From: Streptomyces tsukubensis
Lineage (GTDB): Bacteria > Actinomycetota > Actinomycetes > Streptomycetales > Streptomycetaceae
NCBI RefSeq assembly: GCF_009296025.1
Contig: NZ_CP045178.1
Location: 4,464,001 to 4,528,000 of the forward strand
DNA length: 64,000 nt
Direction: 5' to 3'
Shown piece after piece: positions 1 to 64,000 of this stretch (position 1 is the stretch's first letter; each line of letters opens with the position of its first letter). The notes below the pieces were generated by a model that ran no database searches, was not told where the DNA came from, and saw nothing but the letters and a program-made list of their open reading frames with translations. A program made the position numbers and the translations under genes.

Positions 1-15
1 TGCGGAAGGTTCACC

Positions 16-762
16 ATGGGACTGATCCCCTACAACCGGGTGTTCGATGTGCTGGAGCAACGATTCCGGCTCGCCGAACTGCCCTTCTCCGTCACCACGG
101 CCGAGGGCCCGATCCGGCTCTCAGCCCTGTCGGCCAGGCGGGCGCTGTACGGCAGGTCGTCAACCCCGCACCTTCGCGAGGAGATCTGGCGCGAGGCCGT
201 CGACGCGGCGCAGCGTGACACCGGCGCGGCCGGATCTGAACGGCTGCTGGCACTCTGGCTGGCCTTGCCCGCCATGCGGCGCACCTTCTATCGGATCGCG
301 AACCGGTGGTCGATCGACTAGCGGGAGCTCGAATCCGAGTCTTTGCTCGCCCTACTGACGGTACTCGCGGACGTGGACCCGCGGACCCATGAGGCGGGGG
401 ATGCCCTGCTGCGCCCCGCCATCAACCGGGTCTGGGCGTTCGCCCGCGCCCGTACTCGGGAGCGACCGGTGGCGGACATCGGGGCGTTGGCCGTCGCTCA
501 CCTCTCCGTGGAGTCCCCCGCGGAGTCGCCGGTCGGTGGCTGGCATGACGGCTGGGAGCTGCGGGTGTAGCCACCCTCCCAGCCCGACGGCCTGTCGGCG
601 ACTGTGCGGTTCAGCGTCGCACCGGATCGGCTGGAGAGCTTCAGGCTGGGCGAGCTGGCAGGCCACTTGGGTCTCGGAGACATTGTGCACCGGGCACGGC
701 GTCCGAGCGAGGGCAGCCGCATCGGCACCCTGTCGCTGCGTCCGGCAGGAGGGCGGCGATGA
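16..762 (+). pseudogene. Accessory-island gene interrupted by two in-frame TAG codons (sigma-region-2-like?)
   Basis: One open frame runs from the ATG at 16 to a TGA at 760-762, broken only by TAG at 319-321 and TAG at 568-570. Translation continues in the same frame across both ambers with normal actinobacterial codon use and coherent sequence. The frame ends in an ATGA overlap with the next gene (ATG at 759). This overlap indicates that 16-762 was a single gene of about 248 codons. The first part has a short helical stretch (residues RRTFYRIANRW, then RELESESLLALL after the first amber) that recalls sigma-factor region 2, but I do not recognise the family. The lesions are two point mutations without frameshift. 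The likeliest reading is a recently inactivated gene; suppression of TAG is an alternative. Upstream context is cut off by the window edge. Confidence 0.6.
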
Positions 763-1067
763 CCCCACGCTCCAGGACCTGGCTGTCGTTCGGCGAGGCA
801 TTCGACCTGCCACTGGTCGTCGACCTGCGCACAGCCGCCCGCGCGCTCGGGCTCTGTCCCGCCACCGCGTACAAGCTCATCCACCAGGGCGGTTTCCCCT
901 GCCGGTTGCTGCGCCTCGGGTGGCAGTACCGGATTCCCACCGCCGACCTGCCTTGGGCACTTGGGATCGAGGAGCGCCCGGTCTACCTGGCTGATCTGCA
1001 AGCCGGCGCCGACCTAGATGAACAGAGCCATGCGGCAACAGAGTTCGAGACGGAGGACTACGCATGA
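759..1067 (+). CDS. Small helix-turn-helix protein (excisionase-like fold)
   Basis: This encodes 102 residues. A winged helix-turn-helix of the MerR/excisionase type lies at about residues 22-65: DLRTAARALGLCPATAYKLI forms the helices and QYRIPTADL the wing. An acidic tail follows. Such proteins bind DNA as excisionases or small regulators on actinobacterial integrative elements. It overlaps the broken upstream gene by ATGA and the downstream gene by ATGA (stop 1065-1067, next ATG 1064), so the three form one translationally coupled unit. No integrase is adjacent, so a regulator of this small operon is as likely as an excisionase. Confidence 0.75.
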   Translation: MTPRSRTWLSFGEAFDLPLVVDLRTAARALGLCPATAYKLIHQGGFPCRLLRLGWQYRIPTADLPWALGIEERPVYLADLQAGADLDEQSHAATEFETEDYA

Positions 1068-2179
1068 GCACCGCAGCGGTCACTGACAAGAAGCTGGAGG
1101 AGGCGTCGATGACGACCTGCTTCGTCATCGCGCCCATCGGCAACGAGCACGCCCCGGACGGGAGTCCGGAACTTTTGGCATACGAGGAGAACCTGGAGAT
1201 CTACGAGAAGGTCATTCTGCCCGCCTGCGCCAAGTACGGCATCGTCCCGGTCAGGGCGGACGGGATCGCCGGCACGGGTGAGATCACCGAGCAGATCTGC
1301 CGGCACGTGTTGCGGGACGACATCGTGATCGCCGACCTCACTGGGGGCAACGCCAACGTCACCTACGAGCTCGGGATCCGGCACCTCACGGGCAAACCGA
1401 TCATCCACATCGGTGAGCACGGACAACTGCCGTTCGACCTCTCGCTGATCCGGACGATCATGTTCAAGCGGAGCCGGAGCGGTCTGGTCGGGGCGCGGCG
1501 GGACCTGGAGACCGCACTGAAGGGCTCCCTGGACAACCGGTTCGAGCCGCTTACCCCGGCCCGGATCCTGTTCGGGCTGCCGGTGGCACCGTTGCCGGAA
1601 TCGGCGGTCGAGGCGGAGCGGGACGACCTGGACACCCCCGGACTGTTCGACCGGTTCGCCCGGGTGGAGGCGCAGGCGGAGGCGATCGGCGAGACCGCGG
1701 AGGCGATCGCCGGCTTCATGACGGTGATCTCCGAAGCCGCCGTCCAGATCGGTCCCGTGATGGAGCGGGCCGCCCAACCGGGGACGCCGATGAGCGCGTG
1801 GCTGCCGGCGATGACCGAGTTGGCCAGGTCGATGGCCGAGCCGGCCTCTGGTCTCCGGGAGGCCTGCACCCGCTTCGCCGGGCAGATGGTGGAGATGGAC
1901 GCGGCGGTCCAGACGGCGTTCGACGTCATCGAGGCGATGCCGGCCGAGCAGCGCGCTGGTTCGCCGACCGGCTTCTTGGAGCAGATGATCAGTACTGCCG
2001 AGTCCACCCACGAGGTGGTCGGCGTGCTCGGCGAGGTCGAGGTCGGCATGCGGTGGCTGGTGAAGATGAGCCGGGAGCTGCGAGTCCCTGGCCGGGACCT
2101 CACGGCCGCGGTCAAGCAGGTCAGCGGCGTGATGACCCGGGTTGCGGATTGGGAGCGCAGGGCGCGCGCGTTGATCTGA
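1064..2179 (+). CDS. TIR-like / nucleoside 2-deoxyribosyltransferase-like protein with helical C-terminal region
   Basis: This encodes 371 residues. The N-terminal domain (about 16-150) opens with TTCFVIAPIG and contains IYEKVILPAC, GTGEITEQICRHV and ADLTGGNANVTYELGIRH. This is the fold shared by nucleoside 2-deoxyribosyltransferases and TIR-like NAD-cleaving domains, and the Glu of YELG is the expected catalytic residue. Residues 190-371 are predicted helical with no recognised domain. Related single-gene proteins are common on Streptomyces islands; some TIR-like relatives act in antiphage defence, so that role is an inference here. The ATG at 1064 overlaps the upstream stop. A second in-frame ATG at 1109 has a strong GGAGGAGG Shine-Dalgarno and matches the family's usual N-terminus, so it may be the true start. 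Confidence 0.7.
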   Translation: MSTAAVTDKKLEEASMTTCFVIAPIGNEHAPDGSPELLAYEENLEIYEKVILPACAKYGIVPVRADGIAGTGEITEQICRHVLRDDIVIADLTGGNANVTYELGIRHLTGKPIIHIGEHGQLPFDLSLIRTIMFKRSRSGLVGARRDLETALKGSLDNRFEPLTPARILFGLPVAPLPESAVEAERDDLDTPGLFDRFARVEAQAEAIGETAEAIAGFMTVISEAAVQIGPVMERAAQPGTPMSAWLPAMTELARSMAEPASGLREACTRFAGQMVEMDAAVQTAFDVIEAMPAEQRAGSPTGFLEQMISTAESTHEVVGVLGEVEVGMRWLVKMSRELRVPGRDLTAAVKQVSGVMTRVADWERRARALI

Positions 2180-2275
2180 CCGCGAGGCGGACGGCTCCCC
2201 CCGGCTCCACCGTGGCCCAGCGACTGAACCGGGCGACACGATCTCGACGGGCCGGGAAAAGTTCCTGACTACGAC

Positions 2276-2304
2276 GAACCCCCAGGCCGCTGGCCTGGGG
2301 GTTC
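2276..2304. terminator. Hairpin next to att copy 1
   Basis: There is a perfect 13-bp inverted repeat (2276-2288 and 2292-2304) with a GCT loop. It sits just outside the tRNA-Gly 3'-end copy, in the place where the intact tRNA has its terminator. It would terminate the 16-2179 operon and probably arrived with the attachment region. Confidence 0.7.
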
Positions 2305-2308
2305 ATGT

Positions 2309-2352
2309 TGGAGCGGGTGACGAGAATCGAACTCGCGCTCTGAGCTTGGGAA
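2309..2352 (-). repeat. att site copy 1: 44-bp tRNA-Gly(CCC) 3'-end duplicate
   Basis: These 44 bp are identical to positions 28790-28833, the 3' portion of tRNA-Gly(CCC) from the CCA through the T arm to the anticodon loop, and to 5360-5403. The 5' half of the tRNA is absent here. It is the distal attachment site of an older integration. Confidence 0.9.
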
Positions 2353-2534
2353 TCCGTGGTGCTTGGGTTGTTCAAGAGGCTCTGACCTGCACCTTTGCGT
2401 GTTGTGGGGGGCGGGACCCGGTCTCTGTGAGCTGTGTCTGACCGATGTTGTCCGCTCTGCTGGGCACGGATGGGGCAAGAGGGCCGGCGGTGCAGTGGGT
2501 CCCGCGGGGTGCGTGCTCCGGGTGGGCTGGTGGG

Positions 2535-2936
2535 TCAGAGGGGGATGATGCGGACCTGGCTGCCGCAGAGCTTGGCCATGTCGTCGCAGTCGGAGGTCAG
2601 CAGGGCGACGGGTTTCGGCTGGCGGAGCGCGACCTCGGCGACCGTGGCGTCGATGGCGTACTTGTGCCCGTGCAGTCCGGCGCCCTTGAGGAGCTCAGCC
2701 GCCGCCCTCGCCGCCTGCTCGGTGACCGGCTCCACCTTGATGCGGGACAGGGCCCAGTTCAGGCGAGGCATGTTGGTGCGGGAGTGGGTTACCTCCACGA
2801 TGGTGTTCGCCCCGATCACGAGGTCGGCTCCCATGTCGTGGAGGACCTGCAGCATCGCGAGGAGCTTGCGGTCCTGCGCGATCCAGGCGGAGAGCCCTTC
2901 CGAGTCCAGGACAACGGTCTCGATGCGCTCGCTCAC
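2535..2936 (-). CDS. PIN-domain toxin, VapC-like
   Basis: This encodes 133 residues, a typical size for VapC-like endoribonucleases that cleave RNA and are held inactive by a cognate antitoxin. The acidic PIN residues are in place: Asp in VVLDSEGLSAW near the start, Glu in NTIVEVTHSR, Asp in YAIDATVAEVAL, and Asp in LLTSDCDDMAKL near the end. The ATG overlaps the stop of the antitoxin gene by 4 bp (2933-2936), the usual antitoxin-first arrangement. It lies inside the integrase-less att-bounded element and probably stabilises it. The substrate RNA cannot be read from sequence. Confidence 0.85.
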   Translation of the reverse strand: MSERIETVVLDSEGLSAWIAQDRKLLAMLQVLHDMGADLVIGANTIVEVTHSRTNMPRLNWALSRIKVEPVTEQAARAAAELLKGAGLHGHKYAIDATVAEVALRQPKPVALLTSDCDDMAKLCGSQVRIIPL

Positions 2937-3181
2937 GCGGCGTCCGCGCTCTTGGAAGGGCCGGCAGAGCCGAAGATCTTCGCGCGAGCCTCGGCGAGCT
3001 CCTCATCGCTGAAGGACCCGTGCTCCTCTTCATGGCGGTGTAGGTCATCGCCCAGGAGCTGGTGCCGGATCTGGCGGGCTACGGCTTCCGCCACGTAGCC
3101 GGAGACGTTGTCCGTGAGCTTGCGGAGCTCCGCCACCTGGTCGCTGGGGAGCGTGACAGTGATGCGAGTCGTCGAAGACAT
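2933..3181 (-). CDS. Ribbon-helix-helix antitoxin, VapB/CopG-like
   Basis: This encodes 82 residues. The first 50 have the ribbon-helix-helix pattern: a beta-strand TRITVTLP, then helices around QVAELRKLTDNVSGYVAEAVARQI. The charged C-terminal tail (HRHEEEHGSFSDEELAEARAKIF) is expected to wrap the PIN toxin. It is translated first and overlaps the toxin gene by 4 bp. Its start codon lies within an inverted repeat that is probably its own operator, so conditional autorepression by the toxin-antitoxin complex is likely. Confidence 0.85.
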   Translation of the reverse strand: MSSTTRITVTLPSDQVAELRKLTDNVSGYVAEAVARQIRHQLLGDDLHRHEEEHGSFSDEELAEARAKIFGSAGPSKSADAA

Positions 3182-3204
3182 ACTCGAAGCATACCGGAGT
3201 ATGC
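3179..3204. promoter_or_regulatory. Palindromic operator of the toxin-antitoxin operon
   Basis: Two nested inverted repeats overlap the antitoxin start codon: GCATAC/GTATGC arms at 3189-3194 and 3199-3204, and CATACTC/GAGTATG arms at 3179-3185 and 3197-3203. Ribbon-helix-helix antitoxins commonly bind such short palindromes to repress their own promoter. Confidence 0.6.
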
Positions 3205-3673
3205 GTAAAGTCGGCCGTGATTGCTGCGCAGGTTCCGACGAGTGGCTGCGGAGTCAGTCAAGTGTTAACCCCGATGCGTTTGTGGGTTTGCTGCGATGAG
3301 GTCCAGTGCTCGTAAGAGCTGATGAGACGCTTAGGCGGTGTGCCCTGGTCTTCCTGCTGGGCGCCGTCGCGACAGACTGCGAAGTTGAGCGGTGCCCACG
3401 ACGTGGCTCGCGTGTGCGGCGAACTACCGTGATTGACGGTGCCAAGGCGCTGAGAACCTGCCTTGCTGCGAACGGCTTGACGACTGTGGCTGCCGAGCTT
3501 GGCGCGAGGGGGCCGCGGTGGAGGAGGCCGCTCGTGCCATCCTGTCGGAGGAGCGGTCAAGCCCGCGCTGTCAGATCGGTGAGAAGGACGCGTACCTGCG
3601 GCCTGAGGCCCTCAAGTCCACTCCGACAGGCAGGTCGACGCGGAGAAGGGCCAAGACGGACTCACTCTGTGGC
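3205..3673. other. Non-coding stretch, nothing recognised
   Basis: About 470 bp lie between the divergent end of the antitoxin gene and the 3' end of the DUF4365 gene. The short open frames show no conserved protein or convincing start. I see no repeat or RNA structure. Confidence 0.5.
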
Positions 3674-4468
3674 TCACGGCTGGCTGGGAGGCTGGAGGGG
3701 GCCAGAGGAGTCGTGATGGTCGTACGGCCGTCGCCACCACTCCGTAGATTTGAAACAACCCATCAGCCAGTGGGCCTCCGCGATGTCAAGGATGACGTTG
3801 CCGACCCAGGGGATTGGCTCGAAGTGGAGCATCCCCTCCTGGATACGCACCGGCTCCCAATCCAGGTCGTGGTGGAGAAGAACCGCATACGGCTCACCGC
3901 GGCGCTGCCAGAAGACCATGGGTTCGTAGGCCTCGTTCTCGAAGGGTTTGACGATGTCGTCCGGAGCGAACTCGACATTCGCCATATCCGCCCACCTGCC
4001 GACTCCCTCGCGTTCCCGTGCCAGATAGCACCGCATGACCTGTACGAACGCTTTAAGGCTCGTGTCGTCCAGCACGAACTCCCGAGAGACGACGATCGAC
4101 TTCACCTTCTTGCGTAGCGCGCGGCCCCGACGGAGCTGGCGGGTCGCGTTGGCCCAAAAAAGGCCGCCGCGCTCGGGGTCGTGGACCACGCAGAGAACTG
4201 GAAGGCTGCCATCGCGCCAGTTGTCTCCGTGATCGCCGACCAATACGCGGTGCCCGCGTCTGGCTCGGGTCGAGACTCCGCCCTTCACCTGCACGGTCAG
4301 AGAATCCTCCGTCCGCCGTCCGTTGTCGACGAAGGTGATGTGCAGGTCCTCGCCGTGATCGTTGCCGCCGTCTATCTCCTGCACGATGTGGCCGTGCCGT
4401 TCCAGCAGCGAACGCACCTCATTTACTGCCATGCGTCCAATACGTCTACTTTCGGGCACCTTCGGCAT
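3674..4468 (-). CDS. DUF4365 protein, PD-(D/E)XK nuclease-like
   Basis: This encodes 264 residues. The N-terminal half matches the DUF4365 pattern: RIGRMAVNEVRSLLERHGHI, then a glycine/acidic turn ending in HGEDLHI (about 38-44), then LTVQVKGG (57-64). Glu17, Asp41 and the Q-x-K at 60-62 fall where PD-(D/E)XK nucleases keep their metal-binding and lysine residues. The tail (PLQPPSQP) is low complexity. DUF4365 proteins are often carried on mobile islands. A nuclease role against foreign DNA is plausible but inferred. It sits alone between the toxin-antitoxin pair and the decayed flavoprotein gene. Confidence 0.7.
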   Translation of the reverse strand: MPKVPESRRIGRMAVNEVRSLLERHGHIVQEIDGGNDHGEDLHITFVDNGRRTEDSLTVQVKGGVSTRARRGHRVLVGDHGDNWRDGSLPVLCVVHDPERGGLFWANATRQLRRGRALRKKVKSIVVSREFVLDDTSLKAFVQVMRCYLAREREGVGRWADMANVEFAPDDIVKPFENEAYEPMVFWQRRGEPYAVLLHHDLDWEPVRIQEGMLHFEPIPWVGNVILDIAEAHWLMGCFKSTEWWRRPYDHHDSSGPLQPPSQP

Positions 4469-4726
4469 GTAGCCCTCTCTTCACGAATGCGCGGAGGTCA
4501 GGTTAGGACCAGCCACTGACACACATGGTGCCTTCGGCGAACGTGGCGGGACGTGCAGCCTCCTGCTGCCCCGGGGGTACCAGGCGCTACGTATCGCCGA
4601 GAGCTGAGCCGCGCAGGATGGTCGCCGCCCGGCCATCCGGGAGCTGGCCGCGGACATGGCCGCTCGTGACCGTCGTCGTACGCTGCCCGAACTGCATCTG
4701 TGCAGACGTCGACTTGGAGTCCCCGC

Positions 4727-5300
4727 ATGAGTGAGCAGCCCCACCAGCGGGTCAAGAAGCTTTTCCTCTACGTCGTCGTGTGTGGGTCGGGCATTCCCGG
4801 TGATGTCGGTAGTCTGATCGCGGTGGCTCAGGGGGTGGGTTAAGGCGTGGGGGTCGTCGCCACTCGCAGGGCCTGGGCTTCATCGACGCGGTAGCCATCG
4901 AGGCGCAGACCGGGTACCCGATCCGATCCGCATGGCGCTCCCCCAGCGCTCCCCCAGCGCTCCCCAGCCCCTCCCGGCCCCGGACGCGATTGCCGTCGTC
5001 CCGGCCACGTTCAACACGATCAACAAGTGGGCGGCCGGCATCTCCGACACCCTCGCGCTCGGCATCCTCTGCGAGTCGTACGGCCTCGGTACCCCGACCG
5101 CTGCCCTGCCGTACGTGAACGCAGCCCAGGCCGCCCATCCCGCGTACGCCGAGAGCCTGCGGAAGCTGCGCGCGATGGGCATCCTGATCGGCTCCTACGA
5201 GCCCCACCGCCCGAAGGTGGGTGGCGGCGCGGACCGTTTCCGTTGGGAGGAAGCCCTCGACCTGCTCACGCCGAGGGCGGCGGCCACGCCGCGAACGCTG
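4727..5300 (+). pseudogene. Decayed flavoprotein (phosphopantothenoylcysteine decarboxylase-like)
   Basis: A start at 4727 gives MSEQPHQRVKKLFLYVVVCG and then stops at a TAA near 4841. The similarity resumes in other frames: LGFIDAVAIEAQTGYPIRSAWRS around 4870-4935, then PAPDAIAVVPATFNTINKWA and ADRFRWEEALDLL in the frame of 4932 to about 5270. Together these match a small Streptomyces flavoprotein of the HFCD/phosphopantothenoylcysteine decarboxylase fold, with at least two frameshifts. The gene body stops just before the hairpin and att core at 5319-5403. An apparently long frame across the att (to 5492) is only the read-through of the tRNA fragment. Confidence 0.75.
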
Positions 5301-5318
5301 GGGCCCGAGCAGCGAAAA

Positions 5319-5344
5319 AGCCCCTGGCTGATTGGCCTGGGGCT
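5319..5344. terminator. Imperfect hairpin next to att copy 2
   Basis: AGCCCC at 5319-5324 pairs with GGGGCT at 5339-5344, with a partly paired interior. It occupies the same position relative to the att core as the terminator of the intact tRNA-Gly gene. Confidence 0.5.
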
Positions 5345-5359
5345 CTCGTGTGACATGAA

Positions 5360-5403
5360 TGGAGCGGGTGACGAGAATCGAACTCGCGCTCTGAGCTTGG
5401 GAA
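5360..5403 (-). repeat. att site copy 2: 44-bp tRNA-Gly(CCC) 3'-end duplicate
   Basis: This is identical over 44 bp to 2309-2352 and to 28790-28833. It is the junction between the older 3-kb remnant and the 23-kb element, serving as the distal att of the latter. Confidence 0.9.
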
Positions 5404-5830
5404 TCACTTGGACTCGGAGCGCGTATGTGATCCTGAACTGCGGAAACGTCTTGCGGTCGTGTGGTGTCTGTTGGTCCTGGCGCCGATGTTGACCGCTGGT
5501 CTCCGCTTCTACTGGCACGTTGTGGCACGGCCCCTCGTGATGTCCCCAGTAGTGCAGTCGCGTGTGAAGGGCTCGGGCCACGGCGGCATCCCGTGCCTTC
5601 GCGAGGTCGGTGACATGAGGCGGGGTGTTCCGGCAGCGGCGTGCCTACGCGCTCAGGAGGTCGCCGTCGAGCCTGTCCGAGGGGGCGAGGTGTAGGCCCC
5701 AGTACTTGGTAGTCGCCGAAGGCAAGCTGTGAGTGTCCAGCCGAGGTGGAGCTGGAGCAGACTACGGGAACAGGAGTGCGCTGGTGTGTTCTCGGGCGCG
5801 TAAGTTGGGTCAACTTGTGGATGAGGTCTA
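5404..5830. other. Non-coding stretch inside the element
   Basis: No supported gene was found. A perfect AAGTTG/CAACTT inverted repeat with a 3-bp spacer (5802-5816) ends 14 bp before the GTG at 5831. It could be an operator of the downstream gene. Confidence 0.4.
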
Positions 5831-7117
5831 GTGATTCGCACGATTTCCGACCTTCTGGCGGGCATTATTCGAGACGAGCTACCTAAGCTCGACAATGCTC
5901 CTGTGAAGCATGCTCCCACAATTGGAGACATGTATGAGGGGCTTTCTTCAGACGTATTGAATCGAGCCCTGCCGGACGGATTGGGTTTGCGGGTGGTATC
6001 CGGATTTGCTCGCGACGGTCGCGGGCGCATGTCCGGCCAACTTGATTGCATGGTGGTTCGGGGTGAGGGAGAAAGGCTTCTGTATACCAACTCTTATGTT
6101 TGGCATGTTAAAGATATCATTGCAGTCATCGAGGTTAAGAAGAATCTCCACTCGTCCGAGCTTCGTGATGCGTTTACTCAGCTTAATTCAGTCGGTGATA
6201 TCGAGCATGCCTACTATCAAGGTGATGACGAGGTGCCGGACGACCCTGATCGAAGCATGGCTCCGTCGGTTAGAACATTCGCGGAGATGACTGGGAAGTT
6301 GGCCTGGGATGGGGAGGGCCCCGTCGCCCTCGCCTACGAAGAGGATGCCCTACTTCAAACCCTTCTCCTGGAACAGATTTCTGCGGTTCGAATCATTCTT
6401 GGGATGCATGGGTTTAAGAGCGAGCGAGCCTTTCGATCGTCGATGGCGAACTACCTTGAGCAGAATATTGGGAACCATGGATTCGGTCCGGGTAATTTCC
6501 CTCAATTGATCGTTTCGGGTGGATACTCCCTCGTCAAGGCCAATGGTCGGCCATTCATGATGCCTCTTATTGATGGATGGTGGCCGTTTTACTTCTCGAC
6601 GCCGGAGAACCCGCTGAGGCTGTTGCTGGAGTTCATTTGGACACGACTGGACGAGCTGTACGGACTTGGAGGAGAGGCTTGGGGAGAAGATCTTGAGACT
6701 GAGATCGCCAGAACTCTACTGAGCTGCCGTGCTGCCGTCATCGATGGACGAGGCGGCTGGCAAGTTCAAGTGCATAATGCTGGTGATGAAGCGCTTGACG
6801 TGACTTCAGCGACGGAGCAGTGGAGTCCAAATTTCATCGGAGAGGAGGAATTTATTTTGCTAACGCGGCTGTGTCAAGGGAGGGAAGTGCGTGGCGATGA
6901 CCCGGAGATGATCGCATGGCTAAAGTTGAGGGGTGTTGAATTTGCTGACGTGCGCAACCGCCTGTTGGAAACCCGCCTTGTTGCGTCATCTGGGCAGAGC
7001 CTGAAGTTGATCGCAAAGAAGTGTCAGTTGGCTATTCTTCCGACGGGTGAATATGTCGCCGCGGAGAATAGCACTGGCCGATTGGACCGTTGGATTTTTC
7101 GCCGGATTGAGAATTAG
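5831..7117 (+). CDS. DUF6602 protein with PD-(D/E)XK-like nuclease motif; low GC
   Basis: This encodes 428 residues from a GTG start. The N-terminal 110 residues match DUF6602: IRDELPKLDNAP, HAPTIGDMYEGL, GLRVVSGF, then SGQLDCMVV and WHVKDIIAVIEVKK. Glu36, Asp72 and the Glu101-x-Lys103 pair fit a PD-(D/E)XK active site. The C-terminal 300 residues are of unknown fold. Codon use differs sharply from its surroundings, with many A/T-ending codons (for example tct tat gtt and gtt aag aag), so it was acquired from a lower-GC source. It is monocistronic next to the left att of the 23-kb element. A restriction or abortive-infection role is plausible from fold and context but unproven. Confidence 0.7.
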   Translation: MIRTISDLLAGIIRDELPKLDNAPVKHAPTIGDMYEGLSSDVLNRALPDGLGLRVVSGFARDGRGRMSGQLDCMVVRGEGERLLYTNSYVWHVKDIIAVIEVKKNLHSSELRDAFTQLNSVGDIEHAYYQGDDEVPDDPDRSMAPSVRTFAEMTGKLAWDGEGPVALAYEEDALLQTLLLEQISAVRIILGMHGFKSERAFRSSMANYLEQNIGNHGFGPGNFPQLIVSGGYSLVKANGRPFMMPLIDGWWPFYFSTPENPLRLLLEFIWTRLDELYGLGGEAWGEDLETEIARTLLSCRAAVIDGRGGWQVQVHNAGDEALDVTSATEQWSPNFIGEEEFILLTRLCQGREVRGDDPEMIAWLKLRGVEFADVRNRLLETRLVASSGQSLKLIAKKCQLAILPTGEYVAAENSTGRLDRWIFRRIEN

Positions 7118-7566
7118 TGCGGTTGGGCTTCCGGGGGCAGCCTTGTTGCTCCGCAGACTGGCATTTGGGTCTGACATAGGTGCTGGGAAAGCGCGTCGAA
7201 GGTATACCGGGCGCTGAGCATCGCGGGGTCAGCCGGGTGATTGTTCGACTGCGTGCGGGTTCCGCAGACCGGGAATCAGCGGCCGGTCGTGGTCGAAGTC
7301 GTGTACCAGGACGTGGCCTCGTACAGACGCCGGGAGGTCGTTGTCCAGGCCGCGACCGGCCGATGACCTGGATCGGGCAGCTGAGCCCGAGCCCTGATTT
7401 CAAGACGGGGTTCTTCTACACCGTGGACGCGACCATCGCGCAGCGCTGGCAGGGGATCTGCGGCGAAGCGTGACGATGCGCAGGTGAAGCGGACGTCCAC
7501 GTTCTGAACAAGGCCCCAGGTCGCTGACCTGGACCCTTGATGTGTAGTCGACGGGGGACGGCCGGG
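7118..7566. other. Non-coding stretch with a terminator-like hairpin
   Basis: No supported gene was found. An imperfect hairpin (CCCCAGGTC GCT GACCTGG, about 7506-7535) resembles the hairpins beside the att copies but is not followed by a tRNA fragment. It would serve as a terminator between the convergent genes. Confidence 0.4.
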
Positions 7567-8571
7567 CTAGAAACTCTCGTCGAACCACTTCAGGCCGCCT
7601 GAGTTGAGAACTGTGAACAGCTCGCCGGCGGCCAGCGGGTCATCGTCGAGTGTTCCAGTTAGGTCTTCCACCTTGCAGCGCATGGTGGGCGAGAGGCCAG
7701 CAGCCGTGACCTCCTCCTCACCCGTGAGGTGGAATCCGCAGAGTCCACACTGCAGTCCCTCCGTCGTCAGTTCCATCTCGTACAGAAGCGTTGTCTGCGG
7801 CTCCGCACTCAGGAGCAGCGCCGCAGCCTCCGCCCCGCAGGCCGGGCACCGGGTGAGCATGCGAAAGCGTGCACGCGTCCGGTTGAAATCGGTGATCACG
7901 AGACCAGCCTCGCCTATCGCCTTGGCGATGCTCTCAACCGTGCCCTCCGGTAGTGCCCCGAAGCGGGCTTCAAGTCTGAACCGGCCCTGGCTCACGCGTA
8001 GGCGGACGGCCTTCTGGACGAGATCGAACCTGTTGTCGAGGGTCACCTGCGCAAGCTCAGACCAGGTTCCCCAGAACTCTGTCCTGTCATGGTCCAGATG
8101 GTCCAGGAGGAGACAGATCGTGTCCACGAAGATGCCCAGGTAGTCGTCCCCAGTGCTGGCGCCCAGGTGGGCGACACCATTGCGTAGTTCGATCAGCCCA
8201 TCCAACTCCTCCGACCGTGGGAGCACGCCCATCTTCCGAAGCCGAGCAATGGCTGTGCCTGCTCCGATGGTGTGCAGCCTGCGAGGCGGGATGGGGGTGG
8301 CTCCGGCCAAGTGCAACAGCATGTCGTCGTTGCCTTTGACCTCCGACAGCAGGGTCGGGTGAACTCGTACCAGGACAGCCTTCGCCAGCCTCTCGACACT
8401 GACCCCGGCCTCGAGCAAGAAGACGTCCATCTGCCCTTCGGCATGAGCACCCAAAGCGAGATGTGCGAAGTTCCTGGCTCCCTCGCACAGTTCATCGAAA
8501 GTGACCGTTGATGCCATGCCAAGGACGTTACAGATGTCGGAGGCAGGGCCACCAAGCTTTTCCGGGGTCAT
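7567..8571 (-). CDS. Hypothetical protein with HEPN-type R-x4-H motif and zinc ribbon
   Basis: This encodes 334 residues of no named family that I recognise. The N-terminal helical half contains ELRNGVAHLG, in which Arg130 and His135 form the R-x4-H signature of HEPN RNases and HEPN-like nucleotidyl-transfer domains. The C-terminal third has two CxxC knuckles (CPACGAE, then CGLCGFHL), a probable zinc ribbon. Helical HEPN folds are frequent in defence and toxin proteins, so this is a candidate RNA-targeting effector. It may equally be a non-catalytic HEPN-like domain. The start is uncertain: an internal ATG at about 8517 (MASTVTF) would remove 18 residues. An IS5-type insertion lies just upstream. 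Confidence 0.6.
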   Translation of the reverse strand: MTPEKLGGPASDICNVLGMASTVTFDELCEGARNFAHLALGAHAEGQMDVFLLEAGVSVERLAKAVLVRVHPTLLSEVKGNDDMLLHLAGATPIPPRRLHTIGAGTAIARLRKMGVLPRSEELDGLIELRNGVAHLGASTGDDYLGIFVDTICLLLDHLDHDRTEFWGTWSELAQVTLDNRFDLVQKAVRLRVSQGRFRLEARFGALPEGTVESIAKAIGEAGLVITDFNRTRARFRMLTRCPACGAEAAALLLSAEPQTTLLYEMELTTEGLQCGLCGFHLTGEEEVTAAGLSPTMRCKVEDLTGTLDDDPLAAGELFTVLNSGGLKWFDESF

Positions 8572-8654
8572 GGGCAGTCTGCTTGGCTCATGTCGTGCAG
8601 CTGCCGGCGTCTATAGCTCCGCGACCGCCGCTTTGGTGGTCGCTTCTCGCAGAG

Positions 8655-9556
8655 TGAGCGTTTTTCATCATGGGTTTGAGCTGGCCAGATGCAGGGTGAG
8701 GACGGCTTGGACGAGGCTGGTGATTCGGGTGGTCGAGCACCGGAGCTTGCGAAGGGGGCGCCAGGGCTTGAGGGTCGCTATGGCCTGCTCGACGGGGGCA
8801 CGGATCTTCGCGTGGGATTGGTTCACCGCCCGCTGGCCGGCGGACGGGGTGTCCATCGTCCCCAGTACGGGATGCGGACGGTGCCCCCGGCGCTGCAGTA
8901 GCCCTTGCCGGCCCGGCAGGTGACGTCGGCGTGGGTGAGGGCGTCGACGATGCCGTGTTCGCGCGCCGCCCGCACCTCGTGGACAGCGCCGGGCAGGGCG
9001 GGTGAGGCCCGCAGCAGTCGCCCTATCGGATCGGTGATGACCTGCACGTTCATGCCGTGCTTCTTGTGTTTCCCGGAGTAGAAGGGTCGTCGGCCGCGAC
9101 CCGGTCGATCGGTAGCAGCGTGCCGTCGGGCATGGCGAACGCCTTGGTGGAAGCGGTCGTCGTCGCGTCGGTGAGGGTCGGCGCGAGGGCGGCCAGGACG
9201 TCGATGGCCTCGGCGACGTACCGGTAGGCGGTGGCGGTACCGATGCCGAAGCGGGCGGCGAGCTGGGCGTATGTGTGGCCGCAGCGCAGGTGTGCCAGGA
9301 CGAGCAGGGCCTGACGGTTCGCGCTCACGCGACGCCAGCGCTTCCCGCGTTTCTGGCGGCGGATCCGCAGGCGAGCGGGCAGGTAGCGCAGCGTCGAGGT
9401 GGACACATCGATGCCGGACGGGTAGACAAGCACGCGGAAGCTCCTGGTAGACAGGCGATCTTGGTCGTGAACCCGTCTACCAGGAGCTTCCTCGCATTCA
9501 GACACCGCCCCACCCATCCAACTGGGCACCGAACCAGCCAGGTTGAAACAGGCTCA
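8655..9556 (-). mobile_element. IS5-family insertion sequence with decayed transposase
   Basis: The terminal inverted repeats are TGAGCGTTTTTCATC at 8655 (plus strand) and TGAGCCTGTTTCAAC reading inward from 9556 (minus strand), matching at 12 of 15 positions. The transposase between them is frameshifted. A perfect 15-bp inverted repeat (9438-9452 and 9475-9489) lies near the transposase start. The right end coincides with the stop codon of the serine-hydrolase gene. Confidence 0.75.
8668..9436 (-). pseudogene. IS5-type DDE transposase, frameshifted
   Basis: Three consecutive pieces in different frames rebuild one transposase. The N-terminus runs from about 9436 (VLVYPSGIDVSTSTLRYL, then a helix-turn-helix around LAHLRCGHTYAQLAARFG and LPIDRVAADD). 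The middle starts at 9053 (MNVQVITDPIGRLL, PGAVHEVRAAREHG). The end lies in 8856-8668 (GQRAVNQSHAKIRAPVEQAI to SLVQAVLTLHLASSNP). Catalytic acidic residues are split between frames, so the element cannot transpose by itself. Confidence 0.8.
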
Positions 9557-10600
9557 TTGGCTGAAAGCCAGACCGCGAAAGGCATTGCGCACGTCAGCCA
9601 GCGGCTGGCGGTCGCGGGTGTAGTAGAGCTTGTTGGTCAGCAGTGCTGCCCATCGGTCCTGGGTGGGGGAGATCCACATGCCTGTGCCCGTGAAGCCGTA
9701 GTGCACCCAGACGTCCTGCTCTCGGGTGGTGCCGGGCGCCGGGTGCCAGAACAGGCCGCGTTCCGGTTGGAGGCCGCCGGTCTGCACAGTGAGGGAGTGG
9801 GCGGTCCAGTCGGCGCCGAAGCCCGCCTTGGTGGAGGCCGTCGCGGGGGCGAGCATATAGCGGAGGAAGCTCACCACGTCGTCGAGGATGGTGAAGACGC
9901 CCGCGATGCCGCATACGCCACCGAGGAGGCGGGCGGAGAAGTCGTGGGCGGTGCCCTTGAGGTGGCTGCCGGTGGCCTCGTCGAGTTCGGTGGGGGCGCA
10001 GCGGGGCGACATGGCGGCGGGCAGGGGGCCGAAGCGCGTGGAGTCCATGGCCAGTGGGCGCCAGGTCCCCTCCTCGCAGAGCCGATCGAGGGGCTGGCCG
10101 GAGAGGTGTTCGGCGAGGTAGCCGAGGATGAGGGCGGCCCGGTCCGTGTACTCGACCGCTTCGCCGGGCGGCCGGTTGAGGGCTTCGTGCAGAACTCCCC
10201 TGCGAACAGCGACGGGATCGGTGCCGTAGAGGTTCTTCAACTGCGCCCGCAGGGGGAGGCCGGCGGTGTGGGTCAGAAGCTGCCGCGCGGTCACGGCCCC
10301 GAGGGGGTGGCCCGCGACCTCGTCCCAGAAGGTCCCGAGCGGGACGTCGAGGTTGAGGACGCCGTCCTCCCACAGGGCTCCGACCGAGGCCCAGACGGCC
10401 AGGATCTTGGTCAGGCTGGCGACGTCGAAGATGGTGTCCGGCCGCATCCGCACATCCGGCTCGTCCGGGTCCAGGACACCGGTGGCGCCCTGCGCCCGCA
10501 CCCCGCCCGAGTCGCCGACGGCCCATACCGCGCCTGGGTAGACCTTCTCGCGGACGCCTTCGCTCAGCAGGTGCTCGATGCGGTCGGTGCGGTACGGCAT
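9554..10600 (-). CDS. Serine hydrolase, beta-lactamase/class C fold
   Basis: This encodes 348 residues. The S-x-x-K motif is visible as FDVASLTKILA (Ser about 71) and a Tyr-x-x motif as VEYTDRAALILGYL; near the end WVHYGFTGTGMWISP takes the place of the K/H-T-G box. Members are esterases, amidases or D-aminopeptidases. No signal peptide is present, so it is probably cytoplasmic. The stop codon (9554-9556) lies inside the terminal repeat of the adjacent IS, so the last residues were probably replaced or trimmed by the insertion. It follows the glycosyltransferase gene after about 100 bp on the same strand and may be the last gene of that operon. Confidence 0.8.
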   Translation of the reverse strand: MPYRTDRIEHLLSEGVREKVYPGAVWAVGDSGGVRAQGATGVLDPDEPDVRMRPDTIFDVASLTKILAVWASVGALWEDGVLNLDVPLGTFWDEVAGHPLGAVTARQLLTHTAGLPLRAQLKNLYGTDPVAVRRGVLHEALNRPPGEAVEYTDRAALILGYLAEHLSGQPLDRLCEEGTWRPLAMDSTRFGPLPAAMSPRCAPTELDEATGSHLKGTAHDFSARLLGGVCGIAGVFTILDDVVSFLRYMLAPATASTKAGFGADWTAHSLTVQTGGLQPERGLFWHPAPGTTREQDVWVHYGFTGTGMWISPTQDRWAALLTNKLYYTRDRQPLADVRNAFRGLAFSQ

Positions 10601-10700
10601 GGTCTCCCTCTTCGTATCGGCGTCCCGTAGGCAGCGTAGTGAGCGCGCTCGGACGGGCGGGGCAGCGGCGTGCCGAAGGTTGTTTCGACGTGGCCGGATC

Positions 10701-11822
10701 TCAGGTGAGCTGTTGGCCGAGGCCGTCAAGTTCTCGGGCGGTCTTCGACAGGGGGTAGCGGGCGGCGTTGGCGTATCCGGCCTGCCGCAGAGCGGGCAGG
10801 AAGCCGGGTTCGGTCCGCAGGCGGTCCAAGTCCCTGGCGAAAGAGGAAGGACGGGTGAAGTCGGTGGCCAGCCCGGAGCGGGCCAGGGCTTCGCTGAGGC
10901 CGGGCACCGGCTGGTAGAGGACGGGGAGGCCGCAGGCTTGGGCTTCGAGGGCGACCAAGCCCATGGCCTCCAGGGTGGTGGAAGGCATGACGAGGGCGTC
11001 GTGTTCGGAGAAGGCTTTCCACAGCTGTGGACGGCGGAGCCAGCCAAGGTAGCGGGCGCTCACCCCGGCCCGTTGCAGTCGGGGAGCCAGCACGCGGAAC
11101 TGGGCGTGCGGTGCGGCGATCGAGAGCTCGACGCCTCGGAGCGGGGCCACGCTCCGGATCACGGCATCGACGCCCTTCTCGGCGGTCAGTCGGCCCGCGT
11201 ACAGCAGGCGGACGTGGCCGTTCGACAGGCGAGTGGTGCGGAGGGGCGGATGGGCGAGGAGCCGGTCCGGGATGCCCCAGGGGATGTGGGTGATCTTGCG
11301 GCGGTCGGTCTGCGGGGCGAGCTTGAGGAGATGGTCGGCCATGGCGCTGGTAGGAACGACGATGGCGTCGACGGCGCGAGCGGTCGCCCGCAGGACCTGG
11401 AGCTGGTCGCGGTGGGTCTCGGCGAAGAGCAGGTCGGTGCCGTGGACCAAGGCGATCCGGGGGTGCTCGGGCAGGGCCCGGATCAGGGCGGGGGTGGCGC
11501 CGAAGGCGAGGTGGTGCAGGTGCAGCACCTCGATGTGGGCGGGATCGACCGCAGAGAGCAGAGCTTGCCGCAAGTTGCCGACGTACCGGTGGAAGGCCGG
11601 GCCCTCCAGGCACTTGCCCGGCACCCTGAGCAGGTTGAGCCCGGCCGGCGTCCGCAGGCGGGGGCCGCTCGGGGCGAGCATGAAAGCTTGCGCGGGGATG
11701 AGGGGTTCGTCGCCGGTGTAGAGGTCGAGGAACAGTTCGACGCTGCCGCCGGGACTGCCTGCGGGCAGGTCCAGGAATGTGGCCGTCGTCTGCTTCGGAG
11801 CGGGGCTTCCCAGGTCGCTCAT
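10701..11822 (-). CDS. GT4-family glycosyltransferase
   Basis: This encodes 373 residues. The GT-B architecture is visible: an N-terminal half with LHLHHLAFGATPALIRALPE, a linker with RKITHIPWGIPD, then the donor-binding half with LLYAGRLTAEKGVDAVIRS and the GT4 signature EAMGLVALEAQACGLPVLYQP (the E-x7-E motif). The donor sugar nucleotide and acceptor cannot be told. The ATG at 11822 overlaps the stop of the upstream deaminase-fold gene by ATGA, so it is translationally coupled to the nucleotide operon. It probably glycosylates the product of that pathway (inference). Confidence 0.85.
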   Translation of the reverse strand: MSDLGSPAPKQTTATFLDLPAGSPGGSVELFLDLYTGDEPLIPAQAFMLAPSGPRLRTPAGLNLLRVPGKCLEGPAFHRYVGNLRQALLSAVDPAHIEVLHLHHLAFGATPALIRALPEHPRIALVHGTDLLFAETHRDQLQVLRATARAVDAIVVPTSAMADHLLKLAPQTDRRKITHIPWGIPDRLLAHPPLRTTRLSNGHVRLLYAGRLTAEKGVDAVIRSVAPLRGVELSIAAPHAQFRVLAPRLQRAGVSARYLGWLRRPQLWKAFSEHDALVMPSTTLEAMGLVALEAQACGLPVLYQPVPGLSEALARSGLATDFTRPSSFARDLDRLRTEPGFLPALRQAGYANAARYPLSKTARELDGLGQQLT

Positions 11823-12355
11823 CGGCGGCCTCCGCCGATCTCCTCGTAAAGACGTGAGATGTCGATGCCCTCGGTGCTCGCGTACTTCGCCGACTGCCGC
11901 TGATAGCTGGACGCTGTCCCCTGCGTGGTGAGGAAGACCAGCTTGCCGAACGTCATGCCCGGGTAGACGCGGACGGGTCGGGCGGCGCGGATCTCCAGGG
12001 TCCAGCGGATGGCGTGGCCTTGGTGGCCGAGCGGCGCGGAGACGTGGACCCAGATGCCGAGGGAACCGATGGTCCGGTCGCCGTTGAGCAGTTGCGCGTA
12101 CGTCTCCGAGCCGGTGCGCTCGTGAGTGACGCCGAGGTAGAGCAGTCCCGGCTGGAGGACCAGGCCGGAGCTGGGGATCGTCTGCTCGGTATAGGCGGTG
12201 GGGGCGGCGGCGTCGAGCTGCCCGGCGCAGACGCGGAGGGTGTCGCCGAGGCGCCAGTCGTAGGCGTTGGGGGAGACGTGGGCGGGGTCGTACGGGTCGA
12301 TGGTGATCTCGCCGGCGCGGACGGCGGCGGTGATCGCGGGGCCGGTGAGGATCAC
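11819..12355 (-). CDS. dCTP deaminase/dUTPase-fold protein A (keeps catalytic Glu, lost S-x3-R motif)
   Basis: This encodes 178 residues from a GTG that overlaps the stop of paralogue B (GTGA). Aligned to the chromosomal Dcd in this window (29417-29992), the catalytic Glu (E. coli E138) is kept as Glu121 in WTLEIRAARPVRVYPG. The phosphate-site segment KSSLGR (E. coli Ser111/Arg115) reads DRTIGS at 93-98, so both Ser and Arg are gone. The N-terminus (GEITIDPYDPAHVSPNAYDWRLG) and the LQPG-LYLG segment are typical of the family. Alone it is unlikely to be a normal dCTP deaminase. It might pair with paralogue B or act on another ligand. Confidence 0.8.
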   Translation of the reverse strand: MILTGPAITAAVRAGEITIDPYDPAHVSPNAYDWRLGDTLRVCAGQLDAAAPTAYTEQTIPSSGLVLQPGLLYLGVTHERTGSETYAQLLNGDRTIGSLGIWVHVSAPLGHQGHAIRWTLEIRAARPVRVYPGMTFGKLVFLTTQGTASSYQRQSAKYASTEGIDISRLYEEIGGGRR

Positions 12356-12891
12356 GGGGCGACCGCCTCGACGGGTTCGGCATCGCGCCAGTAGCGGGAG
12401 GGCTGAGGGCCTTCGGCGGCCTGGTACTTGCCCGCGTACAGGTCTATGTCGCCGCTGGAGACGAAGAACATGATCTGCCCGATCTTCATCCCCGCGTACA
12501 CACGTAGTGGGCGGATCGGCGAGAGCATCAGGGTCCACTGGCCGTGAAAGCCGATGTCGCCGATGGGGGCGGTGATTTCGACGAACAGGCCGAGTCGGCC
12601 GACCGAGGAGCGGCCGAACAGCAGCGGGACGAAGGTGTCGGAGCCGACCTGCTCCAGGGTGTGGCCCAGATAGAGCTCGCCGGGCTGGAGGACGTACCCG
12701 GCCTCGCCGATCTCGACCGCGGTGGTCGGATTCGCCCGGTGGGCGTCGATGACCGGGGCCGTGTACGTCAGGAGCCTGGGACCGAGCCGCACGTTGTAGC
12801 TGTTGGGGTTGACCTGCTCCGGCTCGAACGGGCTGATCGTCAGACGGCCGTCCTGGGCGGCGGCAGCGATCTCGGGACCGGTGAGGATCAT
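12352..12891 (-). CDS. dCTP deaminase/dUTPase-fold protein B (keeps S-x3-R motif, catalytic Glu replaced by Met)
   Basis: This encodes 179 residues. GRSSVGRLG at 93-101 keeps the Ser and Arg that bind the nucleotide phosphates in Dcd (E. coli S111/R115). The strand that carries the catalytic Glu138 reads WTLMLSPIRPLRVYAG, so the Glu is replaced by Met122. Its losses are the mirror image of those in paralogue A next door. The ATG overlaps the stop of the 5'-nucleotidase gene by ATGA and its own stop overlaps the GTG of paralogue A. In Dcd trimers the active sites lie between subunits, so an A-B heteromer could in principle rebuild a complete site (inference). Confidence 0.8.
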   Translation of the reverse strand: MILTGPEIAAAAQDGRLTISPFEPEQVNPNSYNVRLGPRLLTYTAPVIDAHRANPTTAVEIGEAGYVLQPGELYLGHTLEQVGSDTFVPLLFGRSSVGRLGLFVEITAPIGDIGFHGQWTLMLSPIRPLRVYAGMKIGQIMFFVSSGDIDLYAGKYQAAEGPQPSRYWRDAEPVEAVAP

Positions 12892-14101
12892 CGGATGCGC
12901 TCCTCCGCCTCGGGCAGCGGGGTGGCGATGACGCTGCGGACGGCCTCACCGAGCCGGAGGCCCGCCTGGTGTGTGCGTCCGCCGAGGTAGGTGTCGGCGA
13001 GGTAGTCGGTGGTCAGTACGGAGCGGACGCCCTGCGGCAGGGGCGAGGGGGAGGTGACCAGCGGGCCGGTCTGCTTGGCAGGCCGTACGGGTTCTGCGCC
13101 TGCCGGTTGGGCAGGAGGGCGTGGACGAGCTGGTTGTCGAACGGCTCGATGGCCAGGAGGTCCCCGAGTGTGAGGGCATCGCCGAGGCGGGTGGGCCGCA
13201 GCGCGGTGTCGTTGAGGACGACGGCGTCGGGGCCGAGGCCGGTGTGCAGCCGGGAGGCGAGCTCTTCGAGGAGCTGGTGGCGATCGAGGACGGTATCGCG
13301 GTAGGGCTCGTTGACGGTGCCGAGGCGGGTGGCGAGCCTCTGCCACGTAGAGGCGATCTTCTCCTCCAGGGCGGCGAGGTGGTGCGGGACCGTCGCCGGG
13401 GCGGGGAAGACGGCGATACGGGCGGCCCAGCCGGAGCCGACGGGTTCGGCGGCGGCGTATCCGGCGCCCAGCTCGCGGCCTTTGACCACGAGGGTGTCGC
13501 CGACGCGCACCGGTCCGTAGGTGTCGCTGTGGCAGTGCCCGGCGAAGACGACGTCCAGGGACGGGCAGGCGAGGGCGAGTTCGAGGTCCTCGTCGAAACC
13601 GGAGTGGGATGACACGATCCAGGAGTCGACGTGGTGGTGGTGCTCCAGCATCAGCTCACGCAGCGCGGTCACGGGGTCGGTGACGCGGTGCCTCGCCCGT
13701 TGACCGGCGGGGATGGTGTGGAAGGCGCTGACGCCGATGACGGCGGAGACGGCGACCCGGCGGCCGTGCATGTCGACGATACGGAGGCGGTCGAACAGCG
13801 GCTGCCCGGTGGTGGCTTCGACGGCGTTGGCGCAGATCGTCATCTCGCGCAGGCCCGGTTCGAAGTAGTGGGGCCAGCCGTGGTTGCCCGGTGCCAGCAC
13901 GTCGTACAGCGTCGTGAGGATCTCGCGCTCGATGGCGCCCTTGCCCAGCCGGTAGAAGCCGGTTCCCTCGAAGAAGTCGCCGCAGTCGGCGATGAGCGAG
14001 GTCGCCTTGAGGTCGTGCAGGTGGGGAAGGAGCCTGGCGGCCTGGTCGAGGGCGGAGTGGACGTCGGTGGTGGCCACGATCTGGCCGTACGTCCTGCTCA
14101 T
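12888..14101 (-). pseudogene. UshA-like 5'-nucleotidase / metallophosphoesterase, frameshifted near the C-terminus
   Basis: From the ATG at 14101 the protein shows all metallophosphoesterase motifs: ATTDVHSALD (D-x-H), ADCGDFFEG (GD), APGNHGWPH (GNH), VSSHSGFDED and FAGHCHSDTYG (GH-x-H). A 5'-nucleotidase C-terminal domain follows (VVLNDTALRPTRLGDALTLGDLLAIEPFDNQLVHALLP). Near 13085-13100 the frame is lost. The expected tail (QGVRSVLTTDYLADTYLGG to EAEERIR) is in another frame and ends at 12888 in an ATGA overlap with the next gene. Only the last 60 or so residues are affected, so the catalytic core could still be made. Sequencing error is possible. Confidence 0.75.
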
Positions 14102-15415
14102 CGCGGTACGTCGGTGAGATCGGCGCCGAGGGCGCGGAGCTTGGCGGGCAGATCGGCGTGTCCGCGGCGCAGCTGGTCGAGGCCGCTGACGGTGGTGGTG
14201 CCCCGGGAGGTGAGTCCGGCGATCAGAAGGGCGGAGCCGGTGCGGATGTCGGTGGCCTGCACTTGTCGTGCCGGTGAGGCGCTGGGGTCCGCTCAGGCGG
14301 CAACGGGTGGGCCACAGCTCCTCGATCACCGCTCCGAGCCGGGCGAGCTGCGGTAGCAGGTTGCCGTGGCGGCCGGGGTTGATGTCGTCGGCGAAGGTGT
14401 GGGTGCCGGGCAGGGTGAGGGCCAGGGCCATCAGCGCGGGCTCGAAGTCGGCGTCCAGGCCGTCCGGGGTCAGCGAGGCGATCGCCCGCAGCGGCCGTCC
14501 GCTTACGGCGCGGGCGCGGTGGACGGTGATGGCGTCGGCGGCGAGGGTGACGGGAACGCCGGCCCAGTCCAGCAGGTCGGCCAACACCGTGAGGTCCGGC
14601 CCGTGGACGCCCTCCACGCGGCCCTCCCCGCCGGTGGCGGCGATCGCGCAGGCCAGGGTGCCCGCCTCGATCTTGTCGCCGGGGACCGTCCAGGTGACGG
14701 TCTCGACAGGGGCGACCGGTGGCGGGACCAAGGTGATCTTCCGGCTGTCTCCCTGGGCCGTCCACCCGGCGGACCGTAAGGCGGCGAGTACGCCCGTGGT
14801 CTCCGGGGAGAGGTTGGGGTTGCCCAGTTCCAGGCGGCTGCCGGCCACGACTGCCCGGCAGATCGCGGCAACGCTCGCTCCCCGCGAGCGAAACGGCAGC
14901 GTCAGGGCGACCTCGTCGCGGCTCTGCTCGGCAGCCAGGACGCGGTACCCGGACTCGTCGAGGAGAACGGCGTCGCCGAACGCCTCGTAGACGGCGAAGT
15001 GCAGCTCCATCCCCCGGTCACCGATCTGGCAGCCACCCGGCCAGGGCAGAGCCGCCTGCCCGTGAGCGGCCAACAGCGGCGCCACCAGGTAGTAAGAGGC
15101 TCTGATTCGGGTGGCGTCCGTCAGGTCGGGCGCGGTCGCGGGCCGCTTCTCGGGCGCCACGACCACGGTTCCCGGCTCGGCGACCGGGCGGGCGACGCGG
15201 TAGCCGCTCCGCTCCAGCAGACCGAGCATCCTCTGGACGTCGGCGCTGGCCGGGATGCCGGACAGACGGACAGTACGGCCTACGGACGCGGCGGCGGCCA
15301 GCAGCGGCAGTGCCGCGTTCTTCGAGCCGTCCACCCGTACAGTTCCGGCGAGTGGGCGGCCGGGGCGGACGGTGACGGTGTCGGTGGCTCTCGTAGAGGT
15401 GGGGGCAAGATCCAT
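14098..15415 (-). pseudogene. MurA/NikO-like enolpyruvyl (1-carboxyvinyl) transferase, frameshifted near the C-terminus
   Basis: The ATG at 15415 is preceded by a GGAGG Shine-Dalgarno. Features of UDP-GlcNAc 1-carboxyvinyltransferases are clear: VDGSKNAALPLLAAAASVG (Lys/Asn), WPGGCQIGDRGMELH with the catalytic Cys, and DINPGRHGNLLPQLARLGA. An apparent extra A near 14266 shifts the frame. The remaining C-terminus (VQATDIRTGSALLIAGLTS to KLRALGADLTDVPR) is in the next frame and ends in an ATGA overlap with the nucleotidase gene. A chromosomal murA is expected elsewhere. With nucleotide-processing neighbours, a NikO-type role (transferring enolpyruvate to a nucleotide, as in nikkomycin/polyoxin pathways) is more likely than peptidoglycan synthesis. 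Confidence 0.75.
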
Positions 15416-15544
15416 CAGAACCTCCGGTTCGCGGGTGGAAGGGCGATGTCCCGCCCCTGACGCTTGACCTTGCGTTGCTGCTGGGACGTTTCGCGACGCT
15501 GCCGTCCTGCCGTCGCCGGAGTTGGCCGACGGGGCCGGAAACCG

Positions 15545-16144
15545 TCAGCCGCTCCTGCGGGAGAAGAGGCACCACGTGGTGGCGCCGCCGTCACTCACTC
15601 CCCAGCGGTCGGCGAGCGTGGCGACCAGGAAGATGCCGCGCCCCGACACCTCGTCGTCGCCGGGGCGCCTGATCTCCGCCCGCGCCTGCGGGGCCCCGTC
15701 GCGCACCTCGACCACCAACTCGCCCGTGGTCGGCCACACCCGCAGGCTCACGTACCCGGAGCCGTAGCAGACGGCGTTGGTGACGAGTTCCGACACGGCG
15801 AGCACGATGTCTCCCGCCAGGGCCTCCGAGGTCCGCCAGCAGCGGAGCTGGTCACGGGTGATCCGGCGCATCTCCGCGACGCGCGCTTTGTCGGACGCGA
15901 AGGCGACCTCGATGCCGTGGCCCAGGGTGGGCCCGGAGACGAAGTCCGATGCCGGACCGACAGTGGCGATCGGGGGCGGAGGCTCGCGCCTGAACCCGGC
16001 CGGGCGCCTGGCAGCGTCGGGGGGTTCGGCCGTTCCACACGACGGACCGCGCTCGGGCTTGGCCCCTGCCGCCGTGGGGAGGGCAGCCGCACGACTGCCC
16101 GGCACACGGACGAAGGGGGAGAAGCGCTCTGCCACGATGCCCAC
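15545..16144 (-). CDS. ATP-binding protein of the RsbW-like HATPase family
   Basis: About 199 residues with a GTG start chosen conservatively; the true start is uncertain. The C-terminal domain has the HATPase_c_2 pattern of anti-sigma-factor-like kinases: LAVSELVTNAVCYG (N box), VVEVRDGAPQARA (G1-like) and VSGRGIFLVATLADRWGV (G2). The N-terminal 80 residues are low complexity. Streptomyces have many such single-domain ATP-binding proteins, often beside regulators. It is divergent from the XRE-TPR regulator at 16335, with a palindromic operator between them. Confidence 0.75.
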   Translation of the reverse strand: MGIVAERFSPFVRVPGSRAAALPTAAGAKPERGPSCGTAEPPDAARRPAGFRREPPPPIATVGPASDFVSGPTLGHGIEVAFASDKARVAEMRRITRDQLRCWRTSEALAGDIVLAVSELVTNAVCYGSGYVSLRVWPTTGELVVEVRDGAPQARAEIRRPGDDEVSGRGIFLVATLADRWGVSDGGATTWCLFSRRSG

Positions 16145-16251
16145 ATCCCCGTTCCGGTCGGTGAAGATCGCGACGGGCGAACCGTTGTCGGTGCGTTCCG
16201 CCGTGGTGGGAAGAGTGTGGGGGCCTGTTTCCGCCGTACCGACCGCTGCCG

Positions 16252-16273
16252 CGATATCGCCGCAGCGATATCG
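16252..16273. promoter_or_regulatory. Palindromic operator candidate between divergent genes
   Basis: A perfect inverted repeat CGATATCGC / GCGATATCG with a CGCA spacer lies about 60 bp upstream of the ATG at 16335, in the divergent promoter region. It is AT-richer than its surroundings. The XRE regulator is the obvious candidate ligand. Confidence 0.5.
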
Positions 16274-16334
16274 ATCCGCGCATAGCCTGTGACTCAGTGA
16301 GGTCGTCAACTCCCCGAGTACGGCGGGTGCTGCC

Positions 16335-17828
16335 ATGAAGAAGCCGGGCCGCGCGTGCGGCAAGTGCGGGAGCGTGCTGAGCCAGTACAACCCTGACTCC
16401 CTGTGCGCGCGATGCGCTCGCTCCGCAGCCGCGCCGCACGTGCCGGACCGGGCCTGGCGCGACGCGCCTGTCCAACGGGCCCTCGCCGCATGGGACTTCG
16501 GAGAGCTGTTACGCCTGCTTCGCCGCCGCTCGGGGCTCTCCCAGATGGACGTACGGGCCCTGACCGGCTTCACGCAGTCGCACATCTCCGACCTGGAGAA
16601 CGGCCGCAAACAGCTCGGCGGACGGGACGCCATCATCGGCCTGCTCACGGGCCTCGGCATCCCCGCCGACCTCCGGCCGATCCTCCTGACGCCCCTCTCC
16701 ACACCCCCGCGAACTGCCGTCGCGGAGGCTCTGGACCCGGCTTTGCCGTGGACGGCCGCTCGTATGGTGACGTCACTCGAAGTTGCTGTCGGAGGCCCCG
16801 TGAAGCGTCGAAACGTGCTGACCGCCCTGAGCGGTTCCGCCCTCACCCCGTACATCCTTCACTCGGCCGTCGCGCCTGCTGAAGCGCTCGCGGCAGAGGG
16901 GCGGGAGGGGACCCGGGTGACCGCCTCCCTGCTCGACTCGCTCCAGCGCACGACGGACGCGCTAAGGGAGTTGGACGCGACGAGCGGCAGCGGGAACCTG
17001 TCCGGGACCGCCACGCGGCACCTGCGCGTCCTGCTCGGCCTCACGAAGTCCGGTACGTACGACGAGAGAACCGGTCGTCGGCTCGCGGCTGTGACCGCCG
17101 ATACCGCCATGCAGGCGGGTTGGTACGCGCTCGACGGCGGCCGACACGAGGTCGCGCAGCGCCTCCTCCTCGGCGCGCTCCGCGCGGCCCACGCCTCGCA
17201 GGACTCGCGGTTGCGCGCCGGAGCGCTGTCGTTCCTCGCCATCCAGGGCTACTCCGTGGGCGACCCGCGTGATGCGGTCACCGCGGCCAGGACCGCGCGG
17301 CAGTTGCTCGCGGACCAGGACGCGCCCGCCCTGCGCGCGATGCTGCTGACGCGGCAAGCGCGCGGGCACGCTCGCCTGCGCGAGGAGCGGCACGCCCTCG
17401 TGGCGCTCCAGGAGGCGGAGGCGCTGTGCGCGCGGGGGCCGGGCGAGAACGACCCGCACTGGCTGTACTGGGTGAACCCGGGCGAAATTCACGGACAACG
17501 GGGCAGCGTCTACCTGGAGTTGGGCAAGCCCGCCGAAGCTGCGACGTCCTTCGCGTCGGCCCGAGGCTCACTCGCTGCGGACGCGGCGCGGACGAAGGCG
17601 CAGTTCCTCTCCCGCGCGGCAACGGCCCAGATGCGCGCGGGCGATGCCGATGCCGGGTGCGCGACCGGCGAAGAAGTCCTGGCGATGGTGCGGGACGTGC
17701 GGTCCGCGAGGCTGGACGAGCACCTGCACGCGATGCTCGCCGAGGCCCGCCGCTTCGGCGGCGCGAGGGCCGTACGGTCCTTCGTCGAGCACGGTGAAGA
17801 AGTCCTCCGGGAGCGGGTGCCGGCATGA
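16335..17828 (+). CDS. XRE-family regulator with TPR-like C-terminal region
   Basis: This encodes 497 residues. The N-terminus has two CxxC knuckles (CGKC and CARC, residues 10-30). A Cro/C1 helix-turn-helix follows at about 55-115 (LLRLLRRRSGLSQMDVRALTGFTQSHISDLENGRK). The remaining 380 residues are alanine-rich helical repeats of the tetratricopeptide type found in large Streptomyces XRE regulators, where they sense peptides or protein partners. Its stop overlaps the ATG of the HAD gene by ATGA. The pair sits between the nucleotide operon and the mobilization genes and may control one of them (inference). Confidence 0.8.
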   Translation: MKKPGRACGKCGSVLSQYNPDSLCARCARSAAAPHVPDRAWRDAPVQRALAAWDFGELLRLLRRRSGLSQMDVRALTGFTQSHISDLENGRKQLGGRDAIIGLLTGLGIPADLRPILLTPLSTPPRTAVAEALDPALPWTAARMVTSLEVAVGGPVKRRNVLTALSGSALTPYILHSAVAPAEALAAEGREGTRVTASLLDSLQRTTDALRELDATSGSGNLSGTATRHLRVLLGLTKSGTYDERTGRRLAAVTADTAMQAGWYALDGGRHEVAQRLLLGALRAAHASQDSRLRAGALSFLAIQGYSVGDPRDAVTAARTARQLLADQDAPALRAMLLTRQARGHARLREERHALVALQEAEALCARGPGENDPHWLYWVNPGEIHGQRGSVYLELGKPAEAATSFASARGSLAADAARTKAQFLSRAATAQMRAGDADAGCATGEEVLAMVRDVRSARLDEHLHAMLAEARRFGGARAVRSFVEHGEEVLRERVPA

Positions 17829-18520
17829 TCCTCGTCCTGTGGGACATCGACCGGACCCTCCTCTACGCGGGAGACACCGACCGCCTCGTCTACCGCGAGG
17901 TCTTCCACGCCGTCGTCGGCCGCCCCGCGACGAAGCTGCCCGCGAAGGGCACGGGGGTCACGATGCCCGTGGCAGTACGGGAACTCCTTGCGGCCAACGA
18001 CGTCCAGGAGGTGGACCGTCTGGCACCCCTCATCGTCGCGCGCCTCCCCGCCGAACTACGCCGCCACCAAGTCGAGTTGCTACGGGACGGTCACCTCATG
18101 CCCGGTGCGGTCGAAGCCCTCGCGGCGGTACGCGGGGACGCGGACTTCGTCCCGTCGATCGTGACGGGGAATCTGCGGGAGAGCGCGGAGATCAAGCTCG
18201 CCGCCTTCGGCCTCACGGACTACGTGGACGTCTCGCTGGGTGGCTACGCCTCTGACGACCCCCACCGCCCCGCCTTGGTCCGCATCGCCCAGGCCCGCGT
18301 GGAACGCGCCCACGGCCGGCCCTTCACCCGCGCGAACACGGTCATCATCGGCGACTCCCTCCAAGACGTCCGCACGGGCCGGGAGGGAGGCGCACGAGTC
18401 ATCGGCGTCGCCTCGGGCACGACAGCGGCCGAGGCGCTCGCCGACGCGGGGGCGGACGAAGTGTTGAGCGACCTCACTGACCCGGTGCGGCTGCTGGAGC
18501 TGATCCACGCGAGGGGATAG
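17825..18520 (+). CDS. HAD-superfamily hydrolase (phosphatase-like)
   Basis: This encodes 231 residues with the full HAD core: motif I LWDIDRTLL (nucleophile and acid Asp), motif II SIVTGN, a Lys in ESAEIKLAAFG, and motif IV VIIGDSLQDVRTG. The cap is helical, as in phosphoglycolate phosphatase-like members. The substrate is unknown. It is coupled to the XRE regulator by a 4-bp overlap and is convergent with the relaxase gene. Confidence 0.85.
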   Translation: MILVLWDIDRTLLYAGDTDRLVYREVFHAVVGRPATKLPAKGTGVTMPVAVRELLAANDVQEVDRLAPLIVARLPAELRRHQVELLRDGHLMPGAVEALAAVRGDADFVPSIVTGNLRESAEIKLAAFGLTDYVDVSLGGYASDDPHRPALVRIAQARVERAHGRPFTRANTVIIGDSLQDVRTGREGGARVIGVASGTTAAEALADAGADEVLSDLTDPVRLLELIHARG

Positions 18521-18582
18521 CCGCCTGCGCTTGCCGCCTCACCCGTCCGCTGTTCGTTCGTAGTGTCGGCACGGCGTGAACC

Positions 18583-20295
18583 TCACCGGCGGCGCACCGG
18601 GGTTGTCGGTCCCGACAGGGGATTCGTCGCCGTCGGATTCGGCCCGGCGCCGTAAACCGGACCCCGCACCGTACTGCGCGCCATAGCCGCCTGCGCGCGG
18701 GGGCTGGGTGCCGTGCGTGTGCCGAGTCGGTGGACGCGCCAGGTCAGTACGCGCGCGGGATTGCGTGTGTTCTCCAGGGAGCGCTGGCCGAGTGCTTGGT
18801 CGAGCAGGGCGGTCGCGGAGTGGCCCGTGGCTTCCGCTTCGGCGAGGACGGTGGCGAGGGCGTCCCAGGCGGGATCGTGGAGGATGCGGTCGGCGTGCTC
18901 GGGCGCTGCGCGTGCCACGTACTGGGCGAGTCGCCGCCTTGTCTGCGGTTGAGGCGTGCGCTCGGCGAGGTGGTTCAGCGCGGTGTCGGTGGCGCGCGAG
19001 TACGCGGACTGCATGTGCGGGAGGGCTTGCTTGGTCGCGGCCTCCTGTTGGGCGTGTTGGTGTGTGCGGTGCCAGTGCAGGGCGAAGGCGACCGCTGTGA
19101 GCGTGGCGTCCAGGAGCATCGCGAAGGCTGCTCCGTCACGGTCCGGGGGCCTCTCGCGCCAGAGCGCCTGGACACTGCGGCGGAGCACGCGCGCGCTGTG
19201 GAGGTCGGCGGTGATGCGGGAGCGGGTGGCGCGCTCGAAGGCCGTGGCCGCGTGGGTGAGGTCTGCCCTCGTATCGGCCGGAGCGATGGCGGCCAGCAGA
19301 TCCAGCGACGCGCCGAGTGCAACCAGTTGCCCTTGGGCGAGGTGTTCGTCGCCGTGCGCGAGGTGGTGCGGGACGCGTTCGACGGCGGCGATGGCCTGGT
19401 GCCAGGGATCGCCCGCCCGGACGGCGACGGGCGCACCGGCAGTCGGGGTTTCTAGGCCCTGGCGGATCTTGGGCAGGGACAGGTCGGGGGCGAGGGTGGA
19501 CCCCGAGTAGAACACCGGGTCGCCCGCCTCGTTGGTGTCGCCGCGCAGAGCGAAGTTGCAGCCCAGGGCATCGCCCGAGGGGCCGTGCTTGAGGCGGACG
19601 ATCACTTCGGTCGCCTCAAGGAGCGAGAAGAACTCGGTCTCGTCCGACGCGGCGGCCACCGCCCTGCGCACACGCAGGCGCAGGACTTGGCGGGTGGTAG
19701 TCGAGGCGCCCTGGCGCTTGGCCTTGAAGTGTTCCTTGCTGGTGTGGCGCTTGGCGGCGGTGCCGTCGCCGGGGTTCAGGCGCCGGAGGCCGTAGTCGGC
19801 TTCGATCTTCCGGGCTTCCCTCTGGACGGCTCGCTTGTCGTGGTCGCGTGCGGGGCGGCGGCCGTCCTGGCGGACGAGGGTGGCGGCGATGTGGATGTGG
19901 TCCTCGGCGTGGCGGACGGCCACCCAGCGGCAAGCCTCCTCGTCGCCTTGTGGCGCGATGCCGGCGGTGGCCACGATGCGCCGGGCGATCTCGCCCCACT
20001 GCTCGTCGGTGAGGACCGGGTCCTCGGGCGCGGCACGAACGGGGCAGTGCCAGACGGTGTGCACGGGAGCCGCGTCGCCGAGCATCCGTACGGGCTGGTC
20101 GAGTTGCGCGGCGAGCTGGGTGGCCACGTCCCGGGGATCGCGATGGGGTGTCCGGCCCGGGTCGGGGGCGAAGCCTTTCCAGGAGGCCACCACGTGCGGA
20201 TCGACGTGCTCGTTGGCCCTGCCAGGGCCGAAGAGGTAGCCGATGGTGCGGTGTGTGGCCCTCGGCCCCTTGCCGAGGATGATCTTCGGGATCAC
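18583..20295 (-). CDS. Relaxase / mobilization nuclease
   Basis: This encodes 570 residues from a GTG that overlaps the MobC stop (GTGA). The N-terminal 200 residues form the HUH-type relaxase domain: IPKIILGKGPRATHRTIGYL, WHCPVRAAPEDPVLTDEQWGE, and VRHAEDHIHIAATLVRQDG, whose HIH supplies metal ligands. The C-terminal 300 residues are helical and alanine/arginine-rich, typical of actinobacterial relaxases. It would nick the element's oriT for mobilization. With MobC upstream and no coupling ATPase, transfer would need a helper element. Confidence 0.85.
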   Translation of the reverse strand: MIPKIILGKGPRATHRTIGYLFGPGRANEHVDPHVVASWKGFAPDPGRTPHRDPRDVATQLAAQLDQPVRMLGDAAPVHTVWHCPVRAAPEDPVLTDEQWGEIARRIVATAGIAPQGDEEACRWVAVRHAEDHIHIAATLVRQDGRRPARDHDKRAVQREARKIEADYGLRRLNPGDGTAAKRHTSKEHFKAKRQGASTTTRQVLRLRVRRAVAAASDETEFFSLLEATEVIVRLKHGPSGDALGCNFALRGDTNEAGDPVFYSGSTLAPDLSLPKIRQGLETPTAGAPVAVRAGDPWHQAIAAVERVPHHLAHGDEHLAQGQLVALGASLDLLAAIAPADTRADLTHAATAFERATRSRITADLHSARVLRRSVQALWRERPPDRDGAAFAMLLDATLTAVAFALHWHRTHQHAQQEAATKQALPHMQSAYSRATDTALNHLAERTPQPQTRRRLAQYVARAAPEHADRILHDPAWDALATVLAEAEATGHSATALLDQALGQRSLENTRNPARVLTWRVHRLGTRTAPSPRAQAAMARSTVRGPVYGAGPNPTATNPLSGPTTPVRRR

Positions 20296-20900
20296 CGTGC
20301 CTCCAGCGTGCGCGCGACGGCCGTGTCCACGTCGGCGATCGACGCCTCCACGCGGGCCAGCAGCCGCATGACGGTGTCGGCCAGGGGCCACTCGCCCTCC
20401 ATGTTCATGTGGCGGGCGAGCTGGTTCAGGTTGCTGCCGGCCTTGCCCAGTTGCCCGTTGGCGGTCATCAGCGCCTGCACCATGGCGCGGTAGTCGGCGA
20501 CGGCGGCGGTCGGGTCGTCGGCGCGGGCAGCCGCGAGGGCGCTTTCGGCGACGTAGCCGCCGGGGGTCATGTGGCTCAGAGCGGCGGCGTTGCGCACGAG
20601 TACGAACTCGGCGTCGTTGAAGCGGGGGGAGACGCGGCGGTCGCGCAGCTTCGGGTCACGCAGACGGCGACGTGGTTCGTACTGCTGCGGTGCGTCAGGT
20701 GTCCGGTGGGCGAGCCCTTCCCCGGTCGGCCCCCCTGGGCCGACCGCCTCCGAAGCACCCCGGGCGTCGGACGCCTCGGCCCCCGCCGGGGCCGAGGCCG
20801 GGTAAGGACTCCTTACCCGACAACTTGCTGCGTCTGTGTCTGTGGTGGGCACGCTTTTCCTGGCGGGTACGGAGGGCTGCTGAGAGCTGTGCTCGGGCAC
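20292..20900 (-). CDS. MobC-like relaxosome accessory protein
   Basis: About 202 residues from a GTG preceded by AAGGAG. The N-terminal 70 residues are disordered. The conserved part (KLRDRRVSPRFNDAEFVLVRNAAALSHMTPGGYVAESAL, then QLGKAGSNLNQLARHMN) is the ribbon-helix-helix/MobC pattern of plasmid relaxosome proteins that help the relaxase at oriT. It overlaps the relaxase gene by GTGA. The frame stays open upstream into the DUF3631 remnant, but that is an artefact of the shared frame. Confidence 0.8.
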   Translation of the reverse strand: MPEHSSQQPSVPARKSVPTTDTDAASCRVRSPYPASAPAGAEASDARGASEAVGPGGPTGEGLAHRTPDAPQQYEPRRRLRDPKLRDRRVSPRFNDAEFVLVRNAAALSHMTPGGYVAESALAAARADDPTAAVADYRAMVQALMTANGQLGKAGSNLNQLARHMNMEGEWPLADTVMRLLARVEASIADVDTAVARTLEAR

Positions 20901-20985
20901 GAGGACTCCTTCAAGAAGCGGAACGAGGCGCCCGGCCTCCCCGCGCTCGGAGCGAAGGAGGCCGGGGATGGTGCGGGCCCGCGGA

Positions 20986-21562
20986 TCAGTGCCTACCGGC
21001 GCTGACGGCCGCGTCGCGCTCGCTTTGCAGCAGGTCCTTGACCTCGTCCAGGCGGCTGCGGGAGATGCCGTATCCCTGCGCGCGTATGGCCTGTTCGACG
21101 TTGCGGCGGGAGACGCGGTCACCGCGTCCGAGGGGTGCGGTACGTCCGATGGCGACGGCCTCGTCGAGGGGGAGGATCGGCGGGTGTCCCGCGCCGGTGC
21201 GGGCGGGGAGTGCCTGCGGCTTGGCGCGGGACTCCGGCTCGGTCGCGTCGATTGTGGCGGGGGTCGGCGAGCTGGCGGTGCTGGGCGCCGACGTGTGGCC
21301 CTCCTCGTTGTGGCGGCTGTCCGCGACGTGGCGGCGGCCCATGAGGAGGTAGAGGTGGACGGCTCCGGCGAGGGCGAGCGGTGGGATGGCGGAGATCGTT
21401 CCCACGGTGATGTCGCCGAGGGCGAGTCCGGTGTGGCGGGTCTGCTGGTTGAGGCGGACGGCGTGGAGGACGTTGGCCCAGATGCTGGTGGCGGTGGCGA
21501 GGCCGACGAGGGACCAGATGTAGAGGCGGCTGGGGAGCGGGGTGGCGCGCAGCACGAGGAGA
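20986..21562 (-). pseudogene. DUF2637 membrane protein, 5'-truncated by deletion
   Basis: The DUF2637 pattern SRLYIWSLVGLATATSIWAN, followed by ISAIPPLALAGAVHLYLLM, gives two membrane segments and then a cytoplasmic region ending in RNVEQAIRAQGYGISRSRLDEV and a stop at 20986. Its start is missing. The frame enters from the DUF3631 remnant at about 21562 in a different frame. DUF2637 proteins accompany replication and transfer genes on actinobacterial plasmids and integrative elements. Confidence 0.7.
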
Positions 21563-22460
21563 GGCTGCCGTTGTCCTGCTCGTTCGCGGCCTCGCGCTCG
21601 GTCATCACCTGGCAGGCGGTGCGCGCCAGGTCGGGCCACGGTCCGCCCGCCAGGTCGGCGACGGCGACGAGGGGCTGCCAGGTGTCGGCCGCGCGGTCCT
21701 GTACGGGCATGCCGGGCGTCATCTCCATCGCCTTGGCGTGGAGCGGGTCCAGCCAGTGGGCGAGCTGGTCGCGTACGGCGTGCAGGGCCGGGGTGTCGCG
21801 GAAGGTGCGGAACTCCGCGACCTTCTCGCCCGGCCTGCGGCGGCGCATACGGATGACGACCGACCTGTCCATGATCGTGTCGGGCAGATCGCCGATCCCG
21901 GCCAGGGCGGCCATGGCGAAAGTGGGGTGCTTCGTGACCTCGTGATTGGGGCCCGAGACGCGCAGAGTGGGGCGGTTGCGCTGGTGTCCCGCGTTGAGCA
22001 GGCCGCGCAGTTCCTCGTTCTTCTCCGCGACCTTCGAGGAGCCGAAGAGGGTGTCGGCCTCGTCCACGAGGAGCGTGGGCGGGTCCTCGGTGATGGACCG
22101 GTAGATCGCGGCTGCCGAGGCGTTGACCGTGATCAAGGGGTCGTGGACGCTCTCCGTGATCACGTCCAGCAGCCGTGACTTCCCGCAGCGCTTGGCGGGT
22201 CCGACCACGGCCAGGCGGGGCGCATGCTGCCACGCCTTCTGGAGGTGCGTGGCGGCCACCCACAGGGTCACCGCCGTGAAGGTCTCCTCGCCCGGCAGCT
22301 CGACGTACCGGCGCAGATGCTCACGGATTTCTTCCAGGGCGCGCTGCCCCTCGGTGACCTGCGGGGAGGCGGGCCGACCGGGTATCGCGACCGGCGGCCA
22401 AGCGGGGTCTGCGGGCGGCTGGGATGGCGCGTCCGGGGCGGGATCGTTCATAATCGACAT
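21563..22460 (-). pseudogene. DUF3631 ATPase-like replication-region protein, 3'-truncated by deletion
   Basis: The ATG at 22460 follows an AGGAG site. The sequence shows a P-loop variant (VVGPAKRCGKSRLLDVI), a Walker B-like segment PPTLLVDEADTLFG, and PTFAMAALAGIGDLPDTIMDRSV, all typical of DUF3631 proteins in the replication module of actinobacterial elements. Similarity stops at MTEREAANEQDNGSL near 21563. The expected C-terminal third is missing and DUF2637 sequence follows at once. A deletion has joined the two genes. Confidence 0.75.
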
Positions 22461-22549
22461 GAAGCTCCTCTGCTTGCGGGCCACTGGGACGGCAATCCCG
22501 GCCTCGCGAGTCGTCGTTCAGGGATGGGCGGCTTGAGGTTTGCGCTGTG

Positions 22550-22581
22550 AGCCCCTCGGTGTTGTGTCACCGGGGGGCTTT
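22550..22581 (+). terminator. Terminator-like hairpin
   Basis: An imperfect hairpin (AGCCCCTCGGTG and CACCGGGGGGCTTT) lies between the divergent DUF3631 remnant and the regulator gene, with a short T run on the plus strand. Confidence 0.4.
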
Positions 22582-22657
22582 CCGCGTTTCATACGCACCC
22601 GACGGGTGCCCCACCAGACCGCAAGGGTCCCGTGGGAGTACGACTGTACCAGCACCT

Positions 22658-22704
22658 CTGCCGTACGCATAGCACTTTGCGTACGGCAGAACCGATGCTA
22701 GGGT
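22658..22704 (+). promoter_or_regulatory. Regulator promoter with 12-bp palindromic operator
   Basis: A perfect inverted repeat CTGCCGTACGCA (22658-22669) and TGCGTACGGCAG (22678-22689) overlaps a plausible promoter, TTGCGT at 22677-22682 and TAGGGT at 22699-22704 with a 16-bp spacer, upstream of the regulator ATG at 22755. It probably serves as the switch for both divergent transcription units of the element. Confidence 0.65.
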
Positions 22705-22754
22705 TGCACCACGCCGCAAACCTGCGGTGAGACGTACCGCTGGAAGGAGGCGCG

Positions 22755-23240
22755 ATGCCGGACGACGAGGACACGTCAGCGGGGGTGATCCTCAGTGGCG
22801 AGGAGAACGCCGCCGTGCGCGTCAAGCTCGAACGAGAGAAGCGGGGCTGGAGCACGACCACGGTCTCCGACCTGCTGAACGAGGCCGGCTTCGACATGAA
22901 CCCGTCCGCCGTGTGGCGCATCGAGAACCGCAAGCGCCGCATCAACCTCGACGAGGCCATCGGCTTCGCCGAGATCTTCGGCGTCCCGCTCACCAACTTC
23001 GTGGGACCGCCGCGCCTCGCGACCATGGGCCGCGCCATGGAACTGATCGACGGCGTCGTCGCCGCCTACAGAGCCTCGCACCGGGCCAACCACGAGGCCC
23101 GCGAGGCCCGAGACCGCCTCGACGCCTACCTGGCCGACCACCCGGACATCCGCGAAGAGGCGGACGTGATGGTGTCCAACGCCATCGCCACCGAGATGAC
23201 GAAGATCAACGAAGAGTACGGGCCCGACTCGGAAACTTAG
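22755..23240 (+). CDS. XRE-type regulator of the element
   Basis: This encodes 161 residues from an ATG preceded by GGAAGGAGG. A helix-turn-helix occupies about 20-80: VKLEREKRGWSTTTVSDLLN, MNPSAVWRIENRKRRINLDEAIGFAEIFGVPL. A coiled region follows (HRANHEAREARDRLDAYLAD). By position, divergent from the replication/mobilization genes and upstream of xis-int, it is the likely master regulator of element maintenance and excision, probably acting at the palindrome at 22658-22689. Confidence 0.75.
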   Translation: MPDDEDTSAGVILSGEENAAVRVKLEREKRGWSTTTVSDLLNEAGFDMNPSAVWRIENRKRRINLDEAIGFAEIFGVPLTNFVGPPRLATMGRAMELIDGVVAAYRASHRANHEAREARDRLDAYLADHPDIREEADVMVSNAIATEMTKINEEYGPDSET

Positions 23241-23419
23241 CCGCCCGTACCTCGCCCCTCGTGAGCCGCAAACCCTCACGACGGACGCACCACCCGACCC
23301 ATCCCAGAACGACCCGGCCGCAGCGGAGTTGCCGCTCCGCTCCTCGGCCAGAACCGGAGCCCCCCTTGCCCCACCAGGCGATACCGCACGCCTCCGCCCA
23401 GCCCCCTCGGCGAGAGGAG

Positions 23420-23638
23420 GTGAACACCCACGACCCGCTCCTCACGGTGGACCAGGCCGCCGAACGCCTCGGCACCGGCGTCCGCTTCATCCGCCGACTC
23501 ATCCAGGAACGCCGCATCCGCTACGTAAAGCTCGGCAAGCACGTCCGGATCCCGGAGAGCGTACTCACGGCCTACGTCGCGGAGCGGACGGTCGAACCCG
23601 TCCGGGGGCGACGCTCCGGCTTCGGGCTGGTGGCCTGA
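23420..23638 (+). CDS. xis: Excisionase-like helix-turn-helix protein
   Basis: About 72 residues from a GTG directly after a GAGAGGAG run; that spacing is unusually short, so the start could lie upstream. The MerR/excisionase helix-turn-helix is clear: LLTVDQAAERLGTGVRFIRR, then RIRYVKLGKHVRIPESVL. Its TGA overlaps the ATG of the integrase gene (23638), the classic xis-int arrangement. It would direct excision together with the integrase. Confidence 0.8.
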   Translation: MNTHDPLLTVDQAAERLGTGVRFIRRLIQERRIRYVKLGKHVRIPESVLTAYVAERTVEPVRGRRSGFGLVA

Positions 23639-24840
23639 TGGCACGATCCCGCACGAGGGCCCCGCGCCGCAGCTTCGGGGCGATACGCCGTCTTCCCTCG
23701 GGGCGGTGGCAGGCTCGCTACCCCGGGACGGACGGTTCACTGCGCGCGGCCCCGGAGCGGTACGAGACCAAACGCGAAGCCGAACTGTTCCTTGCCCAGG
23801 TGCAGGCCGACCAGGCCCGGGGCGACTGGATCGACCCGACCGCGGGCGAGGTGCTGTTCGCCGAGTACGCCACCCGGTGGATCGACGAGCGCGGCGTCGC
23901 GCCCACCACCGAGGAGCTGTACCGGCGGCTGCTCCGCCTCCACCTGGAGCCGGCCTTCGGCGACACGTACGTCAACGCCATCGGCCCCGCCAAGGTCAGG
24001 ACGTGGCGCGCGGAACGGCGGAAGGCGACCGGTGCCACGACGACGGCCAAGTCGTACCGCCTGCTGAAGGCCATCATGCAGACGGCTGTCGAGGACGACC
24101 TGATCCGCAGGAACCCCTGCTTCATCCGTGGGGCCGGCCGCGAGGACGCTGCCGAGCGACCGGTGGCGACTGTGGAACAGGTCTTCGCGCTGGCGGACGC
24201 AATCGGCATCCGTTGGCGGCTGATGGTCCTGCTCGGTGCCTTCGCCTCCATGCGCCCTGAGGAACTGGCAGAACTACGCCGGTCGGACATCGACCTCGAC
24301 GCTGGATCGGTACGGGTCCGGCGGGCCGCACCGGAGCTGAACACAGGCCACCGGGTGGTCGGCGATCCCAAGTCTCGTGCCGGAAAGCGGGAGATCATGC
24401 TGCCGAGCTTCATCCTCCTTGATGTCCGGCGGCACCTGGAGTGGTTCGCCCAGGATGGGCCGGACGGTCTTGTCTTCGTAGGGGAGCGGGGGGCTGCCCT
24501 TCGGGGCACCACCTTCGGCCGGAAGTGGCGCAGTGCCCGCGACACGGTCGGCCTGCCGAAGGAGTTCCGCTTCTACGACCTCCGGCACACGGGCAACACC
24601 CTCGCCGCCGACACGGGCGCCAAGCTGAAGGACCTGATGGTCCGCGCCGGCCAGTCCTCGGAACGGGCCCAACTGATCTACCAGCACTCCACGAAGGCGC
24701 ATCAGCGCAGGCTCGCCGACGACATCGACGCCGACGTCCGCCGCCAGCGCGCGGCGGGCCGGCCCCTCGGCGCAGCCACTGCCCCCCGAGGCACTCCGGC
24801 GCCGCCGATGGGCTCCGGTGGAGCTGCGCGAGCGAGGTGA
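23638..24840 (+). CDS. int: Tyrosine recombinase (site-specific integrase)
   Basis: This encodes 400 residues. It has an N-terminal arm-binding part (FGAIRRLPSGRWQARYPGTDG), a SAM-like core-binding domain (about 70-170), and the catalytic domain with Arg in SMRPEELAEL, Lys in DPKSRAGKR, the H-x-x-R box YDLRHTGNTLAADTG, and Tyr in LIYQHSTKAHQRR. The second histidine position reads AGQSS instead of the usual GHSS. It is presumed to recombine the 44-bp tRNA-Gly core at 28790-28833. The gene is 4 kb from that core, farther than usual. Confidence 0.9.
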   Translation: MARSRTRAPRRSFGAIRRLPSGRWQARYPGTDGSLRAAPERYETKREAELFLAQVQADQARGDWIDPTAGEVLFAEYATRWIDERGVAPTTEELYRRLLRLHLEPAFGDTYVNAIGPAKVRTWRAERRKATGATTTAKSYRLLKAIMQTAVEDDLIRRNPCFIRGAGREDAAERPVATVEQVFALADAIGIRWRLMVLLGAFASMRPEELAELRRSDIDLDAGSVRVRRAAPELNTGHRVVGDPKSRAGKREIMLPSFILLDVRRHLEWFAQDGPDGLVFVGERGAALRGTTFGRKWRSARDTVGLPKEFRFYDLRHTGNTLAADTGAKLKDLMVRAGQSSERAQLIYQHSTKAHQRRLADDIDADVRRQRAAGRPLGAATAPRGTPAPPMGSGGAARAR

Positions 24841-25155
24841 GAGGCGCGGGTGGAGATCCGGGCAGACCTCCACCCGCTGCCACCTGGAATTGCTGCGAGC
24901 TCGTACGCAATCTCGCTGAGGTCTGCTGGTTCGCTGTGACCGGTGTGATCCTTCGCCCGTTCGTGAGGGCCTGGGTACTCGACCGTGGATCGTGGACGAT
25001 GAGTTGTAGGCGTTGATCGAGCTGCTGGGCGGCCGTGGCCGGATCTGTTTCCGGTGCCTTGGTCGGGGTCGGGCGGCCCCGTCTCAAGGGCATCTTGTGC
25101 ATCCTCTACAGCGACATTAAGGGTTGTGTGTGCGATACCTGATGTGAGGGGCAGC
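24841..25155 (+). pseudogene. IS5-type transposase N-terminal scar in an otherwise empty stretch
   Basis: Around 24986-25121 the translation resembles the start of another IS5-group transposase: WIVDDEL, a TAG where Trp is expected, ALIELL, and then in a second frame RPRLKGILCILYSDI. Nothing else in this 315-bp stretch is recognised. It suggests a deleted insertion sequence between int and the NACHT gene. Confidence 0.4.
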
Positions 25156-28068
25156 TCAGATGTCTGCCGTCCGCAGTCGCGGATGCACTGTTACCGCGTC
25201 TGAGGCGAATCGTTCGAGGCCGGTGATGTTGCTTGCGTAGCTGATGGCGATATGGAGCCCTTTGATGTGGCGGAGGGGGCTAATGTCAGTTGTCTCGGAT
25301 CGTGATGTGCGGCAGTTGATAAAAAGGCTTTCGAGGTTGGGGAAGAGTTCCGGCACCAGCTCCAGTTGTGGGTCTGAGGAGGGGAGGAGTCGGAGGTATG
25401 TGATGTTGGGCATGGGGGTAGCGTGATTTAGGTCGTATTTCGATATGCAGAGTTCCCCTAGATGAGGAAGTGTCGAAATTTCTTGCCATTCTCCCCTGTC
25501 GGGGGCGGAGTTGATTACCAAGGCTCGCAGTTGTCGCCACCTGGAGATGCCGGCCAAACGTGCGCCGACCCAACCACCCAGGGACAGCGAGGTGAGGCCT
25601 TTCGGTGCTGGCAGGTAGGACAGGCGTTCCCACGGCAGGCGCGTGTAGAGAGATAGATTGGTGAGGCCAGGCAGAGAATTTAGTGCATCGAAGGAGAATT
25701 CTTCCGGCAAGTGCGAAAGGCTTAAATTTGGCAGTGGGAGCCCTGCGAGGTCCTCAATGTGTGTGAGGTTAATGCACTCGGATAGGGAAAAATTGGTCAG
25801 GGCGGAGAGCCTTCGGATGAATTTCAGCTCTTGGAGCTGTTGGCCATTGTAGATGTGCAATGTTTTGGTGTGTTCGGCTGAGAGATGTTCGATAATCTCG
25901 TCCGCTGTGAATGCTCCCCGAAAGGCGATGCTGGTGATTGGTTTCAGCAGCGGAAGTGCGTTGCGTTGATCCTGGTTGTATACCGGGAGATAAATGGGTT
26001 TCTGGGCTGGGAAGGGTAGCAGAATATCGCGGGCGTATTCGTCAGCGTTGAAGTGTTCCCAGCCCTCGAATAGGTCGTGAGGTGCTGAATGAGGAAGGAG
26101 GGACTGGGTGAATCGGCGAAGGAAGGCGTATGCATGGTCGCCGCCGATGAGAGTGGCAGCTTTGATGACGGGGCCTACTTCATCAGCTTCCAGGAACTTT
26201 GGACCCGGTAGCAGATCCAAGATTCCAGGCCCGAGTGCGGCAAGTTCCTCTGCCTCTTCCCGGGAGCGGGGAGGCAGTAGGACACGGGCACGCTGTTCAA
26301 CCAGCCGCCGGGTCTCGGGCTCAATTTCAGTGGCGTACTGCAGGCTGGCAGCCGCCAGGAGGTGCAGTCTGCTCCTGTGGTCGTCCTCGACGTCCCCCCG
26401 GTTGATGATGCGGCGGAGCAGGTCGGCGCTCTCGACTGGGCGGGCGTGAGCGACGGCCATGCGTAGGACGTCTTCCCACTGGTCGTCGTGGGCGTTATTG
26501 ACCAGCAGTGGGAAATCATGCGCTTCGATGGCGGCTTTGGCCCCGAGGTAGTCCTGGAAAGTGCGGTGGACGAAGTCGATGGTGTCCATGGTGGGCTGGC
26601 GCAGGAGTCCGCTGCGGCTGACCAGATGCGTCAGGACTTGGTCGGCGGTGCCCTGCTCGGCCACGGCCTGCATCGCCGGCAGCGCGTCACTGACCAAGGC
26701 TTCCGCAGTTGCCCGGCCCATCTCGGTCTGGCGGTTGCGGATGAGCCAGTAGGCCAGACGCTGCAGTAGCTGGACGCTCTGGTGTTCGGTGAGCTGGATG
26801 CCTTCAGGGATGTCGATGCTGCGCTCAAGGTCACGGCGTACGAGCAGCATCGAGAGTGCTGCCTCGTAGAGTTCCATACGGCTGTGAGGCAGATGACCGC
26901 GGCGGTCACGGTGCAGCGCGCAGATCAGTGCACACATCAGGGGCGTACTAGACAACTGTGCCAAATCGCGCTGAGCGCGTACTGTCGTATGGAGTGTTGT
27001 TTCGAGATCATGCAACTGTGACCGTTCGGCATCGGTCGCCGCACTCTGCATGGCAGCGGTATGCCATCGGGTGACGAAAACTCCTATGTCGGGTGCGTTC
27101 ATGGGTCGCACCGATAGTTCGGTGAAGCGCGATGAAGCGAGCCAGCCTTCTGGAACAGCTGACGGACGCGTCGTAACCACGAAATGTGCGTCTTTATACG
27201 CGGCTATGAGCCGCTCTAGCCAGTCTCTCGTAGCGTTCCGATGCTCCTGGGGCACCTCGTCTATGCCGTCGACCAAGACGAGTGCCGTGCCCCTGGCGAG
27301 TACATCATCGGCCCAGCCCTCAGGCTGCGAGGCAGCCAGGGGAGTGCCGACCGCCGTCAGGAAATGATGCGGCTCCGGAAGGGGCCCACGGCGCACCAGT
27401 GTGCGCAGCGGCAGGACGAACGGAATCTGCCCCCGCCAGTTGCCCAGTTCCTCCGGCAATTCATCGCGTGCTGCGGCGACAGCCAGCCACTGCAGCAGCG
27501 TTGTCTTCCCACTGCCGGCAAGCCCTCGCAAAAGTACCCGCTGGCAGTCGGCCAACGCATTCTCTGCTCGCTTCACCACGATGGGTGGCCGGTCCGCCTC
27601 CTCGTTGTCTGCGAGCCAGCTCGTAGGTTGCTCCGCCAGCTCCAAACTCAAATACGCCGCGTCCAGCGGCCAGTGTGCACGTTGCGACAAACTCAGATCC
27701 AGCCCTACAACGGTCAGCTGAGAATGCCGCTCTGCCACGTAGCTGAGGTACCGCTCCTCGAAAGAAGGCTGAACCGTCGACCGGGCCGACCTGCGGGCAA
27801 CACTCGGATAAACCTTACGCACCTGTGGCACGCGCGCGGCGGCTTCGCGCAGGGCCAGCAACGGCTCCACATCCACGGCCATGGCCCTGGCCAAGGCCAC
27901 CAGCGTGGCCTCGGAGGGCACCTTTTGGCCGTTCAGCGCCTGACTGATCGTTGTCCGCCCCAGCCCGGTTCGCTGCTGCAGCCCGCCCATCTGCAAGCCC
28001 TGCCGCGCCCGAAGGATGCGTAACCGTAGCGAGAGTGCCGCCAGCGAATCTTCGTTCGCGTCCCCCAT
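25156..28068 (-). CDS. XRE-NACHT NTPase with C-terminal leucine-rich repeats (bacterial NLR-like)
   Basis: About 970 residues. The ATG at 28068 is preceded by GGAGGAG at good spacing; a GTG 15 bp upstream is less likely. Domains in order: an XRE helix-turn-helix (about 10-75, LRARQGLQMGGLQQRTGLGR and TTISQALNGQKVPSEATL); a NACHT NTPase with Walker A GLAGSGKTTLLQW (about 187) and Walker B TALVLVDGIDEVP (about 268); a helical region with DFVHRTFQDYLGAKA; and leucine-rich repeats from about 700 (SLSECINLTHIEDLAGLPL). Bacterial NACHT proteins are known antiphage sensors in which the repeats recognise phage products. The HTH occupies the usual effector position. The LRR part has lower GC than the N-terminus. 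Confidence 0.85.
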   Translation of the reverse strand: MGDANEDSLAALSLRLRILRARQGLQMGGLQQRTGLGRTTISQALNGQKVPSEATLVALARAMAVDVEPLLALREAAARVPQVRKVYPSVARRSARSTVQPSFEERYLSYVAERHSQLTVVGLDLSLSQRAHWPLDAAYLSLELAEQPTSWLADNEEADRPPIVVKRAENALADCQRVLLRGLAGSGKTTLLQWLAVAAARDELPEELGNWRGQIPFVLPLRTLVRRGPLPEPHHFLTAVGTPLAASQPEGWADDVLARGTALVLVDGIDEVPQEHRNATRDWLERLIAAYKDAHFVVTTRPSAVPEGWLASSRFTELSVRPMNAPDIGVFVTRWHTAAMQSAATDAERSQLHDLETTLHTTVRAQRDLAQLSSTPLMCALICALHRDRRGHLPHSRMELYEAALSMLLVRRDLERSIDIPEGIQLTEHQSVQLLQRLAYWLIRNRQTEMGRATAEALVSDALPAMQAVAEQGTADQVLTHLVSRSGLLRQPTMDTIDFVHRTFQDYLGAKAAIEAHDFPLLVNNAHDDQWEDVLRMAVAHARPVESADLLRRIINRGDVEDDHRSRLHLLAAASLQYATEIEPETRRLVEQRARVLLPPRSREEAEELAALGPGILDLLPGPKFLEADEVGPVIKAATLIGGDHAYAFLRRFTQSLLPHSAPHDLFEGWEHFNADEYARDILLPFPAQKPIYLPVYNQDQRNALPLLKPITSIAFRGAFTADEIIEHLSAEHTKTLHIYNGQQLQELKFIRRLSALTNFSLSECINLTHIEDLAGLPLPNLSLSHLPEEFSFDALNSLPGLTNLSLYTRLPWERLSYLPAPKGLTSLSLGGWVGARLAGISRWRQLRALVINSAPDRGEWQEISTLPHLGELCISKYDLNHATPMPNITYLRLLPSSDPQLELVPELFPNLESLFINCRTSRSETTDISPLRHIKGLHIAISYASNITGLERFASDAVTVHPRLRTADI

Positions 28069-28193
28069 GCCCTGCTCCTCCACCTGTTGGACGACCGTCT
28101 TCGTTCATCTTTGTGCGCCCTGAACCCCGGTGAACACCGAAACCGCGAAATTTCCTGGAAGTCAGCGCCGTCGATCGTTCCGGGAAAGAAGCC

Positions 28194-28403
28194 ATGAACA
28201 CCTCACCCGTACACCTGCTGCTCCTGGCCTTGCTCTTGGCCGTCATCGCACTCTTCTGCGTTCTCGTAGGGGCAGCGGCCGGACTGCTTGCTCGCCTTGA
28301 TGGGGCTACATACGCCAGCGCTCTGCTACGAGGTGCTCTGGCCTTCGCGGGCGGTGCCACCCTCTGCATGGCAGTCCTGACCTTTGTCTCGGCGGTGCTG
28401 TGA
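28194..28403 (+). CDS. Small two-helix membrane protein
   Basis: This encodes 69 residues with two hydrophobic helices (about 7-32 and 42-68) joined by a short loop ARLDGATY. It is divergent from the NACHT gene, 126 bp away, and is the last gene before the tRNA att. I do not recognise it. A membrane partner or immunity component of the NACHT system is possible by position only. Confidence 0.6.
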   Translation: MNTSPVHLLLLALLLAVIALFCVLVGAAAGLLARLDGATYASALLRGALAFAGGATLCMAVLTFVSAVL

Positions 28404-28756
28404 ACTGATGATTTCGTTGGAAAGGTGACCTTCTGGCGCCTGAGACTAGCTAGGCGCGCCGCTGGTCGTTCTCTGCTGCCTTGGGGGGCGAAGGGGCGCG
28501 TCCCTAGTTGTAGCCGCTCGCATCCTCAACTCCCGTGTCGTTTCGCGAGGGGGCGGGTTTCGTGCCCATCGGCTTGTGCCGAGACCATAGCCGCTTGGCC
28601 AGCCCAGGGTTGCGTCTCCCGGCTCGTGAAGCTCAGTCAGATCATCTCCGCCGAGAGCACCGTCCCCGGTGATGTCAGGTGCGGGGCATCGACACCCTGA
28701 GGCCCCCTCTATGGCACGCGAATGGCACGCCGCCTCGGAGAAGTCCACACAACAAC
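28404..28756. other. Non-coding stretch up to the tRNA terminator
   Basis: I see no supported gene. This is the attP-derived flank of the 23-kb element. Apparent open frames entering 28790 translate tRNA sequence. Confidence 0.4.
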
Positions 28757-28785
28757 AAAGCCCCAGGCCATCGACCTGGGGCTTT
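28757..28785 (-). terminator. tRNA-Gly terminator
   Basis: A perfect 11-bp inverted repeat (28757-28767 and 28775-28785; AAAGCCCCAGG arms) gives, on the minus strand, a hairpin followed by T-rich sequence directly after the tRNA 3' end. Confidence 0.8.
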
Positions 28786-28789
28786 CCTA

Positions 28790-28863
28790 TGGAGCGGGTG
28801 ACGAGAATCGAACTCGCGCTCTGAGCTTGGGAAGCTCATGTTCTACCATTAAACTACACCCGC
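28790..28863 (-). tRNA. tRNA-Gly(CCC), integration target
   Basis: On the minus strand the sequence folds as a complete tRNA: acceptor GCGGGTG pairs with CACCCGC, discriminator T, encoded CCA (28790-28792). The anticodon arm is TGAGC TTCCCAA GCTCA, with anticodon CCC for glycine. The T arm is GCGAG TTCGATT CTCGT. The 3' 44 bp equal the att cores at 2309 and 5360, so the gene was re-formed by the integrated element. Confidence 0.95.
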
Positions 28864-28912
28864 GCGATTGGCCCCCGAACCGGCGGCTCATCGTGGCCCA
28901 CACTACCCCATC

Positions 28913-28944
28913 GAAGGTCCCCGGCGCTGCCGCCGGGGACCTTC
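28913..28944. terminator. Strong bidirectional hairpin upstream of tRNA-Gly
   Basis: The 12-bp arms GAAGGTCCCCGG and CCGGGGACCTTC are further extended inside by GCG/CGC. It separates the tRNA from the core genes to its right. Confidence 0.65.
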
Positions 28945-29126
28945 GTCGTTGTCGGGGGGTGTGGGGGGCGTGTACGCGTATGCGTGGTGCGGGAGTTGGG
29001 GCGTAGCGTGGGGATCGGAGTGCCGCCTTCGGGGGTGTGCTGTTCGTGGCGTAATGTGGCGTTTTGTCGTCAAGATTCACGGCTCGTTCAGTGATTACGG
29101 CTCGTGGGGAAGGGACTCAACGCTCG

Positions 29127-29291
29127 ATGGAGCACACTGTCGTCCGATGTGCCGAGGGGCACGTCTTCAGGACCTCTTCGTTCCCGATGCAGCAGCTCGG
29201 CGCCGACCGGATCGGGCCCGGGAGGCTGATCCGCTGTCCTGCCTGTGCTCGGTTGCGGCATGCCGTGCCGGTGGGGCCGGCCAGGCGTTAG
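29127..29291 (+). CDS. Small zinc-ribbon-like conserved protein
   Basis: This encodes 54 residues from the ATG at 29127. CAEGH near the N-terminus and IRCPACARLRH near the C-terminus give a possible two-knuckle zinc site. It is a small protein of unknown function located between tRNA-Gly and dcd. It is followed by a strong hairpin terminator. Confidence 0.6.
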   Translation: MEHTVVRCAEGHVFRTSSFPMQQLGADRIGPGRLIRCPACARLRHAVPVGPARR

Positions 29292-29300
29292 AACGGGTTC

Positions 29301-29333
29301 TGTGGCCCCCGGCGCACCTTGCCGGGGGCCACA
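29301..29333 (+). terminator. Hairpin terminator after the 54-residue gene
   Basis: Perfect 13-bp arms TGTGGCCCCCGGC and GCCGGGGGCCACA with a 7-nt loop. Confidence 0.75.
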
Positions 29334-29416
29334 GCCATGAGCGGGGCGGGAGCGGTGTGGGCGGGTGAGACCCGGGCGATTGTCGGGGGCCCTCGGCCGA
29401 CCCGTATCCTCGGGGC

Positions 29417-29992
29417 GTGCTTCTCTCAGACAAGGACATTCGGGCCGAGATCGACGCGGGGCGTGTGCGCATCGATCCGTACGACCCATCGATGGTGCAG
29501 CCGTCGAGCATCGATGTGCGGCTCGACCGCTACTTCCGGGTGTTCGAGAATCACCGCTACCCGCACATCGACCCCTCGGTCGAGCAGGTCGACCTCACCC
29601 GGCTCGTCGAGCCGGACGGGGACGAGCCGTTCATCCTGCACCCCGGGGAGTTCGTGCTGGCCTCGACGTACGAGGTCATCTCGCTGCCCGACAATCTGGC
29701 CTCGCGCCTGGAGGGCAAGAGCTCGCTGGGGCGGCTGGGGCTGGTGACGCACTCCACGGCCGGCTTCATCGACCCCGGTTTCTCCGGGCACGTCACGCTG
29801 GAGCTGTCGAACCTCGCGACGCTGCCCATCAAGCTGTGGCCCGGGATGAAGATCGGGCAGCTCTGCATGTTCCAGCTCAGCTCGCCGGCCGAGTTCCCGT
29901 ACGGCTCCGAGCGGTACGGATCCCGTTACCAGGGGCAGCGTGGGCCCACCGCCTCGCGCTCCTTCCTCAACTTCCATCGGACACAGGTGTGA
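29417..29992 (+). CDS. dcd: dCTP deaminase
   Basis: This encodes 191 residues from GTG, full length for Dcd, which deaminates dCTP to dUTP (or, in some actinobacteria, directly to dUMP). The catalytic set is intact: KSSLGR at 101-106 (equivalent to E. coli Ser111 and Arg115) and HVTLEL with Glu129 (E. coli Glu138). The N-terminal [14 protein letters not shown] and GMKIGQL segments also match. It is the housekeeping copy and the yardstick for the two altered paralogues on the island. The phosphoribosyltransferase gene follows within 10 bp. Confidence 0.95.
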
Positions 29993-29999
29993 GATCCGT

Positions 30000-30512
30000 A
30001 TGAGCGACAACGACGAGAAGAGCGTGCGCGAGAACCTGACCTACGAGCGGTTCGGCGCCGCTGTCCGGGATCTCGCGCAGACCATCGCTGACGACGGGTT
30101 CGAGCCCGACGTCGTGCTCTCCATCGCCCGTGGCGGTGTCTTCGTCGCGGGTGGTCTCGCCTACGCGCTGGACTGCAAGAACATCCACCTGGTCAACGTG
30201 GAGTTCTACACCGGCGTCGGGACCACCCTCGAAATGCCCGTCATGCTCGCGCCCGTCCCCAACGCCATCGACTTCTCCAACAAGAAGGTCCTCATCGCCG
30301 ATGACGTCGCCGACACCGGCAAGACGCTGAAGCTGGTGCACGACTTCTGTGTCGGCGAGGTCGCCGAGGTGCGCAGCGCCGTCATCTACGAGAAGTCTCA
30401 GTCCCTCGTGAAGTGCGAGTACGTCTGGAAGCGCACCGACGAATGGATCAACTTCCCCTGGTCCGTCCAGCCGCCCGTCGTACGCCGCAAAGGGCAGGTC
30501 CTCGACGCCTGA
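30000..30512 (+). CDS. Phosphoribosyltransferase (purine salvage type)
   Basis: This encodes 170 residues with the PRPP-binding loop VLIADDVADTGKTLKLV and the upstream PPi loop region VVLSIARGGVFVAGGLAYAL. The family transfers a phosphoribosyl group from PRPP to a purine base (hypoxanthine/xanthine/guanine type); the exact base is not readable. It starts 8 bp after dcd, so the two form a nucleotide-metabolism operon. A 19-bp hairpin follows. Confidence 0.85.
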   Translation: MSDNDEKSVRENLTYERFGAAVRDLAQTIADDGFEPDVVLSIARGGVFVAGGLAYALDCKNIHLVNVEFYTGVGTTLEMPVMLAPVPNAIDFSNKKVLIADDVADTGKTLKLVHDFCVGEVAEVRSAVIYEKSQSLVKCEYVWKRTDEWINFPWSVQPPVVRRKGQVLDA

Positions 30513-30624
30513 CCTCGACGCCCGACCTCGACGTTTGAGCCCGGTGAGACGTGAGGCCTGGGCGACGAGAGCTCGGGCAGGTGTACCTGCTTACGGGGTC
30601 ATGCGCCGGTACGCGTACGGAGCG

Positions 30625-30667
30625 GTGAGCGGGGCCGGGTGCGACGTGCGCACCCGGCCCCGCTCAC
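30625..30667. terminator. Bidirectional terminator between convergent genes
   Basis: Perfect 19-bp arms (30625-30643, 30649-30667) with a 5-nt loop lie between the phosphoribosyltransferase and the Yip1 gene. Confidence 0.85.
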
Positions 30668-30710
30668 CTCACGCGTCCCGTCCGTTCGCCCACTCCCGGC
30701 GGGCCGTCCC

Positions 30711-31718
30711 TCAGAACGTGCCCAACTTGATGATCGACAGCAGCGCGACGAGCTGGATCGCCGACGCGCCCAGCGCCTTCGGCCACGGCAGATCATGTGA
30801 CTTGCTGACCATCGATGTGAACAGGGCGCCAGCTGCCAGCCAGGTCGCCCAGCCGAGGACCTGTACGAACGGGGCGTCCCCGCCGAGGAACATCGCGATG
30901 ATCAGGCGTGGCGCGTCCGTGATCACCATGATCAGCATCGACAGGCCCACCGTCGGCTGCCACGCGCCGTCGCCGCCGAGCTGGCGGGCGAGGGTGTGCG
31001 TGACCACGCCGAGGATGAAGGCGCTCAGCGTCATGGCGACAGCCGTGGTCAGGATGTACGGGATCGCTGTCGTGATCGTGGCGCCGATCACGTCCTCGCG
31101 AGCGCCGTCGAAGCCGAACACGGCGAGCAGCCCGTAGACGAAGGTGACGACCAGGGCGGGCGCCCACACCGGGTAGTCCCGCATCTGCAGGAAGGTCGGG
31201 CCCGGCCTGGTGACGATGCCCTTCAGCAGGTCCTTCCAGTGCAGCCGCGGGCCCACCGGCGCTGCGGGCGCCTGGCCCGCCTGGTAGGTGTCGCCCTGGG
31301 TATAGGGGTCCTCTCCGATCGAGAACGCCTGGGTGTGACCGGGGGAGTTGTGCGGCGCGTACGGGTCCTGGTGCCCTTGGTGTCCCTGCGGCGCCTGTGC
31401 GTACGGGTCGCCGTAGTACTCGGGTTCGCCGTGGCCGCCCCCGGGCTGGGGCCACTGACCGGCCTGCCCGCCCTGAGACGCGTATCCGCCCTGACCCCCG
31501 CCATAGGGCTGCGCGTATCCGCCCTGCCCTTGTCCACCCTGCTGCGGGTACGGGGCCTGGCCGCCCTGCGGCGGGTACTGCTGCTGAGGGTGCGGGCGCG
31601 CCTGCTGCCCGTACGGCTCCTGCTGCCCGTACGGCTCCTGCCGCGGTCGTTGCGACGACCCCGGTCGCTGCCCTGTCGTGCGGTTGTCCCGGCCGCGTCC
31701 GATCCTGAATCCAGCCAC
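30711..31718 (-). CDS. Yip1-domain membrane protein with Gln/Gly/Tyr-rich N-terminus
   Basis: This encodes 335 residues. The first 135 are a disordered tract rich in Gln, Gly, Pro and Tyr (repeats such as EPYGQQ and YPQQGGQ). The C-terminal 190 residues hold about five transmembrane helices of the Yip1 type (VWAPALVVTFVYGLLAVFGF, TTAVAMTLSAFILGVVTHTL, LSMLIMVITDAPRLIIAMFL, VLGWATWLAAGALF). The function is unknown; it is probably an integral membrane protein with a cytoplasmic low-complexity tail. It is monocistronic, flanked by strong hairpins. Confidence 0.8.
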   Translation of the reverse strand: MAGFRIGRGRDNRTTGQRPGSSQRPRQEPYGQQEPYGQQARPHPQQQYPPQGGQAPYPQQGGQGQGGYAQPYGGGQGGYASQGGQAGQWPQPGGGHGEPEYYGDPYAQAPQGHQGHQDPYAPHNSPGHTQAFSIGEDPYTQGDTYQAGQAPAAPVGPRLHWKDLLKGIVTRPGPTFLQMRDYPVWAPALVVTFVYGLLAVFGFDGAREDVIGATITTAIPYILTTAVAMTLSAFILGVVTHTLARQLGGDGAWQPTVGLSMLIMVITDAPRLIIAMFLGGDAPFVQVLGWATWLAAGALFTSMVSKSHDLPWPKALGASAIQLVALLSIIKLGTF

Positions 31719-31807
31719 GTCATCGAACGTACCTGTTCCCGGGCGTACGGGCTGCCGGGCCGTACATCCGGCCGCTCATTGCTGCCGAGCTGTGACATCC
31801 CCTAGGG

Positions 31808-31844
31808 GTCCGGCCCCGGACCCTGACAGGGTCCGGGGCCGGAC
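31808..31844. terminator. Long GC hairpin
   Basis: Perfect 18-bp arms (31808-31825 and 31827-31844) lie in the gap between the Yip1 and FG-GAP genes, about 90 bp upstream of the Yip1 start. It could terminate transcription from the FG-GAP gene, which ends at 32045 on the same strand. Confidence 0.7.
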
Positions 31845-32044
31845 GACGGACAAGGGCGGGATGGGGGAGCCTGGTGGGGCTGGCGGGCTTGGAGGGGTGG
31901 GTGGCGGATGGGCGGGGGAGCCCGCCGCCCTGCCAGCCTCATTCATTGCCCCGCTTCGCCGCCCCGGCGTCTCGCAGAGCTGCCCGCCCCGGCGCTGCCA
32001 GCCCCTCGTCGCCCTGTCCATCTGGCGGGCAGTCAGCGCCCTTG

Positions 32045-33499
32045 TCAGTCCGAGAAGTTGGCTCCCAGGCTCGGCGTGCCCGAAGGTGAGACGCCCACCG
32101 TCGACACGTAGATCCCGGCAGGCGCCTTCAGCGACCCGTCGGCGCCCGAACGCAAGGCGTAGACGGCTCCATTGCCCTCGTTCTCCCCGGACGCGCCCAC
32201 CACGACGTCCGCGCGGCCGTCGTGGTTCAGGTCGTCCAGGTGTACGTCGGAGCCGAAGTAGTCGTACGGCTCGTCGTCGTTGGGGACGCCCGCGGTGTCC
32301 TGGCTCAGGAAGACCGAACCCTTGGCGGTGATGCCGGAGCCGTCGGCCGCTCCGTAGAGCACAGTGGCGGAACCCGCGTCCGTTCCGCCCGGCAGGTCCT
32401 CGCCGCTCGCTCCGACGACCAGGTCGAGATGGCCGTCACCGTTGACGTCGCCGAGGTCGAGCTCCTGCCCGAAGGCGTCGCCCTTCTCGCCCGCGCCCGG
32501 TACGTACGCCGTGTCCTGAGTGAACGTCTGCTGGTCGCCGTAGGCGGGCCCCGACGCGGTTCCCTTCAGGATGTGCGCGGCGCCGCCCTTCGCCGCCCCC
32601 GCGATGCCCTCGTCCCAGGAGGTCCCGATGACGATGTCCCCGAGACCGTCGCCGTCCGTGTCGCCGATGTCCGTGATGATGCCCGCGGGCAGCTTCTGCG
32701 CCCCCGTGGTGGTGGCGCCCGAGGTGGAACCCGGCAGCCAGTAGTTGGCGTTGTAGCCGTCCTCCTTGGAGTAGCCGTTGACGATCAGGTCCTCGCGGCC
32801 GTCGCCATTGACGTCGCCCGAGTGCAGGTTCTTGACGCCGTTGCCCGCGCCGCCCTCCACCGCGGGGCTGACGGTGTAATGGCCCGAGCCCGTCTCGGTG
32901 GTACGGGTGAAGCCGCCGCGGTGGACGTCGATGGTCGTGGCCCCTGACGTGGTGCCCACGGCTATGTCGTCCTTGCCGTCGCCGTTGAAGTCACCGGCCT
33001 CCATCGGAGCGCCGTACTGGTCGTGCTTGGTGGGACGCGGGTCGGCGAGGGCGGTGCCGCCCCGCAGGCCGGAGGACGAGCCCCAGAGGATCACCGCGGC
33101 ACCGCCGTCGATGTCGCTGCCGACGTCCTCGCCCGGCACACCTACGGCCAGGTCGTCGTAACCGTCGTGGTCGAAGTCGCCGTAGGCGGTGTCCGCGCCG
33201 AAGTAGTCGTCCTTCTCCGCGGCGCCCGGCACGCCGGGCGAGTCCTGGGTCAGGGTGGCGTAGCGCTCGGTGTCAGCGCCGCCGTAGATCACGGTGACGG
33301 CGCCCGCGTTGGCGTGGCCGGCCACGTGGGCATGGCCCGCGCTGACGGCCACGTCGGCGTATCCGTCGTTGTTGAAGTCCGCGTCGGGCCTCCCCGGGCC
33401 TGTGGCGGCGGTCGCCGCGGTGGCGGAGAGGGTGAGCAGTCCGCCGGTGAGCGCGGTCGCCGCCGCGGTGGCCAGGACGGTACGGAGGTGCTTGTGCAT
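32045..33499 (-). CDS. Secreted FG-GAP / VCBS repeat protein (integrin-like beta-propeller)
   Basis: This encodes 484 residues from the ATG at 33499 with an AGGAG site. A Sec signal peptide is clear (MHKHLRTVLATAAATALTGG, hydrophobic core, cleavage near ATAATG). The mature part is a chain of FG-GAP repeats with calcium-binding loops of the D-x-D/N-x-D-G type: DFNNDGYADVAVSAG, DFDHDGYDDLAVGVPGED, DFNGDGKDDIAVG, DVNGDGREDLIVNG, DTDGDGLGDIVIG, DVNGDGHLDLVVGASGED, DLNHDGRADVVVGASGEN. Seven such loops fit a seven-bladed propeller. It is an extracellular protein of unknown ligand. Confidence 0.9.
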   Translation of the reverse strand: MHKHLRTVLATAAATALTGGLLTLSATAATAATGPGRPDADFNNDGYADVAVSAGHAHVAGHANAGAVTVIYGGADTERYATLTQDSPGVPGAAEKDDYFGADTAYGDFDHDGYDDLAVGVPGEDVGSDIDGGAAVILWGSSSGLRGGTALADPRPTKHDQYGAPMEAGDFNGDGKDDIAVGTTSGATTIDVHRGGFTRTTETGSGHYTVSPAVEGGAGNGVKNLHSGDVNGDGREDLIVNGYSKEDGYNANYWLPGSTSGATTTGAQKLPAGIITDIGDTDGDGLGDIVIGTSWDEGIAGAAKGGAAHILKGTASGPAYGDQQTFTQDTAYVPGAGEKGDAFGQELDLGDVNGDGHLDLVVGASGEDLPGGTDAGSATVLYGAADGSGITAKGSVFLSQDTAGVPNDDEPYDYFGSDVHLDDLNHDGRADVVVGASGENEGNGAVYALRSGADGSLKAPAGIYVSTVGVSPSGTPSLGANFSD

Positions 33500-33847
33500 G
33501 CGGGATCTCCTGGGCATGCGCGTCCGGCGCGTACCGGACGCGGCTGATGGGCCGCCTCCGGCCCGTACGTCGGGGAACACGGGGATGCCCCTTGTCGTAC
33601 GTCCCCCCCGGTACGGGCCTCAGGCGGATCAAGAGACCCACAGCTGACGCAAAGGGTTGTACGTATGGTGCGGGTGAAGTGTGCGTGGGGTGTACGTGTG
33701 GTGTGGGGTGGGTGTCGGTGGAGGGCGCGCCGCGTCCGAACGGGTGACGGCTCCGCGCGTCCACGGCGGTTTGGGCGGGCGCGGCTCACCGGCAGGTGAG
33801 GGTGTTGGCGTTGTCCCCTCGAATTCCACATCGAAGGAGAGAAGAAC

Positions 33848-34075
33848 ATGATCCGTCGTATTGCGATCACCCTCGCCGGGATCACCGCCGCGGGCTTCCT
33901 TGCCGCCGGTACCGCCTCCGCCACGACCACGCACGGCGAGGCCGGCGGTGGCTTCGTCGCCGCTGAGCAGGGCGCGTTCGAGTACACCAACCTCGGTGGC
34001 CCCTGGGGCATCACTCACGCGTCCGGCGAGTACGGCGGGTTCCTCGCGGGCCACGGCCACGGCCACTTCGGCTGA
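33848..34075 (+). CDS. Small secreted Gly/His-rich protein
   Basis: This encodes 75 residues with AAGGAG before the ATG. It has a Sec signal peptide (MIRRIAITLAGITAAGFLAA, cleavage after TASA) and a mature peptide of about 50 residues ending GGFLAGHGHGHFG, a possible metal-binding His/Gly tail. No family is recognised. It is followed by a strong terminator, so it is monocistronic and probably well expressed. Confidence 0.75.
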   Translation: MIRRIAITLAGITAAGFLAAGTASATTTHGEAGGGFVAAEQGAFEYTNLGGPWGITHASGEYGGFLAGHGHGHFG

Positions 34076-34094
34076 TCCGGACCGGCTGCTCCAG

Positions 34095-34140
34095 GAAGCG
34101 GCGGTCACCAGGCGGTCACACGCCGGGTGACCGCCGCTTC
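34095..34140 (+). terminator. Terminator of the small secreted protein gene
   Basis: Perfect 15-bp arms (34095-34109, 34126-34140) with a 16-nt loop. Confidence 0.75.
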
Positions 34141-34402
34141 TCGCGTTTTCCGGCACAAGGGGACGCTGTTCGCCGCTGTTCGCTCCAGCGGGAGCCGCGC
34201 GAGCCGCACGCGTGGTCGCGTCTTAGTACCTGAACAAGTCCCAGGGCCCCACAGGGCGACGGGCGGGGCGCCGCGTGGGATCAGGCGCCATGTGTGGCGC
34301 AGGGTAAAACGCGCTGCGGCCCGACCCCTTGGAGAGGAGCCGGGCCGCGTGGCGGTCACGGGGGCGCTGCTTCGCCGGGGCGAACCGCTTCGTCGGTGCG
34401 AG

Positions 34403-36700
34403 TCACTTCACCGGTTCGGGCTCCGGCGCGTTCTCGGGCTCGTCGGCGTCCGCGGGGGGCGGGTCGTCCGGTGTCTTGACCGAGTCGAGCAGCAGTTGTG
34501 CCACGTCGACCACTTGGAGATCCGCCTTCACCTGGGCGGCGTCCGCGTCCGCGCCCTCGGCCGCGGCCTTCTTGCCGTTGACCGAGTCGGTCAGCATGAC
34601 GAGGCAGAAGGGGCAGGCGGTGGAGATGATGTCCGGATTGAGGGACAGCGCCTCGTCGACGCGTTCGTTGTTGACGCGCTTGCCGATGCGCTCCTCCATC
34701 CACATCCGGGCGCCGCCCGCGCCGCAGCAGAAACCGCGCTCCTTGTGGCGGTGCATTTCCTCGTTCCTGAGCCCGGGGACCTTCGCGATGATCTCGCGCG
34801 GAGGTGTGTAGACCTTGTTGTGCCGGCCCAGGTAGCAGGGGTCGTGGTAGGTGATCAGGCCCTCGACCGGGGTGACGGGGACGAGCTTGCCCTCGTCGAC
34901 GAGGTGCTGGAGCAGCTGGGTGTGGTGGATGACCTCGTACTCGCCGCCGAGCTGCGGGTATTCGTTGGCGATGGTGTTGAAGCAGTGCGGGCAGGTCGCG
35001 ACGATCTTCTTCGACGACTTGGGCTTCTTCGTCTCGGGATCGTCGTCGTCCTCGCCGTACGCCATGTTCAGCATGGCCACGTTCTCCTGGCCCAGCTGCT
35101 GGAAGAGCGGCTCGTTGCCGAGGCGGCGGGCGGAGTCACCGGTGCACTTCTCGTCGCCGCCCATGATCGCGAACTTGACGCCCGCGATGTGGAGCAGCTC
35201 GGCGAAGGCCTTGGTGGTCTTCTTCGCGCGGTCCTCCAGGGCTCCGGCGCAGCCGACCCAGTAGAGGTAGTCGACGTCCTGGAGGTCCTCGACGTCCTTG
35301 CCGACTACGGGGACGTCGAAATCGACCTCCTTGGCCCATTCGAGGCGCTGCTTCTTGGCGAGCCCCCAAGGGTTGCCCTTCTTCTCCAGGTTCTTCAGCA
35401 TCGTGCCCGCCTCGCTGGGGAAGCTGGACTCGATCATCACCTGGTAGCGGCGCATGTCGACGATGTGGTCGATGTGCTCGATGTCGACGGGGCACTGTTC
35501 GACACAGGCGCCGCAGGTGGTGCAGGACCAGAGGACATCGGGGTCGATGACGCCGTTCTCCTCCAGTGTGCCGATGAGGGGGCGTTCGGCCTCGGCGAGG
35601 GCGGCGGCCGGCACGTCGGCGAGCTGCTCCGCGGTGGCTTTCTCCTCGCCCTCCGCGTTCTTGCCGCCGCCCGCGAGGAGGTAGGGGGCCTTCGCGTGCG
35701 CGTGGTCGCGCAGCGACATGATCAGCAGCTTCGGCGAGAGCGGCTTGCCCGTGTTCCACGCCGGGCACTGCGACTGGCAGCGTCCGCACTCGGTGCAGGT
35801 GGAGAAGTCGAGCAGGCCCTTCCAGGAGAACTGTTCGACCTGCGAGACACCGAAGACGTCGTCCTCGCCCGGGTCCTCGAAGTCGATCTCCTTGCCCGCG
35901 GAGACCATCGGCTGGAGCGCGCCGAGGGCGGTGGAGCCGTCCGACTCGCGCTTGAACCAGATGTTGGGGAACGCCAGGAAACGGTGCCAGGCGACGCCCA
36001 TGTTGGTGTTCAGACCAACGGTGATGGCCCAGATCATCGTGGCGCCGAGCTTGATCATGGCGACCAGGTAGACGAGGGTCTGCAACGTGCTGAGGTCGAG
36101 CCCGCGGACCGCCGCGACCAGCGGGTAGGAGACCCAGTAGGCCGCTTCGTAGCCCTCCACGTGGTGCAGGGCGCCCTCCAGGCCGCGCAGCGCGAGGACG
36201 GCGAGGCCGATGATCAGGATGATGTACTCGACGAAGTACGCCTGGCCGAGTTTGGAGCCGGTGAAGCGGGACTTGCGGCCGGCTCGCGACGGCAGGTTGA
36301 GCAGCCTGATCGCCATCAGCACGAGGATGCCGAGTGTGGTGCCGAGCGCGATGAACTCGACGTAGACCTCGTAGGGCACCCAGGTGCCGATCCAGGGCAG
36401 GATCCAGTCGGCTTTGAAGAGCTGGCCGTAGGCGTTGATGATCGTCAGACCGAGCGTCAGGAATCCGACGGCGACGAACCAGTGGGCGACGCCGACGACC
36501 CCCCAGCGGTTCATCCGGGTGTGGCCGACGAATTCCTTGGTCAGCGTGATACTGCGCTGCTTCGGATCGTCGGTGCGGCTGCCTGCGGGGACCGGCGCGC
36601 CGAGGGTGATGAACCGGTAGATCTGTGCGACCGCTCGGGCGATGAGCGCGACGCCGACCACGGTCAGGACCAGCGACACGATGATCGCGGCGAGTTGCAT
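34403..36700 (-). CDS. Membrane-bound (Fe-S) oxidoreductase with CCG domains
   Basis: This encodes 765 residues. The N-terminal 280 residues contain about six membrane helices, including the NarI-like arrangement from IIVSLVLTVVGVALIARAV to TLVYLVAMIKLGATMIWA. Then come two 4Fe-4S motifs (CTECGRCQSQCP, CTTCGACVEQCP). Then cysteine-rich CCG domains as in heterodisulfide reductase HdrD and GlpC-type subunits (WVGCAGAL, TCPHCFNTIANEY, YHDPCYLGRHNKVY, FCCGAGGARMW, TACPFCLVMLTD). The C-terminus is acidic. It probably transfers electrons between a cytoplasmic donor and the quinone pool; the substrate is unknown. It is divergent from dnaK. Confidence 0.85.
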   Translation of the reverse strand: MQLAAIIVSLVLTVVGVALIARAVAQIYRFITLGAPVPAGSRTDDPKQRSITLTKEFVGHTRMNRWGVVGVAHWFVAVGFLTLGLTIINAYGQLFKADWILPWIGTWVPYEVYVEFIALGTTLGILVLMAIRLLNLPSRAGRKSRFTGSKLGQAYFVEYIILIIGLAVLALRGLEGALHHVEGYEAAYWVSYPLVAAVRGLDLSTLQTLVYLVAMIKLGATMIWAITVGLNTNMGVAWHRFLAFPNIWFKRESDGSTALGALQPMVSAGKEIDFEDPGEDDVFGVSQVEQFSWKGLLDFSTCTECGRCQSQCPAWNTGKPLSPKLLIMSLRDHAHAKAPYLLAGGGKNAEGEEKATAEQLADVPAAALAEAERPLIGTLEENGVIDPDVLWSCTTCGACVEQCPVDIEHIDHIVDMRRYQVMIESSFPSEAGTMLKNLEKKGNPWGLAKKQRLEWAKEVDFDVPVVGKDVEDLQDVDYLYWVGCAGALEDRAKKTTKAFAELLHIAGVKFAIMGGDEKCTGDSARRLGNEPLFQQLGQENVAMLNMAYGEDDDDPETKKPKSSKKIVATCPHCFNTIANEYPQLGGEYEVIHHTQLLQHLVDEGKLVPVTPVEGLITYHDPCYLGRHNKVYTPPREIIAKVPGLRNEEMHRHKERGFCCGAGGARMWMEERIGKRVNNERVDEALSLNPDIISTACPFCLVMLTDSVNGKKAAAEGADADAAQVKADLQVVDVAQLLLDSVKTPDDPPPADADEPENAPEPEPVK

Positions 36701-37071
36701 GAGGGCTCCTCGGGCCTGCGAGGGAGGGCTTACTAAGCGGTAACTTATCGATTTCGTCTGAGAGTACCCAGTGGTGCCGCCGCACTGTAACCAGGAGTGC
36801 GGTGATCTGTGTCGCTCGGGCGGGCGCCGCGGCCGATCCCCGATCTTTCGCCGCAGGTCCCTGATCTTTCCCCGTGTGGGGGTGGGCAGGCGTATTGGGG
36901 TCGCTTCGGTCGGCGTTTCGGCCGCTGTTCCGTGCGCCTGCCCCGTTTTGCCCCGCCGCCGCCCCGCTGTTCCGTCGTCGTTCCGCCGTCGTTCCGGGCT
37001 CTTGTTGGCGGCGTGTCCGGATGCCCCCTATGGTCGTGAGGGGCGGGGTTGCGCGTAAGGGCGAGATAAGA
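36701..37071. other. Divergent intergenic region upstream of dnaK
   Basis: No gene is supported. Short degenerate repeats are present (for example TTCCGTCGTCGTTCCGCCG around 36969) but no clear structure. The HspR-type operators follow at 37072-37144. Confidence 0.4.
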
Positions 37072-37092
37072 CTTGAGCCTCCATGGCTCAGG
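37072..37092 (+). promoter_or_regulatory. Degenerate HAIR-like element (upstream)
   Basis: CTTGAGC-N7-GCTCAGG resembles the HspR consensus CTTGAGT-N7-ACTCAAG, with a weak second half. It lies 52 bp upstream of the better copy. HspR is known to bind several related inverted repeats before dnaK in Streptomyces. Confidence 0.55.
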
Positions 37093-37123
37093 TCTGTTGA
37101 CTCGGACGCATCCGTGATGCATC

Positions 37124-39701
<2,578 letters not shown>

Positions 39702-39815
39702 CGTGACAGGCATCAGCCCGGTCGGGTCCACGGACCCGGCCGGGCCGCCGGTAGAACCGGCGCGGGCCACCACCCGCCGTCGGCGAGTGGGGCTACGGAA
39801 GGAGGGACGTCGGGG

Positions 39816-41018
39816 ATGAGCACGAAGGACTTCATCGAGAAGGACTATTACAAGGTCCTCGGCGTACCCAAGGACGCCACCGAGGCCGAGATCAAGAAGG
39901 CCTACCGGAAACTCGCACGCGAGAACCACCCGGACGCCAACACGGGCAACACCAAGGCCGAGGAGCGCTTCAAGGAGATCTCCGAGGCGAACGACGTGCT
40001 CGGCGACGCCAAGAAGCGCAAGGAGTACGACGAGGCGCGCAGCCTCTTCGGCAACGGTGGGTTCAGGCCCGGCGGCCAGGCGGGCGGTTCCGGGGGCAAC
40101 TTCAACTTCGACCTGGGCGACCTCTTCGGAGGTGGCGCGCCCGGCGGAGCAGGAGGTGCCGGCGGGGCGGGCGGCTTCGGCGGCGGTCTCGGGGACGTCT
40201 TCGGGGGCCTGTTCAACCGTGGCGGTGGCGGTGCCCAGGGCACCCGCACCCAGCCGCGCCGTGGCCAGGACATCGAGTCCGAGGTCACGCTGAGTTTCAC
40301 CGAGGCGGTCGACGGCGCGACCGTGCCGCTCCGGATGTCCAGTCAGGCGCCGTGCAAGGCGTGTTCGGGGACCGGCGACAAGAACGGCACACCGCGCGTG
40401 TGCCCGACCTGTGTCGGCACCGGGCAGGTCTCGCGGGGCGGCGGTGGCGGCTTCTCGCTCACCGACCCCTGTGTGGACTGCAAGGGCCGCGGCCTGATCG
40501 CGCAGGACCCCTGTGAGGTCTGCAAGGGCAGTGGCCGGGCGAAGTCGTCCCGCACCATGCAGGTGCGGATTCCGGCGGGGGTCTCCGACAGCCAGCGGAT
40601 CAGGTTGCGAGGCAAGGGCACGCCGGGCGAGCGCGGCGGACCCGCGGGTGACCTGTACGTCGTCGTCCACGTCGACTCCCATCCGGTCTTCGGCCGCAAG
40701 GGCGACAACCTCACCGTGACGGTGCCCGTCACCTTCCCGGAGGCGGCGCTCGGCGGCGAGGTGAAGGTGCCGACCCTGGGCGGTCCGGCGGTCACCCTGA
40801 AGCTGCCGGCGGGCACACCCAACGGGCGCACGATGCGCGCACGCGGCAAGGGCGCGGTCCGTAAGGACGGCACCCGGGGCGATCTGCTGGTCACCGTTGA
40901 GGTCATGGTGCCGAAAGACCTTGACGGGCAGGCGCGTGAGGCGCTGGAGTCGTATCGCGACGCCACCGCGGAGGAGGACCCGCGGGCGGAACTGTTCCAG
41001 GCCGCGAAGGGAGCATGA
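39816..41018 (+). CDS. dnaJ: Co-chaperone DnaJ (Hsp40)
   Basis: This encodes 400 residues. The J domain (about 8-75) has [20 protein letters not shown]; the HPD loop reads [10 protein letters not shown] Gly/Phe-rich linker follows ([19 protein letters not shown]). The zinc-binding domain has four CxxCxGxG-type repeats ([39 protein letters not shown]). The C-terminal client-binding domains complete the protein. The gap after grpE is 114 bp. Its stop overlaps the hspR ATG. Confidence 0.97.
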
Positions 41019-41473
41019 GGATGGACGGCCGACGCAGAAACCCGTACGAGCTGACCGAGGAAACCCCGGTCTACGTCATTTCCGTCGCCGCCCAGCTCTC
41101 AGGTCTGCATCCGCAGACGCTGCGTCAGTACGACCGGCTAGGCCTTGTCTCCCCCGACCGCACCCCCGGCCGGGGGCGGCGCTACTCGGCCCGTGACATC
41201 GAGCTCCTGCGTCAGGTGCAGGAGTTGTCGCAGGACGAGGGCATCAATCTCGCCGGTATCAAGCGGATCATCGAGCTGGAGAACCAGGTCACCGCGTTGG
41301 AGCAGCACATCGCCGATCTGACGGCGGCGGTGGACGGTGCGGCGGCGGCCATGAGCCAGCGCGAGGCGCAGGTGCACGCCTCGTACCGCAGGGACCTCGT
41401 GCCGTACCAGGAAGTGCAGCGGACGAGTGCGCTGGTGGTGTGGCGGCCGAAGCGGTCGTCGACGGACCAGTAG
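41015..41473 (+). CDS. hspR: Heat-shock repressor HspR (MerR family)
   Basis: This encodes 152 residues. The MerR winged helix-turn-helix is [20 protein letters not shown], then [22 protein letters not shown] coiled-coil dimer helix follows ([20 protein letters not shown]). It binds HAIR sequences; one lies before dnaK (37124-37144) and one before clpB (44208-44228) in this window. ATGA overlap with dnaJ puts the repressor in the operon it controls. Confidence 0.97.
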
Positions 41474-41495
41474 CGGGCGCGGTGGGTAGGTGAGT

Positions 41496-41525
41496 GAGGG
41501 CCGGGAGCACCAGCTCCCGGCCCTC
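41496..41525 (+). terminator. Terminator of the dnaK operon
   Basis: Perfect 13-bp arms GAGGGCCGGGAGC and GCTCCCGGCCCTC with an ACCA loop, 22 bp after the hspR stop. Confidence 0.85.
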
Positions 41526-41648
41526 GGACGTACTGTGGGCGCCCAAGGGGGCCTCCGGGACACGAGGCCTCATCCACGGGCCCTCGGCCCTCTGCCCTCA
41601 GCCCTCTGCCCTCAGCCTCACGGCTCTCATGGCGCTCGGCCATCGGCT

Positions 41649-41733
41649 CTCACCGCTCTCAGCAGCGGCTCTCGCCGATCTCGGCCGCGGGCCCTCACCG
41701 CTCTCAGCAGCGGCTCTCGCCGATCTCGGCCGC
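41649..41733. repeat. Two perfect 40-bp direct repeats, 45-bp period
   Basis: The copies at 41649-41688 and 41694-41733 are identical over 40 bp. Shorter degenerate CTCTCAG/CCCTCAG units lie on both sides. They sit between the convergent hspR and LuxR genes. Confidence 0.85.
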
Positions 41734-41751
41734 CGGCCCTCGCCGCCCCTC

Positions 41752-42735
41752 TCAGCTGCGGATGTCCAGGATTCCTGAGCGGGCGATCAGGTAGCCGAGT
41801 TGGGCGCGGCTGCCGCTGCCCAGGGCGGCGGCGAGTTTGGCGATGTGCGCCCGGCAGGTGCGGACGTTCATCCCGAGGCGTCGCGCTATCGCCTCGTCGA
41901 CGTGGCCTTCGACGAGGAGCCGTGCGATGGACCGTTGGATACCGGTGATGCCGTCGGTGGACGGCGCGTAGGGCGGGGCCTCCAGCAGCGGTACCGCGCG
42001 GGACCAGAACTGTTCGAAGACACGGGCGAGGTACTCGACGATGCCGGGGTGGCGCAGTTCGAGGGCGACGCTCCGGTCGTCACGCGCGGGGATGAAGGCC
42101 ACGGACCGGTCGAAGATCATGAGCCGTTCCGTCAGCTCCTCCAGCGTGCGGATCTCGACCGAGTTGTGGCCCATGCGCTCCGCGTAGGCGAACGTTCCCT
42201 GATTGTGCCGGGCGGTGTGCTGGTACAGGGTGCGCATGGTGACGCCCCGGTCGGTGAATTCGCGGGCGCCCTCGACGGCCCTGACGAGAACGTCCTCGTC
42301 CCTGCTGCCGCCCGGCTGGATGGTCAGCACCTCGCGGGAGCACTCGGCCGACGCCAGCCCGATGGCCGCGTTGATGCGTCCGAATCCCTCCAGGACGGTG
42401 ATGGCGTGCGTGACCGCGGACTCCTGGGTGCTGAGCGCGAGAAATGGCTCAAAAGAATCTGCCAGAGCGACGGCCAGGCGCCGTTTCTCCTGAATCTCCT
42501 GTTCGATCGGCCGCATCCGGCGGGCCAGGGCGAGGCTCGGAGGTACAGCTCGGAGCCACTGTGGGTCGTCCGGATCGGGATGGAGCAGGGCCATTTCCGT
42601 GAGGCAGGGGACGATTTCGGCGTCCGCTCGGGCCACCCTGCCCGACCGTACGGCGCTGGCGTAAATCAGCTGTCCCTCTTCGCACAGCTCGACGCCTGGG
42701 TGAGGATGTGACGGAAATGCGCGGATCGCGGTCAT
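41752..42735 (-). CDS. LuxR-type regulator with large N-terminal domain
   Basis: This encodes 327 residues. The C-terminal helix-turn-helix (about 262-322) is of the LuxR/NarL type: ITGIQRSIARLLVEGHVDEA, IARRLGMNVRTCRAHIAKLA, ALGSGSRAQLGYLIARSGIL. The N-terminal 250 residues include a coiled helix (ARRMRPIEQEIQEKRRLAVA) and a segment resembling the phospholipase-D-like/TrmB-type sensor found in Streptomyces orphan LuxR regulators (RGVTMRTLYQHTA, FAYAERMGHNSVEIRTLEEL). There is no receiver domain. It is divergent from the secreted DIIWD-repeat gene and is its likely regulator. Confidence 0.8.
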   Translation of the reverse strand: MTAIRAFPSHPHPGVELCEEGQLIYASAVRSGRVARADAEIVPCLTEMALLHPDPDDPQWLRAVPPSLALARRMRPIEQEIQEKRRLAVALADSFEPFLALSTQESAVTHAITVLEGFGRINAAIGLASAECSREVLTIQPGGSRDEDVLVRAVEGAREFTDRGVTMRTLYQHTARHNQGTFAYAERMGHNSVEIRTLEELTERLMIFDRSVAFIPARDDRSVALELRHPGIVEYLARVFEQFWSRAVPLLEAPPYAPSTDGITGIQRSIARLLVEGHVDEAIARRLGMNVRTCRAHIAKLAAALGSGSRAQLGYLIARSGILDIRS

Positions 42736-42866
42736 AAATCCACCCCCCAGGGTCCTGTACGTGCAGGAACATGATGCATCGTTCCGGTGGCGTTGATGTG
42801 TTGCTATGCGCCATCGTCATTCCGGACGGGGGAGAGGATGACCGGGAAGTGAGGACGAAGCCGCTT

Positions 42867-43310
42867 ATGGGCAAGAGAACGCTCCACACGGCGCGCGCCA
42901 TGGCCTTCTCCGCTGGGATCGCGTTGAGTGCGGTCACCGCACTCGGCTTCACCGCTCACGCGGTGACCGCGGATGGACATGCGGCGGACGTACGGGCAGC
43001 ATCGCCTATGCACGTGATCAAGGACTCGACGTTCCAGGCTGTGTCCTCGTCGGACATCATCTGGGACTCGGCTCCGAGGGTCTCGCCCGCGGACATCATC
43101 TGGGACTCGGCTCCGAAGGTGTCGCCGGGCGACATCATCTGGGACTCGGTCCCCAGGGTCGTGCCCGCGTCGGACATCATCTGGGACGTGGCACCCAAGG
43201 CCGTTCCCGCGTCCGACATCATTTGGGACTCGGTCCCGACGGTCTCATCCGCGGACATCATCTGGGACTCTCCCCGTCCGCACTCGGCTCAGGACAGTGC
43301 TCTGGCATGA
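42867..43310 (+). CDS. Secreted protein with six DIIWD repeats (possible multi-copy peptide precursor)
   Basis: This encodes 147 residues from the ATG at 42867; an in-frame GTG at 42849 is an alternative start. Residues 1-33 form a Sec signal peptide: MGKRTLHTARAMAFSAGIAL, a hydrophobic core, then FTAHA before the probable cleavage site. Six units follow, with DIIWD at 63, 76, 89, 103, 117 and 130, spaced 13 or 14 residues, each of the form DIIWDSAPRVSPA. The linkers are Pro/Ser/Val-rich with one Arg or Lys in the first four. I recognise no family. Its stop overlaps the next ATG (ATGA). A repeat structure with basic linker residues suggests processing into small peptides, or a repetitive surface ligand. 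Confidence 0.75.
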   Translation: MGKRTLHTARAMAFSAGIALSAVTALGFTAHAVTADGHAADVRAASPMHVIKDSTFQAVSSSDIIWDSAPRVSPADIIWDSAPKVSPGDIIWDSVPRVVPASDIIWDVAPKAVPASDIIWDSVPTVSSADIIWDSPRPHSAQDSALA

Positions 43311-43627
43311 CGATCCCACCTGACGACAGGACCTTCCGGCGCGAGATGGCGACCGCCTACCGCTCCGGATGGCACATCATCGATCTGGTCACGGCGATTC
43401 CCCACGAAGGTGACTCGCTCATGGTCACCCTCTTCGGGGAGCCGATCGTCGTCGTGCGGGACGGGGATGACGACGTCAGGGCCTACCGATGCCTTCGTCG
43501 CCCACGTGGCGCGCCGCAGCCCGTGCGGTGTGTCGTGCGATACGGAATGGTTTTTGTGAATCTCGACCAGCGCGACCACCGGCTCGTCGAGGAGGAACAC
43601 ATCGCGGCCACCCCCCGCAGTGCCTGA
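43307..43627 (+). CDS. Small Rieske-domain-derived protein lacking the cluster ligands
   Basis: This encodes 106 residues, translationally coupled to the DIIWD-repeat gene. GWHIIDLVTAI, SLMVTLFGEPIVVVRDGDDDV and RYGMVFVNLDQ resemble the N-terminal beta-domain of Rieske non-heme oxygenases. At the cluster site the usual C-x-H reads CLRRPRGAP and the second C-x2-H is missing. It therefore cannot hold a standard 2Fe-2S Rieske cluster. It may be a binding protein derived from an oxygenase, or a relic. Its strict pairing with the secreted repeat protein is the main clue to function. Confidence 0.6.
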   Translation: MTIPPDDRTFRREMATAYRSGWHIIDLVTAIPHEGDSLMVTLFGEPIVVVRDGDDDVRAYRCLRRPRGAPQPVRCVVRYGMVFVNLDQRDHRLVEEEHIAATPRSA

Positions 43628-43908
43628 CGCGATTCCCCCGTCGTAGTAGATCGCGTCGGCACTTCCCCCAGTAGCGGCGCCGTTGAGGACCTGAACCCGA
43701 CGGCGCCGCTGCCTTGTCCGGAGCATGGAGGTCCCCCCGCCTCCGTGCTCCGGACGCCGTTAAGGCGTCACGGCCGCGGCCTCTACCTCCGGAGGCCGTG
43801 GCCGTACGTCTTTCCGTGCGTCTTCCGCGCGCCTTTCTGTGCGCGCGTGCGCCTGCGTGCCTGTGTGCGTGCGCCTGGCCTGTGTGTGCGTCTGTAACGC
43901 CGTGCTTC
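43628..43908. other. Intergenic, GC-rich, with an imperfect palindrome
   Basis: There is no supported gene. An imperfect inverted repeat (ACGGCCGCGGCCTC and GGAGGCCGTGGCCGT, about 43770-43805) could terminate the preceding operon. Confidence 0.4.
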
Positions 43909-43940
43909 GCGCGGCCCCGGTGAATGGCCCGGGGCCGCGC
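43909..43940. terminator. Strong hairpin
   Basis: Perfect 12-bp arms GCGCGGCCCCGG and CCGGGGCCGCGC with an 8-nt loop, followed by TTCTCT. It lies in the intergenic region before clpB. Confidence 0.75.
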
Positions 43941-44207
43941 TTCTCTCATGTGGGGGCATGTGGGGGCATGTGTGGGGCGGCTGTGTGCGATGGCTAGGGG
44001 CGTGGTCCCGGGGTGCGCGAGGGGCGTCCGCGCCGGAAGGTGGAGGCGGGGCGTGGCGACCGCGCCGGGCGCGGCGGCCGCGGTGCGGGGCCGGGCACGG
44101 GGCACCCGGACCAACAGGCGTCCCCGCGAAGGTGCCGGGCGGAGGGTGCGGGGCGGGTGTGCGCGAAAAGTTATCCACAGGGGTGGACGAGGGTTCGCCA
44201 CAGCTGC

Positions 44208-44228
44208 CTTGAGTGGAATAGACTCAAC
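44208..44228 (+). promoter_or_regulatory. HAIR operator of clpB
   Basis: CTTGAGT-N7-ACTCAAC differs from the HspR consensus by one base. It lies about 100 bp upstream of the clpB GTG, so clpB belongs to the HspR regulon together with the dnaK operon. Confidence 0.9.
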
Positions 44229-44329
44229 TTTGTGCAGGTTGGGTAAAGCAGTATTGGCCGTACGGGAGTGCGGACGAGGAAGTGCGGTATCGGCACTGTG
44301 CCGGGACGAAGCGAGGAGGAGACACCAGC

Positions 44330-46972
44330 GTGGACGCGGAGCTGACGAACAGGAGCCGGGACGCGATCAACGCGGCCACCAGCAGGGCGGTGTCCGCGGG
44401 CAATCCCGATCTGACCCCGGCCCATTTGCTCCTGGCCCTCCTGGAGGGCGAGGACAACGAGAACATCACGGATCTGCTGGCGGCCGTGGAGGCGGATCAG
44501 GCCGTCGTGCGCGCGGGAGCCGAGCGGCTGGTCGGTGAGCTGCCGAGCGTCACGGGCTCCACGGTCGCCCCGCCGCAGCCCGACCGCGATGCGCTGGCGG
44601 TCGTCGCGGACGCGGCGCAGCGTGCGAAGGAACTCGGGGACGACTTCCTGTCCACCGAGCATCTGCTCATCGGTATCGCCGCGAAGGGCGGCCAGGCCGG
44701 GGATCTGCTGTCGAAGCAGGGGGCCGGTGCCAAGAAACTGCTGGACGCTTTCGAGAAGGTCAGGGGAGGACGCCGGGTGACCACGCCCGATCCGGAGGGT
44801 CAGTACAAGGCCCTGGAGAAGTTCGGCACCGATTTCACGGAGGCGGCTCGCGACGGCAAGCTCGACCCCGTGATCGGCCGGGACCAGGAGATCCGCCGCG
44901 TGGTGCAGGTGCTCTCGCGGCGCACGAAGAACAACCCGGTGCTCATCGGTGAGCCCGGCGTCGGCAAGACCGCCGTCGTGGAGGGCCTCGCCCAGCGCAT
45001 CATCAAGGGCGACGTGCCCGAGTCCCTGAAGAACAAGCGGCTGGTCGCCCTCGACCTCGGCGCGATGGTCGCGGGCGCGAAGTACCGCGGTGAGTTCGAG
45101 GAGCGGCTGAAGACCGTCCTGGCCGAGATCAAGGACAGTGACGGCCAGATCATCACCTTCATCGATGAGCTGCACACCGTGGTCGGCGCGGGCGCGGGCG
45201 GAGACTCCGCGATGGACGCCGGCAACATGCTCAAGCCGATGCTGGCCCGCGGTGAGCTGCGGATGGTCGGCGCGACGACGCTCGACGAGTACCGCGAGCG
45301 GATCGAGAAGGACCCCGCTCTGGAACGCCGCTTCCAGCAGGTGCTGGTGGCGGAGCCGAGTGTCGAGGACACCATCGCGATCCTGCGCGGCCTCAAGGGA
45401 CGGTACGAGGCGCACCACAAGGTGCAGATCAACGACAGCGCGCTGGTCGCCGCCTCGACCCTCTCCGACCGGTACATCACCTCGCGTTTCCTGCCCGACA
45501 AGGCCATTGACCTCGTGGACGAGGCGGCGTCCAGGCTGCGCATGGAGATCGACTCCTCGCCGCTGGAGATCGACGAGTTGCAGCGTTCCGTAGACCGCCT
45601 CCGCATGGAGGAGCTGGCACTCAAGAACGAGACGGACCCCGCCTCCGTCCAGCGGCTGGAGAAACTGCGCAAGGACCTCGCCGACCGCGAGGAGGAACTG
45701 CGTGGGCTCACCGCGCGCTGGGAGAAGGAGAAGCAGTCCCTCAACCGCGTCGGTGAGCTGAAGGAGCGGCTGGACGATCTGCACGGCCAGGCCGAGCGGG
45801 CCCAGCGCGACGGTGACTTCGACACCGCTTCCAAGCTGCTTTACGGAGAGATCCCCACGCTGGAGCGGGACCTTGAGGAGGCGTCCGAGGCGGAGGAAGA
45901 GGTCTCCAAGGACACCATGGTCAAGGAGGAGGTCGGCCCCGACGACATCGCGGACGTCGTCGGCTCCTGGACGGGTATCCCGGCCGGCAGGCTCTTGGAG
46001 GGCGAGACCCAGAAGCTGCTGCGCATGGAGGAGGAGCTGGGCAGGCGCCTCGTCGGCCAGAGGGAAGCCGTCAGCGCCGTCTCGGACGCCGTGCGGCGCA
46101 CCCGGGCGGGGATCGCCGACCCGGACAGGCCGACCGGGTCGTTCCTCTTCCTCGGCCCGACCGGTGTCGGCAAGACCGAGTTGGCGAAGGCACTCGCCGA
46201 CTTCCTCTTCGACGACGAGCGGGCGATGGTCCGCATCGACATGAGCGAGTACGGCGAGAAGCACAGCGTCGCCCGCCTGGTCGGTGCCCCTCCGGGCTAC
46301 GTCGGTTACGAGGAGGGCGGCCAGCTCACGGAGGCGGTCCGCAGGCGCCCGTACTCGGTGGTGCTGCTCGACGAGGTGGAGAAGGCACACCCGGAGGTCT
46401 TCGACGTTCTGCTCCAGGTGCTCGATGACGGTCGCCTCACCGATGGTCAGGGGCGCACGGTCGACTTCCGCAACACCATCCTGATCCTGACCTCCAACCT
46501 GGGCAGCCAGTTCCTGGTCGACCCGGTGACCCCGGAGGAGCAGAAGAAGGAACAGGTGCTTGAGGTGGTGCGGGCCTCCTTCAAGCCGGAGTTCCTGAAC
46601 AGGCTCGACGACGTGGTGGTGTTCTCCGCCCTAGGCGCGGACGAGCTGACGCACATCGCCGGACTCCAGGTGGACCGGCTGGCCAAGCGTCTCGCCGACC
46701 GCCGCCTGACGCTGGAGGTCACCCCGGAGGCCCTGGCGTGGCTGGCCTCGGAGGGCAACGACCCCGCGTACGGTGCGCGTCCGCTCCGCCGCCTCATCCA
46801 GACGGCCATCGGCGACCGCCTCGCCAAGGAGATCCTGGCCGGCGAGATCACCGACGGCGACACGGTGCGGGTGGAGCGCTTCGGCGACGACCTGCTGGTG
46901 GGCCCGGCGACGGCGAACGGGGGCGAGAGCGGGGCCGGGGCGGAGGCCTCGGCGTCCGGCAAGACGCTCTGA
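44330..46972 (+). CDS. clpB: Disaggregase ClpB (Hsp100 AAA+ ATPase)
   Basis: This encodes 880 residues from a GTG preceded by GAGGAGG. An N-terminal repeat domain (1-150, [24 protein letters not shown]) is followed by the first AAA+ module (Walker [14 protein letters not shown], Walker [14 protein letters not shown]). A coiled-coil middle domain of the ClpB type follows ([20 protein letters not shown]). The second AAA+ module has Walker [15 protein letters not shown] and Walker [17 protein letters not shown]. No ClpP-binding loop is evident. It rescues aggregated proteins with DnaK/DnaJ/GrpE. Confidence 0.97.
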
Positions 46973-47063
46973 GACGGCACCCCCCAGGGCCGGGCCCGAC
47001 CCGCAAGTCCGGGGCCGGACCCGGCACGAGGGGGGCGGGCCGTTAGCTCTGGGGCTGCCGTGC

Positions 47064-47262
47064 GGTCCTGTGGTCCTGTGGCCGTGTGGACCCGTGGCCC
47101 CGTGGACCCGCGCTCCGATGGCCGTGCGGGCCTGTGGCCGTGCGGGCCTGTGGCCGTGCGGGCCTGCGGACCTGTGGGCCTGTGGGCCTGTGGGCCTGTG
47201 GGCCTGTGGGCCTGTGGGCCTGCGGACCTATGGACCTATGGACCTATGGACCTGCGGCCGGA
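47064..47262. repeat. 9-bp minisatellite (GGGCCTGTG-type units)
   Basis: More than twenty near-identical short units of 9 bp (cctgtgggc, with variants such as cctgcggac and cctatggac) run head to tail between clpB and the YbjN gene. The central block contains six perfect copies in a row (about 47166-47219). No coding role is likely. Confidence 0.9.
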
Positions 47263-47388
47263 CCGCGTGGACCGGATGCCCTGTGGAGGGGTCGGATTGC
47301 GCCAGGGGCGGATCGTGGCGGCAGGAGCTTGCCATCTTCCCGCAGGGATGGGAGAGGATGGCGTAATCCGTACGAAGGGAAAAACACG

Positions 47389-47925
47389 GTGAGCATCGAC
47401 CCGTCCTCGATTCCGAACTTCGGGGGCCCAGAGCCCGAGCCCCAAGGACCGGCGGGCCCCGTCGTCCCCGACCAGGACCTCGTCAAGCAGCTCCTCGACC
47501 AGATGGAGCTCAAGTACGTCGTCGACGATGAGGGGGACCTCGCTGCTCCGTGGGAGCAGTTCCGTACGTACTTCATGTTCCGCGGGGAGGACGACCAGCA
47601 GGTCTTCTCGGTGCGGACGTTCTACGACCGTGAGCACAGGATCGAGGAGAAGCCCCAGATTCTGGAGGCGATCGACGACTGGAACCGTCGTACCCTCTGG
47701 CCGAAGGTCTACAGCCACACCCACGACGACGGTTCTGTCCGCCTCATCGGTGAGGCCCAGATGCTGATCGGCACCGGGGTGAACCTGGAGCACTTCGTCT
47801 CCTCCACGGTGAGCTGGGTGCGGGCCGCGATCGAGTTCGACAAGTGGCTCGCGGAACAACTCGGCCTGGAGCAGGACATCGCCGAGGCCGGCGAGGACGA
47901 GAAGCCGGACGAGGACCAGTCCTGA
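47389..47925 (+). CDS. YbjN-domain protein
   Basis: This encodes 178 residues from a GTG with a GAAGGGA site. A Pro-rich N-terminal segment (about 1-30) precedes the YbjN/type III-secretion-chaperone-like fold: LLDQMELKYVVDDEGDLAAP, YFMFRGEDDQQVFSVRTFYD, LEAIDDWNRRTLWPKVYSHT, VRLIGEAQMLIGTGVNLEHF. The acidic C-terminus ends EDEKPDEDQS. Function unknown. It lies directly downstream of clpB. Confidence 0.85.
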   Translation: MSIDPSSIPNFGGPEPEPQGPAGPVVPDQDLVKQLLDQMELKYVVDDEGDLAAPWEQFRTYFMFRGEDDQQVFSVRTFYDREHRIEEKPQILEAIDDWNRRTLWPKVYSHTHDDGSVRLIGEAQMLIGTGVNLEHFVSSTVSWVRAAIEFDKWLAEQLGLEQDIAEAGEDEKPDEDQS

Positions 47926-47964
47926 CCGGGCTTCGTTCCTGGCGGTTTCGTTTCCGGGCGACGA

Positions 47965-49362
47965 CTACAGGGCGGCGCCCCCGAGGGTGACCAGATAGGC
48001 CCCGTAGAGCACGGATGACCCGGCCAGGGTGACGACGAACGCTGTCGCCGCCTTCGGCCGGGTTTTCGCTGTCCTGACCAGACGCACGGCGGGGGGCAGC
48101 AGCAGAGGGAACGCGGGAAGCAGGAACCTAGGCTTGCAGCTCACGTACGAGGAACCGCCGACGGCGATCAGCAGCAGCACGCCGACGTAGACCAGCAGAG
48201 CACCGGGGAGCGACTGCCACCGCGGGGTCAGCAGGAGAGTGAAGAGCGCGAGTCCGGCCATCACGACGAGTACGGCGACCAGGCGCGCGGGCGGGGTCGA
48301 GTCGAGCGAGATGTGGTCCACATAGTTCGACATCCGCAGCCCGAAGTCGAACGAGGAGCCCCAGTCGTGCTGTACGGCGAAGTAGCCGCCCAGCACGTCG
48401 CCCTGACGGGCACCCACGTACAGCACGTAGCCGACCCAGCCGGCGGGGGCGAGGAGGATGCCGCCCCAGACACGGGCGGTCGCGGGGCGCGGAGGTGGCC
48501 GTTCCGTGGAGCCGGGGGAGCGTGCGCCCCGCGCTGCGCGCCGGTGGCGCTGCCACAGCACCCACAGCCCCGTCAGCCCCACCGCCGCCGCCACGGCCAC
48601 GCCGTTCGGCCGGGACAGCCCCGCGAGGGCGGCGAGTGCCCCGGCCCAGATCCAGCGGCCCGACAGCAGGGCGTGCAGCGACCAGGCGGCGAGGGCCGTC
48701 AGGAGCGCTTCGCTGTAGGGCACGGACAGCACCACCGCGTGCGGCAGCGCCGCCCACAGCACCACCAGGGCGATGGCGGTGGACCGGCCCCGTAGGCGCT
48801 CCACGACGGCGTGGATCCCCCAGGCGGCGGCCAGTCCCGAGACCCAGGAGACCAGGAGCGCGGCGACGGGGAAGGACACGGGCAGTGCGGCGGAGAGGGC
48901 GCGGACCAGTCCCGGATAGAGCGGGAAGAAGGCCAGGTCGCGGTAGACGAGGTGGCGGCGGTGGGAGATGTGTTCGTAGCCGTAGCCGTGGGCTGCGATG
49001 TGCTGGTACCAGGAGGCGTCCCAGAGCTCCAGCAGCTTGTCGTAGGGGGCCAGGCCGAGGATGAGGCAGGCCAGTAGCGCGACGAGAGCGCCGCAGAGTC
49101 GGACGGCGGTGTAGGCGAGCAGTGCGGGGGCCGCCCGTCGGAGTGAGGCCCGGATACGGTCGCGCCGCCGCTGTCCCAGTGGTCCCTTCCGGCCCAGGGG
49201 GCCCGTCCAGATCAAGGGGCCTGTCCGCCCGGGTGGTCCCGTCCGGTGCGGGGACAAGGACGAGGGCAGGGGCAGGGGAAGCGGTCGGGGCTTCGCGCCG
49301 GAGGGCTCGGCGGTCGTTGTCGGTCTGCCGTCGGGGCCCACTGGTTCGCTCACACCGTGCAC
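47965..49362 (-). CDS. Multi-pass membrane mannosyltransferase-like protein (PIG-V/GT-C type)
   Basis: This encodes 465 residues from a GTG start. The N-terminal 65 residues are Pro/Arg-rich (repeated GPPGRTGPL-type motifs). About ten transmembrane helices follow. The first loop has ELWDASWYQHIAAHGYGYEH and DLAFFPLYPGLVRALS, the pattern of polyprenyl-phosphate-mannose-dependent GT-C enzymes related to PIG-V. The acidic WDASWY motif is the expected catalytic site. It probably adds mannose to an envelope lipid or secreted protein. It is convergent with the YbjN gene. Confidence 0.8.
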   Translation of the reverse strand: MHGVSEPVGPDGRPTTTAEPSGAKPRPLPLPLPSSLSPHRTGPPGRTGPLIWTGPLGRKGPLGQRRRDRIRASLRRAAPALLAYTAVRLCGALVALLACLILGLAPYDKLLELWDASWYQHIAAHGYGYEHISHRRHLVYRDLAFFPLYPGLVRALSAALPVSFPVAALLVSWVSGLAAAWGIHAVVERLRGRSTAIALVVLWAALPHAVVLSVPYSEALLTALAAWSLHALLSGRWIWAGALAALAGLSRPNGVAVAAAVGLTGLWVLWQRHRRAARGARSPGSTERPPPRPATARVWGGILLAPAGWVGYVLYVGARQGDVLGGYFAVQHDWGSSFDFGLRMSNYVDHISLDSTPPARLVAVLVVMAGLALFTLLLTPRWQSLPGALLVYVGVLLLIAVGGSSYVSCKPRFLLPAFPLLLPPAVRLVRTAKTRPKAATAFVVTLAGSSVLYGAYLVTLGGAAL

Positions 49363-49479
49363 TGTGCAGGGCTGTTTTCGTCCTCCCGGAGGGACAAGCC
49401 GTAGGGGCGGGGGATGCCGCTCGATCGGGGGCGGCTGCCACGTCCGGATGCTTGGTGCCGCCGTCCGCCCTCGGGTGCT

Positions 49480-49770
49480 GGGTGCCAGCTGTCGGGTGTC
49501 GGGTGTCGGGTGTCGGACGTCCGGCGTCGGCTGTCCGCTGTCAGCCGTCCGCCCTCCGCTGTCCGCTGTCCGCTGTCAGCCGTCCGCTGTCGGCCGTCCG
49601 CCCCCGTCCGCCCCCGCCCGTCCGCTGTCAGCCGTCCGCCCCCGCCCCGGCGCCTGGTCCTCGCCCCGCCCCTCGGCCCCAAGCCCTCGCCCCCGGCCCC
49701 CGGCCCTCGCCCCAAGCCGTCGCCCCAAGCCCTCGCCCCCGGCCCTCGCCCCCGGCCGCAGGAATGGGTG
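49480..49770. repeat. Degenerate pyrimidine/G tandem-repeat tract
   Basis: Successive blocks of imperfect short repeats: GTCGGGTGTC units (49490-49520), TGTCCGCTG/CAGCCGTCCG units (49530-49640), then CCCCCGGCCCTCGCC units (49640-49760). They fill most of the gap between the mannosyltransferase and RTX genes. Open frames here are Pro/Ser/Arg-rich artefacts. Confidence 0.8.
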
Positions 49771-49914
49771 TCCGCACGTAACCGTCCATGTCCTGGCCGC
49801 TGACTGGTCCGCCGTTGTTCATGACCGATGGCACAACGTGGGGGGCGGGGCCCCTGTCCAACCGAGTGACCGCGAGCACCACGCCGCACTCACCTCCCGA
49901 AGGGCCACCACCGT

Positions 49915-50757
49915 ATGCGCATCCACAGGACCATCGCTGCTACCGCCACCCTCGCCCTCACCCTCGGCACGGCCGCCCTCGTGGCGCCGTCCGCCCAGGC
50001 GGCGGGGGCCACGGCCACCGTCGTGCACGAGGACGGCAAGCTCTGGTACAAGGCCGCCCCCGGCCAGCAGAACCAGCTGACCGTCGACGAAGAGATCGAG
50101 CAGCGCGGCGAGTTCGAGTCGTACTACGTACTCACCTTCCATGACCGGTACGACATCGACATCGACGCGACCTCGGCGACCTGGGACGAGTGCGTGTACC
50201 CCACCCAGGGCGACCATGGTGTGGTGCGCTGCGCGGTGGAGATACCGCAGAACTCGGACGACTCGGACAGCTACGACATCGACCTCGGCGACGAGGACGA
50301 CACCGCCACACTCGAACCGGACAGCGACGCGTGGGCCGGGGTCCACGGGGGCCCTGGCGACGACGTGCTCAAGGGGTCCGCCTCCTCCATCCTCCACGGC
50401 GACGACGGCGACGACAGCCTCGACGGCGGCGGTGGTCCTTTCGGCTTCGGCTCCTACGGCGGCCCGGGGAACGACACCCTCACCCACTGCGGGCAGGACT
50501 GCTTCGGCGAAGCGGGGAACGACTCCCTGACCGGCACCGACGAGGAGAACAACCTGCACGGCGACGACGGCGACGACATCCTGCACGGCCAGGGCGGCGC
50601 CGATGTCCTCTACGGCGGTAAGGGCAACGACATGCTGTACGGCGAAGCGGGCGACGACACGCTCTGGGGCAACAGCGGTGACGACGTCCTGTGGGGCGGC
50701 CCAGGCACCGACGCGCTCTCCGGCGGCGCCGGCACCAACGAGCTGCACCAGGACTGA
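49915..50757 (+). CDS. Secreted RTX-type calcium-binding repeat protein
   Basis: This encodes 280 residues. A Sec signal peptide (MRIHRTIAATATLALTLGTA, cleavage near AQAAG) is followed by a beta-rich region of about 100 residues. Then come about ten nonapeptide repeats of the GG-x-G-x-D-x-L type (GGPGDDVLKG, GEAGNDSLTG, GQGGADVLYG, GGKGNDMLYG, GEAGDDTLWG, GNSGDDVLWG, GGPGTDALSG), which form a calcium-filled parallel beta-roll. It lacks the size and C-terminal features of RTX toxins and is more likely an extracellular binding or structural protein. Confidence 0.9.
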   Translation: MRIHRTIAATATLALTLGTAALVAPSAQAAGATATVVHEDGKLWYKAAPGQQNQLTVDEEIEQRGEFESYYVLTFHDRYDIDIDATSATWDECVYPTQGDHGVVRCAVEIPQNSDDSDSYDIDLGDEDDTATLEPDSDAWAGVHGGPGDDVLKGSASSILHGDDGDDSLDGGGGPFGFGSYGGPGNDTLTHCGQDCFGEAGNDSLTGTDEENNLHGDDGDDILHGQGGADVLYGGKGNDMLYGEAGDDTLWGNSGDDVLWGGPGTDALSGGAGTNELHQD

Positions 50758-50940
50758 ACCCCGCCCGGGGCGCCCACCCTGGGGCGCCGGCCCCGGGACA
50801 TCGGCACAAGGCATCGGCACAAGGCGCACAAGGCGTATGCACAGGGCGCGGGCAGAGTCGTCGGCCCGCGCCCTGTCCGACGGTCCGGGTCTTGCCCGAG
50901 GCCGCAGCGGTCTCGGGGTCGAGGCGGCGGCGCGCTGACG

Positions 50941-52116
50941 CTACCCCTCGACGCGCTTGAGGCGGGTCACCGCATCGTTCAAGGTCTCCGCGCGCTTGCA
51001 GAAGGCGAAGCGGACGTGGCTGCGGCCCGCGTCCCTGTCGTCGTAGAAGACGGAGTTCGGTACGGCGACGACGCCGCAGCGTTCCGGTAGTGCGCGGCAG
51101 AAGGCGACGCCGTCCCGCTCGCCCAGGGCGGTGATGTCGGTGGTGATGAAGTACGTGCCCTGCGGGGTGAAGACCTCGAAGCCCGCCTCCGTGAGCCCGG
51201 CCGACAGCAGGTCGCGTTTGGCGCGCAGATCCTCGCGGAAGGCCGCGAAGTAGCTGTCCGGGAGGTGGAGGGCCTCGGCGACCGCGTACTGGAAGGGCCC
51301 CGCGCTGACGTAGGTCAGGAACTGTTTCGCGCTGCGGACCGCGCTGACCAGGGGTGCGGAGGCGGTGACCCAGCCGACCTTCCAGCCCGTGAAGGAGAAA
51401 CTCTTGCCGGCCGAGGAGATGGAGACCGTGCGGTCGCGCATACCGGGGAGGGAGATCAGGGGGAGGTGGGCGCCGTCGAAGACCAGGTGTTCGTAGACCT
51501 CGTCCGTCACCACGATGAGGTCGCGTTCCACGGCCAGCTCCGCGATCGCCGTCAGCTCGTCGGGGCTGAGGACCATGCCGGTGGGGTTGTGCGGGCTGTT
51601 GAGCAGCAGCAGCCGGGTGCGGGGGGTGACAGCGTCGCGCAGCTCGTCCAGGTCGAGGCGGAATACGCCGTCGCGGGGGCGCAGCGTCACCGGGACCCGG
51701 ACACCGCCCGCAAGGGCGATGCCGGCCGCGTACGAGTCGTAGTACGGCTCAAGGGCGATCACCTCGTCGCCCGGCTCGACCAGGGCGAGCAGCGTCGCGG
51801 CGAGGGCTTCGGTGGCACCGGCGGTGACCAGTACCTCCGTGTCAGGGTCGAAGGCCAGGCCGTAGAAACGCCGCTGGTGCGAGCTGACCGCCTCGCGCAG
51901 CTCAGGGATGCCGGGGCCCGGCGGATACTGGTTTCCCCTGCCGTCCCTGATGGCCCGTACCGCCGCCTCTGAGACCGTCTCGGGGCCGTCGGTGTCGGGG
52001 AAGCCCTGCCCGAGGTTGATCGCGCCCGTACGGACCGCGAGCGCGGACATCTCCGCGAAGATCGTCGTGCCGAATTCCGCCAGCCGACGGTTGAGCAGGG
52101 GGCGCTTAGAGGTCAT
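50941..52116 (-). CDS. Class I PLP-dependent aminotransferase
   Basis: This encodes 391 residues. The class I/II fold is shown by LGQGFPDTDGPETV, TAGATEALAATLLALVEPG, LNSPHNPTGMVLS (Asn/Pro motif), VVTDEVYEHLVFDG (Asp and Tyr), and SISSAGKSFSFTGWKVGW, with the PLP-binding Lys in AGKSF. The C-terminal Arg is in SHVRFAFCK. It resembles the KAT/methionine aminotransferase subgroup (YbdL/CCBL-like). The keto-acid substrate cannot be fixed from sequence. It is monocistronic and divergent from the Gly/Cys-rich gene. Confidence 0.88.
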   Translation of the reverse strand: MTSKRPLLNRRLAEFGTTIFAEMSALAVRTGAINLGQGFPDTDGPETVSEAAVRAIRDGRGNQYPPGPGIPELREAVSSHQRRFYGLAFDPDTEVLVTAGATEALAATLLALVEPGDEVIALEPYYDSYAAGIALAGGVRVPVTLRPRDGVFRLDLDELRDAVTPRTRLLLLNSPHNPTGMVLSPDELTAIAELAVERDLIVVTDEVYEHLVFDGAHLPLISLPGMRDRTVSISSAGKSFSFTGWKVGWVTASAPLVSAVRSAKQFLTYVSAGPFQYAVAEALHLPDSYFAAFREDLRAKRDLLSAGLTEAGFEVFTPQGTYFITTDITALGERDGVAFCRALPERCGVVAVPNSVFYDDRDAGRSHVRFAFCKRAETLNDAVTRLKRVEG

Positions 52117-52252
52117 GGCGTCATCCTGCGCCGAACCTCTGGACTTCCTCAACTCCGCTTTGGCCCGGTACGGGCGGGGGCATCTCTCCGTCACAGGCGA
52201 GCGGGGCTCTTCGGGGCCCGGCTCACGGGGGGACAGAGAGAAGGTGGTGACC

Positions 52253-52552
52253 ATGAGTTCATTCGTCATCGTGGCCGTGATCGTGCTGCTGTTCGTCATG
52301 GTCGGTTGGAGGAGGGCCCGCGGGGGCGGGTCGTCGAAGCGTTCGCACTCCCGCCGGTCGGGTTCCGCGATCGGCGGCGCCGGCGGAGGAAGCTGGTGGG
52401 CCGGTTCCGGGGACGGGGGCGGTGGCTCCCACGGCCATTCCGGTGGTCACTCCGGCGGGCACTCGTCGTGCGGCGGCGGTTCCTCCTGCGGTGGAGGCTC
52501 GTCGTGCGGTGGTGGCGGCGGCGGAGGGTGCGGCGGAGGCGGGGGCGGCTGA
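52253..52552 (+). CDS. Small membrane protein with Gly/Cys-rich tail
   Basis: This encodes 99 residues from the ATG at 52253 after AAGGTGGTGACC. One N-terminal membrane helix (SFVIVAVIVLLFVMVGW) and a basic stop-transfer stretch (RRARGGG, KRSHSRRSG) are followed by a tail of His/Gly repeats (GGHSGGHS) and three SSCGGG units plus poly-Gly. Four cysteines spaced by glycine could bind metal or form disulfides. Function unknown. Confidence 0.65.
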   Translation: MSSFVIVAVIVLLFVMVGWRRARGGGSSKRSHSRRSGSAIGGAGGGSWWAGSGDGGGGSHGHSGGHSGGHSSCGGGSSCGGGSSCGGGGGGGCGGGGGG

Positions 52553-52791
52553 ACGGGGGAGAAGAGGGAGGGGCGTTGAACGGGGAGCGGCCGGTACGGG
52601 GCACGTCGGACCGTATCGGCCGTTGACGTCGGGTGGGTGGGGTGGTCGGGCCGTATCGGCCGTTGATATCGGGCGGGGTGGGGGCGGTCGGCGGTACCGG
52701 CTGTCGACGCGGGGCGGCGGCCCGTCCGACTTGCCTTTCGGGCAGAGGAGTTGTGGTGGAGGCGGCTGTCACGGGGCAGCCGGTCCATCCT

Positions 52792-52825
52792 GGCCCCGGA
52801 CCGTTTCTGTGTTCGGTCCGGGGCC
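52792..52825. terminator. Strong hairpin
   Basis: Perfect 12-bp arms GGCCCCGGACCG and CGGTCCGGGGCC with a 10-nt loop. Confidence 0.75.
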
Positions 52826-52867
52826 GACAAGCCGCCTCCGACGGCGGCCGGCCTCCGTCGGAGGCCC

Positions 52868-52909
52868 CTTGTTGAACAGTTGATCGGGCGCCGCTTGTTG
52901 AACAGTTGA
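52868..52909. repeat. Two perfect 16-bp direct repeats
   Basis: CTTGTTGAACAGTTGA occurs at 52868-52883 and 52894-52909, 26 bp apart, in an AT-richer island upstream of the DUF2617 gene. Each copy contains the near-palindrome GTTGAACAGTTGA. It could be a tandem regulator site. Confidence 0.7.
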
Positions 52910-53159
52910 GCTGTGTGGCCCTCATGGGGATGGAAACCGACCGAAGTTGGGTAAAAGGACTGTGGGACCACCGCGGTTCATGATTCCCTCTAAACCGTCA
53001 ACGCCGCCCTCGGGCCTGCTCGTGGGCACGAGCCGGCGCTCCTCTCCTTCCGGTCCCCCCGCCCGACGGGACGCCGGTGCATCCTCCCGGACACCGTTCC
53101 GCGGCAGGGGCGAGTGGAGGCGCCGTCCCCCCTCCACTGCGTGTTTGCGGAGCCGATCC

Positions 53160-53744
53160 ATGCTCACCACCCTCCACACCTCATACACCGACACGCGCGC
53201 GAGTGATCTCGCGTGGGTGCTGGGGCGCGAACCCCTGCCCGCGCTCGCCACGCTGGACCTCGAACTCGCCGACGTCACGCTGCAATTGCGGTTGCTCGGC
53301 GCCTCTCACCAGGTCCTCCTCGACGGCGAGGGGGGTCATTGCTCGGAAACCGTCGCCTGTGTGCCGGGCAGCAGTACGCCGCTGCCGATCGGTGTCGCCG
53401 ACCATGTGGGCGGCTGGGAGTACCACTTCGCAGCCCGTGTCGAGAGACTGTCGCCCGTCTCCTTCGCGGGCCGCGCACAGGAATTGCTCGCACTGGTGGC
53501 CGACCATCCGCACGGCCTTGCCGGAGTCTTCCCCGGCAGTCCCGACGCGTTCACCGCCATGCTGGCCCAGCGTCAGGACGGCGAGACGCTCTGGCGTACT
53601 TGGCACGCCTATCCGCAGGAGGGGCAGCTCGTGGTGACCCGCACCCGGCTCGCCGCCCCCGCGCACGCCGAGCGCGCGCCGATCCCCTCGGCCTCGGCCG
53701 GTAGGAAATCAGCACAGGTATCGCGGGCCGCCGCGCTGTTGTGA
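53160..53744 (+). CDS. DUF2617 family protein
   Basis: This encodes 194 residues from the ATG at 53160; an in-frame ATG far upstream (52947) gives an unlikely Pro/Arg-rich extension. Conserved-looking parts are MLTTLHTSYTDTRASDLAWV, LATLDLELADVTLQLRLLGASHQV, SETVACVPGSSTPLPIGVAD and WRTWHAYPQEGQLVVTRTRL. No catalytic motif is evident. It lies upstream of the spermidine-synthase-like gene, as I recall for Streptomyces. Confidence 0.8.
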   Translation: MLTTLHTSYTDTRASDLAWVLGREPLPALATLDLELADVTLQLRLLGASHQVLLDGEGGHCSETVACVPGSSTPLPIGVADHVGGWEYHFAARVERLSPVSFAGRAQELLALVADHPHGLAGVFPGSPDAFTAMLAQRQDGETLWRTWHAYPQEGQLVVTRTRLAAPAHAERAPIPSASAGRKSAQVSRAAALL

Positions 53745-53816
53745 CGCGCCGAAGGGGTCGGATTCCACACGTGTGGGTGACTAAACGTCTCCATTTGGTG
53801 ACGTAGCGTTCCCATC

Positions 53817-55889
53817 ATGATCGAACCACGTGGGCCCATTCATCCCGGTCTTCCGCCCCCCGCTGCCCGGTTGACGGACGACGACGACCCCACCTCGTGG
53901 TCGCGCTCCGGCCGCACTCCCGCCCCTCGGACAGAGCCGGGCGTCGACGTGCGGCCGGATGCGGGCGTCGACGTGGGGCCGGATGCGGGCGACGACCTGC
54001 GGCCGGACGCGGGCGACGACGTGCGGCCGGATGTGGGCGGGGGAGCCCGTTCCGAGGAAGGGGCCGTCAGCCGGGACCGGGCCGTCAGCCAGGATCGGAT
54101 CGTCAGCCAGGATCAGGCCGTTGACCGGGATCGGGCTGCCGACGGGGATCGGGCTGTCGACCGGGATCGGACCGCGGACGGGGATCGGGCTGTCGACCGG
54201 GATCGGACCGCGGACGGGGATCGGGCTGTCGACCGGGATCAGGCCATTGACCGGGATCGGGCCGTCGGTCGGAGTGGTGTCGCCAAGCTGCCCGTGCGGC
54301 CGGGGGTCGGCCGTTTCCTCGTTCTCGCCGGTGTCTTCGTCTGCGCCGCCTGCGGACTCGTCTACGAACTCGAACTGGTCGCCCTCGCCTCGTACCTCAT
54401 CGGCGACTCCGTCACCCAGGCGTCCGTCGTGCTCTCCGTGATGGTTTTCGCCATGGGGATCGGCGCGCTGCTCGCCAAACGGCTGCGGCGCAGCGCGGCG
54501 GCCGGATTCGGTGCCGTGGAGGCCGCGCTCGCCCTGATCGGTGGGTGCAGTGCCATGGCGCTGTACGCGGCGTTCGCCTGGGCCGGTGAGCTGCCGGGCG
54601 CCTGGACCAGCGGCTCCCGTTATCTGCTCGTCGCGTTCTCCCTGGCCATCGGTGTGCTGATCGGGGCCGAGGTGCCGCTGCTGATGGTGATGATCCAGCG
54701 CGTCAGGCGCCAGGACGCGGGTGGCGCGGTGGCCGACCTCTTCGCCGCCGATTACGTGGGCGCACTCGTGGGCGGCCTCGCCTTTCCGTTTCTGTTGCTG
54801 CCGTTTCTCGGGCAGTTGACGGGGGCCCTGCTCACCGGCGCGGTCAACGCCGTCGCGGGTGGCGCCCTGGTCCTCGGGCTCTTCCACCGTGACCTCACTC
54901 CCCGGGCGCGGTGGGTGCTGATCATCGCCAATGTGACGGTGCTCGCGCTGCTCGCCGCCGCAGCCGTCCTCGTCGACGACTTCGAGCGGGCCGCCCGCCG
55001 CGCGGTGTACGGGGCGCATGTACGGGTCGCCTTCCAGAGCGATGTCCAGGAGGTCGTGCTCACCGGGGGCGGGGACGGGGGCGGGGGCGGGGGTGACGGG
55101 GGCAGGCCCGTCAGCCTCTACCTCGACGGTCGGCTGCGGTTCAGCCAGCGCGACGGATACCGCTACCACGAGGCCCTGGCGCGGCCCGCCATGCACGGCC
55201 CGCACCGGAGCGTACTGATCCTCGGCGGCGGTGACGGCATGGCGGCGCGCGAGGTGCTGCGTACGCCGGGGGTGCGCTCGGTCGACGTCGTGGAGATCGA
55301 TCCGGCGGTGCTGCGGCTGGCCAGGGGTGACCCCGCACTGTCCTCGCTCAACCACCAGGTGTTCCGCGATCCACGGGTGAGGACGTCCGCCGACGACGCC
55401 TTCGCCTGGCTCAGGAACACGCGCCACCGGTACGACGTGATCATCTCGGATCTGCCCAACCCCGGCCTCACGGCCAGCACCAAGCTGTACTCCCAGGAGT
55501 TCTACGGGCTGGCCTCGCGCGCTCTCGCCCCGGATGGGCGGCTCGCCGTACACGTGGGTCCCGTGTCCGCCGGTCGCCGTACGCTCTGGCGGGCCGACGC
55601 GACCGTACGCGCGGCGGGGCTGGCCCCCGTGCCGTACACGGTGTCGCGGCGGCGAGGTGACGGATTCGAGGCGGGCCCGGACCGCGGGCTCGTGGAGACG
55701 AGAACGACGCACGACTGGGCGTTCCTGCTGGCGGGCCGCGCGCGTCCGGAACTGGCAGTGGATCGCCCTCGGGCGCGCTCCGGTGACCTGACCACGAAAG
55801 GGTTAAGGGGGAACGCCCGTGCGGTGACGCGGGAGCGGATCGCCGGTCTCGCCCCGTCCACCCTGGTGCACCCTCGGTACGGGGACTGA
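53817..55889 (+). CDS. Membrane-embedded spermidine synthase-like protein
   Basis: This encodes 690 residues. Residues 1-160 are disordered, with tandem RDR/DGDR repeats. About seven membrane helices follow (from [20 protein letters not shown] to [20 protein letters not shown]). The soluble C-terminal aminopropyltransferase-like domain has [36 protein letters not shown] (SAM-binding glycine loop), [13 protein letters not shown] and the DLPNPG loop after YDVIIS. The family is annotated as polyamine aminopropyltransferase, but membrane-fused actinobacterial members have not been clearly assigned. A Gly-rich insertion ([13 protein letters not shown]) lies before the enzyme domain. Confidence 0.85.
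54080..54270 (+). repeat. In-frame 36-bp tandem repeats in the spermidine-synthase-like gene
   Basis: A 36-bp unit starting GACGGGGATCGGGCTGTCGA is repeated perfectly at 54141-54176 and 54177-54212 and partly beyond. Related 18-bp half units extend to both sides. It encodes an alternating [12 protein letters not shown] sequence, always a multiple of three bases. Confidence 0.9.
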
Positions 55890-56016
55890 CATGCCGTCCT
55901 CGCCGCTGCTGAACCGGGTGATCCGGGCTCTCGTCGGCGCCGTGCGGCGTCGAACGGCTTACGTAACCTCACGGGGACGGGTACAGGACGCCATCTCGTG
56001 GGTAGGCTCGGCCGTC

Positions 56017-57321
56017 ATGGAGCATGAGGTGTTCGTTCCGGTTGCTGCAGATTCCCTACGAGAGGCGCTGAGGGACCCGGTACGCGTCGCAGGCAGTGTC
56101 CCCGGGCTCCAACGCGATGCCGACGGGGCGGCTGCGCCTGTCTCGGGGCGGCTCAAATTCCGCGTCGGCGGCCACACGGTCACCTACCGCGGCGGCCTGC
56201 GGATCACTCCGCGGTCCGATGGGCGCTACTCCCTGGAGGCCGAGGCGCGGGAGGTGCGTGGTGCGGGCACGGTCAAGCTCGCCATGACTCTCGTGCTGAC
56301 GCCGGTCGAGGGCGGCACCACGGCCGTCTTCTCGGGGACGGCCACCGCGGACGGGCGGCTGGCGGACCTCGATTCCACGGCGGTGGTCTCCTCCGGGCAC
56401 CGGCTGTTGAACCGTTTCGCGGCCAACCTCGGGCAGTCCGGGCAGAGTGGGCAGCCTCCGGAGGGGGCCCGTCACGGTGACAGCGCCGTCGGCGACAGCG
56501 GCGAGGGCGCCGGTAACCGTGCCGGTGCCGGTGCCGGTGCCCGTGCGGCGACGCCCGCCGACGCCTCGGCCGGTCCGGCCGGTCCTGCCGACGGGGAGGC
56601 CGGCGGGGAGGCCGGCGGTATCGAGGGAGGCCCCGCGGGCCGCAAGGCGGACGAGGATGTCCAAGGCACGGGGACGGACGCGGAAGTACCGGAGCGGATG
56701 GAGCCTGCTCCCGGAGAGACGGCTCCGGGCGCGGCGGGTGACGGCGCGGCGGACGACGCGGGGACGAGCGACGTCGGTACGGGTGACGACGTCGGTACGG
56801 GTGATGTCGGTACAAGTGACGACGCGGGGACGAGCGATGTCAGTACGGGCGACGCCGGGGCGGGGGAGCCGTCAGGACCGTCCGCCTCGGGCGGGAAGCC
56901 GTCCGTCTTCGACACGGAGGTACCGCCCTCCTCGCTCGGCCGCGAGGACGCGGGTGACGACGGCGTGGACGGGGCCGGAGAGGGGCCCTTCGACGGGGAC
57001 AAAGCCGGTGACGTCCCCGACACCGCCAGGGGTGCCGAGGACGGTGACGGCGTGGACGACGGGATCGAGATCCTGGGGCCGGTCGGCGGACCGGAGGAGA
57101 GCGGCGGCCCGCCGACCGCGGAGGCCGCGCACGCGCGCCGCACGATGATCGGCCGCAGCGCAGAGGAGGTCGACCACGCCCCGCCGCGCGGCCGCTACGC
57201 ACCGGTGCCCGCACCCGACTCCGTATCGGCCACCGACGCTCTGCGCTGGGCGGCGCCGGCCGCGGCCCTGGTCGTCGCCTCGGCGATCGTCGCGGGCCGG
57301 GTACTGAGGCGGCGCCGCTGA
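56017..57321 (+). CDS. SRPBCC (CoxG-like) protein with long acidic linker and C-terminal membrane anchor
   Basis: This encodes 434 residues from the ATG at 56017. Residues 1-145 form the SRPBCC/CoxG-type lipid-binding-like domain: MEHEVFVPVAADSLREALRD, VAGSVPGLQRD, VSGRLKFRVGGHTVTYRGGL, GTVKLAMTLVLTPVEGGTTA, HRLLNRFAANL. A disordered linker of about 230 residues rich in Gly, Asp, Ala and Thr follows, with GTSDVGTGDD-type repeats. A single membrane helix ends the protein (ALRWAAPAAALVVASAIVAG, then RVLRRRR). Topology would leave the domain in the cytoplasm tethered to the membrane. Ligand unknown. Confidence 0.8.
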   Translation: MEHEVFVPVAADSLREALRDPVRVAGSVPGLQRDADGAAAPVSGRLKFRVGGHTVTYRGGLRITPRSDGRYSLEAEAREVRGAGTVKLAMTLVLTPVEGGTTAVFSGTATADGRLADLDSTAVVSSGHRLLNRFAANLGQSGQSGQPPEGARHGDSAVGDSGEGAGNRAGAGAGARAATPADASAGPAGPADGEAGGEAGGIEGGPAGRKADEDVQGTGTDAEVPERMEPAPGETAPGAAGDGAADDAGTSDVGTGDDVGTGDVGTSDDAGTSDVSTGDAGAGEPSGPSASGGKPSVFDTEVPPSSLGREDAGDDGVDGAGEGPFDGDKAGDVPDTARGAEDGDGVDDGIEILGPVGGPEESGGPPTAEAAHARRTMIGRSAEEVDHAPPRGRYAPVPAPDSVSATDALRWAAPAAALVVASAIVAGRVLRRRR

Positions 57322-57417
57322 GCCGGGTCACCGGGTGGCGGGGCGGGGCGTTGTGCCTCCACGTCTCTCCACCGTCGCCAGGAGCCGAGCCCCGCCGAAG
57401 CCGGGGCGCTGCTCCTT

Positions 57418-57660
57418 GTGAAGGGAAGAGCGCGGAGGGAAGAGCGCGGAGGGAAGAGAGCGGAGGGGAGAGATCGGGGTCCCGGTGTCGTGCGTGTGCC
57501 CGCTCCCCCAGGGGCGGCGGCCGAGGAGTGGCCTGGCGTCGGCGACGGTCGGTCGGGACGGCCGTTACGCACGCCCGCCGCAAGCGCCACGCCCGCCGCA
57601 AGAGCCACGCCCACTGTGGGCGTCCAGTGTGGGCGTCCACCGCGGGCGCCCACGCCCGGC
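57418..57660. repeat. Short tandem repeats upstream of the epimerase gene
   Basis: Three to four copies of GGGAAGAGCGCGGA (about 57422-57470) are followed by interleaved CGCCCGCCGCAAG and GTGGGCGTCC repeats (57565-57660). No gene is supported in the whole 57322-57692 gap. Confidence 0.7.
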
Positions 57661-57692
57661 GGGCGAACCCTGGCGGACGTAGGGTCGGGGCC

Positions 57693-58508
57693 GTGAGTAG
57701 CGATGAGACGACGACGCTGACCGCGGGAGACGCGGAAGTTACCGTGCGGCCCGAGAACGGCTGCCGACTGGGGAGCCTGCGGATCGGCGGTGCGGAACTG
57801 CTGCGCCAGGGCGACAAGTACGGCGCCTTTCCGATGGTGCCGTGGTGCGGACGTATCAGGGACGGAAGGTTCAGGAACGGCGGCGACTCCGTTCAGATGC
57901 CGCTCAACTCCCCGCCGCACGCCATCCACGGCACCGTGCGCGACGGGAAGTGGCGTACGGCCAGGACGCCCGCGGACAAGGACGTCGAGTCCAACGAGGC
58001 TGTGTTCACGTACGACCTGGTGGACCCCTGGCCCTATCCGGGCAAGGTCACCCAGATCGTGGAGCTGGCCGAGGACCGGCTCACCCTGCGGTTCGGCGTG
58101 GAGACCTACGGGGACTCGTTTCCCGCGCAGGCCGGCTGGCACCCCTGGTTCAAGCGGAACCTCGGCAACGGCGGTGAGGACGTGGTCATCGACTTCTCCG
58201 CCGCCTGGCAGGAGGAGCGCGGCGCCGACCATCTGCCGACGGGGCGCAGGATCGACCCGCTTCCGGGGCCCTGGGACGACTGCTTCGGTATGCCGGACGG
58301 TGTGCGCGTGACACTGACGTGGCCCGGCGAGCTGGAGCTGACGATCACCAGCCCCGAGCAGTGGGTGGTGGTCTACGACGAGCAGGCCGAGGCGGTCTGT
58401 GTCGAGCCGCAGACCGGCCCGCCGAACGGCCTGAACAGCGAGCCGCGGCTGGTCACCCCGATCGAGCCGTTGGAGGCCACGACCACGTGGAGCTGGCGCA
58501 GGCTCTGA
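57693..58508 (+). CDS. Aldose 1-epimerase (mutarotase) family protein
   Basis: This encodes 271 residues from a GTG. It matches the galactose mutarotase fold: NGCRLGSLRIGGAELLRQGD, AFPMVPWCGRIRDGRF, SPPHAIHGTVRDGKW (His general acid), AQAGWHPWFKRNL (second His), and EPQTGPPNGLN with the catalytic Glu. It interconverts sugar anomers; the exact sugar is unknown. pyrE follows about 120 bp downstream. Confidence 0.9.
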   Translation: MSSDETTTLTAGDAEVTVRPENGCRLGSLRIGGAELLRQGDKYGAFPMVPWCGRIRDGRFRNGGDSVQMPLNSPPHAIHGTVRDGKWRTARTPADKDVESNEAVFTYDLVDPWPYPGKVTQIVELAEDRLTLRFGVETYGDSFPAQAGWHPWFKRNLGNGGEDVVIDFSAAWQEERGADHLPTGRRIDPLPGPWDDCFGMPDGVRVTLTWPGELELTITSPEQWVVVYDEQAEAVCVEPQTGPPNGLNSEPRLVTPIEPLEATTTWSWRRL

Positions 58509-58625
58509 CGGCCGCCGGGGCGGGGACCGTACGCCCGCCCCGCCTCCGGGCCGTACGCCCGCCCCGCCTCCGGCCCGTTACGCCCGCCCCGCCGCCGTGG
58601 CCCGGCGCCGCTTAAGCTCTTCACC

Positions 58626-59177
58626 ATGACTGACGCACGTCGCGACCTGCTGGAGCAGATCAAGGACAAGGCCGTGGTGCACGGCAAGGTGACCCTCTCC
58701 TCGGGTCTGGAGGCCGACTACTACGTCGACCTGCGCCGCATCACCCTGGACGGAACGGCGGCACCGCTGGTCGGTGAGGTCATGCTGGCGCTCACCGAGG
58801 ACCTGGAGTTCGACGCGGTCGGCGGGCTCACCCTGGGCGCCGACCCGGTGGCGACCTCGATGCTGCACGCGGCGGCGGCGCGCGGCAGGCGGCTGGACGC
58901 GTTCGTGGTCCGCAAGGCGGCCAAGGCGCACGGGATGCAGCGGCGCGTGGAGGGCCCGTCCATCGAGGGCAGGCGTGTGCTGGTCGTGGAGGACACCTCC
59001 ACCACGGGCGGCTCGCCGCTGACGGCGGTCGAGGCCGTACGGGAGGCGGGCGCCGAGGTGGTGGCCGTCGCGACGATCGTGGACCGCGCGACCGGAGCGG
59101 GCGAGAAGATCTCGGGTACGGCGGGCGTGCCGTACCTGTACGTCTACGCACTCGACGAGATCGGCCTCACGGACTGA
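58626..59177 (+). CDS. pyrE: Orotate phosphoribosyltransferase
   Basis: This encodes 183 residues. LSSGLEADYYVDLRRITLDG at the N-terminus and the PRPP loop RVLVVEDTSTTGGSPLTAVE near 118-137 are characteristic. VGGLTLGADPVATSML and FVVRKAAKAHGMQRRVEG complete the active site. It converts orotate and PRPP to orotidine monophosphate in pyrimidine synthesis. It lies before fba, as in other Streptomyces I recall. Confidence 0.95.
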   Translation: MTDARRDLLEQIKDKAVVHGKVTLSSGLEADYYVDLRRITLDGTAAPLVGEVMLALTEDLEFDAVGGLTLGADPVATSMLHAAAARGRRLDAFVVRKAAKAHGMQRRVEGPSIEGRRVLVVEDTSTTGGSPLTAVEAVREAGAEVVAVATIVDRATGAGEKISGTAGVPYLYVYALDEIGLTD

Positions 59178-59184
59178 GAGCCCG

Positions 59185-59310
59185 AGCCTCCGCCGGGGCT
59201 GAGGGCCGGAGCCCTGCCGGGCTGAGAACCGGAGCCCTCGTCGGGCGGGAGCCGGGCCCTCCGCCGGGTTGAGGGCCGGACCTCCGCCGGGCTGAGAGCC
59301 CGAGCCCCCA
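59185..59310. repeat. Degenerate ~30-bp tandem repeats between pyrE and fba
   Basis: At least four imperfect units of the form CTCCGCCGGGCTGAGAGCCC (with GAGGGCCGGA and GAACCGGAGC variants) follow the pyrE stop. They may form alternative hairpins acting as a terminator. Confidence 0.75.
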
Positions 59311-59442
59311 TGCGCCCCGTCCGTCAGCCGGAGACCGGCGGGCGGAGCAGGACGCCACATCTGGAAAGATGGGATCGACAATGTCGTCGCCCCCAGGTCA
59401 GGGTCACCGCGCACTTACCCGCACATCACAAGGAGCGGACAC

Positions 59443-61026
59443 ATGCCCATCGCAACTCCCGAGGTCTACAACGAGATGCTGGACCGGGCGAAGGCAGGCA
59501 AGTTTGCCTACCCGGCCATCAACGTGACCTCGACGCAGACCCTGCACGCAGCGCTGCGAGGTTTCGCCGAGGCCGAGAGCGACGGCATCATCCAGATCTC
59601 CACCGGTGGTGCGGAGTTCCTGGGCGGCCAGTACAACAAGGACATGGTGACCGGCGCGGTCGCCCTCGCCGAGTTCGCGCACGTCGTGGCCGCGAAGTAC
59701 CCGGTCACGATCGCGCTCCACACCGACCACTGTCCCAAGGACAAGCTGGAGGGGTACGTACGCCCGCTGCTCGACGTCTCCACGGAGCGCGTCAAGGCCG
59801 GGCAGAACCCGCTCTTCCAGTCGCACATGTGGGACGGCTCGGCGGAGACCCTGGCCGACAACCTCACGATCGCGCAGGAGCTGCTGGCCAAGGCGCACGC
59901 CGCGAAGATCATCCTTGAGGTCGAGATCACCCCGACCGGCGGCGAGGAGGACGGGGTCTCGCACGAGATCAACGACAACCTCTACACCACCGTCGATGAC
60001 GCGATCCGTACCGTGGAGGCGCTCGGCCTGGGCGAGAAGGGCCGCTACCTGCTGGCCGCCTCCTTCGGCAACGTGCACGGTGTCTACAAGCCGGGCAACG
60101 TCGTGCTCCGCCCCGACCTGCTCAAGGAGCTGAGCGACGGCGTGGCCGCCAAGTTCGGCAAGCCGAGCCCGTTCGACTTCGTCTTCCACGGCGGCTCCGG
60201 CTCCACCGAGGAGGAGATCGCGACCGCGCTGGAGAACGGCGTCGTCAAGATGAACCTCGACACCGACACGCAGTACGCCTTCACGCGTCCCGTGGTCGAC
60301 CACATGTTCCGTAACTACGACTCCGTGCTGAAGGTCGACGGCGAGGTCGGCTCGAAGAAGCTGTACGACCCCAGGACCTGGGGCAAGGCCGCCGAGGCGG
60401 GCATGGCCGAGCGCGTCACGCAGGCGTGCGCCAACCTCGTCGACGGCACCCGCCAGTGCACCGTGCGCCACACGGCGCCGGTCCTCGCTCGCACCCGAAG
60501 CGCACCACGCCTGTACGGAGGCCCCCGCCACCGACTGTACGAAGGCCCCCGCCCCCTCTGGGACGGGGGTCTTCGCGCTGCCACGGCGGCGAATCCCGCC
60601 CACTACGGGCGAACCCCCGCTCACGACGGCAACGAACCCCCGCCCGTGGCACCGCGCCCCCGCGCGGGCAGGCAGACTGGAGACCATGGCCATTCACGAG
60701 AACCTGCTCGGGGGACCACCCCCGACCCACCTGCCCGACGACCCGGAGCCGCGCGAACTGCTGGCGAACGGTACGGCGACCGCCGACGTCGCGGCGAAGT
60801 ACCCGAAGTCCTGCCTCGCCTGGGCCGTGCTCGCCGACGAGGCGTACGAGGGCGGCCGGGTCGTCGAGTCGTACGCGTACGCCCGTACCGGATACCACCG
60901 CGGCCTCGACGCGCTGCGGCGCAACGGCTGGAAGGGCCACGGCCCGGTGCCGTGGGACCACGAGCCGAACCGGGGCTTCCTGCGCGCCCTGCACGCGCTG
61001 GCCCGCGCCGCGCAGGCCATCGGTGA
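59443..61026 (+). CDS. fba: Class II fructose-bisphosphate aldolase with lost stop codon
   Basis: The aldolase body is residues 1 to about 335, with an AAGGAG site before ATG. Zinc and active-site motifs of class II enzymes: YPAINVTSTQTLHAAL, VTIALHTDHCPKDKLEG (zinc His), ILEVEITPTGGEEDGVSH, LAASFGNVHGVYKPGN, FHGGSGSTEEEI. It cleaves fructose-1,6-bisphosphate in glycolysis. The usual C-terminus (ERVTQACANL, then a short end) runs into DGTRQC instead of a stop near 60455. The frame then continues to 61026 through a terminator-like hairpin and over the DUF3151 gene, giving 527 codons. The real protein probably ends near 340 residues, or carries a long Arg/Pro-rich extension. Sequencing error is possible. 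Confidence 0.85.
   Translation: MPIATPEVYNEMLDRAKAGKFAYPAINVTSTQTLHAALRGFAEAESDGIIQISTGGAEFLGGQYNKDMVTGAVALAEFAHVVAAKYPVTIALHTDHCPKDKLEGYVRPLLDVSTERVKAGQNPLFQSHMWDGSAETLADNLTIAQELLAKAHAAKIILEVEITPTGGEEDGVSHEINDNLYTTVDDAIRTVEALGLGEKGRYLLAASFGNVHGVYKPGNVVLRPDLLKELSDGVAAKFGKPSPFDFVFHGGSGSTEEEIATALENGVVKMNLDTDTQYAFTRPVVDHMFRNYDSVLKVDGEVGSKKLYDPRTWGKAAEAGMAERVTQACANLVDGTRQCTVRHTAPVLARTRSAPRLYGGPRHRLYEGPRPLWDGGLRAATAANPAHYGRTPAHDGNEPPPVAPRPRAGRQTGDHGHSREPARGTTPDPPARRPGAARTAGERYGDRRRRGEVPEVLPRLGRARRRGVRGRPGRRVVRVRPYRIPPRPRRAAAQRLEGPRPGAVGPRAEPGLPARPARAGPRRAGHR
60541..60574 (+). terminator. Hairpin after the normal end of fba
   Basis: GAAGGCCCCCG and CGGGGGTCTTC arms (one unpaired base) with a 12-nt loop lie about 85 bp after the expected aldolase C-terminus, and inside the read-through frame. 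Confidence 0.65.
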
Positions 61027-61099
61027 GAAGGACGAGTACGAGCGCTGCTCCGAGTTCCTGCGCGACTCCTCGCCCGCGGCGGCGCGCACCCTGGGCTGA
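60686..61099 (+). CDS. DUF3151 family protein
   Basis: This encodes 137 residues: MAIHENLLGGPPPTHLPDDP, then helical repeats with PKSCLAWAVLADEAYEGGRV, ESYAYARTGYHRGLDALRRN and WDHEPNRGFLRALHALARAA. The pattern is that of DUF3151, a conserved actinobacterial helical protein of unknown function. It follows fba on the same strand. The extended fba frame overlaps it. Confidence 0.88.
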   Translation: MAIHENLLGGPPPTHLPDDPEPRELLANGTATADVAAKYPKSCLAWAVLADEAYEGGRVVESYAYARTGYHRGLDALRRNGWKGHGPVPWDHEPNRGFLRALHALARAAQAIGEKDEYERCSEFLRDSSPAAARTLG

Positions 61100-61339
61100 C
61101 GCTCGGGCGACGCCGCTCCCGGTGGTTCCCCGCGGACTTCGGGGATGTACGGGCCCGCCCGCCTCCTTCGCCTTGCCGTACCCCCGGCATTCGGCAGAGG
61201 ATGCGGGTGGGCCCGTATGCGTGCCGGTTGCGCACCGGCCGGGCCCGAGGGGACCGGGGCTCCCCTGCCGGAGGGCCGCCTGAGCGCGGCCGGGCAGGAG
61301 CGGACCGCTACCCGGGAGCACGTCTCAAGGAGACACCGC

Positions 61340-62305
61340 ATGTCGCACGACGACCTCAACGCCCAGCGGGAACGTCAGGACGAAATCCGTCAGGACGGGA
61401 CGCGTCAGGACGGGACGCGTCAGGACGGAACCCGTCAGGACGGGACGCAGCGGTCGCAGGCGCGACCGCACGCCGATGAGGGCGCGGAAACGGCCGTGGA
61501 CGCGCCGCACCTCGACTTCGGGGGGACCACCCCCTACGAGGACTACGTCCAGGCGGACGTCCTCACCCACCTTCAGCATCCGCTCTCCGACGACCCCGGT
61601 GAGCTGGTGTTCCTGGTGACCACCCAGGTCATGGAGTTGTGGTTCACCGTCATCGTCCACGAGTGGGAGACGGCCTCGGCGGCGCTGCGCCGGGACGACG
61701 TGCCCGTCGCGATGGCCGCGCTGAAACGCTCCGTACGCGAGCTGGAGGCGTTGAACCATTCGTGGACGCCGCTGGCCGCGCTGACCCCCGCGCAGTTCAA
61801 CTCCTACCGGTCGGCGCTGGGCGACGGGTCCGGATTCCAGTCGGCGATGTACCGGAGGATGGAGTTCCTGCTCGGGGACAAGTCCAAATCCATGCTGGTG
61901 CCCCACCGGGGTGCGCCGCGGGTCTACGCCGAGCTGGAGAAGGCCCTGGAGGAACCGAGTCTCTACGACGAGGTGCTGCGCCTGCTCGCGAGGCGCGGGC
62001 TGCCGGTGCCCGCCGAGGTGCTCGACCGGGCCCCGTCCGTGAAGTACAAGCCGTCGCCGCAGGTGGAGGAGGTCTGGGCGGAGCTGTACTCGGGTGACCA
62101 GAACGCCGAACTCGTCCGTCTCGGTGAGGCGCTGACCGATGTCGGTGAGCTGGTGTGGCGATGGCGCAACGACCACCTCGTGGCGACCCGCAGAGCGATG
62201 GGCGCCAAGTCGGGTACGGGCGGTTCCGCCGGGGTCGCGTGGCTGGAGAAACGTGCCGCCAAGAACGTCTTCCCCGAGCTGTGGACGGCGCGCAGCAGTG
62301 TCTGA
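61340..62305 (+). CDS. kynA: Tryptophan 2,3-dioxygenase
   Basis: This encodes 321 residues from the ATG at 61340 after AAGGAG. An N-terminal insert carries four RQDGT repeats (about 17-36). The TDO core follows: TTPYEDYVQADVLTHLQHPL, DELVF-like GELVFLVTTQVMELWFTVIV (heme-pocket helix), PAQFNSYRSALGDGSGFQSA, and near the end WRWRNDHLVATRRAMGAKSG with the proximal His, then GTGGSAGVAWLEK. It oxidises tryptophan to N-formylkynurenine. The kynureninase gene overlaps its end by 8 bp. Confidence 0.95.
   Translation: MSHDDLNAQRERQDEIRQDGTRQDGTRQDGTRQDGTQRSQARPHADEGAETAVDAPHLDFGGTTPYEDYVQADVLTHLQHPLSDDPGELVFLVTTQVMELWFTVIVHEWETASAALRRDDVPVAMAALKRSVRELEALNHSWTPLAALTPAQFNSYRSALGDGSGFQSAMYRRMEFLLGDKSKSMLVPHRGAPRVYAELEKALEEPSLYDEVLRLLARRGLPVPAEVLDRAPSVKYKPSPQVEEVWAELYSGDQNAELVRLGEALTDVGELVWRWRNDHLVATRRAMGAKSGTGGSAGVAWLEKRAAKNVFPELWTARSSV
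61388..61447 (+). repeat. In-frame 15-bp repeat in kynA
   Basis: Four near-perfect copies of CGTCAGGACGGGACG encode the RQDGT repeats. All units are multiples of three bases, so the frame is kept. Confidence 0.9.
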
Positions 62306-63653
62306 GGCCGGGAGCGACGAGAGAGGGGAGCAGGCCGTGGAGCGCGTGGGCGCAGCTTGCGACGGTGGGGGTACGGAGCCGTTCCTGAGTGGCGCGGGGG
62401 CAGCGGCGCGGTCCCTGGCGGGCCGGGCGGCGGAGCTGGACGCGGCCGACCCGCTGCGGTCCTCGCGGGACGCGTTCGTCCTGGACGACGCGCGGGTCTA
62501 TCTCGACGGGAACTCGCTGGGCGCCCTGCCGAAGGCCGTGTCCGCGCGGCTGCGGGACGTCGTGGAGCGGGAGTGGGGCGAGCTGGGTATCCGGTCGTGG
62601 AGCGAGTCCGGCTGGTGGTCCGCGCCGGAGCGGATCGGCGACCGGATCGCTCCGCTGCTCGGCGCCGCTGCGGGCCAGGTGGTGGTGGCCGATTCGACCA
62701 GCGTCAACGTCTTCAAGGCTGTCGTCGCCGCCGTACGCATGGCGGGCGAGGACGCGGTACGCGGTGCGGGTGAGGACGCGGTACGCGGTGCGGGCGAGGA
62801 GCGGGACGAGATTCTGGTCGACGCGTCGACGTTCCCCTCGGACGGCTATGTGGCCAGGTCGGCCGCGCGTCTGACGGGCCATCGGGTCGTGCCGGTCGAG
62901 CCGGGGGAGGTGCCCGCCGCGCTGAGCGGGCGTACGGCGGCGGTACTCCTCAACCACGTCGACTTCCGCACCGGCAGGCTGCACGACCTGCCGGGACTCA
63001 CGGCCGCGGTGCACGAGGCGGGGGCGTACGCCGTGTGGGACCTGTGCCACAGCGCGGGCGCGTTGCCGGTCGGGCTCGACGCGCACGGCGTGGATCTCGC
63101 GGTGGGGTGCACCTACAAGTTCCTCAACGGCGGGCCGGGTTCACCCGCCTTCCTCTATGTGCGCGAGGAGCACCAGCGGCGTTTCGACTCGCCGCTGCCC
63201 GGCTGGAACTCGCATGTGGAGCCGTTCGGAATGGAGCCGGAGTACGAGGCGGCCGTCGGAGCGGCCAGGGGACGGGTGGGGACGCCCGACATACTGTCGA
63301 TGCTCGCTCTGGAGAGCGCGCTCGATGTGTGGGACGGGGTGCCGGTCGAGGCCGTACGGGAGAAGTCGCTCGCGCTGACGGACTTCTTCCTGGAGTGCGT
63401 CGCCGCGTATGTGCCCGAGGGGGCGGTCGAGTCGGTGACGCCGGCCGCCCACGCGGAGCGCGGCAGCCAGATCGCGCTGCGCTGCGAGGACGCGGGCAAA
63501 GTGATGGAGCGTCTGATCGCTCGGGGCGTCGTCGGCGACTACCGTCCGCCGGATGTGCTGCGGTTCGGTTTCACCCCGTTGTACGTGGGGTTCGCGGACG
63601 CCGAGCGGGCCGCGGCCGTGCTGGCGGACGCCATCGGGGCGCGGCCCGCGTAG
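62298..63653 (+). CDS. kynU: Kynureninase
   Basis: This encodes 451 residues from a GTG overlapping the kynA end; later GTGs at 62337 and beyond are alternatives. Features: VYLDGNSLGALPKAVSARL, DSTSVNVFKAVVAAVRM, DASTFPSDGYVARSAARL, AVWDLCHSAGALPVGLDAHG, and the PLP Lys in AVGCTYKFLNGGPGSPAFLY. It cleaves kynurenine to anthranilate and alanine, completing the first part of tryptophan catabolism started by KynA. An in-frame duplication (EDAVRGAG twice, then GEERDE) lies at about 153-168 in a surface loop. Confidence 0.95.
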   Translation: MSEAGSDERGEQAVERVGAACDGGGTEPFLSGAGAAARSLAGRAAELDAADPLRSSRDAFVLDDARVYLDGNSLGALPKAVSARLRDVVEREWGELGIRSWSESGWWSAPERIGDRIAPLLGAAAGQVVVADSTSVNVFKAVVAAVRMAGEDAVRGAGEDAVRGAGEERDEILVDASTFPSDGYVARSAARLTGHRVVPVEPGEVPAALSGRTAAVLLNHVDFRTGRLHDLPGLTAAVHEAGAYAVWDLCHSAGALPVGLDAHGVDLAVGCTYKFLNGGPGSPAFLYVREEHQRRFDSPLPGWNSHVEPFGMEPEYEAAVGAARGRVGTPDILSMLALESALDVWDGVPVEAVREKSLALTDFFLECVAAYVPEGAVESVTPAAHAERGSQIALRCEDAGKVMERLIARGVVGDYRPPDVLRFGFTPLYVGFADAERAAAVLADAIGARPA

Positions 63654-64000
63654 CTCCGTGCAGGCGGCCGCGGTAGGTGTGGCCGGGGTGTTCGCCACGG
63701 GTGGCTCGGTTCGCGTGGGGGCCGGCTGCGGCCGCCGCTGCGCCGCCTCTGCCGCGCTCGCCGCCGCTGCCGCCGCCTCTGTCGCGCCCGCTCCGGTCTC
63801 CGATACCCGCCGCCCCTGCCGTGCCCGCGGCGGGACGGTTCCTGGAACGGGCCGGTCCGCTTTCGGCCGGGTGGCGGCCGCGGTGGGCCCCTCTTTCGGG
63901 TGGAAGGGGTGCGACTGGGGTTTAAGGGGGATTCGTCCGCATGATCCCTGGGTGGTCCGTCGGTGGCCCCTGGGTGGCCCCCGGGTGGTCCCCGGACGGT
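63654..64000. other. Low-complexity GC-rich end of window, no gene recognised
   Basis: Runs of GCCGCCGCTGCC and GGTGGCCCC-type repeats. The only open frame (63677-63925) is compositionally biased with no conserved content. Confidence 0.4.

Follow-up and report, generated by a model that had tools for sequence, protein, structure and literature searches.

A putative family of DxxW peptide signals and paired LuxR-type receptors in Streptomyces

A small repeat protein with a Sec-type N-terminus (RP), encoded beside the heat-shock genes of Streptomyces tsukubensis, is probably a propeptide, whose DxxW peptide would re-enter the cell and bind the TrmB-like sensor domain of a divergently encoded LuxR regulator, the two forming a self-recognition cassette; we give this reading a probability of roughly three in four. 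The support shown for it, drawn from sequence comparison, comprises a conserved locus, a tetrapeptide unit, homogenisation of this unit within genomes, its covariation with sensor residues, a pairing rule that recurs at other loci, and an operator-like site.

The locus and its distribution

The window (64,000 nucleotides of contig NZ_CP045178.1, positions 4,464,001 to 4,528,000) harbors three genes between the dnaK operon and clpB, arranged as a preliminary description had placed them: a LuxR-type regulator gene on the minus strand (41752-42735, 327 aa), followed on the plus strand by the genes for RP (ATG at 42867, to 43310; 147 aa, a Sec-type precursor with six DIIW(D) cores) and for a Rieske-like protein, RL (43307-43627, 106 aa). 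The latter two share a 4-nt ATGA overlap, also reported earlier and found in 119 of 162 loci, and a divergent upstream LuxR homologue, at least 53% identical, is present in all 121 RL-locus rows examined (some loci being counted twice). The probable RP signal peptide (42867..42962, plus strand; residues 1-32, with AHA at the predicted end) was assigned by a hydrophobicity rule of our own, implemented in scripts; export by Sec, as stated earlier ("Sec-exported"), is a prediction from this rule.

RL is the best conserved part of the unit, and home loci were taken from RL matches, so that the sample is biased toward RL-bearing loci. RL was matched (E <= 0.001) in 331 of 392 Streptomyces genomes, six of these matches being full-length oxygenases, which leaves 325, and in class-wide and family-wide draws every match fell within the genus. 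No LuxR relative above 43% identity was found in 20 of the 61 RL-unmatched Streptomyces genomes. The relatives comprise 80 of 552 from one search, the rest being hand-picked from among the matches listed. The 162 non-redundant loci are what remains of 181 after leaving out six (L085, L088 and L123, whose LuxR translations are short; L259, with no Sec-like [DE]xxW ORF; L316 and L317, where a second RL copy has neither LuxR nor RP beside it) and 13 with near-identical LuxR (>98.5%). One locus of a 24-locus set, L276, carries NSTW in place of [DE]xxW and was not carried forward.

RL aligns with the N-terminal part of the alpha subunit of Rieske ring-hydroxylating oxygenases, which has cluster ligands and a catalytic domain, whereas RL is without both. 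Its score against the Pfam Rieske model is 16.9 bits, below the cut-off of 20.3, and in the alignment with 5xbp the first Cys-x-His falls on Arg64-x-Pro66 of RL, after which the match ends and the second ligand pair (CxxH) stays unaligned, in agreement with the earlier view of a Rieske-like protein lacking cluster ligands (the RL alignment, A3, holds 46 of 60 RL sequences).

A tetrapeptide unit in a fast-evolving putative precursor

The six DIIW cores of RP lie within 43053..43265 on the plus strand (43053-43064, 43092-43103, 43131-43142, 43173-43184, 43215-43226 and 43254-43265). Read as DIIWD, they are spaced by 13, 13, 14, 14 and 13 residues with Arg or Lys in four of the five linkers, all as previously described, and Tandem Repeats Finder independently reports an array at 43051-43270 (39-bp unit, 5.5 copies, 76% matches). 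A direct search with the window RP gave no homologue at E <= 0.01 among 817 candidates, after which relatives were identified by position. Searching with a DSTW-type RP recovered 58 relatives, many of them unnamed; those with a name are annotated as hypothetical, as secreted or membrane proteins, or as '5'-nucleotidase', and wherever a name shows the organism, it is a Streptomyces. RP belongs to a family that evolves fast, next to the conserved RL and the divergently encoded regulator of LuxR type.

Of the 577 Trp residues that follow RP residue 16 in the 162 non-redundant relatives, 573 stand within [DE]xxW, a figure that is not blind to the motif, since the scripts preferred candidate ORFs richer in [DE]xxW. 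This preference gives no advantage to copies being alike within one genome, and 565 of the 573 copies match the majority tetrapeptide of their own genome, while 38 distinct tetrapeptides occur between genomes. In an earlier set of 144 genomes, within-genome copy identity was 0.983, whereas 1000 shuffles of the copies among genomes never exceeded 0.097; the repeat array is far beyond chance. Between copies of one genome, identity reaches 0.99-1.0 at motif positions 1-3 (Trp4 being fixed by definition), falls to 0.62 at flank +1, 0.48 at -1 and 0.25-0.42 at the other flanking positions, and between genomes it is about 0.2 at motif positions 2 and 3. The conserved unit is therefore the four-residue [DE]xxW; the repeated aromatic core recognised earlier holds, and DIIWD plus linker as its unit does not.

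The linkers are rich in Ala, Pro and Ser. Lys or Arg occurs in 141 of 411 linkers, only two of which are dibasic, and in most linkers of 34 of 138 multi-copy precursors; a majority of basic linkers, as in the window RP, characterises a minority of species, and cutting at Arg/Lys was rejected as a general step because these residues are not conserved. Copy number ranges from 1 to 11 per precursor (144-genome set), with a single core in 24 of the 162 precursors, at the extreme C-terminus in 15 of the 24. The core differs in 59 of 89 species pairs with less than 6% ClpB divergence, and the ClpB tree of the 162 genomes carries 106 motif changes. Taken literally, repeat number and sequence are not conserved in homologues, which the preliminary description had named as counting against its proposal; a motif that is homogeneous within a genome and switches between genomes together with the receptor nevertheless argues for signalling.

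Covariation with the regulator, and a putative operator

The window LuxR consists of a sensor region (approximately residues 1-255) with a TrmBL2-like stretch, and a C-terminal GerE/LuxR HTH (approximately 260-317). A profile built on alignment A2 (52 of 60 orthologues and 36 of 45 paralogues picked) matched TrmBL2 (5box) over positions 49-245 of 322 (E 8e-10) as well as GerE-type HTHs; the single LuxR sequence gave only HTH matches in the PDB (E 0.02-0.05), TrmBL2 not being found at E 0.1. The GerE/LuxR HTH of the window protein scores 18.3 bits, below the Pfam cut-off of 23.5, and is found at E <= 0.01 in 15 of 15 paralogues, and the matches to DUF7436 and TbsP_N are weak and below cut-off. 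Neither a TPR nor an autoinducer-binding domain appears in the Pfam scan at E up to 1, and no N-terminal TrmB winged HTH was found, all HTH matches in Pfam being C-terminal, although a degenerate one is possible. The family, home receptor included, is present in 60 of 61 Streptomyces genomes searched, with up to 15 regulator genes of the TrmB-sensor LuxR type per genome; the "orphan" regulator of the earlier account is indeed divergent from RP, but not isolated.

Core distance correlates with LuxR sensor distance (Mantel r 0.565; partial r 0.545 after removing ClpB, RL and the LuxR HTH, p 0.0033, the lowest value that 300 permutations allow), part of this signal reflecting co-inheritance of RP with the sensor segment, since the correlation is broad and includes silent sites (third-position r 0.33 for the sensor, 0.07 for the HTH, 0.12 for RL). 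Given ClpB alone, the HTH and RL are also weakly correlated with the core (0.17 and 0.07), and RL falls to -0.05 once ClpB and the sensor are both accounted for. The core thus tracks the sensor domain far more than the HTH or RL, and RL was rejected as receptor.

At the residue level, Ser at motif position 2 (P2) goes with Met136 and Asp157 (43/43), Thr with Val136 and Asp157 (16/16), Pro with Leu136 and Val, Met or Ile157 (41/41), and Ile with Val136 and Gly or Ala157 (34/37), while Arg145 is missing from all 13 receptors whose motif has Arg, Lys or His at position 3 (P3), against 8 of 149 with other P3 residues. Among identity-matched pairs, those with unlike P2 differ at residue 136 in 26 of 37 cases and those sharing P2 in 0 of 60 (p 3e-15). 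This comparison points to residues 136 and 160 for P2 and to 153 for P3; residue 145 is outside the top list, and residue 157 (14/37 vs 8/60, p 0.006) is not significant after Bonferroni correction. The sensor tree places 15 of 22 P2 changes on branches where residue 136 also changes (2.0 expected). On this tree, residue 157 as a whole shows three coincidences (p 0.13, not significant), P1 against residue 146 is weak (p 0.08), and none of residues 160, 143, 181, 199, 201, 245 and 250 reaches significance for the motif position it was picked for.

The rule linking Ser or Thr at P2 with Asp157 was derived at home loci and then checked at other loci, where sensors are 20-36% identical to that of the window: Asp157 accompanies 13 of 13 Ser/Thr motifs and 2 of 23 others (p 4.5e-8), the two exceptions being DLPW and GIGW, and after removing sensors more than 60% identical the counts are 12/12 and 2/13 (p 2e-5). 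The 36 pairs include 28 divergent peptides, seven non-divergent ones (L361, L381, L382, L383, L387, L443 and L445) and L386, whose motif lacks [DE] at position 1 and which was counted against the rule; L361 and L448, left out of the first pair set, were added to this final test. By our rule, a divergent [DE]xxW peptide stands in only 32 of 104 paralogue locus rows, four of the 32 being home-type and at least three places being entered twice among the rows. Such pairs also occur away from heat-shock genes. No convincing peptide was found beside LuxR paralogues inside the home locus (23 loci), nor beside either of the two remote LuxR homologues in this genome. Of six paralogue peptides, none exceeded a curated NCBIfam cut-off, the nearest model being that of the Phr signal peptide (19.4 bits, cut-off 25). 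Covariation with the sensor and recurrence of one rule elsewhere strongly support, at the level of sequence, the earlier suggestion that the core may be read through the divergent LuxR, which we propose as receptor.

Upstream of luxR, 18-41 nt from its start codon, lies a palindrome, TCCTG-N6-CAGGA followed by ACATGATG (42753..42776, plus strand), proposed here as the LuxR operator. Both GAACATGATG and AACATGATGC occur in 162 of 162 intergenic regions, and CAGGAACATGAT in 151 of 162. This genome contains the exact pattern once, and its remaining matches all have three mismatches and are as numerous as with a reversed-pattern control; genome G246 has two 2-mismatch matches besides its exact one. 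A wider regulon sought with this pattern in two genomes (6-base spacer) gave nothing above control level.

Mechanism, alternative readings and known systems

Under the propeptide reading, RP would be exported by Sec and cut outside the cell into short peptides around one [DE]xxW (DIIW in the window), one or several per precursor. The peptide would re-enter, probably via an oligopeptide permease (no permease gene lies within the three-gene unit), and bind the TrmB-like sensor domain, altering the hold of LuxR on the palindrome between the two genes, with DNA binding and the sign of regulation as predicted elements. Control would thereby reach the three genes of the locus and, in S. coelicolor at any rate, antibiotic production. 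Motif positions 2 and 3 would act as the specificity code and Asp/Glu1 and Trp4 as anchors, motif and sensor switching together between species as self-recognition types, and RL may be a co-produced effector or accessory protein. Of the earlier guess at a peptide-signal precursor, a secreted-type, often multi-copy protein with a core matched to LuxR by sequence remains, and basic-residue cutting as a general step drops out. A broader version, in which DxxW pheromones form a genus-wide family, each with its own TrmB-sensor LuxR and a code pairing P2 with 136/157 and P3 with 145/153, and in which the dnaK-clpB locus is a conserved, often multi-copy, antibiotic-controlling member, seems to us somewhat better than an even bet.

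The same receptor-ligand data would fit a LuxR whose ligand is the DxxW of precursor that has stayed in the cytoplasm, the regulator then monitoring secretion or heat stress without cell-to-cell signalling, and the heat-shock neighbourhood and the lack of an importer in the unit agree with this; such an internal ligand gives no reason for the 106 motif changes, for differing motif-sensor types in close relatives, or for pairs away from heat-shock genes, and we regard it as unlikely. Several short cores with an invariant Trp, coupled to an RL derived from an oxygenase fold, could also suggest a multi-core RiPP, its Trp or Asp enzymatically modified with RL in maturation, yielding an antibiotic or a modified signal sensed by LuxR; the unit contains no known RiPP enzyme, RL being the sole candidate there, and RL has only 106 residues and no cluster ligands, and this reading seems decidedly unlikely.

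Could the residue match be a by-product of RP and the adjacent sensor half recombining together, with no binding at all? The silent-site correlation of the sensor half and that of LuxR residues 1-20, the stretch nearest RP (0.45), are what such linkage predicts. However, RL overlaps RP on the other side and shows little link, matched pairs point to particular residues (136, 160 and 153), and the Asp157 rule recurs at other loci with sensible chemistry, making linkage alone highly improbable. The least credible reading is the multi-site scaffold suggested earlier, a secreted multivalent binder with an incidental LuxR link: variable copy number and linker composition would suit it, but it fails to explain the single-core precursors, with their frequently C-terminal core, or the match between sensor and core.

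If the propeptide reading is true, the peptide code could be read from any genome, signals could be predicted and made synthetically, to serve as switches for antibiotic production, and who can hear whom within Streptomyces would become predictable, all testable with short unmodified peptides. By gene order and sizes in S. violaceoruber, we propose SCO3664 as the S. coelicolor orthologue of the window LuxR. According to the available text of PMC6585502, SCO3664 is listed with genes in which a Tn5 insertion increases actinorhodin over 50-fold, certain mutants in this group exceed 200-fold, and complementation restored 12 of 16 regulator mutants. If orthology holds, the proposed receptor represses actinorhodin, and the cassette would offer a mechanism for this strong, unexplained repressor.

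Several known systems share parts of this arrangement. LuxR-LuxI AHL systems likewise have a LuxR-type HTH output, whereas the Pfam list of the window LuxR holds no autoinducer-binding domain and a gene-encoded ligand is proposed. The TrmB family (TrmBL2) resembles the sensor by profile, and differs in that the output here is a C-terminal LuxR/GerE HTH and the predicted ligand a peptide. Yeast alpha-factor type propheromones likewise repeat a short peptide several times within a secreted precursor; RP, in contrast, is without conserved basic cutting sites, and its receptor would be a bacterial regulator. In the ComQXP system of Bacillus subtilis, a polymorphic cassette spans the peptide together with the receptor's sensor half, the output half is conserved, and the pheromone contains Trp, all of which has a counterpart here; its histidine kinase receptor and ComQ prenyltransferase are absent from the Pfam lists of the three window proteins. 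RRNPP systems of Firmicutes (Rap-Phr, PlcR-PapR, Rgg-SHP, PrgX) also have adjacent propeptide and receptor genes, and their mature peptide is often C-terminal. That peptide is taken back up and bound in the cytoplasm, and of these steps it is binding that covariation supports here. In the available text of PMC10075063, the criteria ask for a small Sec-type propeptide and a receptor of 250-500 aa encoded side by side. RRNPP receptors have TPRs, whereas the window receptor combines a TrmB-like sensor with a C-terminal LuxR HTH and no TPR was found in it; many precursors here are multi-copy, and the host is Streptomyces.

Within Streptomyces, SapB and AmfS are described in the available part of PMC13380574 as gene-encoded, extracellular class III lanthipeptides that act in development. 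They are enzymatically modified, while the RP unit has no lanthipeptide enzyme. To our knowledge, no paired variable receptor is known for them. Signals in Actinobacteria are typically enzyme-made small molecules, as far as the available text of PMC10075063 goes, and the accessible part of a 2026 review names gamma-butyrolactones for Streptomyces; in the literature on such signals that we covered, no propeptide with a paired, co-varying receptor was found. A species-specific motif, and a neighbouring LuxR-type regulator that changes in step with it, point to the DxxW system as a putative family of peptide signals encoded by genes, not previously described, in the principal bacterial producers of antibiotics.

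A three-gene unit between the dnaK operon and clpB

On the Streptomyces chromosome (8.63-Mb genome), a three-gene unit is flanked by hspR, a member of the dnaK operon, and by clpB. It is composed of a LuxR-type gene (41752-42735, minus strand), a gene for a 147-aa Sec-type protein with six DIIW(D) cores (the repeat protein, RP; 42867-43310, plus strand), and a gene for a 106-aa Rieske-like protein (RL; 43307-43627, plus strand) that shares an ATGA overlap with RP. The module of the preliminary description (LuxR, repeat protein, ligand-less Rieske-like protein) is therefore confirmed, the genes, six cores and overlap all being present. RP has no Pfam match at E up to 1, nothing above the cut-off in NCBIfam, and no match at E <= 0.01 in a word-based search of 5.8 billion proteins. 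Tandem repeats with units of 7, 14, 22-23 and 45 bp occupy the gap after hspR (41579-41746), and a G+C-rich 8/32-bp tandem array follows clpB (47057-47257), from which Gly-Pro-Val-Leu-Trp-rich, probably spurious ORFs can be read.

RL is related to the N-terminal domain of ring-hydroxylating oxygenases, but shortened (best match 9jp5, E 1.3e-5) and is devoid of cluster ligands; its Cys62 and Cys75 are nearly invariant, though they do not align with Rieske ligand positions, and TPRSA is found at the C-terminus in 157/162 loci. Matches to RL at E <= 0.001 occur in 331/392 Streptomyces genomes, and since six of them (G048, G055, G073, G086, G263, G337) are full-length oxygenases, RL is present in 325/392, with divergent versions in four genomes (G047, G050, G105, G184). 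RL was recovered in 23/296 genomes of a class-wide draw, all from Streptomyces out of 114 genera, and in 30/150 genomes of a family draw, from one genus of 17. A divergent LuxR homologue lies 5' of the locus in all 121 locus rows checked, and no LuxR relative above 43% identity was found in the 20 genomes checked among the 61 without an RL match, so the unit seems to be gained and lost as a whole. Second RL copies exist elsewhere in G023 and G259 (L316, L317, L185), with no RP or LuxR found beside them. In many species, one or two extra LuxR paralogues adjoin the proposed receptor (home loci among L067-L143, and L298 6209-8339); identity over the matched region is about 38-57%, and no convincing partner peptide was seen for them.

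A short motif and the half of the proposed receptor that follows it

In nearly every relative, the ORF directly 5' of RL encodes a small Sec-like product carrying [DE]xxW motifs; no such ORF was found at L259, and L276 has NSTW in place of the motif. The preliminary description looked to conservation of the DIIWD repeat among homologues: conservation is seen in the locus but not in the repeats, and the motif is species-dependent (DIGW, DITW, DVGW, DSGW, EPTW, DPVW, EISW and DSTW among others). The conserved unit of RP is a TETRAPEPTIDE. Across 162 non-redundant loci, [DE]xxW holds 573/577 Trp residues beyond residue 16, 565 of these 573 copies equal their genome's majority motif, and the motif is uniform in 130/138 multi-copy precursors, while 38 kinds of majority motif occur, with only S, P, I, T, L or V at position 2 and G, T, S, A, V, I, R, H or K at position 3. 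Within a genome (144-genome set), copy identity is 0.99-1.0 at motif positions 1-3 (Trp4 being fixed by definition), 0.62 at +1, 0.48 at -1 and 0.25-0.42 farther out. Precursors carry 1 to 11 copies spaced by 7 to 29 residues, and single-copy precursors have the motif at the extreme C-terminus in 15/24 cases (e.g., ...DTVWD, ...DSRWD, ...QQDPAWD). Of pairs of identical copies, 46% also share the same DNA; codons thus vary between identical copies, and it is the protein motif, not DNA alone, that is kept constant. The UniRef label "5'-nucleotidase" on the RP relatives P0122, P0144 and P0172 is unsupported by their size (about 70-100 aa).

Motif distance correlates with distance in the LuxR sensor (residues 1-255; r 0.565), and r 0.545 is left once ClpB, RL and LuxR HTH distances are removed (p 0.0033, the lowest value that 300 permutations can give). 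With ClpB alone controlled for, the HTH and RL correlate with the motif at 0.17 and 0.07, and with both ClpB and the sensor controlled for at 0.06 and -0.05, so that RL does not track the motif. Along the sensor, sliding windows give r 0.16-0.52, and r does not exceed 0.11 from residue 261 onward. The motif is shared with the nearest genome in 73% of cases by sensor, 47% by HTH, 27% by RL and 24% by ClpB, compared to 4% for random pairs. A column scan relates position 2 to LuxR residues 136/157 almost deterministically: Ser with Met/Asp (43/43), Thr with Val/Asp (16/16), Pro with Leu and Val, Met or Ile (41/41), Ile with Val and Gly or Ala (34/37), Leu with Val/Gly (12/14), and Val with Val/Ser (9/11). 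Arg145 is absent in 13/13 cases with a basic position 3 and in 8/149 with another residue there. Such chemistry would fit a binding pocket, with Asp for the hydroxyl and Arg removed where it would face a cation.

Relatedness and linkage can mimic such covariation. Third codon positions do correlate with the motif in the sensor half (r 0.33; HTH 0.07, RL 0.12), so co-inheritance accounts for some of the association. Two tests reach beyond relatedness and linkage: matched pairs, which are not fully independent, and branch tests, which are approximate. Among LuxR pairs equalised for identity (about 78%; Bonferroni over 327 columns), residue 136 differs in 26/37 with a different position 2 versus 0/60 with the same (p 3e-15). 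Significance extends to residue 160 for position 2 and to residue 153 for position 3 (26/53 versus 8/60). Residue 157 is not significant after correction (14/37 versus 8/60, p 0.006), which would be expected were Asp157 retained through Ser-Thr swaps, and residue 145 falls outside the top list. On a sensor tree built without the tested columns, 15/22 position-2 changes lie on branches with a residue 136 change (expected 2.0), Ser/Thr gains or losses coincide with those of Asp157 in 3/3, and residue 153 tracks position 3 (7 coincidences versus 2.3); position 1 versus residue 146 is weak (p 0.08), and none of residues 143, 160, 181, 199, 201, 245 and 250, nor 157 when every state is counted, reaches significance for the motif position for which it was chosen. 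On the ClpB tree, each of the 20 Ser/Thr switches is accompanied by an Asp157 switch. Motifs differ in 59/89 species pairs with less than 6% ClpB divergence; in one of them (DSHW versus DTIW), ClpB differs by 1.5%, RL by 3%, the HTH by 10% and the sensor by 24%.

Proposed receptor-peptide pairs elsewhere in the genome

Members of the profile A4 regulator family, counting the proposed home receptor, occur in 60/61 Streptomyces genomes at E <= 1e-30, with up to 15 per genome. In 32/104 locus rows, mostly off the dnaK-clpB site, there is a divergently oriented Sec-like ORF no farther than 1 kb away whose last 28 residues include [DE]xxW; control orientations, with a limit at least as wide, give 5 (upstream, same strand), 1 (downstream, same strand) and 8 (downstream, opposite strand, several of which resemble real peptides). 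Four of the 32 are home-type by sequence. Example peptides end in ...DDQWG, ...DMGWQ, ...DSAWG, ...DTGWD (two copies) or DLPWT (three copies), and the sensors at these other loci share 20-36% identity with that of the window. The rule derived at the home locus, that Ser/Thr at position 2 goes with Asp157, was applied to these pairs, the motifs of 34 being read by eye before residue 157 was inspected (L361 and L448 were added later): Asp157 is found in 13/13 Ser/Thr pairs versus 2/23 with other motifs (Fisher 4.5e-8), and in 12/12 versus 2/13 without sensors above 60% identity (p 2e-5). This is the strongest single argument, because those genes lie elsewhere in the genomes.

The RP core may thus act as a peptide signal sensed through LuxR, as the preliminary description proposed, a hypothesis strongly supported at the sequence level by motif-sensor covariation and the Asp157 rule at other loci. 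Because the case rests on residue 136 and on the test at other loci, neither the RL count of 325 rather than 331 nor the negative column tests change its odds.

Other proteins were seen beside TrmB-LuxR genes. At L443 and L445, 86-aa proteins that look secreted and contain two DFVWP copies are encoded downstream on the opposite strand, and 44-45-aa Sec-like peptides at L367 (and L358), L362 and L368 end in NIWF, NIWA or TSVWD; lacking [DE] at position 1, the latter suggest that [DE]xxW may be too narrow a definition of the motif.

Output and relation to known systems

The luxR-RP intergenic region contains TCCTG-N6-CAGGA-ACATGATG, and the run GAACATGATG is present in 162/162 such regions, with a spacer of 5 rather than 6 in some. 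The exact 6-spacer pattern occurs once in the window's genome and once in S. violaceoruber (G246), and looser matches in both are as many as for a reversed-pattern control, making the locus itself the clearest target. RL could, at a guess, be an effector or accessory protein produced in step with the signal.

In S. violaceoruber, the order is LuxR 394 (+), LuxR 327 (-), LuxR 345 (-), a 63-aa RP with SDTIWS at its end and RL, followed by the clpB region. SCO3666 has 394 aa and SCO3665 has 327 aa (PMC3282765), matching this order, so by gene order and sizes SCO3664 should be the home LuxR, SCO3663 RP and SCO3662 RL. PMC6585502 lists SCO3664 as one of the genes in which insertions lifted actinorhodin over 50-fold, with over 200-fold in some mutants of the set; no mention of SCO3662 or SCO3663 was found in the full texts searched.

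A full-text literature search, thin on subscription papers and preprints, found no Streptomyces propeptide-LuxR system among the matches listed. SapB and AmfS are gene-encoded Streptomyces peptides, but enzyme-modified lanthipeptides. RRNPP signalling is alike in principle, yet no TPR was found in this LuxR, which also has no detected autoinducer domain and so belongs to neither RRNPP nor LuxR-LuxI systems. The unit is not a ComQXP system. Self-recognition cassettes such as comQXP are likewise mosaic, combining a polymorphic peptide and sensor with a conserved output half, as is seen here in the DSHW-DTIW pair.
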